From the NCBI GenBank assembly GCA_023512415.1, contig JAILZQ010000015.1, positions 1 through 32,134 of the forward strand: a stretch of 32,134 bases of DNA, in the 5' to 3' direction. Of the stretch, positions 1 through 32,134 are shown piece after piece (within the stretch, counting starts at the first letter, position 1; each line of letters starts with the position of its first letter). The translations under genes were made by a program, and so were the position numbers. The stretch comes from Geminicoccaceae bacterium (lineage in GTDB: Bacteria > Pseudomonadota > Alphaproteobacteria > Geminicoccales > Geminicoccaceae). The notes beneath the pieces are model-generated. The model was not told where the DNA came from and searched no databases. It saw only the letters and a program-made list of their open reading frames with translations.

Positions 1-449
1 CCAAGGGCCTGGGCGGCGGCTTCCCGATCGGCGCCTTCATGGCCACCGCCGAGGCCGCCTCGGGCATGACCGCCGGAGCCCACGGCTCGACCTTCGGCGG
101 CAATCCTTTGGCCTGTGCGGTCGCCAATGCGGTGCTCGACGTCGTGCTGGCCGAGGGCTTCCTCGAGGGGGTCGCCGCCAAGGGCGCGCTCTTCAAACAG
201 CGGGTCGAGGAGACCGCGGCCCGGCTCGGCGGGGCGATCCTCGAGGTCCGCGGTCTCGGCCTCATGGTCGGGATCAAGACCGCCCGGCCGAACGGCGAGG
301 TCGCGGCCGAGCTGCGTGCGGCCGGGCTCCTCACCGTGCCGGCGGCCGACAACGTGTTGCGTCTGTTGCCGCCCTTGACGGTGAGCGAGGCCGAGATCGA
401 GCAGGGCTGCGCGATCCTGGCCGAGACTTTGCGGGCGAAGGCGGCATGA
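1..449 (+). CDS. argD: Acetylornithine aminotransferase, C-terminal part (5' end outside window)
   Basis: This is the end of a class III PLP-dependent aminotransferase of arginine biosynthesis, which makes N-acetylornithine from its semialdehyde with glutamate as amino donor. The reading frame is open from the left edge, and its first complete codon (bases 3-5) is the Lys of the KGLGGGFPIGA motif, which in the ArgD family is the lysine that forms the Schiff base with PLP. The STFGGNPLACAVA motif that follows is also typical. About 148 residues are present, roughly the C-terminal third of a 390-400 residue protein. Its TGA overlaps the ATG of argF (ATGA), so the two are translationally coupled. 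The family can also act on succinyl-diaminopimelate intermediates, but the argF neighbour favours arginine synthesis. Confidence 0.93.
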   Translation, partial: KGLGGGFPIGAFMATAEAASGMTAGAHGSTFGGNPLACAVANAVLDVVLAEGFLEGVAAKGALFKQRVEETAARLGGAILEVRGLGLMVGIKTARPNGEVAAELRAAGLLTVPAADNVLRLLPPLTVSEAEIEQGCAILAETLRAKAA

Positions 450-1342
450 GTCGCGACTTCCTCGACCTCGACGCGCTCGAGGCGCACGAGCTCCGGGCGA
501 TCCTGGAGCGGGCCAAAGCCTTCAAAGCGGGCGACCCGGCGCGGCCCATGGCCGGCCGGATCCTCGCCATGATCTTCGACAAGCCGAGCACCCGGACCCG
601 GGTCTCCTTCGAGGTGGCGGCCAAGAAGCTCGGCGGCGACGCGGTCGTCCTCTCCTCGCGCGACATGCAGCTCGGCCGCGGCGAGACGATCGCCGACACC
701 GCCCGGGTCCTTTCGCGCTACGTCGATGCGATCATGATCCGCACCGACGCGCACGCGAAACTCCTCGAGATGGCCGAGTATGCGAGCGTGCCGGTGATCA
801 ACGGTTTGACCGACGCCTCGCATCCCTGCCAGATCGTGGCCGACATCTTGACGATCGAGGAGCGCAAGGGGCCGATCCGCGAGCTCAAGCTCGCTTGGTC
901 GGGGGACGCCAACAACGTCGCCACCTCCTTGATCCACGCCGCGGTACGGCTGGGCTTCCAACTCGATCTCGCTTGTCCGGCCGAGATGGCCCCCGAGCCC
1001 GAACTCCTGCGCTGGGTCGCCGAGCACCAAGGGCGGGTCCGGGTGACGCGCGACCCGTTCGAGGCGGTCCAGGGGGCCGACGCGGTCCTGACCGACACCT
1101 GGGTGTCGATGGGCGATGTCGAGGTCGAGCGTCGGCACGCGCTCTTGACCCCCTACCGCATCGACCGGCGGCTGTTGGCGGCGGCCAAGCCCGATGCGAT
1201 CTTCCTCCATTGCCTGCCCGCCCATCGCGGCGAGGAGGTGACGGCCGAGGTGATCGACGGGCCGCAGTCGGTGGTCTTCGACGAGGCGGAGAACCGGCTG
1301 CACGCGCAGAAGGCGATCCTCGCCTGGTGCCTCGAGGGCTGA
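446..1342 (+). CDS. argF: Ornithine carbamoyltransferase
   Basis: Cytosolic enzyme that joins carbamoyl phosphate and ornithine to give citrulline. The 298-residue length is normal. Visible active-site motifs are STRTR (residues 48-52, carbamoyl phosphate), HPCQ (126-129), DTWVSM (217-222, the ornithine-binding DxxxSM) and HCLP (255-258). The C-terminus AQKAILAWCL is typical. The ATG start lies in an ATGA overlap with argD. The argD-argF-hslO order is familiar from alphaproteobacteria. The DxxxSM and HCLP motifs separate it from aspartate carbamoyltransferase. Confidence 0.97.
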   Translation: MSRDFLDLDALEAHELRAILERAKAFKAGDPARPMAGRILAMIFDKPSTRTRVSFEVAAKKLGGDAVVLSSRDMQLGRGETIADTARVLSRYVDAIMIRTDAHAKLLEMAEYASVPVINGLTDASHPCQIVADILTIEERKGPIRELKLAWSGDANNVATSLIHAAVRLGFQLDLACPAEMAPEPELLRWVAEHQGRVRVTRDPFEAVQGADAVLTDTWVSMGDVEVERRHALLTPYRIDRRLLAAAKPDAIFLHCLPAHRGEEVTAEVIDGPQSVVFDEAENRLHAQKAILAWCLEG

Positions 1343-1374
1343 GGGGCGGCTTGGCGCGGGCGGCCGGATCGACC

Positions 1375-2322
1375 ATGCTGGAAACAGACGCCGCTCGGAT
1401 GTCCGCGCCCATGGACTTCGCCGATCGTTCTTCCTCCGACCTTTTGCGCCCCTTCCAGCTCGAGAGCTCGGGTCTGCGGGGCCGCTTCGTGCGGCTCGGT
1501 CGGACGCTCGACCGGGTATTGGAGGCGCACGCTTACCCCGAACCGGTGAGCCGGCTCCTGGGCCAGCTCCTGGTGCTGGCGGGCGGGCTCGCGGGCGGGC
1601 TCAAGTTCGACGGCATGTTCTCGCTCCAGGTCCGCGGCGACGGGCCGGTCGGCTTCATGGTGGCCGACTGCACCAACCACGGCCGGATGCGCGGCTATGC
1701 GAGCTTCGATGCCGGGGCGATCGACGCCGCGAGCACCGAGCGGGAGCTCTTGGGCGAGGGCCTGCTCGCGCTCACGGTCGACCAGACGCGGATCGGCGGC
1801 GAGCTGCAGCAGGGCATCGTCTCGCTCGAGGGGCGCACGCTGACCGACGCGATGCTCGCCTATTTCCGGACTTCCGAGCAGATCCGCACGGCCATCAAAC
1901 TCGCGATCGCCCGCGATCCGCGCTCGGGCGGCTGGCACGGCGGCGCCATCATCCTGCAGGCCCTGCCGGCCGCCCCGGGTGCGGAGGAGGAGGCCGCGCG
2001 CGAGGCCTGGCAGGAGGCGATGCTCTTGCTCGAGACCGCGAGCGAGGCGGAGCTCACCGGGCCCGACCTCGACCCCGACACGGTCCTCTACCGGCTGTTC
2101 CACGAAACCGGCGTGCGGGTCTGGGACGCGCTCCCGCTCGAGGCCGGCTGCTCCTGCACCGAGGCCCGCGTTCGGGCGATGCTCGAGCGTTTCCCGGCTG
2201 CCACGCTCGCCGAGATGCGGCTGCCCGACGGGCGGATCGAGGTCACCTGCCAGTTCTGCAACCGGCTTTACAGCTTCGACGATGCGGCGATCGCCGCGCT
2301 CGGCGCCCGGCGGAGGCATTGA
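1375..2322 (+). CDS. hslO: Redox-regulated chaperone Hsp33
   Basis: Cytosolic holdase chaperone that is inactive while its four cysteines bind zinc and is activated by oxidation and unfolding. With the ATG at 1375 the protein has 315 residues. The N-terminal Hsp33 fold is recognisable (LKFDG near 75, GDGPVGFMVADC near 87-98, MRGYA). The redox switch is complete: CxC at residues 259/261 and CxxC at 292/295, with the same separation as the E. coli switch cysteines. In-frame ATGs at 1399 and 1411 are alternative starts, and none has a convincing ribosome binding site. It begins 32 bases after argF and is probably co-transcribed with it. Confidence 0.95.
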   Translation: MLETDAARMSAPMDFADRSSSDLLRPFQLESSGLRGRFVRLGRTLDRVLEAHAYPEPVSRLLGQLLVLAGGLAGGLKFDGMFSLQVRGDGPVGFMVADCTNHGRMRGYASFDAGAIDAASTERELLGEGLLALTVDQTRIGGELQQGIVSLEGRTLTDAMLAYFRTSEQIRTAIKLAIARDPRSGGWHGGAIILQALPAAPGAEEEAAREAWQEAMLLLETASEAELTGPDLDPDTVLYRLFHETGVRVWDALPLEAGCSCTEARVRAMLERFPAATLAEMRLPDGRIEVTCQFCNRLYSFDDAAIAALGARRRH

Positions 2323-2324
2323 GC

Positions 2325-2921
2325 ATGGGCGCGCGGCCTCGGGGAATCGCGCGCCGCGGCGCGTTCGGCCTCTTCCTCGTGGGGCTCGCCGGCTGCGGCG
2401 GGCCGCTCGGGCCGGTGCGCGAGGCCGGGTCGGCGCGCCCGACGATCCGCCTCGCGGTGGGCGAGATCCTCGACGGCGAGGAGCCGGCGCCGCTTCCGGC
2501 CGCCAACTTCATCGACGAGCGGCGCTCGGCGGAGCTCGCCCGAACGGTCCGGCAGCGGCTGCGGGCGCGGCTCGTCCCTTCGGGTGGTGGCCCGACGGCT
2601 CGGCTCGACCTCGAGCAGGCGGCCCTCACCGAAAGGCTGGCGCCCGATCGCCAGGGCGGCATGACCGGGCTCGTCACCCGCGAGCCGACCTACGCCCAGG
2701 AGGGTACGGTGGCCGTGCGGATCCGGATCCTGGAGCGCGACGGGCGCGAGCTCGCCCGCGCCCGGGTCGCCGTCCAGCGGTCCCGGGCCCTCCCGGCCGG
2801 GAGCTCGGTCACCCGGCGCGAGGACGGGGCCCGGGCGTTGGCCGCCGACTTGCTGGACCAGCTCGACGACGCCCTCGAGGTCGCGGTGCGCGACAATCTC
2901 GGCCCCTGGCTCGTCGAGTAG
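2325..2921 (+). CDS. Predicted lipoprotein of unknown function
   Basis: The 198-residue product has an arginine-rich start, a hydrophobic stretch (about residues 13-23) and a lipobox LAGC ending at Cys24, so it should be lipid-anchored in the envelope. The rest is soluble and Arg/Glu-rich, with no domain I can name. A GGAGG ribosome binding site at 2312-2316 lies 8 bases before the ATG at 2325. This favours that ATG over a TTG at 2319 that overlaps the hslO stop. It follows hslO by two bases, and a conserved lipoprotein after hslO is plausible in alphaproteobacteria. The C-terminal part (EDGARALAADLLDQLDDALE) looks amphipathic and helical. No function is proposed. Confidence 0.82.
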   Translation: MGARPRGIARRGAFGLFLVGLAGCGGPLGPVREAGSARPTIRLAVGEILDGEEPAPLPAANFIDERRSAELARTVRQRLRARLVPSGGGPTARLDLEQAALTERLAPDRQGGMTGLVTREPTYAQEGTVAVRIRILERDGRELARARVAVQRSRALPAGSSVTRREDGARALAADLLDQLDDALEVAVRDNLGPWLVE

Positions 2922-2977
2922 CGGGCGATGCGTTCGGTGGCGGCGCGGCCACGGGGCGAGAGGGGCTTCGGGCCGGC

Positions 2978-4285
2978 TCAGGCGGCGGCCGCCTCGCTTC
3001 CGGGCGGGCGCACGGCGAGCCGCACGAGGCGGTGGCGGCGACGCTCGACCACGGTGATCCGGTAGCCCGCGATGGTGACCTCCTCGCCCTCGGCGGGGAT
3101 CCGCCGGGCGACCCGCATGACGAGCCCGGCGACGGTCACCGCCTCGTCCTCGGGCAGCGCCCAGTCGCACTGGCGGTTCAGGTCGCGGACCGGGGTCCGG
3201 CCGTCGACCACCATCCGGCCCTCCGCGTCGGGTCGGACGATCGGCGCCTCGCGGTCGCGCTCGTCGGCGATGTCGCCCACGATCTCCTCGACGATGTCCT
3301 CGAGGGTGACGAGCCCCATGAGCGTGCCGTACTCGTCGACCACCAGGGCAAGGTGCTGGCGGCGTTGCCGGAAGGCCAGGAGCTGCTGGTAGAGGGCGGT
3401 CGTGTCGGGGATGAACCAGGGCGGGGTCAAGAGCTGCGCGAGGGTCACGGTCCCGGGCAGCCGGCCGTGCTCGTCCAGGAGGCCCACGAGGCTCTTGGCG
3501 TCGAGGATACCGATGATCTGGTCGGGGTCGCCGCGCCAAACCGGGAAGCGGGTGAAGCCCGATTCGCGGATCCGGCGCAACAGTTCGGGCATCGGCTGGT
3601 CGGCATCCAGGGTCACCATGTCGCGCCGGTGGGTCATGACCGCGCCGACTTCGACCTCGGCCAGGTCGAGCACCGCACCCAGCATGTCGTGCTCGTGCTT
3701 GGCCACCGCGCCGTGGCGATGGGACAGGCCGATCAGGCTCTTGAGTTCGGTCGTCGAGACCACTTCGGCCGGCGCCGCCTCGCCGACGCCCAGAAGCCGC
3801 AGGAGCCGACGCGAGGCGGCGTTCAAGAGCCGGTTGAGCGGGTACATGGTCCGGTAGAAGATCTCGAGCGGGATCGCGACCCAGAGTGTCGCGGACTCGG
3901 CCCGGCGGATGGCGAGCGTCTTCGGCACCTGTTCGCCGACCACGATGTGCAGCGCCGAGAACAGGAGGAAGCCCACGAGGAAGCTCACCGTGTGGAGGAG
4001 CCGGTCGCCGAGGCCCAGAAGAGCGAAGAGCGGCTCGAGCAGGGCCGCCACGAAGGGCTCGCCGACCCAGCCCAGGCCCAAGGAGGCCATGGTGATGCCG
4101 AGCTGGCAGGCGGCCAGATAGGCCTCGAGGTCGGGCAGGATCTTCCGCGCGAGGCGGGCCCGCCGGCTGCCTCGCTCGGCCAGCTCCTCGATCCTGAGCG
4201 AGCGGACCCGCACGAGGGCGAACTCGGCCGCCACGAAGAAGGCGTTGGCGGCGAGCAACAGGACGATCAGGACGAGCGTGGTCAC
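2978..4285 (-). CDS. CNNM/CorC-HlyC-type membrane protein with CBS domains
   Basis: Inner-membrane protein of the hemolysin C/CorC (UPF0053) family, whose members are linked to magnesium or cobalt efflux and resistance. Of 435 residues, the first ~190 form the DUF21 membrane domain (hydrophobic start, then the family motif AANAFFVAAEFALVRVR at residues 12-28). A CBS pair follows at roughly 205-325 (VMTHRRDMVTLD, DEYGTLMGLVTLEDIVEEIVG). The CorC-HlyC transporter-associated domain lies at about 345-425. The start is GTG. It is the last gene of the aroK-aroB group, 54 bases after aroB, a neighbourhood seen in other alphaproteobacteria. The 'hemolysin' label is historical and I would not infer toxin activity. 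Confidence 0.92.
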   Translation of the reverse strand: MTTLVLIVLLLAANAFFVAAEFALVRVRSLRIEELAERGSRRARLARKILPDLEAYLAACQLGITMASLGLGWVGEPFVAALLEPLFALLGLGDRLLHTVSFLVGFLLFSALHIVVGEQVPKTLAIRRAESATLWVAIPLEIFYRTMYPLNRLLNAASRRLLRLLGVGEAAPAEVVSTTELKSLIGLSHRHGAVAKHEHDMLGAVLDLAEVEVGAVMTHRRDMVTLDADQPMPELLRRIRESGFTRFPVWRGDPDQIIGILDAKSLVGLLDEHGRLPGTVTLAQLLTPPWFIPDTTALYQQLLAFRQRRQHLALVVDEYGTLMGLVTLEDIVEEIVGDIADERDREAPIVRPDAEGRMVVDGRTPVRDLNRQCDWALPEDEAVTVAGLVMRVARRIPAEGEEVTIAGYRITVVERRRHRLVRLAVRPPGSEAAAA

Positions 4286-4339
4286 GGCACCGCACCCGGC
4301 CGACGCCGACCCCTCTCCGATCGTCGCGGGTCGGCGGCC

Positions 4340-5455
4340 TCAGCCATCGCCGGCGAGCAGCGCCCGCACCTCCGCCTCGTCGACGTCGCGCGCGAGCTCG
4401 GCGCGGCCGATCCCGGTCGCAAGGACGAAGGTCAGTTTCCCGCCGGTGGCCTTCTTGTCGCGGCGCATGAGGGCGAGCGTCTCCTCGACGGGGAATCCCC
4501 CCCGGCGGACGGCCGAGGGCCGCACCGGCAGGCCCACCCGGGCGAGATGGGCGCGGGCCGCCTCGGCGTCCGCGGCGGGGCACCGGCCGAGCCGGGTCGA
4601 GAGGGCGAAGGCCTGGGCCATGCCGAGCGCCACGGCCTCGCCGTGCAGCAGTTCGGCGCCGTAGCCCGTGAGCGTCTCGTAGGCATGGGCGAAGGTGTGG
4701 CCGAAGTTCAACAGCGCCCGCTCGCCACCGGTCTCCCGCTCGTCGGCCCCGACCACCGCGGCCTTGATCGCCACCGAACGGGCGATCGCCTCGATCCGCA
4801 GGTCGGGATCGCCCCCGAGCAGCGGCTCGACGTGCCGGTCGAGCCAGTCGAACAGCGCCCGGTCCTTGATGAAGGCGTGCTTGACGAGCTCGGCGTAGCC
4901 CGCGAGCAGCTCGCGCCGCGGCAGGGTCGACAGCGCCTCGACGTCGATCAGCACCCGGCGCGGCTGCCAGAAGGCGCCCACCAGGTTCTTGCCGAAGCGG
5001 CTGTTGACGCCGGTCTTGCCACCGACCGAGCTGTCGACCTGGGCCAAGAGCGAGGTCGGCAGCTGGACGAACGGCACCCCGCGCAGCAGGAGTGCGGCGG
5101 CGAGCCCGGCCAGATCGCCGATCATCCCGCCACCGAGTGCGAGCACCGCGAGCCGCCGATCCGCACCCCCCTCGAGGATCGCCTCCAGGAGTGCCGCGAG
5201 TCGTTCCAGGCTCTTGCTCGCCTCGCCCGCGGGCACGACCACGGTGCGGTAGCGCAGCCCGGCCGCCTCGAGGCTGCGGCCGACCCGGCCGGGCAGGTCG
5301 GTGGCGAGCAGATGGCTGTCGGTGACCAGGACCGCCTCGGGCCCGTCGAGGACCTCGGCCAGGAGTTCGCCCGCCCGGCCGAGGAGGCCGCGGCCGACCA
5401 GCACGTCGTAGCCGCGCTCGCCGAGCTCGACGCGCACCCTTCGGACCGTGCTCAC
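4340..5455 (-). CDS. aroB: 3-dehydroquinate synthase
   Basis: Second step of the shikimate pathway: NAD- and metal-dependent cyclisation of DAHP to 3-dehydroquinate in the cytosol. The 371-residue length is usual. Visible motifs are the nucleotide-binding [44 protein letters not shown], and the metal-site histidine regions GHTFAHAYE and [11 protein letters not shown]. The start is GTG at 5455, in a GTGA overlap with the aroK stop, so the two shikimate enzymes are translationally coupled. Confidence 0.97.
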
Positions 5456-6030
5456 GAGCGGACCTCCCCGAGGAGTTGCAGGATGGCGGCGGCGATCTCC
5501 TCGGGCGGCCGCGCGCCACTCTCCACCCGATGGTCGGCCTGGGCGTAGCAGCCGGCCCGTTCTTCGAGGAGCTTGGCGAGCTTGGCGCGCAAATCGCCGT
5601 CCTTGAGGAGCGGCCGGCTCGCCCGCTTGCGACTCGTGCGCTCGACGAGCGTGTCGAGGTCGGCGTCGAGCCAGATCGAGATCGCCTTCTCCTTGACCCG
5701 GGCCCGGGTGGTGGGATCGACGAAGGCCCCGCCGCCGAGCGCCAGCACCCCGGGCGGGCCGTCGAGCAGCCGGGCGATCACCCGTCGCTCGAGGTCGCGG
5801 AAGACGGGTTCACCGTAGGTTTCGAAGATGTCGGCGATGCTCATCCCGGCGGCCGCCACGATCTCCTCGTCGGCGTCGACGAACGGCGCGCCGAGTGCTT
5901 TGGCGAGCCGCCGGCCGACCGAGGTCTTGCCGGCCCCCATCAAGCCCACGAGCACGATGCGCCGACCGGCCGCCGTCGCGGGCGGCGTCGAGTCGCTCGT
6001 GTCTCCCGCGCCGGACGAGCCCTGCTCCAC
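5452..6030 (-). CDS. aroK: Shikimate kinase
   Basis: Phosphorylates shikimate at the 3-hydroxyl with ATP. With the GTG at 6030 as start the protein has 192 residues: a Ser/Thr/Ala/Gly-rich leader of ~22, then the Walker A loop GLMGAGKTS (29-37), FVDADEEI with the shikimate-binding Asp, LALGGGAF, and the lid region ending in SRPLL. The frame is open further up to TTG at 6093 and contains another GTG at 6060. I prefer 6030 because an AGGT-type site precedes it. The TTG at 6093 also falls in a likely -35 element for this gene, and the next stretch is shared with the opposing promoter. The exact start is uncertain. First gene of aroK-aroB-CorC-like. Confidence 0.92.
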
Positions 6031-6041
6031 CCGACCTGCCG

Positions 6042-6070
6042 TTGAATCGCCCGGTCGCACCCGATATAAG
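6042..6070 (+). promoter_or_regulatory. Sigma70-type promoter for the small ORF-xerD-lyase operon
   Basis: TTGAAT (6042-6047) is separated by exactly 17 bases from TATAAG (6065-6070), matching 4/6 and 5/6 of the consensus. It is the best sigma70-like promoter I see in this GC-rich window. A start site near 6077 would give a leader of about 90-105 bases before the small ORF. The reverse strand of the same TA-rich block (TTATAT), with TTGCCG ending near 6088, could be the weaker aroK promoter, so the two would overlap head to head. Confidence 0.6.
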
Positions 6071-6182
6071 CCCCGGTCGCCGCCGGGCGGCAACCCTCGT
6101 TCCCGTTCCGTTCCGCGTGAGCCGTCGCGTGCCGGTCTCGCCCAGAGATGCGGCGGTGCGGCCGGCGATGCAAGGCATCCCG

Positions 6183-6317
6183 ATGATCCGCCGTCTCCTC
6201 CTCCTCATTCCACTGATCCTCGTCCTGGGCGGGCTGATCTTCCTGTTGACCTGGGACATCCCACCGCCCACCAAGCCGGTCGAGCTCGTCATCCCGGACG
6301 AGCGGCTGCCGCGCTGA
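6183..6317 (+). CDS. Small single-span membrane protein upstream of xerD
   Basis: A 44-residue product starting [17 protein letters not shown]: one hydrophobic segment (residues 4-23) after two arginines, then a proline-rich tail [18 protein letters not shown]. An ATG 15 bases upstream (6168) would add five residues. I recall similar short proteins with a WDIPxPTxPVExVIPD tail beside xerD or aroK in alphaproteobacteria, but that is memory and not a search. It sits between a strong promoter and xerD, whose GTG follows the stop by 20 bases. The tail probably faces the periplasm. Function unknown. Genes this short are often missed in annotation. Confidence 0.68.
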
Positions 6318-6337
6318 GGCTCCGCGAGCCGTCGCCC

Positions 6338-7270
6338 GTGATCGAGCCGTTCCTCGAGATGCTCGCGGTCGAGCGCGGCGCCTCGCGGCACACGCTCGAT
6401 GCCTATCGCCGCGATCTGGCCCGGGCGCGAGCGTTCACGAGGGGTCGCGCGGTCGAGCTCGAGGACGCGGCGGAGGAGGACCTCCGGGCCTTTCTGCGGG
6501 CCGAGAGCGCGGCCGGGTTCGAGGCCGCGACGGTCGCCCGCCGGCTGGCAGCACTTCGAACCTATTTCCGCTTCCTCTACCTCGAGGGCCGCCGCGGCGA
6601 CGATCCGGCAGCCGGGCTCGACGCACCCAAGCGGGCGACACCCCTGCCCCGCCTCCTCTCCGAGGCCGAGGTTCTGGCGCTCGTCGAGGCCGCCCAGCGC
6701 GATCCGAGCCCGCGCGGCCTGCGTCTTTCGACCCTGCTCGAGCTCGCCTATTCGACCGGGCTCAGGGTCTCCGAACTCGTCGGTCTGCCGCTCTCGGCTC
6801 TGGCCGCCGACCGCTCGCACCTTTTGGTCCGCGGCAAGGGCGGCAAGGAGCGGGTCGTGCCGATCGGCGGCCCCGCGCGGGCCTGTCTCGAGCGCTGGCT
6901 CGCCGTCCGGCCGGGCTTCCTCGCCGGCCCCAAGAGCGCCCGGTTCCTGTTCCCCTCGACCGGTCGGAGCGGCCATCTGACCCGTCAACGCCTCCTCCAG
7001 CTGTTGAAGGCGCTCGCCCCTTCGGCCGGGATCGAGCCGGCGCGGATCTCGCCGCACGTCCTGCGCCACGCCTTCGCCACCCACCTGCTCGAGCGGGGCG
7101 CCGATCTGCGCTCGGTGCAAGCGCTACTCGGTCACGCCGACATCGCGACGACCCAGATCTACACCCACGTCCAGACGCGCCGCCTCGAGGCGGTCGTCGA
7201 AACCCACCACCCGCTCGCCCGCTTCCGCCGGAAGCGGCGCGAGGTGGCCGTTCCGGAGGAGGAGACGTGA
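6338..7270 (+). CDS. xerD: Tyrosine recombinase XerD
   Basis: Site-specific recombinase that works with XerC at dif to resolve chromosome dimers. With GTG at 6338 the protein has 310 residues. It has the N-terminal SAM-like DNA-binding domain ([23 protein letters not shown]) and the catalytic set: Arg in STGLRVSEL, Lys in [10 protein letters not shown], HxxR in [14 protein letters not shown], His in [11 protein letters not shown] and the nucleophile Tyr in IYTHV. The housekeeping position beside aroK, with no integrase context, argues for Xer and not for a mobile-element integrase. XerC versus XerD cannot be fully settled by eye, but location opposite aroK favours XerD. The stop overlaps the next gene. 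Confidence 0.9.
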
Positions 7271-8250
7271 GCTTCACCCAGGTGCCCGAGCGCGCGAACC
7301 GGCTGAACCGTTCCGAGCTCGCCGTACCCGGCTCCTCGCCGCACTTCTTCGAGAAGGCGGCCAAAGGAGCGGCCGACATCGTCTTCCTCGACCTCGAGGA
7401 CGCGGTCGCCCCGGACAAGAAGGAGGAAGCGCGCAAGAACGTCATCGCCGCGATCAACGAGATCGACTGGGGCTCGAAGACCCTTTCGGTGCGGATCAAC
7501 GGGCTCGACACCCCCTGGGCGTACCGTGACCTCGTCGACGTCCTGGAACAGGCGGGCGAGCGGCTCGATCTGATCATGATCCCCAAGGTCGGGACGGCCG
7601 CCGACGTCTACGCGGTCGACATGCTCGTGAGCCAGATCGAGATGGCCAAGAAGCGGAAGAAGCGGGTGGGCTTCGAACTCATCATCGAAACCGCCCTCGG
7701 CATGATGAACGTCGAGGCGATCGCCGGGGCTTCGCCGCGCAACGAGTCGCTTCATTTCGGCGTCGCCGACTACGCCGCGAGCACCCGCGCCCGGACCACC
7801 GGGATCGGCGGGGCGAACCCCGACTATGTCGTCTTGACCGACGCGCCGGCCGACGGGCCGCGCGCCCGGCACTGGGGCGATCCCTGGCACTATGCGCTCG
7901 CCCGGATGGTGGTCGCGGCCCGCGCGCACGGCCTGCGGCCGATCGACGGGCCGTTCGGCGACTTCAAGGACCCGGAAGGCTTCGAGGCCCAGGCGCGGCG
8001 CGCCGTGGCCCTGGGCTGCGAAGGCAAGTGGGCGATCCACCCGAGCCAGGTGACGCTCGCCAACGCGGTCTTCACCCCGCCCGCAGCCGAGGTCGAGAAG
8101 GCCCGGCGGATCCTCGCGGCGATGGCCGAGGCCGAACGCGAGGGCAAGGGTGCGGTCCAGCTCGACGGTCGGCTCGTCGACATCGCCTCGATCCGCCAGG
8201 CCGAAGCCCTCGTGGCGATGGCCGAGCGGATCGCCGCGGCCTCGAGCTGA
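7267..8250 (+). CDS. mcl1: L-malyl-CoA / beta-methylmalyl-CoA lyase (HpcH/HpaI aldolase family)
   Basis: Reversible Mg-dependent aldol cleavage of malyl-CoA to acetyl-CoA plus glyoxylate, or of beta-methylmalyl-CoA to propionyl-CoA plus glyoxylate. These steps belong to the serine cycle and the ethylmalonyl-CoA pathway. The 327-residue sequence is close, as I remember it, to Methylobacterium MclA and Rhodobacter Mcl1: RSELAVPGS near the start, [17 protein letters not shown] (40-56), RINGLDT (76-82), the metal-binding Glu141 in IETALGM and Asp168 in [18 protein letters not shown], and the C-terminal [14 protein letters not shown]. The start is GTG in a GTGA overlap with xerD, preceded by a strong GGAGGAGGAGA site. 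Substrate preference is not readable from sequence. Confidence 0.9.
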
Positions 8251-8251
8251 G

Positions 8252-9241
8252 CTAGGCCGCGCTCGCCGCCCACTCGGGGGCCCGCAGGCAACGGACCGCG
8301 TGGCCCGGGGCAAAGGGCTCGAGCCGCGGCACGCTCCGCCGGCAGGCCTCGACCGCGAGGGAACAGCGCGGCGCGAAGGCGCAGCCGGGCGGCGGCCGGG
8401 CGAGATCGGGTGGGCTTCCCGGGATCGCGGCGATCCGTCGGCCTTTGACGAGCGCCCCTTCCGTCCGGCTCGCGAGCAGGCCGCGGGTGTAGGGGTGGAG
8501 GGGGCTGCGGATCACCGCGCGGACCGGGCCCTCCTCGACGATCCGGCCGGCATAGATCACGGCGATCCGGTCGGCGATCTCGACCGCCGCACCGATGTCG
8601 TGGGTGACGAAGAGGATCGCGAGACCCAGCCGCTCCTGCAGCTCGCGCAGGAGAAGCAGGACCTGGATCTGGACGGTGGCGTCGAGCGCGGTGGTCGGCT
8701 CGTCGGCCAGGAGGAGCTGCGGCCGGCAGGCGAGCGCCAAGGCGATCATCGCCCGCTGGCGGAGCCCACCCGAAAGTTCGTGGGGATAGGCATCGAGGCG
8801 CCGGTCGGGTGACGGCACGTGGACGAGGCGGAAGAGCTCGAGCGCCCGCGCCCGAGCCTCGGCTCGGCTCACGGGCTCGTGGGCGCGGATCGCTTCGACG
8901 ATCTGCTGCCCCACCGTGTAGACCGGATCGAGGGCGAGGAGCGGCTCTTGGAAGACCATGCCGACCCGGCCGCCACGCAGGCGGCGAAGGCCCCGGCGGT
9001 CGAGCCGGCCCACCTCCTCGCCGCCGACGCGGACCGAGCCCGCGACCTCGGTCGTGCGCTCGGGGTCGAGCCGCAGCACCTGGCGCAGCGTCACACTCTT
9101 GCCCGAGCCCGACTCACCGATCAGCGCCAGGGCCTCGCCCGCGGCGAGGGTGAGGTCGACGCCGGCCACCGCCCGGATCCGCTCCTCGCCGCGGCGGAAG
9201 GTCACCTCGAGGCCGCGGATCTCGAGGACGCGCTCAGCCAA
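8252..9241 (-). CDS. Dipeptide/oligopeptide ABC transporter ATPase (DppD/OppD type)
   Basis: One of two cytosolic ATPases of the peptide-type importer. It carries Walker A GESGSGKS (42-49), the Q-loop in MVFQEPLLALDP, signature LSGGLRQR, Walker B LLLADEPTTALD, the H-loop in FVTHD, and the C-terminal oligopeptide-ABC extension with a cysteine cluster (CAFAPRC...C...C). I place the start at a TTG (9239-9241): GGAGGTGG lies 6 bases upstream, and the 74 residues of open frame before it are only Arg/Ala/Pro-rich shadow of the previous gene. The first 8 bases overlap the end of that gene. It ends one base from the malyl-CoA lyase stop (convergent). 329 residues. Confidence 0.92.
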   Translation of the reverse strand: MAERVLEIRGLEVTFRRGEERIRAVAGVDLTLAAGEALALIGESGSGKSVTLRQVLRLDPERTTEVAGSVRVGGEEVGRLDRRGLRRLRGGRVGMVFQEPLLALDPVYTVGQQIVEAIRAHEPVSRAEARARALELFRLVHVPSPDRRLDAYPHELSGGLRQRAMIALALACRPQLLLADEPTTALDATVQIQVLLLLRELQERLGLAILFVTHDIGAAVEIADRIAVIYAGRIVEEGPVRAVIRSPLHPYTRGLLASRTEGALVKGRRIAAIPGSPPDLARPPPGCAFAPRCSLAVEACRRSVPRLEPFAPGHAVRCLRAPEWAASAA

Positions 9242-10274
9242 GGGCCACCTCCTCCGCCCGCCTCGGGGCGCGGCCGTGGCCGGAGCCCGGCTCGACCATC
9301 GAGCAGGCGGCCCGGTGCGCCGACCCACAAGCGGCGAGCGCCGGTTCGCGGCGCGCGCAGACCGGCTCGGCGAAGGCGCAGCGGGGGTGGAAGCGGCAGC
9401 CGGCGGGCGGGTCGATCGGGTTCGGCGGGTCGCCCTGGAGCGGCGCCTCGCGGGTGCGGGCATCGGGGTCGAGCGAGGGCATCGAGCGCAAGAGCGCCTG
9501 CGTGTAGGGGTGGCGGGCGTCCTCGAAGATCGCCTCGGCCGGGCCGAGCTCGGCGACCCGGCCGAGATACATGACGAGCACCCGGTCGGAGAGGTAGCGG
9601 ACGACCTGCAGATCGTGGCTGATGAAGAGATAGGTGAGGCCGAACTCGTCCTTGAGGTCCTGCAGCAGGTTCAAGACCTGCGCCTCGACCGATTTGTCGA
9701 GGGCGGAGACCGCCTCGTCGAGGATCACGAGCTCCGGGCCGAGCGCGAGCGCCCGGGCGATGTTGATCCGCTGGCGCTGGCCACCCGAGAGCTCGTGCGG
9801 GTAGCGGCCGGCGAAGCGGCGCGGGTCGAGGCCGACCCGGTCCAAGAGCGCGTGCGCCCGGGCGAGGGCCTCGGCGCGCGGGGAGCCGTGCACCATCGGC
9901 GCGAAGGCGATGCTCTCCTCGACCGACAGGCGCGGGTTCAAAGACGACCAGCTGTCCTGGAAGACCATCTGGACGCGCCGACGATAGGCGCGCAGCGGCA
10001 GCTCGGGGCTGCCGACCGGCCGGCCGGCGAAGCGGATCGTGCCGCGGTCCGGCTCGATCAGCCGCATCAACAGCCGGGCCACGGTCGATTTGCCGCAACC
10101 CGATTCGCCGACGATCCCCAAGGTCTCGCCGCGTGCCACGGAAAAGTCGACGCCGTCGACGGCGCGCACCCGACCCGCCCGGCCGAGGAACCCGCCGCGC
10201 AACGGAAAGTGCTTGACGAGCCCCTCCACCTCGAGGAGCGGCGGCTCGACCGCGGGCGGCGGCGAGGTGGCCAC
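9234..10274 (-). CDS. Dipeptide/oligopeptide ABC transporter ATPase (DppF/OppF type)
   Basis: Partner ATPase of the importer, 346 residues. It has Walker [11 protein letters not shown]-loop [13 protein letters not shown] (the family's usual FQDPxxSLNPR with Ser-Trp in place of Pro), signature LSGGQRQR, Walker [14 protein letters not shown]-loop FISHD, and a C-terminal extension with [14 protein letters not shown]. The Asp-Glu-Ala-Val-Ser-Ala-Leu-Asp form of Walker B is typical of the DppF/OppF side. It follows the permease gene by 4 bases. Confidence 0.94.
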
Positions 10275-10278
10275 CGGC

Positions 10279-11172
10279 TCAGCCCTTGACGTCCATCGCC
10301 GAGCGCAAGGCGTCGGCCAGGAGATTGAAGGAGATCGAGGTGGCGAAGATCATCGCCCCCGGCAGTGCCGCCACCCAGGGCTGGACGTAGATCGCGGTGC
10401 GCAGGGTGTTGAGCATGAGGCCCCATTCGGGCTCCGGTGGGCGTACGCCCAGGCCCAGGAAGGAGAGGCCCGAGGCGAGGATCATCGAGACCGAAACGAG
10501 GCTCGTGGCGTAGACGAAGATCGGCCCGAGCGCGTTGCCGAGCACGTGGACGCGGACGATGGTCAAGGCCCCTGCCCCGCTCGCCCGCGCCGCCTCGACG
10601 AAGTCGCGGTTGCGCAGCTGGGTGGCCACACTCTCCGCCACCCGGGCGATCGGCGGGACGAAGACCAACGTCAAGGAGAGCAGCGCGTTCTCGATCCCGG
10701 CACCGAGTGCCCCCGAGAGGGCGATCGCGAGCAGCACCGAGGGAAAGGCGTAGAAGACGTCGATCGTGCGCATGATCGCGGTGCCGAGGAGGCCGCCCGC
10801 GTAGCCGGCGGTGATGCCGATCGCAGCACCCAGGAAGAAGGCCAGGACCACCGGGGTCACGCCCATGAACAAGGACCAGCGGGCACCGTGCACGAGCCTA
10901 GCCAGCATGTCGCGGCCGAGCTCGTCGGTGCCGAGCGGATGGCCGGGGGTGCCGATCGGCTTGAGCCGGCGCAGCACCGAGGAGGCGTAGGGGTCGACGG
11001 GGACGAGCCAGGGCCCGAAGAGGGCCAGGACGAGGAGTGCCAGGATGACGGCGGCGGCGGCGAGCGCCACCGGATCGCGCCGCAGGCGGGCGAACACGCT
11101 GCGCCAGAAGGAGGGCGAGCGGACGAGCGCGGCCGCTGGCTCGGCGGCGGCGGGCACGGCGGGGGCGGCCAT
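10279..11172 (-). CDS. Peptide-type ABC transporter permease (DppC/OppC type)
   Basis: Inner-membrane subunit, 297 residues. It has an N-terminal segment ([26 protein letters not shown]) leading into the first membrane span, then [24 protein letters not shown], a hallmark of DppC proteins. The EAA loop ([23 protein letters not shown]), which contacts the ATPases, follows, and then [19 protein letters not shown]. The ATG at 11172 is in an ATGA overlap with dppB, and the open frame continues upstream only as shadow of dppB. Confidence 0.94.
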
Positions 11173-12125
11173 CAGGCCCGCCGGATGCGCGGGTCGAGCG
11201 CCGTCTGGACGACGTCGACCAGGAGGTTGAGGACGACGAAGAAGAGCGCGAGGACCAGGATGGTGCCCTGCAGGAGCGGCAGGTCGCGCTGGAAGATCGC
11301 GGCGTTCAACAGAAAGCCCGTGCCCGGCCAAGAAAACACCGTCTCGATCAGGATCGAGCCGCCCAACAGATAGCCGAGCTGCAGGCCCATCACCGCCAAG
11401 GCGGTGGGCGCGGCGTTCTTGACCACGTGGCGGAACACGGCGAACTCGGAGAGCCCGCGGGCGCGCAGGCCCATGACGAACTCTTGGGAGAGGATCTCGG
11501 CCACGAGCGCGCGCAGGGTTCGAGCGACGATGCCCATCGGGATCACCGACATGGTGACCGCCGGCAGGATCAGGTGGCGGAAATGCTCCCAATCCCAGAC
11601 CCACTCGGTGGAGCCGCCGGGCCCCGCCCCGGTGGCCGGCAACCAGCCGAGCTGGGCGGAGAAGATGATCACGAGGACCATGCCGAGCCAATAATGCGGC
11701 ACCGAGACGCCGAGCACGGCGAGCGCGGAGGCCAGCCGGTCGAGCGGGCTGTCCCGGAAATAGCCGGCCACGAAGCCGAAGATCGCCCCGAGGGTGAAGC
11801 CGATCAGCGTCGCGAAGGCGGCGAGCGTCACCGTGTTGCCGACCGCCCGGGCGACCTCGGCTGCCACCGGCCGGGCGGTGGCGATCGAGGTGCCGAGATC
11901 ACCCGTCGCGGCGCGCGCGAGCCAGCGCAGGAACTGCTCGGGTAGCGACCGGTCGAAGCCGTAGAGCTCGGCCATCTGGCGGCGCAGCGCCTCGGTCGCG
12001 TCGGGCGGCAGCACCGACACCAGGGGATCGCCCGGGGCGATGTGGACGAGCAGGAAGCACACCAGGCTCACGCCCAGCATGATCGGCAGCGCGTAGAGGA
12101 CTCGGTTGAAGGTGTAGCGCAGCAC
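11172..12125 (-). CDS. Peptide-type ABC transporter permease (DppB/OppB type)
   Basis: First permease of the importer, 317 residues. The N-terminal span is followed by HIAPGDP, the conserved DppB signature, then five further membrane segments. An EAA loop ([25 protein letters not shown]) precedes [13 protein letters not shown]. The start is GTG at 12125 with no visible Shine-Dalgarno. A perfect 12-bp hairpin ends 10 bases before it, so initiation may depend on that structure or on translation of the preceding gene. Confidence 0.94.
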
Positions 12126-12135
12126 GGGTTCGGTC

Positions 12136-12163
12136 GGCCGGGCGGTGGGGGCACCGCCCGGCC
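12136..12163 (-). promoter_or_regulatory. Strong RNA hairpin between binding-protein and permease genes
   Basis: A perfect 12-bp inverted repeat (GGCCGGGCGGTG / CACCGCCCGGCC) with a 4-base loop begins 5 bases after the binding-protein stop and ends 10 bases before the dppB GTG. There is no T-run, so a complete terminator is unlikely. Hairpins at this place in ABC operons are known to protect the 3' end of the binding-protein mRNA and so raise its level over the membrane subunits; that role is inferred here. Confidence 0.72.
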
Positions 12164-12168
12164 CTCGC

Positions 12169-13821
12169 TCAGCTGGCCAGGTCCATGGGCGCGATGTCGA
12201 TGAACCAGGAGCGCGGCTGGACGACGTTCTTGATCTTCGGGCTCAACATGCGCGGCCCGACGTCGTGCGCCACCCAGAGGAACGGCGCCTCCTCGACGAT
12301 CCGCTTGTGCAGGCGGGCGAGGGCGGCGTCGCGGGCGGCGGCGTCGAAGGAGGTGCGGGCGGCACGCACCAGTTCTTCCATCTCTTCCGTGTTGAAGAAG
12401 CCCCAATTGTTGGAATTCGGCGGGAAGGCGCCCTTGGTCACGAAGCGGACCATGGCGAAGAACGGGTCCATGGCGGCGAAGGTCACGTTGATGGCATGCG
12501 CGCCGCGGGCGTTCGGGTGGTTGGCCCCTTCCCGCCAGGTGGTGAACAGCGCGTTCCACTCGATGACCTCGAGGGCGACGTCGAACCAACAAGCCTTGAG
12601 GGCCTGCTGCAGCCACTCGTTCATCAGCACGGGCTGCATCTGCCCGGACCCCGAGGCCGAGGTCAGCACCTTGACCTTCAAGGGCTTGGTTTCGGAGTAC
12701 CCGGCCTCCTTCATGAGCCGGCGGGCCTCGGCGAGGTCGAAGCGGATGTCGAAGGAGGGGTTGCCCCACCAAGGATGGCCCGGCGGCACGGTCCCCTTGG
12801 GCACGCCCATGAGGCCGCCCAAGAGCTGCTTCAGCTCCTCGCGGTCGATGCAGAGGTTGGCGGCGTGGCGGACGCGGATGTCGCGCCAGGGCGAGCCCTC
12901 GAGGAAGGAGAACTGCCAGGGCCAGACGTGCGGCTGCGCGTTCTGGTACAGGACGAAGCCGCGTGCCTTCATGGCCGGGATGGCGTCCGGCGCCGGCGCC
13001 TCGATCCAGTCGACCTGGCCGCCGAGCAGGGCCGCGGTGCGGGCGTTGGCCTCGGGCATCGGCACGAGCACCACCCGGTCGATCTTGGGCCGCCGCCGCT
13101 CGTTCCAATAATCGGGGTTCTTGACCATCTCGAAGCGCTCGCGCGGGACGAGCCGCACGCCCTTGAAGGGCCCGGTGCCCGAGGGGTTGGCGGCGAACTC
13201 GGTCCAGGCGCGCTTGGCGCGCTCTTTGGGATCGGCGACCTCGGCCGGCACGGCATCGTAGAGCTTCTGCCAGTGCGCGGGCGAGGCCATGAAGAGGTTG
13301 GTCAGGTTGTAGGGGAGGAAGGAGTCCGGCTCGGCGGTCGTGAGCTCGACGGTGAGCGGGTCGATCGCCCGGGCGCTGCGCAAGGTCGGCATGCGCGAGG
13401 CGGTGACACCGACCTGGCTCGGGTCGAAATGCGGTGCCTCGCGGTCGAGCACCTTGCGGACGTTCCACACCACCGCCTCGGCATCGAAGGCCGAGCCGTC
13501 GTGGAACTTCACCCCCGGCCGCAGCTTGAAGATCCACTTCTTGGGGTCGGCGGGGTCGACCGCCCATTCGGTCGCGAGCCCGGGCACCAAGACCGACGGC
13601 GCATCGGCCTTGGAAAGGTCCCACTGGGTCAAGGAATCGTACATCGGGATGCCGGTGAACCGGTTCCCCTCGAAGCCCTGGTCCGGCTGGCCGTGGGTGC
13701 GCGGGATGTCGGCCGCGGTCATGCCGATGCGCAGCACCTTCTCCTGGGCGAGGGTCGGCGAGACGAGGGCGCTCGCCAGCAAAAGACCGGCCGACAAGAT
13801 CCGCCAAGTACGGGTTCGCAT
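12169..13821 (-). CDS. Peptide-type ABC transporter substrate-binding protein (SBP family 5)
   Basis: Periplasmic receptor, 550 residues, that delivers the ligand to the two permeases. It has a Sec signal peptide (MRTRTWRILSAGLLLASALVSPTLAQE, cut near residue 26), then VLRIGMTAADIPRTHGQPDQGF, LATEWAVDPADPKKWIFKLRPGVKFHDGS (the family 5 signature region), GTGPFKG, RHAANLCIDREEL and, near the end, RLHKRIVEEAPFLWVAH. The ATG at 13821 directly follows GGAGGAAGGAG. It is the first gene of the operon. Family 5 proteins bind peptides, opines, nickel or sugars. The Trp-rich pocket segment WPWQFSFLEGSPWRD gives no firm clue, so the ligand is unknown. Confidence 0.93.
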   Translation of the reverse strand: MRTRTWRILSAGLLLASALVSPTLAQEKVLRIGMTAADIPRTHGQPDQGFEGNRFTGIPMYDSLTQWDLSKADAPSVLVPGLATEWAVDPADPKKWIFKLRPGVKFHDGSAFDAEAVVWNVRKVLDREAPHFDPSQVGVTASRMPTLRSARAIDPLTVELTTAEPDSFLPYNLTNLFMASPAHWQKLYDAVPAEVADPKERAKRAWTEFAANPSGTGPFKGVRLVPRERFEMVKNPDYWNERRRPKIDRVVLVPMPEANARTAALLGGQVDWIEAPAPDAIPAMKARGFVLYQNAQPHVWPWQFSFLEGSPWRDIRVRHAANLCIDREELKQLLGGLMGVPKGTVPPGHPWWGNPSFDIRFDLAEARRLMKEAGYSETKPLKVKVLTSASGSGQMQPVLMNEWLQQALKACWFDVALEVIEWNALFTTWREGANHPNARGAHAINVTFAAMDPFFAMVRFVTKGAFPPNSNNWGFFNTEEMEELVRAARTSFDAAARDAALARLHKRIVEEAPFLWVAHDVGPRMLSPKIKNVVQPRSWFIDIAPMDLAS

Positions 13822-13890
13822 CTCCTTCCTCCCCGGCCCCGGTCGTCTGTGGTCGAATCGAGCCGACCCGGGTTCCGCCCGCGATTCTTG

Positions 13891-13919
13891 GCCGGCTTCG
13901 GGGCCGTGAGCAAGCCGGC
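13891..13919 (-). terminator. Possible transcript end of the urt operon
   Basis: An 8-bp perfect inverted repeat (GCCGGCTT / AAGCCGGC, 13-base loop) lies 28 bases downstream of the urtE stop on the urt sense strand. No T-run follows, so it would be an imperfect intrinsic terminator or an mRNA end-protecting stem. The 125-base gap (13822-13946) must also hold the promoter of the peptide-type operon, for which I see no convincing -35/-10 pair. Confidence 0.35.
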
Positions 13920-13946
13920 GGCGAGCGGTGTCCGGGAGCACCGGGC

Positions 13947-14648
13947 TCAAACGGTGAGGTGCCGGCGGGCGGCGTCCAGATCGAGGGTGGCGCGATCCCC
14001 CTCGAGGACGATCCGGCCGCGCTCCATGATCGCGATAAGGTCGGCGAGCTCGAGCGCGAAATCGAGATATTGCTCGACCAACAGGATGGCCATCGTGCCG
14101 GCCCGGGCGAGCTCCTTCACGACCCGGCCGATCTCGGCCACGATGTTGGGCTGGATCCCCTCGGTCGGCTCGTCGAGGAGCAGCACCCGGGGCCGTGTGA
14201 CGAGCGCCCGGCCGATCGCGAGCTGCTGCTGCTGGCCGCCCGAGAGGTCGCCGCCGCGCCGCCGCGCCATCTGCTCGAGGATCGGGAAGCGGGCGTAGAC
14301 CTCGGCGAGCGGCAGGGGCTCGTCGCGCCGGCCGCGGAGCGCCGCGTGACCGGTGAGCAGGTTCTCCTCGACCGTGAGGCGGGGGAAGATCTCGCTCCCC
14401 TGCGGCACCGCGGCGAGACCGAGTCGGGCCCGCCTCCAGGGCGGCAGGCCGTCGAGCGGAGCGCCGTCCAAGAGGATGCTGCCGCCGCTCGTCCGTTCGT
14501 GGCCGAGGATGGCCTTCAAGAGCGTGGTCTTGCCGACCCCGTTGCGGCCCAGGAGGCAAGTGATCTTGCCGCGCTCCAGGGCGAGCGAGACGCCGCGCAG
14601 CGTGTGCGAGGCGCCGTAGTGGAGGTGCAGGTCGCGGACCTCGAGCAC
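13947..14648 (-). CDS. urtE: Urea ABC transporter ATPase UrtE
   Basis: Second ATPase of the urea importer, of the LivF-like branch, 233 residues. It has Walker A GRNGVGKTT (34-42), Q-loop VPQGSEIFPRLTVEENL, signature LSGGQ (135-139), Walker B LLLDEP (156-161) followed by TEGIQPNIV, which is characteristic of UrtE, and the H-loop as EQ (LLVEQYLDFA). The start is GTG, 3 bases after the urtD stop. Last gene of the operon. Nearby amino-acid (Liv) ATPases are the main alternative, but the full urtABCDE set settles it. Confidence 0.94.
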   Translation of the reverse strand: MLEVRDLHLHYGASHTLRGVSLALERGKITCLLGRNGVGKTTLLKAILGHERTSGGSILLDGAPLDGLPPWRRARLGLAAVPQGSEIFPRLTVEENLLTGHAALRGRRDEPLPLAEVYARFPILEQMARRRGGDLSGGQQQQLAIGRALVTRPRVLLLDEPTEGIQPNIVAEIGRVVKELARAGTMAILLVEQYLDFALELADLIAIMERGRIVLEGDRATLDLDAARRHLTV

Positions 14649-14651
14649 GGC

Positions 14652-15437
14652 TCAAGAACGCCCCAGATAGACCTCGACCACGGCCGGGTCGGACTGGACC
14701 GCGTCGACCGGACCTTCGGCCAGCACCCGACCCTCGTGCAGGACAGTGACCTTCGCCCCGAGCTCGCGCACGAAGTGCATGTCGTGCTCGACCACGACCA
14801 GGGTGTGGCGGCCCTCGAGGCGGTGGATCAGCTCGGCGGTCTTGGCGGTCTCGGCATCGCTCATGCCGGCCACGGGCTCGTCGAGGAGGACGAGGCGCGG
14901 CTCTTGGACCAAGAGCATGCCGATCTCGAGCCACTGCCGTTGGCCGTGCGAGAGGCGACCGGCCTCCTCCGCGCGGAGCTCGGCCAGGCCCACCGTCTCG
15001 AGCGTCCGCTCGATCCGCTCTTCCGCCGCCGCCTCGAGCCGGCCAGCGAGCAACCGGGCGAGGCTCCAGCCGCCCTGGATCGCGAGCTCGAGGTTCTCCG
15101 CGACCGTGAGCCGGTCGAATACCGTGGGCTTCTGGAACTTGCGGCCGATCCCGAGCCGCGCGATCGCGGTCTCGTCGAGGCTCAGAAGGTCGATCCCACC
15201 TTGGAACAGCACGGTACCGGAATCGGGCCGGGTCTTGCCCGTGATCACGTCCATCATCGTGGTCTTGCCGGCACCGTTCGGGCCGATGATCGTCCGGAGC
15301 TCCCCCTCTTCGAGGACGAGCGAGAGCGAATCGAGGGCTTTGAAGCCGTCGAAGCTCACCGTGACGCCGTCGAGATAGAGGAGGATCTGCGGCTCCAAGA
15401 GCCGGCCGCCCGGCAGGGTGCGCGGGGTCTCAGCCAC
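14652..15437 (-). CDS. urtD: Urea ABC transporter ATPase UrtD
   Basis: First ATPase, LivG-like branch, 261 residues. It has Walker A GPNGAGKTT (52-60), the motif TMMDVITGKTRPDSG, which in UrtD replaces the LivG 'TLFN' form, RLGIGRKFQKPTVF, a modified signature LSHGQRQWLEIGMLL (162-176), Walker B LLDEPVAGMSD and H-loop His218. The start is GTG at 15437, overlapping the end of urtC by 8 bases. Confidence 0.95.
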   Translation of the reverse strand: MAETPRTLPGGRLLEPQILLYLDGVTVSFDGFKALDSLSLVLEEGELRTIIGPNGAGKTTMMDVITGKTRPDSGTVLFQGGIDLLSLDETAIARLGIGRKFQKPTVFDRLTVAENLELAIQGGWSLARLLAGRLEAAAEERIERTLETVGLAELRAEEAGRLSHGQRQWLEIGMLLVQEPRLVLLDEPVAGMSDAETAKTAELIHRLEGRHTLVVVEHDMHFVRELGAKVTVLHEGRVLAEGPVDAVQSDPAVVEVYLGRS

Positions 15438-16554
15438 CGGTCGCCTCCGCCGGTCGAGGGGCGGGCTCGGCCGCGGGCGCGCGCCGCCGCGGCAGCAGCT
15501 CGACGATCCCGACGAGGCCCTTGGGCAACACCAGGGTCACGAGGACGAAGAGCCCACCCAGGACGAAGAGCCAGAGCTCGGGAGCCGCACCGGTGAGCCA
15601 GGTCTTCATGCCGTTGACCAGGAAGGCGCCGAGCACCGGCCCGAGGATCGTGTCGCGGCCGCCGACCGCGACCCAGATGGCGATCTCGATGGAGGCCGCG
15701 GGGCTGAACTCGGAGGGGTTGATGATGCCGACCTGGGGCACGTAGAGGGCGCCGGCGAGCCCGGCGAGCACGGCCGAAAGCGTCCAGACGAAGAGCTTGG
15801 CCCGAAGCGTGTCGTGGCCGAGGAAGCGGGCGCGGGCCTCGCCGTCGCGGATCGCCACGAGCAGCCGGCCCAGGGGCGAGCGCCGCAGATGGATCGCGAC
15901 GGCGAGCGCGAGCAGGAGCAGCACCCCGGTCGCGAGATAGAGCCCGAGCCGGGTGTCGGGTGAGGCGATCGGGAAGCCCAGGATATCTTTGAAGTCGGTG
16001 AGCCCGTTGTTGCCGCCGAAGCCCATGTCGTTGCGGAAGAACGCGAGCATCAGCGCGTAGGTGAGCGCCTGGGTGATGATCGAGAGATAGACCCCGCTCA
16101 CCCGCGAGCGGAAGGCGAGCCAGCCGAACACGAAGCCGAGCGCGCCGGGGACGAGCACGACCATCGCGAGTGCGAAGGGGAACCGGTCGAACCCGTACCA
16201 GTACCAGGGCAATTCCTGCCAGTTCAGGAACACCATGAAGTCGGGCAGGACGGGATGGGCGTAGACCCCGCGCGGGCCGATCTGGCGCATGAGGTACATG
16301 CCCATGGCGTAGCCGCCGAGGGCGAAGAAGGCACCGTGGCCGAGCGAGAGGATGCCGGCCCGGCCCCAAACGAGGTCGAGCGCCACGGCGAGCACCGCAT
16401 AGGCCAGGTACTTGCCGAACAGCGGCACGAGCCGATCCTCGAGGTGGAAGGCCGAGCCTTCCGGCACGAGCCGGTTGAGGACGGGCACGAGCAGGACGGC
16501 GCAGCCGACCAGGACGAGGAGGAGCGCGGGGCGGCCGAGGCCGGCTCGCGCCAT
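15430..16554 (-). CDS. urtC: Urea ABC transporter permease UrtC
   Basis: Inner-membrane LivM-type permease, 374 residues, with about ten hydrophobic segments. UrtC hallmarks are LAVALDLVWGRAGILSLGHGAFFALGGYAMGMYLMRQIG near the N-terminus, NNGLTDFKDILGFPI in the middle, and the ATPase-contact region RLLVAIRDGEARARFLGHDTLRAKLFVW. The C-terminal tail is Ala/Pro-rich and charged. The ATG follows the urtB stop by one base. Confidence 0.95.
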   Translation of the reverse strand: MARAGLGRPALLLVLVGCAVLLVPVLNRLVPEGSAFHLEDRLVPLFGKYLAYAVLAVALDLVWGRAGILSLGHGAFFALGGYAMGMYLMRQIGPRGVYAHPVLPDFMVFLNWQELPWYWYGFDRFPFALAMVVLVPGALGFVFGWLAFRSRVSGVYLSIITQALTYALMLAFFRNDMGFGGNNGLTDFKDILGFPIASPDTRLGLYLATGVLLLLALAVAIHLRRSPLGRLLVAIRDGEARARFLGHDTLRAKLFVWTLSAVLAGLAGALYVPQVGIINPSEFSPAASIEIAIWVAVGGRDTILGPVLGAFLVNGMKTWLTGAAPELWLFVLGGLFVLVTLVLPKGLVGIVELLPRRRAPAAEPAPRPAEATGG

Positions 16555-16555
16555 C

Positions 16556-18166
16556 TCAGGCCTCCGCCGCCCGGCCGCGGAGCGCGAACAGCCCCTGCGG
16601 TCGGCGCTGGATGAAGAGGATGAGGGCCAGGAGCACGAGGATCTTGCCGAGGACCGCCCCGGCCACCGGTTCGAGGAGCTTGTTGACCACCCCGAGCGTC
16701 AGCGCCCCCAAGAAGGTGCCCCAGAGATTGCCGACCCCGCCGAAGACGACGACGATGAAACTGTCGACGATGTAGGACTGGCCGAGGTTGGGGCTCACAT
16801 TGTCGATCTGGGAGAGCGCCACGCCGCCGATCCCGGCGATCCCCGAGCCCAAGGCGAAGGTGAGTGCATCGACCCGCGGCGTGCGGATGCCCATGGTCTC
16901 GGCCATCCGGCGGTTCTGGGTGACGGCGCGGATCTCGAGGCCGAGCCGGGTCGCGCGGACGAGGGCGAGCAGGAGGAGGAAGACGGCGACCGCGAAGAGG
17001 ACGATGACGATCCGGTTGGTGGTGAGCGCGAGGCCCGGGACCGGCTCGACGAAGCCGCTCATCCAGGAGGGGGTCACGACCTCGCGGTTGGTCGCGCCGA
17101 TGCCGAGCCGGACCGCCTGCTGGAGGATCAGCGAGATGCCGAAGGTGGCGAGGAGCGTCTCGAGCGGCCGGCCGTAGAGCCGGCTGATCACGCCGCGCTC
17201 GATCGCCCAGCCGGCCGCGCCGGCCAGGAGGAAGGCGGCGGGAGCGGCGGCGAGCAGCGACCAGTCGAGGGCCCCGGGCAAGAAGGCCCGGAAGGCCTGC
17301 TGCACGGCCCAGGTCGCGTAGGCGCCGAGCATGACCATCTCGCCGTGCGCCATGTTGATGACGCCCATGACGCCGAAGGTCACGGCGAGGCCGATCGCCG
17401 CCAGGAGCAGCACGGAGCCCAAGCTCACCCCTTGGAAGAAGGTCTGGGCGAACTCGAGCAGCCGCAGCCGGGTCTCGACACGGGCGATCGCCGCGTCGAG
17501 CGCCGCGACGGTCGCAGGGTCGACATCGGCCGGGAGCGCCCGACGGGCGGCCTGGAGCTTGCCGAGCACCGCGGGCGACGGGCTCTCGGCGAGTCCGGTG
17601 GCCGCCTCGGCGCGCGCCCCGGGCTCGCCATGGTCCAAGAGGACGGCCGCCCGGGCCCGGGCGAAGGCGGCGCGCACGGCCGGGTCGGCCTCGCGGGCGA
17701 GGGCCGCCTCGAGCGGCTCGAGCGCCGAAGGGTCGGGGCGGGCGAAGAGCTTCTCGGCCGCGGCGAGACGCACCGTGCGGTCCGGGCTCGCGAGGGTGAG
17801 CGAGCCGAGTGCCCCTTCGAGGGTGCGGCGCAGCCGGTTGTTGATGCGGATCGGGCGGAGCGCGCGCGCCTCGACCTCGGCCGGCGCCCCGCTCGCGACC
17901 TCGAGGATCGCCCCCTCGGGCGTGCGCAGGAAGACGGCGCGGTCGGCCTGCCGGGCGAGCAGGCGCCCGTCGAGCAAGCCGCGCAGGACGGGCTCGGCCC
18001 AGGGCACGCCGCTTCGGGCGATCGTCCCGATCGCGGGCTCCATCGCGTCGAGATTGCCGGCGGCGAGGACGGCCAGCGCCTCGCGTGCGGCGGCCTCGTC
18101 CTGGGCGCGCGCGGGGGGTGCCGCGATCGCGGCGAGCAGCGCCAGGAGGACGAGGAGGAGGCGCAT
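16556..18166 (-). CDS. urtB: Urea ABC transporter permease UrtB
   Basis: LivH-type permease with the large extra-membrane N-terminal domain typical of UrtB; 536 residues is the usual size. Residues 1-22 are a signal peptide (ends PPARAQ). Residues ~23-230 are an Ala/Leu/Arg-rich helical, HEAT-like region that should lie in the periplasm. The rest is the membrane domain (SVLLLAAIGLAVTFGVMGVINMAHGEMVMLGAY, TNREVVTPSWMSGF, VVVFGGVGNLWGT). The ATG at 18166 has no clear Shine-Dalgarno and lies 31 bases after a strong hairpin, so expression may be lower than that of urtA. Confidence 0.95.
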   Translation of the reverse strand: MRLLLVLLALLAAIAAPPARAQDEAAAREALAVLAAGNLDAMEPAIGTIARSGVPWAEPVLRGLLDGRLLARQADRAVFLRTPEGAILEVASGAPAEVEARALRPIRINNRLRRTLEGALGSLTLASPDRTVRLAAAEKLFARPDPSALEPLEAALAREADPAVRAAFARARAAVLLDHGEPGARAEAATGLAESPSPAVLGKLQAARRALPADVDPATVAALDAAIARVETRLRLLEFAQTFFQGVSLGSVLLLAAIGLAVTFGVMGVINMAHGEMVMLGAYATWAVQQAFRAFLPGALDWSLLAAAPAAFLLAGAAGWAIERGVISRLYGRPLETLLATFGISLILQQAVRLGIGATNREVVTPSWMSGFVEPVPGLALTTNRIVIVLFAVAVFLLLLALVRATRLGLEIRAVTQNRRMAETMGIRTPRVDALTFALGSGIAGIGGVALSQIDNVSPNLGQSYIVDSFIVVVFGGVGNLWGTFLGALTLGVVNKLLEPVAGAVLGKILVLLALILFIQRRPQGLFALRGRAAEA

Positions 18167-18197
18167 GGGGCGGGCCCGGGTTCGTTTTTGGGCGAGG

Positions 18198-18233
18198 CCG
18201 GCGACGGCCCCGGGGAGCGGGGGCCGCCGCCGG
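18198..18233 (-). promoter_or_regulatory. Strong RNA hairpin between urtA and urtB
   Basis: Fourteen-base arms (18198-18211 and 18220-18233) with an 8-base loop, between the urtA stop and the urtB ATG. There is one imperfect position. In the urt sense RNA it is a G-U wobble, in the antisense RNA an A-C mismatch. This suggests the element works as RNA on the urt strand. The sequence after the stem is AAAAA, not a T-run, so it is more likely an mRNA-stabilising or processing stem than a full terminator. Confidence 0.72.
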
Positions 18234-18253
18234 TGCGGTCGAGCGAGCGCGGC

Positions 18254-19540
18254 TCAGCTACCGCCGCACTTGCCGGTCTTGACGTTGAAGTTGCCGCAGC
18301 TCATCGGCGCCCGCCAATCGGCGATCAGGTCCTTCGAGCCCTCGAGATAGTCGGACCACTCGTCGCCGACGACGAGACCCGGCGTCTGCCAGACGATGCT
18401 GAACTGGCCGTCGGCCTGGATCTCACCGATCAGTACCGGCTTGGTGATGTGGTGGTTCGGCATCATGGCCGAATAGCCACCCGACAGGTTCGGCACCGCG
18501 ACGCCGATCATCGCGTCGATCACCGCGTCCGGGTCGGTCGTGCCGGCCTTCTCGACCGCCTTCACCCACATGTTGAAGCCGATGTAGTGCGCCTCCATCG
18601 GGTCGTTGGTCACGCGCTTCGGGTTCTTGATGAAGGCGTGCCACTTCTCGATGAACTCTTTGTTCTCCGGCGTGTCGACGCTCATGAAGTAGTTCCAGGC
18701 GGCGAGGTGGCCGACCAGCGGCCCGGTGTCGAGCCCGGCCAGCTCCTCCTCGCCGACCGAGAAGGCGACGACCGGGATGTCGGTCGCCTTGATGCCCTGG
18801 TTGGCGAGCTCCTTGTAGAAAGGCACGTTGGCGTCGCCGTTGATGGTCGAGACCACCGCCGTCTTTTTGCCGGCCGAGCCGAACTTCTTGATGTCGGCCA
18901 CGATGGTCTGCCAATCGCTGTGGCCGAACGGGGTGTAGTTGATCATGATGTCCTCGGGCTTCACGCCCTTGGACTTGAGATAGGCTTCGAGGATCTTGTT
19001 GGTCGTGCGCGGGTAGACGTAGTCGGTGCCGGCCAGCACCCAGCGCTCGACCTTCTCCTGCTGCATGAGATAGTCGACCGCCGGGATGGCCTGCTGGTTG
19101 GGCGCCGCGCCGGTGTAGAAGACGTTGCGGCTCGATTCCTCGCCCTCGTACTGCACGGGGTAGAAGAGGATCCCGTTGAGCTCCTCGAACACCGGCAGCA
19201 CCGACTTGCGGCTCACCGAGGTCCAGCAGCCGAACACGGCCGCGACCTTGTCCTTGGCGATGAGCTCGCGCGCTTTCTCGGCGAAGAGGGGCCAGTTCGA
19301 GGCCGGATCGACGACCACGGGCTCCAGTTTCTTGCCGAGGAGCCCGCCCTTCTTGTTCTGCTCCTCGATCAGCATGAGCATGACGTCCTTCAAGGTCGTC
19401 TCGCTGATCGCCATGGTGCCGGAGAGCGAATGGAGGATGCCGACCTTGATCGTGTCGGCGGCGGCGACCGGACCCGCCCAGAGCGCGAGGGCGGCGGCGC
19501 CGGCCAACAGCCAGCGGCGAGAGAGCGCGATCCCGTTCAT
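18254..19540 (-). CDS. urtA: Urea ABC transporter substrate-binding protein UrtA
   Basis: Periplasmic urea receptor, 428 residues. The signal region starts MNGIALSRRWLLAGAAALAL, with a paired-arginine motif compatible with Tat export, and ends near AAAD. The mature part is classic UrtA: TIKVGILHSLSGTMAISE, VFGCWTSVSRKSVLPVFEE, FYPVQYEGEESSRNVFYTGAAPNQQ, and near the C-terminus GGYSAMMPNHHITKPVLIGEI, then a short Cys-containing tail (SCGNFNVKTGKCGGS). The ATG at 19540 has a weak GAGG upstream. First gene of the operon, transcribed from the sigma54-type promoter. No urease or urea amidolyase gene lies in the window, so urea use must be encoded elsewhere. Confidence 0.96.
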   Translation of the reverse strand: MNGIALSRRWLLAGAAALALWAGPVAAADTIKVGILHSLSGTMAISETTLKDVMLMLIEEQNKKGGLLGKKLEPVVVDPASNWPLFAEKARELIAKDKVAAVFGCWTSVSRKSVLPVFEELNGILFYPVQYEGEESSRNVFYTGAAPNQQAIPAVDYLMQQEKVERWVLAGTDYVYPRTTNKILEAYLKSKGVKPEDIMINYTPFGHSDWQTIVADIKKFGSAGKKTAVVSTINGDANVPFYKELANQGIKATDIPVVAFSVGEEELAGLDTGPLVGHLAAWNYFMSVDTPENKEFIEKWHAFIKNPKRVTNDPMEAHYIGFNMWVKAVEKAGTTDPDAVIDAMIGVAVPNLSGGYSAMMPNHHITKPVLIGEIQADGQFSIVWQTPGLVVGDEWSDYLEGSKDLIADWRAPMSCGNFNVKTGKCGGS

Positions 19541-19580
19541 GCCTCGATGCCTCCACCAGGCCTGCTGCGACGCAGCGGTC

Positions 19581-19594
19581 GCACGGTGCCGTGC
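19581..19594. repeat. Inverted repeat over the urtA start region
   Basis: GCACGG-N2-CCGTGC, perfect 6-base arms, runs from the -12 element to the expected transcription start. A second small palindrome (GCTGCG-N1-CGCAGC) lies at 19564-19576 in the leader. It could be an operator or merely a short RNA stem. Confidence 0.35.
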
Positions 19595-19608
19595 AAGCGA
19601 TGTGCCAA
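19592..19608 (-). promoter_or_regulatory. Sigma54 (-24/-12) promoter of urtABCDE
   Basis: The minus-strand sequence TTGGCACATCGCTTGCA matches the sigma54 consensus (TGGCAC-N5-TTGCA), with GG and GC separated by the required 10 bases. Transcription should start near 19581, about 40 bases before the urtA ATG. Sigma54 promoters need an activator ATPase; for a urea importer the natural candidate is NtrC. Confidence 0.82.
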
Positions 19609-19647
19609 GGGCCGTGGCGGCTTGCCGGCGCCTCGGGAGGCGACAGG

Positions 19648-19664
19648 TGCGCGAGAATTGGGCA
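19648..19664. promoter_or_regulatory. Promoter-proximal NtrC-like binding site
   Basis: 17-bp imperfect palindrome TGCGC-N7-GGGCA with the outer TGC/GCA of the NtrC consensus (TGCACC-N5-GGTGCA); 8 of 12 defined bases match. It is centred about 75 bases upstream of the predicted urtA start. Confidence 0.5.
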
Positions 19665-19688
19665 AGTGGGGTCGCACTGTCGCCGCTT

Positions 19689-19705
19689 TGCCCCGATCTT
19701 GGGCA
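19689..19705. promoter_or_regulatory. Promoter-distal NtrC-like binding site
   Basis: 17-bp palindrome TGCCC-N7-GGGCA with perfect 5-base arms, matching 9 of 12 defined NtrC consensus bases. Its centre is 41 bases from the proximal site, close to four helical turns, and about 116 bases upstream of the predicted urtA start. It also lies about 50 bases before the ATG of the divergent dehydrogenase gene. Confidence 0.55.
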
Positions 19706-19751
19706 GCGGATCGAGCTTGACCGCCCGGTGCCGGTCGGCGAGGGAGAGGAC

Positions 19752-21074
19752 ATGGAGAGCATCGCCGATCGGCTGGCCGAACGGATCCGCGACGGGCGTG
19801 TTCGCCTCGGCGTGATCGGGCTCGGCTATGTGGGCCTGCCCTTGGCGCTCACCGCCGCCCGCTCCGGCCTCGAGGTCCTGGGCTTCGACATCGACCGGCC
19901 CAAGGTCGAGGGGCTCAACGAGGGGCGCTCGCCGCTCGCCCACATCGGCGACGCGGCGGTGGCCGCGGCGCGGGCGAGCGGCCGCTTTTCCGCCACCGTC
20001 GAGTTCGCCCGGCTCGGCGAGGTCGACGCGATCGCGATCTGTGTGCCGACCCCGCTCGGCGCCCATCGCGAACCCGATCTATCCTTCGTCGAGGCGACCG
20101 CCCGGCAGATCGCCACGACGCTCCGCGCGGGCCAGCTCGTCGTGCTCGAATCGACCACCTGGCCCGGCACGACCCGCGAGGTCGTGAAGCCGATCCTCGA
20201 GGCGACCGGGCTGCGTTCGGGCGAAGATTTCTTCTTGGCCTTCAGCCCCGAGCGCGAAGACCCGGGCAACCGCGACTTTTCGACCGCGCGGATCCCCAAG
20301 CTCGTGGGCGGCGACGGCGCACGCGCCCGCGATCTGGCGGCCGCGCTCTACGGCCGGTTCGTCGAAAAGGTGGTGCCGGTCGAATCCTGCGAGGTGGCCG
20401 AGGCCGCCAAGCTCACCGAGAACATCTTCCGGGCGGTCAACATCGCCCTCGTCAACGAGCTCAAGCTCGTGTTCACGGCGATGGGGATCGACGTCCACCG
20501 GGTGATCGACGCGGCGGCGACCAAGCCGTTCGGCTTCATGCCGTTCCGCCCGGGCCCGGGGCTCGGCGGCCACTGCATCCCGATCGACCCCTTCTACTTG
20601 ACGTGGAAGGCGCACGAGGTGGGCGTCCACACCCGCTTCATCGAACTCGCGGGCGAGATCAACACCGCGATGCCGCGCTGGGTCGTGGAGCGGCTGGCCG
20701 AGGCGATCGACCGCCGCTTCGGCAAGGGGCTCTCGTCGTCGCGGATCCTGCTGTTGGGCCTGGCCTACAAGAAGAACGTCGACGACGTGCGCGAGAGCCC
20801 GGCCTTCACGATCTGGGAGCTGCTCGAAGCGCGCGGTGCGACGGTCGCCTTCCACGACCCGCACGTACCGGTCGTCCCGCCGACCCGCGAGCATTCGGCC
20901 CTCGCCGGGCGGCGTTCGCTGGCGCTTGATCCCTCGACCCTCGAGGGCTTCGATGCGGTGCTCGTGGTCACCGACCACGACGCCATCGACTGGCGGCTCG
21001 TCGCCGAGCGCGCGCGCCTCGTGGTCGACACGCGCGACCGGCTGGCGCGGGCACCCAACGTCGTCGCGGCCTGA
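19752..21074 (+). CDS. Nucleotide-sugar 6-dehydrogenase, UDP-N-acetylglucosamine type
   Basis: Two-step NAD-dependent oxidation of a UDP-hexose at C6 to the uronic acid, for envelope or exopolysaccharide precursors. 440 residues. It has an N-terminal Rossmann fold with GLGYVGLP (23-30), CVPTPL, ESTTWPGTT, AFSPEREDPG, AEAAKLTENIFRAVNIALVNE with the active-site Lys (~220), and the nucleophile Cys275 in GLGGHCIPIDPFY. The GGHCIPxDP form belongs to UDP-GlcNAc/ManNAc dehydrogenases (WbpA, WecC type), whereas UDP-glucose dehydrogenases have GGSCFPKD. The ATG at 19752 is preceded by GGGAGAGGA. It is divergent from urtA, in a 211-base gap filled mainly by urtA control sites, and starts the three-gene sugar group. 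Confidence 0.88.
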   Translation: MESIADRLAERIRDGRVRLGVIGLGYVGLPLALTAARSGLEVLGFDIDRPKVEGLNEGRSPLAHIGDAAVAAARASGRFSATVEFARLGEVDAIAICVPTPLGAHREPDLSFVEATARQIATTLRAGQLVVLESTTWPGTTREVVKPILEATGLRSGEDFFLAFSPEREDPGNRDFSTARIPKLVGGDGARARDLAAALYGRFVEKVVPVESCEVAEAAKLTENIFRAVNIALVNELKLVFTAMGIDVHRVIDAAATKPFGFMPFRPGPGLGGHCIPIDPFYLTWKAHEVGVHTRFIELAGEINTAMPRWVVERLAEAIDRRFGKGLSSSRILLLGLAYKKNVDDVRESPAFTIWELLEARGATVAFHDPHVPVVPPTREHSALAGRRSLALDPSTLEGFDAVLVVTDHDAIDWRLVAERARLVVDTRDRLARAPNVVAA

Positions 21075-21098
21075 GGAGAACACAACTCCAGATTAGTC

Positions 21099-21127
21099 TT
21101 GCCTGGACTTTCTCAACCATTTAGCTT
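21099..21127 (+). promoter_or_regulatory. Possible sigma70-type promoter before the decarboxylase gene
   Basis: TTGCCT (21099-21104), 17-base spacer, TAGCTT (21122-21127). The -10 match is weak (3/6), but the 80-base gap is distinctly AT-richer than the surrounding sequence, as promoter regions often are. Confidence 0.35.
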
Positions 21128-21154
21128 GGCTTGCGATCGAGAGGGGGTCGAGCG

Positions 21155-22144
<990 letters not shown>

Positions 22145-22162
22145 CCGCCCGGGGGCGCGCCC

Positions 22163-23167
22163 GTGAGCCGGGGTGCGGTGCTCGTCACGGGGGGCGCCGG
22201 CTATGTCGGCAGCCACGCCTGCAAGGCCTTGGCCCTCGCCGGCTTCACCCCGGTCACCTTCGACAATTTCTCGACCGGCAACCGCTGGGCGGTGCGCTTC
22301 GGCCCGCTCGAGCCGGGCGACATCCTCGACCTCGCGGCCCTCCACCTCGCCTTCAAGCGGCACCGGCCGATCGCCGTGATGCACTTCGCCGGCGCCGCGC
22401 TGGTCGGCGAATCGATGCGCGAGCCCGCGCTCTATTGGCGGCAGAACCTCGCGGGCACGCTCAACCTGGTCGAGGCCTGCCGTATCCACGACGTCGGAGC
22501 CTTCGTCTTCTCTTCGACCTGCGCGGTCTACGGCACGCCCGAACGCGTGCCGATCGACGAGGACACGCCCAAGGCGCCGATCAATCCCTACGGGGCCTCC
22601 AAGCTCGCGGTCGAGCGGCTGTTGGCCGATGCGGCGATGGCCCACGGCTTGCGCTTCGCGGCCTTGCGTTACTTCAACGCGGCGGGCGCCGACCCCGAGG
22701 GCGAGCTCGGCGAGCACCGGCCGGTCGAGACCCATCTGATCCCCTTGCTGCTCGACGCGATCCTCGGCCTGCGGCCGCCGCTGCAGGTGCTGGGCACCGA
22801 CTATCCGACGCCCGACGGCACGGCGATCCGCGACTATGTCCACGTGGCCGACCTCGCCGTGGCGCACGTCCGAGCCCTCGAGCATCTCTTGGCCGGCGGC
22901 GACTCGCTCGCCTGCAATCTCGGCACGGGCGAGGGCCATTCGGTCCGCCAGGTGATCGAGGCGGCCGAGCGGATCACCGGCCGGCCGGTGCCGCGGGTCG
23001 AAGCACCGCGCCGCCCGGGCGACCCGCCCCGGCTCGTGGCCGATCCCGGCCTCGCCCGCGACCGGTTCCGGCTGCTGCCCTCGAACGTCGCGGGTCTCGA
23101 GCGGATCCTCGAGACCGCCTGGGCCTGGCACGCCTGCCACCGCGCCCGCCGCCTCGCCGGCGGTTGA
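22163..23167 (+). CDS. galE: UDP-glucose 4-epimerase
   Basis: Interconverts UDP-glucose and UDP-galactose, and in relatives the pentose pair UDP-xylose/UDP-arabinose or the N-acetyl sugars. 334 residues. It has GGAGYVGS (10-17), VTFDNFSTGN, VMHFAGAALVGESM, SSTCAVYG with Ser/Thr of the triad, Tyr143/Lys147 in YGASK, LRYFNAAGADPEGELGE, HLIPLLL, the GTDYPTPDGTAIRDYVHVADLA signature and the C-terminal WAWH. The start is GTG at 22163, right after a short GGGCGCGCCC palindrome, with a poor Shine-Dalgarno. It follows the decarboxylase by 18 bases and is convergent with lptM. Epimerase substrate cannot be read by eye; the gene order allows a role on UDP-xylose. Confidence 0.92.
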   Translation: MSRGAVLVTGGAGYVGSHACKALALAGFTPVTFDNFSTGNRWAVRFGPLEPGDILDLAALHLAFKRHRPIAVMHFAGAALVGESMREPALYWRQNLAGTLNLVEACRIHDVGAFVFSSTCAVYGTPERVPIDEDTPKAPINPYGASKLAVERLLADAAMAHGLRFAALRYFNAAGADPEGELGEHRPVETHLIPLLLDAILGLRPPLQVLGTDYPTPDGTAIRDYVHVADLAVAHVRALEHLLAGGDSLACNLGTGEGHSVRQVIEAAERITGRPVPRVEAPRRPGDPPRLVADPGLARDRFRLLPSNVAGLERILETAWAWHACHRARRLAGG

Positions 23168-23237
23168 GCTGGCCGGGCCCACCGACGAGGCCTCCTCCGC
23201 CGTGACGGGCCGCCGCCGCGTCCGCCCAGCCCGCGGC

Positions 23238-23423
23238 TCAGCCGGTCTCGAGGCCGGCGGGGCCGCGGCGCTGCGGCCCGGAGCGCGCCGGCGGCGCGGT
23301 CGGAGTCGGCGCGAGGTCACCCTCGCTGCCACCCTCGCGCGACGGCAGACGCAGCCGGCCGCGCCGGCCACAGGCCGCGGGCGCGACCGCCAGGAACAGC
23401 AGCAGGAGCCGGCGCCGGCTCAC
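23238..23423 (-). CDS. lptM: LptM-type small lipoprotein
   Basis: A 61-residue product with Sec/lipoprotein signal [18 protein letters not shown], the lipidated Cys at 18, then GRRGRLRLP, which matches the CGxKGxLxLP start of mature LptM (YifL) proteins that bind the LptDE outer-membrane complex. The tail is Pro/Gly/Arg-rich and disordered. GTG start in a GTGA overlap with argH. A small lipoprotein straight after argH, usually before lysA, is a known alphaproteobacterial arrangement; lysA is absent here. The 70-base gap to convergent galE (23168-23237) shows no clear terminator. Confidence 0.78.
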
Positions 23424-24835
23424 CGCTGGGCCTCGCCCAGAAACCGAGCGCGAGCCGCGGCGATCGCTTCCCGCACCCGCACCGGAGCGGTCCCGCCGAA
23501 ACTCGTCCGGCTCGCCACCGACCGGTCGACGCCCAGCACCTCGCGCACGCGCGGATCGAGCCGCGGGTCGAGGGCGGCGAGTTCGGCATCGGACAAGTCC
23601 TCGAGGCCGCAGCCCAGCTCCTCGGCCCGGCGCACGGCGCGCGCCGCCACGGCGTGCGCCTCGCGGAACGGCACACCCTTCACCCGCACGAGCCAATCCG
23701 CGAGATCGGTCGCGGTGGTGTGGCCGAGACCGGCTGCGGCGCGCAGCCGGGCGACGTCGAACCGCGCCTCGCGCAGCATCGCCGCGGTGGCTGCGAGGCA
23801 GAGCTCGAGCGTGTCGGCGGCGTCGAACAGCCCCTCTTTGTCCTCCTGCATGTCCTTCGAATAGGCGAGCGGCAGGCCCTTGAGCACGGTGAGCAGCGCC
23901 ACGAGATGGCCGATCACCCGGCCGCTCTTGCCGCGCACGAGCTCGGCTGCATCCGGATTGCGCTTCTGCGGCATGATCGAGCTGCCCGAGGTGAAGGCCT
24001 CGGGCAGCCGGACGAAGCCGAACTGCGGGGTGGCCCAAAGGACGAGCTCTTCGGCGAGCCGCGAGAGATGGACGGCACAGATCGCGGCGGTCGCCAGATA
24101 GTCGAGGGCGAAGTCGCGGTCCGAGACGGCGTCGATCGAATTCGCCATCGGCCGGTCGAAGCCGAGCTCCCCGGCCGTGGCTTCGCGATCGATCGGGAAG
24201 CTCGTGCCGGCGAGGGCCGCGGCCCCGAGCGGGCATTCGTTGAGCCGCCGCCGGGCGCAGGCGAAGCGGTCGCGGTCGCGCCCGAACATCTCCACGTAAG
24301 CCGCGAGATGATGGCCGAGGGTGACGGGCTGGGCGGCCTGGAGATGGGTGAAGCCGGGCATGACGTCGGCCGCGTGGCGCTCGGCGAGCTCGAGGAGGAC
24401 CGCCTGCAGCTCGCGCAGGAGCGCGTCCGCGCGGTCGATCGCCGAACGCACCCAAAGCCGCAGGTCGGTCGCCACCTGGTCGTTGCGGGAGCGGGCGGTG
24501 TGCAGCCGGCGTCCGGCCTCGCCGATCCGCTCGGTGAGCCGGGCTTCGATGTTGAGGTGGATGTCCTCGAGCGCCGGATCGAAGACGAAGCGGCCCTCCT
24601 CGATCTCGCGAGCGATCGCCTCGAGCCCCGCGAGGATCGCGTCCCGATCCGCCTCGCCGATGATCCCGCGAGCGGCGAGCATCCGCGCGTGCGCCACGGA
24701 GCCGCGGACATCCTCGGCCCAAAGGCGCTTGTCGAAGCCGATCGAGGCGTTAATTCGTTGCATGAGCGGGGCGGCATCGGTCGCGAAATGGGCGCCCCAG
24801 AGCTCGCGCGCCGATCGTGTCGTGCCGCTCGTCAT
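23420..24835 (-). CDS. argH: Argininosuccinate lyase
   Basis: Last step of arginine synthesis: cleaves argininosuccinate to arginine and fumarate. 471 residues, as usual. Fumarase/aspartase superfamily signatures are [15 protein letters not shown] (111-125), THLQ with His163, and the mobile loop [12 protein letters not shown] (283-294) with the catalytic serine. The ATG at 24835 precedes ELWGAHF..., which is typical. It is 27 bases from the start of the divergent tlpA-like gene, so each promoter must lie at least partly inside the opposite gene. Confidence 0.97.
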
Positions 24836-24862
24836 CCCGGCCTCGTTCCCGGAGCCCGTCGC

Positions 24863-25381
24863 GTGATCCGCAGCCTCGCCCGCCTCCTCGTCCTCGCCTC
24901 GGTCCTGCTCGCCTCGCCGGCGGCGAGCGCACCGATCCTGCTCAAAGAGCCGAAGCCCTTGCCGGATCTGGCCTTCGAGACCCTCGACGGGAAGCCGGCC
25001 AAGCTTTCGGATCTCGAGGGCAAGGTCGTGGTGCTCAACTTCTGGGCCACCTGGTGCGCTCCCTGCCGGGAGGAGATGCCCTCGCTCGACCGGCTGCAGG
25101 CGGCGTTCGACCCGGGCACGGTCGTGGTCGTCGCCCTCGCCGTCGAACGGTCGGCGCCGGAACGGATCAAGGCGTTCCTCGACGAAGCGGGCGTCGGCCG
25201 GCTCGCCGTCTATCGCGACCCGACCGCGGCCACAAGCCGCGCGGTCGGCCTGCCGGGCCTGCCGGCCACGCTCTTGATCGACCGCGAGGGCCGGGAGGTC
25301 GGCCGGGTTCTCGGCATCGCCGAGTGGGACGGCCCGATCGCCGTCGGGGCGATCCGAACGCTGCTCGAGCGGCGCGGCTGA
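24863..25381 (+). CDS. TlpA/ResA-like thiol-disulfide oxidoreductase
   Basis: Periplasmic thioredoxin-fold reductant, often serving cytochrome c or oxidase assembly. 172 residues. The signal peptide ([23 protein letters not shown]) is cut near residue 23, then [35 protein letters not shown] with the active CxxC at Cys65/Cys68, and the cis-proline region [15 protein letters not shown]. The start is GTG at 24863. Divergent from argH, an arrangement common in alphaproteobacteria. Confidence 0.92.
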
Positions 25382-25393
25382 GACCGGGCCGCC

Positions 25394-25422
25394 TTGCGAG
25401 CGGTGGCGGGCGTTCCTACTCT
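25394..25422 (+). promoter_or_regulatory. Possible sigma70-type promoter of the TAXI-TRAP genes
   Basis: TTGCGA (25394-25399), 17-base spacer, TACTCT (25417-25422), ending 28 bases before the receptor ATG. The match is moderate in -35 and weak in -10. Its location, just after the tlpA-like stop, is sensible. Confidence 0.38.
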
Positions 25423-25450
25423 CCGCCCGACACCGAACGGGAGGCCACCG

Positions 25451-26434
25451 ATGAACCGCCGCACGCTCCTCGCATCCGCCGCCGCACTCGGGCTCGGCGC
25501 GCCGCTCGCCCGGGCTCTGGCCACACCGCCGGCGCATTGGCCCAAGTCCCTCACGCTCGGGACCGCGTCGGTGGGCGGGACCTATTACGTCTACGGCCAA
25601 GCCTGGGCGAGCCTCGTTTCCGAGAAGATCGGGGTGCCGATCAGCACGCAGCAGACCCAGGGCCCCAACCAGAACATCATCCTGGTCGAAGACCGGCAGA
25701 TCGAGCTCGGCATGACCACGATGGGCATCGCGCTGCAGGCCTGGGACGGCACGGGTGCGTGGACCCAGGGTCGCAAGTTCCGCGACATCCGGGCGATGTT
25801 CCCGATGTACGACACCCCGTTCCACTTCGTGGCGCTCGAGCGTTCGGGCATCAAGAGCGTGGCCCAGCTCGCCGGCAAGCGGGTCGGCGTCGGCCCGCGT
25901 GCCGGAACCCCGGGCACCTATTTCCCGGTGATGTTCGAGGCGCTCGGCCTCAAGGTGACGATCGTCAACGGCCAAGCCGCCGACATGGCGAGCCAGCTGG
26001 CCGACGGCTTGATCGACTGCTTCGCCTTCGCGGCCGGGCTGCCGATCGCCGCCTTCTCGGAGCTCGAGGCGACCCAGAAGGTGACCTTCTTCAGCTTCAC
26101 CCGTGACGAGATCGGCAAGCTCAAAGCCAAGTTCCCGGAGCTCTCGGACGCCACGATCCCGGCCGGGACCTACAAGACGCTGACCGAGAGCCAGCCGACC
26201 CTCGGCATCTTCAACTTCGCGATCTGCCACAAGAGCCTGCCCGACGACCTCGTCGAGGCGATCGTCCGGACGATCTTCGAGAACCACGAGGCGCTGGTCA
26301 AAGGCCACGCCGCGGCCAAGGAAACGGTGCTCGAAAACGTCAACCGCAACGGTTTCCTGCCCTTCCATCCGGGCGCGGCGAAATACTACAAGTCGAGAGG
26401 GATCGAGATCCCGGCGAACTTGATCGCCGCCTGA
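25451..26434 (+). CDS. TAXI-family TRAP transporter solute receptor
   Basis: Periplasmic binding protein of a TRAP importer of the TAXI type, 327 residues. The signal region [24 protein letters not shown] has a twin Arg. The mature part begins [25 protein letters not shown], the TAXI N-terminal signature, and continues with [46 protein letters not shown] and [14 protein letters not shown]. The ATG at 25451 has GGGAGG 7 bases upstream. It is followed after 19 bases by its membrane partner. TAXI ligands are mostly unproven (glutamate-like or other carboxylates are suggested for relatives); none is assigned here. Confidence 0.93.
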
Positions 26435-26453
26435 TCGGTCGGAGGACTCGGGG

Positions 26454-28409
26454 TTGGAGGTGCGCCGGCCCGCCGCGACGCTCGACGCCGCGACGGAGCC
26501 GGCCGCCGCCCCTCGGCCCACCCTCGACCCGGACGAGTTCGCCGGGCCGCGGCGGATCTTGCCCGCCGGCTGGTCGCGGATCGTCCGTGCGGTCGCGGTG
26601 CTCTACGCCTCGGGCCACCTGGTCGTCCTCAACCTCTACCCGGTCGACCCCTGGCTCTTCCGCGCGGGCCATCTCTGCGCCGGTGCGGTGCTCGTTTTGC
26701 TGCTGTTCCGCCCCGGTCGGCGCGCCGCCGTCGATCGCGTCCCGTTCTACGACCTCCTGCTCGCGGGCGCGGCGATCGGTGTCTTTCTCTACGTTTGGGT
26801 CGAGCTCGACGGCCTCTTGTTCCGCGCCGGCGCGATGTGGACCCCGGGCGACGTGGCGATGGGGGTGGTCGGCACGCTCCTCGTCCTCGAGGTGACCCGC
26901 CGCGTGGCCGGGCCCGCACTGCCGATCATCGCGCTGCTCTTCGTCCTCTACGCCTTCGTCGGTCCTTGGCTGCCCGGCGTCCTCCATCATCGCGGATACG
27001 ACCTGCCGCGCTTTTTCACCTACATCTTCAGCGACCAGGGGATCCTCGGCATCACGACTTCGGTCTCCTCGACCTACGTCATCTTGTTCGTGATGCTGGG
27101 TGCCTTCATGGGCACCTCCCGGATCAGCGATTACTTCAACGATCTGGCGCTCGCCCTGTTCGGCTGGGCGCGCGGCGGCCCGGCGAAAGCGACCGTGGTC
27201 TCGGGCGTCCTGTTCGGCTCGATCAGCGGCAGTGCCGTCGCCAACGTCGTGGCCTCGGGCACTTTCACGATCCCGATGATGCGACGGGTCGGCTACGACC
27301 GCGCCACCGCGGGCGCGATCGAGGCGACCTCCTCGATCGGTGGGCAGATCACCCCGCCCGTGCTCGGCGCCGGCGCCTTCTTGATGGCCGAGATGACCGG
27401 CATTCCCTACGCGACGATCGCGGTCGCCGCGATCCTGCCCTGCTGGCTCTTCTACGTCGCTTGCTACGCGCACGTCGAGCTGCACGCCCGCCGGCACGGG
27501 CTCGTGGGCCTGCCGCGCACCGAACTCCCGCCCACCGGCGCCGTGCTGCGCAAGCTCTACCTGTTCGCCCCGCTCGCCGTCCTCGTGGCGGCGCTCTATG
27601 CCGGCTACTCGCCGTTGCGCTCGGCCACGCTCGCGATCCTCGCCACGATCGTCGCGAGCTGGCTCGCCCGCGAGGCGCCGATGGGGCCGGGCCGCATCCT
27701 CGAGGCCCTCGAGCGGGCGACGATGGACGTCCTCCAGCTCGTCGCGGTGTGCGGCTGTGCCGGCATCGTCGTGGGCGTCATCGCCTTGACCGGCATCGGC
27801 GGCCGCTTCTCGCAGCTGCTCTTGGGGCTCGCCGCCGGCCACGCGCTCCTCGCCATGGTCTTCACCATGGCGATCGCGCTCGTCCTCGGCATGGGCATGC
27901 CCACGACCGCGGCCTACGCGATCGCCGCCTCGGTCCTCGCCCCCGGCCTCGCCCGGATGGGGATCGAGCCGCTCGTCGCCCATTTCTTCATCTTCTATTT
28001 CGCGGTCGTCTCGGGGATCACGCCGCCCGTCGCCCTCGCCTCCTTCGCCGCTGCGACCATGGCCCGCGCCGATCCTTGGAAGACCTCCTGGATCGCCCTC
28101 AAGCTCGGCCTCGCGGCGTTCATCGTCCCGTTCATGTTCTACACGAGCCCCGTCCTCTTGGGGCAGGGCGATCTCCTCGCGATCGGCTCGGCGACGCTCA
28201 CCGCCACGCTCGGCGTGATCCTGCTGGCCTGCGCCACCGACGGCTGGCTCCTGGGCGCGCTGTCGCCGATCTCGCGGCTCGTGCTGGCCGCCGCCGCGGG
28301 CTTCCTGCTCGTGCCCGAACACGCGACGGATCTCGTGGGCCTCGCCCTCGCGGCGACGGTCGTGGCGGTGCAACGATGGCCGCGGCTCGGTCGCTCGGCC
28401 GCATCTTGA
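26454..28409 (+). CDS. TRAP transporter fused permease (4TM-12TM)
   Basis: Inner-membrane ion-coupled permease partner of the TAXI receptor, 651 residues. An N-terminal cytosolic arm rich in Ala/Pro (1-40) precedes a small DctQ-like part (~45-130). The long DctM-like part holds [89 protein letters not shown] and [16 protein letters not shown], all standard. The start is TTG at 26454 with GGAGG 8 bases upstream; GTG at 26460 is an alternative. The 3' end overlaps the next gene by 34 bases. Confidence 0.93.
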
Positions 28410-28990
28410 CGGCCGCGGCCCTCGCGACGCTCGTCGGTTGCGCGCGCGAGCCGCCGCCTTCGGCGCCGCCGGTCGTCGGCTGCCTCGAGGCGCTGCGCGC
28501 CGCGGGCCTCGCGGTCGAGCCCTGGGCCGCGCCCGGGTCGGGCGCTTGCCGCGTGGAGGCGCCGGTCCGCCTCGCCCGGACCGGGCTCACGTTCGATCGG
28601 CCGCTCGAGACGAGCTGCCCCTTGGCCCTCGCTTGGCTCCGCTTCGAACCCGAAGTCCGCGCCATCGCCCGCCGCGAGACCGGGCTCGAGGTCGTGCGCG
28701 TCCTCCACATGGGCAGCCACGCCTGCCGGCGGATGACCGGCAATGCCGGCCGGGCGAGCTTGCACGCCCGAGCGTTGGCCCTCGACCTCGCGGGCTTCGA
28801 GCTGTCGGACGGGAGCCGCGTCACGGTGCTGGAGCACTGGTCCGACCGCGGCCCGCGCGGCCGCTTCCTGCGCGCCGTCGCCAAAGCCGCTTGCCTCCGC
28901 TTCGCCATGGTGCTCACTCCGAAGAGCGACCGGTTCCACCGGGACCACATCCATCTCGATCTCGGCCCCTTCGCGGGTTGCGACGCCTGA
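28376..28990 (+). CDS. Extensin-like family lipoprotein (M15 peptidase-like fold)
   Basis: 204 residues with signal and lipobox LVGC (Cys22), so it is predicted to be lipid-anchored. The body matches the bacterial extensin-like C-terminal domain family: GCLEALRAAG near the start, HMGSHACRRMTGNAG (111-125), SLHARALALDLAGF with His130 and Asp137, and FHRDHIHLDLG with His191/His193. These His/Asp positions resemble the zinc site of peptidoglycan-cleaving M15/LAS peptidases, although catalysis by this family is unproven. Several cysteines (36, 58, 81, 117, 173, 202) may form disulfides. The ATG at 28376 lies inside the permease gene (34-base overlap), which suggests coupling. Confidence 0.85.
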   Translation: MAAARSLGRILTAAALATLVGCAREPPPSAPPVVGCLEALRAAGLAVEPWAAPGSGACRVEAPVRLARTGLTFDRPLETSCPLALAWLRFEPEVRAIARRETGLEVVRVLHMGSHACRRMTGNAGRASLHARALALDLAGFELSDGSRVTVLEHWSDRGPRGRFLRAVAKAACLRFAMVLTPKSDRFHRDHIHLDLGPFAGCDA

Positions 28991-29000
28991 GAGGGTTCCG

Positions 29001-29960
29001 TTGCGCATCCTCGATCGCGGCTTCGTCGACCGGCGCTCGCCCTGGCGGGACGCCCACGCCGCGACGATCGCCGAGACCCCGGAGGGCCTCGTGGCCGCCT
29101 GGTTCGCGGGCTCGAAGGAGGGGAACCCGGACGTCGCGATCTGGTTCGCCCGGCAGGAGGACGGCCGCTGGAGCGAGCCGGTTCGCCTGTTCGAAGGGCG
29201 GGACGGTGGCGGCGCGCCGCAGCCCTGTTGGAACCCGGTTCTCCACCGGCTGCGCGCGGGCCCGCTCCTCCTGTTCTACAAAGTGGGTCCGCGCCCCCGC
29301 CGCTGGTGGGGCATGGTTGCGAGCTCCGAGGACGGCGGTGCGCACTGGAGCCGGCCGCGGCGGCTGCCCGACGGGATCTTCGGGCCCGTCAAGAACGCCC
29401 CGCTCGAGCTGCCGTCGGGAGCGCTCCTGTGCGGCTCCTCTTCCGAGCTGTTCGGCTGGCGCTGCCAGATCGAGCGGACCGACGACAGCGGGTGGAGCTG
29501 GCGACGGGTGGCCGTCTTGAACCACCCCTTCACGCGCTTGCCGGGGGGCTTCAAGGCCAACCAGGCCACCCTCGTCGACCATGGCGGCGGGCGCATCCGG
29601 GCGCTCTGCCGGACCAAGCAGGGCTTCGTCGCCGAGAGCTGGTCGGAGGACGGTGGCGAGCACTGGTCGGCGATGCGGGCGACCGACATCCCGCACCCGA
29701 ACGCAGCCTTCGATGCCCGTCGGCTCGCCTGCGGGCGGTTCCTCCTGGTGCACCACCCGAACGCCCGGGGCCGCGACCGGCTCGTCGCGAGCCTCTCCGA
29801 GGACGGGCGGCTCTGGCGGACCGTGCTCGAGCTCGAGAGCGAGCCCGGGCAAGAGTTCTCCTACCCCTCGCTGCACCAGGACGGCACCGGCCTCGTCCAC
29901 CTGGTCTATTCGTGGAAACGGCGGCGGATCGCCCATCTCGTGCTGGAGCCGGGCGGATGA
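29001..29960 (+). CDS. Sialidase-fold (BNR/Asp-box) protein
   Basis: 319-residue protein with no signal peptide, so probably cytosolic. Three complete Asp-boxes are visible (S/T-x-D-x-G-x-x-W at 109-116, 160-167 and 215-222) and a degenerate one near 266-272, indicating a six-bladed beta-propeller. The N-terminal motif AHAATIAETPEGLVAAWFAGSKEG and DVAIWFAR place it in the BNR sialidase-like family of bacteria and plants. It lacks the F/YRIP arginine motif of true GH33 sialidases, so sialidase activity is not supported. The start is TTG at 29001 with GAGAGGG 5 bases before it, 10 bases after the extensin-like gene. Its enzymatic role is unknown. Confidence 0.8.
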   Translation: MRILDRGFVDRRSPWRDAHAATIAETPEGLVAAWFAGSKEGNPDVAIWFARQEDGRWSEPVRLFEGRDGGGAPQPCWNPVLHRLRAGPLLLFYKVGPRPRRWWGMVASSEDGGAHWSRPRRLPDGIFGPVKNAPLELPSGALLCGSSSELFGWRCQIERTDDSGWSWRRVAVLNHPFTRLPGGFKANQATLVDHGGGRIRALCRTKQGFVAESWSEDGGEHWSAMRATDIPHPNAAFDARRLACGRFLLVHHPNARGRDRLVASLSEDGRLWRTVLELESEPGQEFSYPSLHQDGTGLVHLVYSWKRRRIAHLVLEPGG

Positions 29961-30481
29961 GCGGGGCCGAACGGCTGGAACTGCGCCACGGCCGGGGCCC
30001 GCACGCCGCCACCGTCGCACTCTGCGCCGGGCTTCTCCTGCTCTTCGCCTGGCACGCGCTGCGCGGTGTGGAGGGTGCGGTCGTCCTTCTCGTGCCCGCG
30101 GCGATCCTGTTCGGCGGCTTCGGGCTCAGGAGCGCTCTCTGTCTGCTCGATCGCCGGCCGGTGGCGGTGCTCGACCGGGACGGGCTCTGGATCCCCGACC
30201 TCTTGGCCCGACCCCTCCCCTGGCGCGCGGTCGAGGCGGTCGAGGAACGGCGGTTCGGGCGCAGCCGGCTCTTCCTCTACGTGGCGGACACGCGCCCCTG
30301 GCTGCGGCCGGACCGCCGGGGCGGCTTCGGCCCCGAGGCGATCGGTAGCCTGCTGCCCGGCTTCGCCCGGCCGCGGATCACCTTGGCGACGCATTGGCTC
30401 GACCATTCGCACCGCGAGATCCGCGCCGCCCTGGCAGCATTCTGGGGGGCGGCCCGGGCGGCGGAGCTGGAGCCCGGCTAG
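29957..30481 (+). CDS. Small two-span membrane protein, STM3941-like
   Basis: 174 residues. Two hydrophobic segments (about 19-36 and 41-60) are followed by a cytosolic-type domain (RPVAVLDRDGLWIPDLLARPLPWRAVEAVEERRFGRSRLFLYVAD) that resembles a PH-like fold, as in the STM3941 family; that assignment is from memory. The ATG overlaps the stop of the sialidase-fold gene (ATGA), so it is translationally tied to it. The stop lies in CTAG, which also encodes the stop of the convergent phnE gene. Function unknown. Confidence 0.75.
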   Translation: MSGAERLELRHGRGPHAATVALCAGLLLLFAWHALRGVEGAVVLLVPAAILFGGFGLRSALCLLDRRPVAVLDRDGLWIPDLLARPLPWRAVEAVEERRFGRSRLFLYVADTRPWLRPDRRGGFGPEAIGSLLPGFARPRITLATHWLDHSHREIRAALAAFWGAARAAELEPG

Positions 30482-31293
30482 ATCATCGCGTGACGGACCT
30501 TGGCCGAGACCCACTCGCTCGCCAGCACGGTCGCCAAGATCACGAGCAGTATCACGCTCACCTGCGGCCAGGCGAGCATGTTGAGCGAGGCCTGCAGCTC
30601 GAGGCCGATGCCGCCCCCGCCCACGAGCCCGAGCACGGTCGATTCGCGGATGTTGATGTCCCACCGGAACACGGTGATCCCGGCGAAGGCCGGCAGGACT
30701 TGCGGGACGATCGCGTAGTCGAGTACCTGCAGGCGCGAGGCGCCGGTCGCGGTCACCGCCTCGACCGGAGCAGGGTCGACCTCCTCGATCGCTTCGTAGA
30801 GCAGCTTGCCGATGAAGCCGACCGAACGGAGGGCGATCGCGAGGATCCCGGCGAGCGTGCCCGGCCCCACGATCGCGACCAACAACAGGCCCCAGATCAG
30901 CGAGTTGATCGAGCGGGAGGCGACGATCAGCAACAGCGCTGCCGGACGGACCAGGAGCGCGCTCGGGGTGGTGTTGCGGGCGGCGCCAAATCCCACCGGC
31001 ACGGCGATCAGCAGCGCGAGCATGGTGCCGAGGGTGGCGATGTTGAGCGTTTCCCAGAGCGGCCACCAGAGTTCCTGGAGATAGGACCAGCGCGGCGGCA
31101 GCATGCGCGAGGCGATGTCGGCCGCCTGGCGCGGCGCGTCGGCCACGAAGGCCCAGATCGTCTCGCGGTTCATCACCTCCCAGGCGAACACGGTGAGGGC
31201 CACCAGGGCGAGCCAGCCGAACCAGAGCGCGAGCCGGGCCCGCGGTGTCCGGTGCCGCCAGGAGGTTCGATCCTCCGCACACAAGAACGGCAT
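30478..31293 (-). CDS. phnE: Phosphonate-type ABC transporter permease PhnE (second copy)
   Basis: Inner-membrane permease, 271 residues, for phosphonate, phosphite or phosphate-ester import. It has a hydrophobic N-terminal span, then ETLNIATLGTMLALLIAVPVGFGAARNTTP, SRSINSLIWGLLLVAIVGPG, the ATPase-contact loop EAVTATGASRLQVLDYAIVPQVLPAF, and FRWDINIRESTVLGLVGGGGIGLEL, the PhnE signature. The ATG overlaps the stop of the other PhnE (ATGA). The two form the usual PhnE1-PhnE2 pair. Confidence 0.92.
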   Translation of the reverse strand: MPFLCAEDRTSWRHRTPRARLALWFGWLALVALTVFAWEVMNRETIWAFVADAPRQAADIASRMLPPRWSYLQELWWPLWETLNIATLGTMLALLIAVPVGFGAARNTTPSALLVRPAALLLIVASRSINSLIWGLLLVAIVGPGTLAGILAIALRSVGFIGKLLYEAIEEVDPAPVEAVTATGASRLQVLDYAIVPQVLPAFAGITVFRWDINIRESTVLGLVGGGGIGLELQASLNMLAWPQVSVILLVILATVLASEWVSAKVRHAMI

Positions 31294-32093
31294 CACTGGA
31301 CCCACTTGCGCAGGTGACTGGAACTGTACTCGGCCAACATGACGATGCCGATGATCAGCAAGAGGATCGCCGCCGCCGAGTCGTATTCGTAGCGGTCCAT
31401 CGCGGTTTCGAGCGTGGCGCCGATGCCGCCCGCGCCGACGATCCCGATCACCGCCGACTCGCGGAAGTTGATGTCGAGCCGGTAGAGCGAGAGACCGACG
31501 AGCCGCGGCATCACCTGCGGCTGGACCGCCCAGTTGACGAGCTGCGGCCAAGACGCCCCGGTGGCACGGATCGCCTCGGCCTGGGCTTCGTCGATGTCCT
31601 CGATGTCCTCGGCCAAGAGCTTGCCGAGGAAGCCGATGGTGTTGAAGGTCAAGGTCAGGAACCCGGCGAACGGCCCGAAGCCGAACATCGCCACGAAGAA
31701 GATCGCGACGATGACTTCCTGGAGAGCCCGGGACACAGCGACGATGCCGCGACACAGGAAGTAGACGGGCAGCGGGGCGAGGTTGCGGGCGGCTCCGATG
31801 CCGATCGGTAGGGAGACCAAGATGCCGGCGACCGTGGCCGTGACCGTCATGGTCAAGCTCTCGATCATGCCCTGGAAAATGTCCGGCCCGCGGCTCGTGA
31901 AGTCGGGGCGGAAGAAGCTCTGGACGAAGAGCCAGCCGCGGCCGAGTCCCTCCCGGACCCGCGCCCAATCGACCTCGACGGTCGAGGTGGCGAGCAGAAG
32001 GTAGACGAGGCCGCCGCCGTAGACGAGCCAACGCAGCCGTGGATCGGCGATCAGCGGCGGGCGACGCCAGCTCCGAACAGCGGCAGCGGGCAT
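31293..32093 (-). CDS. phnE: Phosphonate-type ABC transporter permease PhnE (first copy)
   Basis: 266 residues. It has ESLTMTVTATVAGILVSLPIGIGAARN, FNTIGFLGKLLAEDIEDIDEAQAEAIRATGASWPQLVNWAVQPQVMPR (ATPase contact) and YRLDINFRESAVIGIVGAGGIGATLE. It is similar to its neighbour throughout the membrane core and differs at the N-terminus, so the pair probably arose by old duplication and works as a heterodimer. The ATG overlaps the stop of the upstream gene, which leaves the window. Ligand unknown. Confidence 0.92.
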   Translation of the reverse strand: MPAAAVRSWRRPPLIADPRLRWLVYGGGLVYLLLATSTVEVDWARVREGLGRGWLFVQSFFRPDFTSRGPDIFQGMIESLTMTVTATVAGILVSLPIGIGAARNLAPLPVYFLCRGIVAVSRALQEVIVAIFFVAMFGFGPFAGFLTLTFNTIGFLGKLLAEDIEDIDEAQAEAIRATGASWPQLVNWAVQPQVMPRLVGLSLYRLDINFRESAVIGIVGAGGIGATLETAMDRYEYDSAAAILLLIIGIVMLAEYSSSHLRKWVQ

Positions 32094-32134
32094 CAGGCGA
32101 GCCCCTCGAGCCGCTGCTCGTCGAGTGCCTCGAG
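32093..32134 (-). CDS. C-terminal end of the gene before phnE (5' part outside window)
   Basis: Only the last 13 codons are present, reading LEALDEQRLEGLA and a TGA in ATGA overlap with the first phnE. From the usual phnC-phnD-phnE-phnE order it should be PhnC (ATPase) or PhnD (binding protein). The tail is too short to decide. Confidence 0.6.
   Translation of the reverse strand, partial: LEALDEQRLEGLA

Follow-up and report, generated by a model that had tools for sequence, protein, structure and literature searches.

Urea uptake in this Geminicoccaceae bacterium is very probably governed by a nitrogen-limitation switch, in which NtrC and sigma54 are predicted to control urtABCDE through two upstream dyads and a -24/-12 element, a reading to which we assign a probability of roughly 0.9 from sequence comparisons. 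The assignment began from a tool-less reading of the raw sequence (the earlier note), which had placed urea uptake within the NtrC regulon. This claim is supported by the ranking of the dyads as the two best sites in the window (the whole stretch of 32,134 nucleotides that was analysed) under a PWM learned elsewhere, by conservation within the genus, by the same box at ntrB and amtB, and by the presence of rpoN and ntrC in the genome. Hence it is very likely that urea uptake in this lineage falls within the NtrC regulon.

In the proposed mechanism, RpoN (sigma54) polymerase would occupy the -24/-12 element just ahead of urtA and wait there in a closed complex. Under nitrogen shortage NtrC, probably phosphorylated by NtrB, would bind the dyads at approximately -75 and -116, on one face of the DNA, there forming an AAA+ oligomer. 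This oligomer would reach the polymerase by DNA looping and use its GAFTGA loop to open the promoter. The opened promoter would then switch on urtABCDE, probably as one five-gene transcript. The binding, phosphorylation, nitrogen response, start site and single transcript in this scheme are all projected from established knowledge of NtrC.

Organisation of the urt locus

The five urt genes lie on the minus strand of the window. The substrate-binding protein of the urea ABC transporter (428 aa) is encoded by urtA (18254..19540; TIGR03407, 579 bits, cut-off 492.75), the permeases by urtB (16556..18166; TIGR03409, 404.3 bits, cut-off 250.3) and urtC (15430..16554; TIGR03408, 429 bits, cut-off 296.2), and the ATP-binding subunits by urtD (14652..15437; TIGR03411, 369.3 bits, cut-off 304.1) and urtE (13947..14648; TIGR03410, 311.1 bits, cut-off 285.8), such that all five exceed the curated cut-offs of the NCBIfam models. 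In a tree of UrtA, the genus falls amid alphaproteobacterial sequences, with the adjoining forks being weak. The divergent neighbour on the plus strand is a nucleotide sugar dehydrogenase gene (19752..21074; TIGR03026, 423.3 bits, cut-off 189.8), and the 211 bases between the start codons of urtA (ATG at 19540) and this gene (ATG at 19752) contain both the -24/-12 element and the two dyads.

The -24/-12 element, TTGGCACATCGCTTGCA (19592..19608, minus strand), is of the sigma54 type and faces urtA, with its GG (19606-19605) and GC (19594-19593) separated by 10 bases. It was found exactly where the earlier note had placed it, pointing at urtA, and its TGGCAC is invariant across the six members of the genus. 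When the window was searched for TGGCACN5TTGCW, allowing up to one mismatch, TTGGCACATCGCTTGCA was the single match, on the minus strand only; the same search of 100 shuffled sequences returned a mean of 0.30 matches, with at least one in 24 of the 100. No site resembling the sigma70 consensus was found between 19300 and 20000. The spacing from the -24 G at 19605 places the likely transcription start (+1) near 19581 on the minus strand, which would leave a leader of approximately 40 bases ahead of the urtA start codon. This putative leader contains a short inverted repeat, GCTGC-GTC-GCAGC (19564..19576, minus strand), that is partly conserved in the genus; the leader, folded as single-stranded RNA, was no better than shuffled sequences (z -0.68).

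Upstream of the -24/-12 element are two NtrC-type dyads of 17 bp each. The proximal dyad, TGCGCGAGAATTGGGCA (19648..19664; minus strand TGCCCAATTCTCGCGCA), is centred at 19656, or approximately -75 relative to the predicted start, and the distal dyad, TGCCCCGATCTTGGGCA (19689..19705; minus strand TGCCCAAGATCGGGGCA), at 19697, or approximately -116. The two palindromes reported in the earlier note, with centres 41 bases apart, are therefore present as described, and this distance corresponds to four helical turns, placing both on the same face of the DNA. They are the only exact occurrences of TGCSCN7GSGCA in the window, and both are exact instances of TGC-N11-GCA. With one mismatch permitted, TGCSCN7GSGCA was not enriched in the window (8 found against 14.75 expected), in keeping with a chance resemblance in GC-rich DNA, with some other promoter driving urtA. 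The bare pattern is consequently weak evidence alone, and the dyads needed better tests.

One such test is their pairing. Two copies of TGCNCN7GNGCA separated by 4-34 bases occur at a single place in the organism's own genome, which is the pair upstream of urtA; across the family, this close-pair pattern matched in 5 of 31 genomes, against 1 of 31 for the backwards control. Further close pairs of NtrC-type dyads were seen by pattern in genome G022 (L160, 3428-3466) and genome G028 (L126; G028:C74:3287-3336).

An NtrC box learned from glnB promoters

A motif was learned from the 260 bases ahead of glnB in 23 genomes of the same family, a training set that included no urtA promoter, by an EM search that was unsupervised and constrained to 17-bp palindromes. 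The resulting palindrome, TGCCCAaaattTGGGCA, had a log-likelihood of 152.8, compared with 29.3-36.8 when the search was run equally hard on eight shuffled sets. Leaving out the organism's own genus (n=19) yielded TGCCCAnaatnTGGGCA, at 120.5 against 29.2-34.8 in equal-effort shuffles. Whether derived with or without the genus, the glnB PWM ranked the proximal dyad first and the distal dyad second among all positions in the window. Under the 23-genome PWM these scored 15.9 and 14.7, with the next-best position in the window at 11.7, and 5 Mb of random sequence matching the window in dinucleotide makeup produced scores this high only 3 and 4 times, respectively. In 18 loci of the same genome that lie away from the urt region (78,337 bases in total, with some overlap), scores of 14 or above were reached only before ntrB and amtB. 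A PWM for the NtrC box of this family is now usable.

Conservation of the urtA upstream region

Dyads were then sought in related and more distant genomes, with thresholds set by hand at 5 for the genus, 6.5 for the family and 9 for named loci from public genomes. In an alignment of urtA upstream regions from the genus, TGGCAC and the later GC were invariant columns in all six members. The string TGGCACN5TTGC was exact in five of the six; the other, G024, has one mismatch and a broken urtA frame. Pairs of dyads 41-42 bp apart were found in five of the six members, with the second dyad of G024 being weak (5.7). The exception is G023, which has kept the -24/-12 element, but has two weaker dyads (10.0 and 10.8) only 30 bp apart; its urtA has no internal stop. 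The alignment of relatives that the earlier note had proposed therefore bore out its prediction of conservation, with the -24/-12 element kept in six of six genomes and the paired dyads in five of six, one of these pairs including a weak site.

The frames of urtA and urtB are both broken in G024, in contrast to that of the divergent sugar dehydrogenase, which is intact (L163, contig C72). That species may be losing its urea transporter, or the draft may contain errors. The -12 of G024 reads TCGC instead of TTGC, and its urtA dyads score low (11.6 as well as the 5.7 noted above), such that it was considered as a natural control, in which a promoter decays together with its genes. This argument was weakened by finding the TCGC form of the -12 in three named loci (L082, L083 and L088), and by the weak dyads of G023, and so was dropped as evidence.

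In the wider family, 14 urtA upstream regions could be compared, with 17 of the 31 genomes unused because the copies in G013 and G029 were cut or N-filled, and the remainder were weaker matches. The -24/-12 element was present with up to one mismatch in 12 of these 14; G026 has two mismatches, and in G001 there was none near urtA.

Named urtA loci from public genomes provided a broader comparison. Of 80 fetched, L089 was skipped as its upstream region was too short, leaving 79. A good -24/-12 element was present in 57 of 79, against 9 of 79 shuffled sequences and 7 of 79 coding stretches; at least one dyad was found in 56 of 79, against 11 shuffled and 5 coding; and at least two dyads in 43 of 79, against none of the 79 shuffled or 79 coding sequences. 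Conversely, 23 of the 79 lacked a dyad and 22 a good -24/-12 element, the latter including, within the stretch read, the Sinorhizobium, Ensifer, Shinella, Agrobacterium and Azospirillum sequences, and those of Rhizobium with the exception of L037. An EM search of 72 named urtA upstream regions, nearly all from Alphaproteobacteria by record title, recovered the palindrome TGCccAAaatTTggGCA, and TGGCACGGcnCTTGCg when the palindromic condition was lifted, these searches being run without a shuffled control. The independent PWM ranking, the conservation seen among relatives and the comparison with controls at the named loci all argue against the dyads being a chance resemblance, as does the failure to find a sigma70-like site at 19300-20000 that might drive urtA in their place, making this explanation extremely improbable.

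Regulators and other Ntr promoters

The earlier note had regarded the absence of rpoN or ntrC as an argument against its reading, and both genes are present in the genome. The rpoN gene was identified by PF04552 on contig C27 (E 2.8e-61), and ntrC by a score of 669.7 bits against a cut-off of 558.6, with its product carrying GAFTGA. In the family, 28 ntrC loci were found, of which three (in G027, G013 and G007) were left out as partial matches; G[AS]FTGA was present in all of the 25 read. The recognition helix, RNTLRKK, was identical in the same 25 of 25, so that no altered helix was visible among these sequences, all of which come from the family.

The frame ahead of ntrC is NtrB-like in G024, as judged by eye, and its start region recurs in the organism's own genome. 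Upstream of the organism's own ntrB (contig C154; L161, 8075-8120) are a strong dyad (16.8) and a weak one (3.9) at a spacing of 29 bp, which stop one base short of the start codon (itself assigned by eye). Among 25 family genomes, 20 spacings of 28-30 bp were counted before ntrB, a recurrence that suggests NtrC autoregulates ntrBC. The organism's own amtB (C20:27621-28793; L128, L157) is preceded by dyads 42 bp apart (15.8 and 12.3) and an imperfect -24/-12 element with two mismatches. Immediately ahead of this amtB, no gene resembling glnK was noticed.

In four relatives from the genus, glnB is preceded by two dyads and a -24/-12 element with one mismatch. The organism's own draft assembly yielded no strong glnB, which is whole in four of the five other genus members and partial in the fifth, and the top-scoring glnA, present in all five others, was likewise absent. 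Since both genes are missing from the assembly, the glnB promoter is readable only in relatives. The genome scan for the same box that the earlier note had proposed was therefore borne out in part: the box was recovered before the organism's own amtB and ntrB, and before glnB in four relatives, and glnA was absent from the assembly. In each of the six genus genomes there was no more than one strong match to PII, along with a weak PII-like one; hence a single PII may serve the genus, as far as gene content indicates.

A real sigma54 promoter might nevertheless be served by a different enhancer-binding protein, with the dyads used by NtrX or another GAFTGA activator. At least two further GAFTGA activators are encoded in the genome, one on contig C51 that scores 348 bits against the ntrC model and another on C50 that scores 316 bits, making candidates available. 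No GAFTGA was found in the NtrX beside ntrC, however, and the motif at the dyads is that which marks the upstream regions of glnB, amtB and ntrB in the family or genus, these being core NtrC targets (PMC5343134, in excerpt). An activator other than NtrC is accordingly very unlikely.

The position of the distal dyad raises a further alternative, in which the dyads also, or instead, serve the divergent sugar dehydrogenase gene. The distal dyad ends 46 bases ahead of the ATG at 19752, and only 10 bases from the start of CTTGAC (19716..19721, plus strand), a candidate -35 of that gene that is invariant in all six genus sequences; NtrC at 19689-19705 could then alter a promoter of this type. The gene pair is also divergent in the five relatives compared. 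Yet in the family it is nitrogen genes that such dyads accompany, the matches to the -24/-12 pattern with up to one mismatch are on the minus strand only, such that none points toward the sugar gene, and the search of 19300-20000 for sigma70-like consensus sites found none. A role at the sugar gene is therefore unlikely, and control of urtABCDE remains the preferred function of the dyads. Separately, visual inspection showed GTCAAG strings, similar to CTTGAC, upstream of the glnB and amtB dyads.

Spacing of the boxes at each promoter

The distance between dyads differs by promoter. At glnB, it was 20 bp in 17 of 23 family genomes; at amtB, it was 41-42 bp in all six members of the genus, one of them weak. 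Alongside those of ntrB and urtA, the spacings at glnB, ntrB and urtA/amtB correspond to approximately two, three and four helical turns, respectively. Across all 59 family spacings of up to 65 bp, which share common ancestry and represent few promoters, the helical phasing was R 0.74-0.77, rising to 0.82-0.85 when off-peak spacings were left out; in the named loci, phasing was weak (R 0.19-0.41).

A tentative extension, to which we would give rather less than an even chance, is that NtrC in this family reads a shifted box, TGCCCA-N5-TGGGCA as opposed to TGCACC-N5-GGTGCA, with each promoter keeping its own spacing, which could set the strength or timing of the response. This promoter-specific spacing, as it appears from few promoters of shared ancestry, is the least familiar part of the system, and the fixed spacing at each promoter is a pattern open to bench testing.

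Comparison with known systems

The NtrC of Rhodobacter capsulatus is described as acting without sigma54, at sites of the form CGCC-N9-GGC, and GCC-N9-GGC is contained within the distal dyad. The TGCCC spelling of the dyads was considered as a local oddity, an idea that was rejected on finding it to be the family-wide glnB motif, with the named urtA upstream regions giving TGCccAAaatTTggGCA. The earlier note had proposed a TGCNC/GGGCA variant of the site; this spelling is real, but is not peculiar to the organism, being near both the family form and that of the named, mostly alphaproteobacterial, urtA upstream regions. Hence the TGCCC/GGGCA spelling is common in relatives, as judged from these motif searches, and differs slightly from the textbook box of Escherichia coli.

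The comparisons that follow draw on excerpts of the cited papers. The E. coli NtrC box is TGCACCAnnnTGGTGCA (PMC8743547), which resembles those described here in its 17-bp palindromic form, opening with TGC and closing with GCA. It differs at positions 4 and 6, where the family glnB motif is mostly TGC[C/T][C/T]A in place of TGCACC. Neither window dyad has the E. coli-type half-sites TGCAC/GTGCA, each showing two mismatches to TGCACN7GTGCA.

Among Alphaproteobacteria, the Sinorhizobium meliloti NtrC motif TGC-N11-GCA has been mapped by DNase footprinting at the NfeR1 promoter (PMC10746234). In that case NtrC acts as a repressor, and the promoter has a sigma70 site, whereas the window dyads lie upstream of a -24/-12 element. 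Caulobacter NtrC was located at glnBA, glnK-amtB and ntrB, and its motif is unlike that of E. coli; this protein has no GAFTGA and reportedly works at sigma70 promoters (PMC10274813, PMC12421884); the NtrC encoded in the genome studied here differs in having GAFTGA. A further paper, PMC4999443, mentions neither NtrC, urt nor urea.

A close likeness is to Bradyrhizobium sp. DOA9, in which urtA-D were strongly down in rpoN mutants, and for which the -24/-12 element listed for urtA-B-C is TGGCATGGTTCTTGC (PMC13207237); the urt genes are the same, and the -24/-12 element has the same form. The arrangement of the dyads differs, as six of the seven Bradyrhizobium sequences have three, spaced 29 and 44 bp apart in five of them, in contrast to the two at 41 bp in the window. 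NtrC regulation of urtABCDEF has also been predicted in Alteromonadales, Oceanospirillales, Rhizobiales and Rhodobacterales (PMC5343134). The general picture of nitrogen control is unchanged: this type of urt control is already known, and the switch looks like an ordinary one for this class of bacteria.
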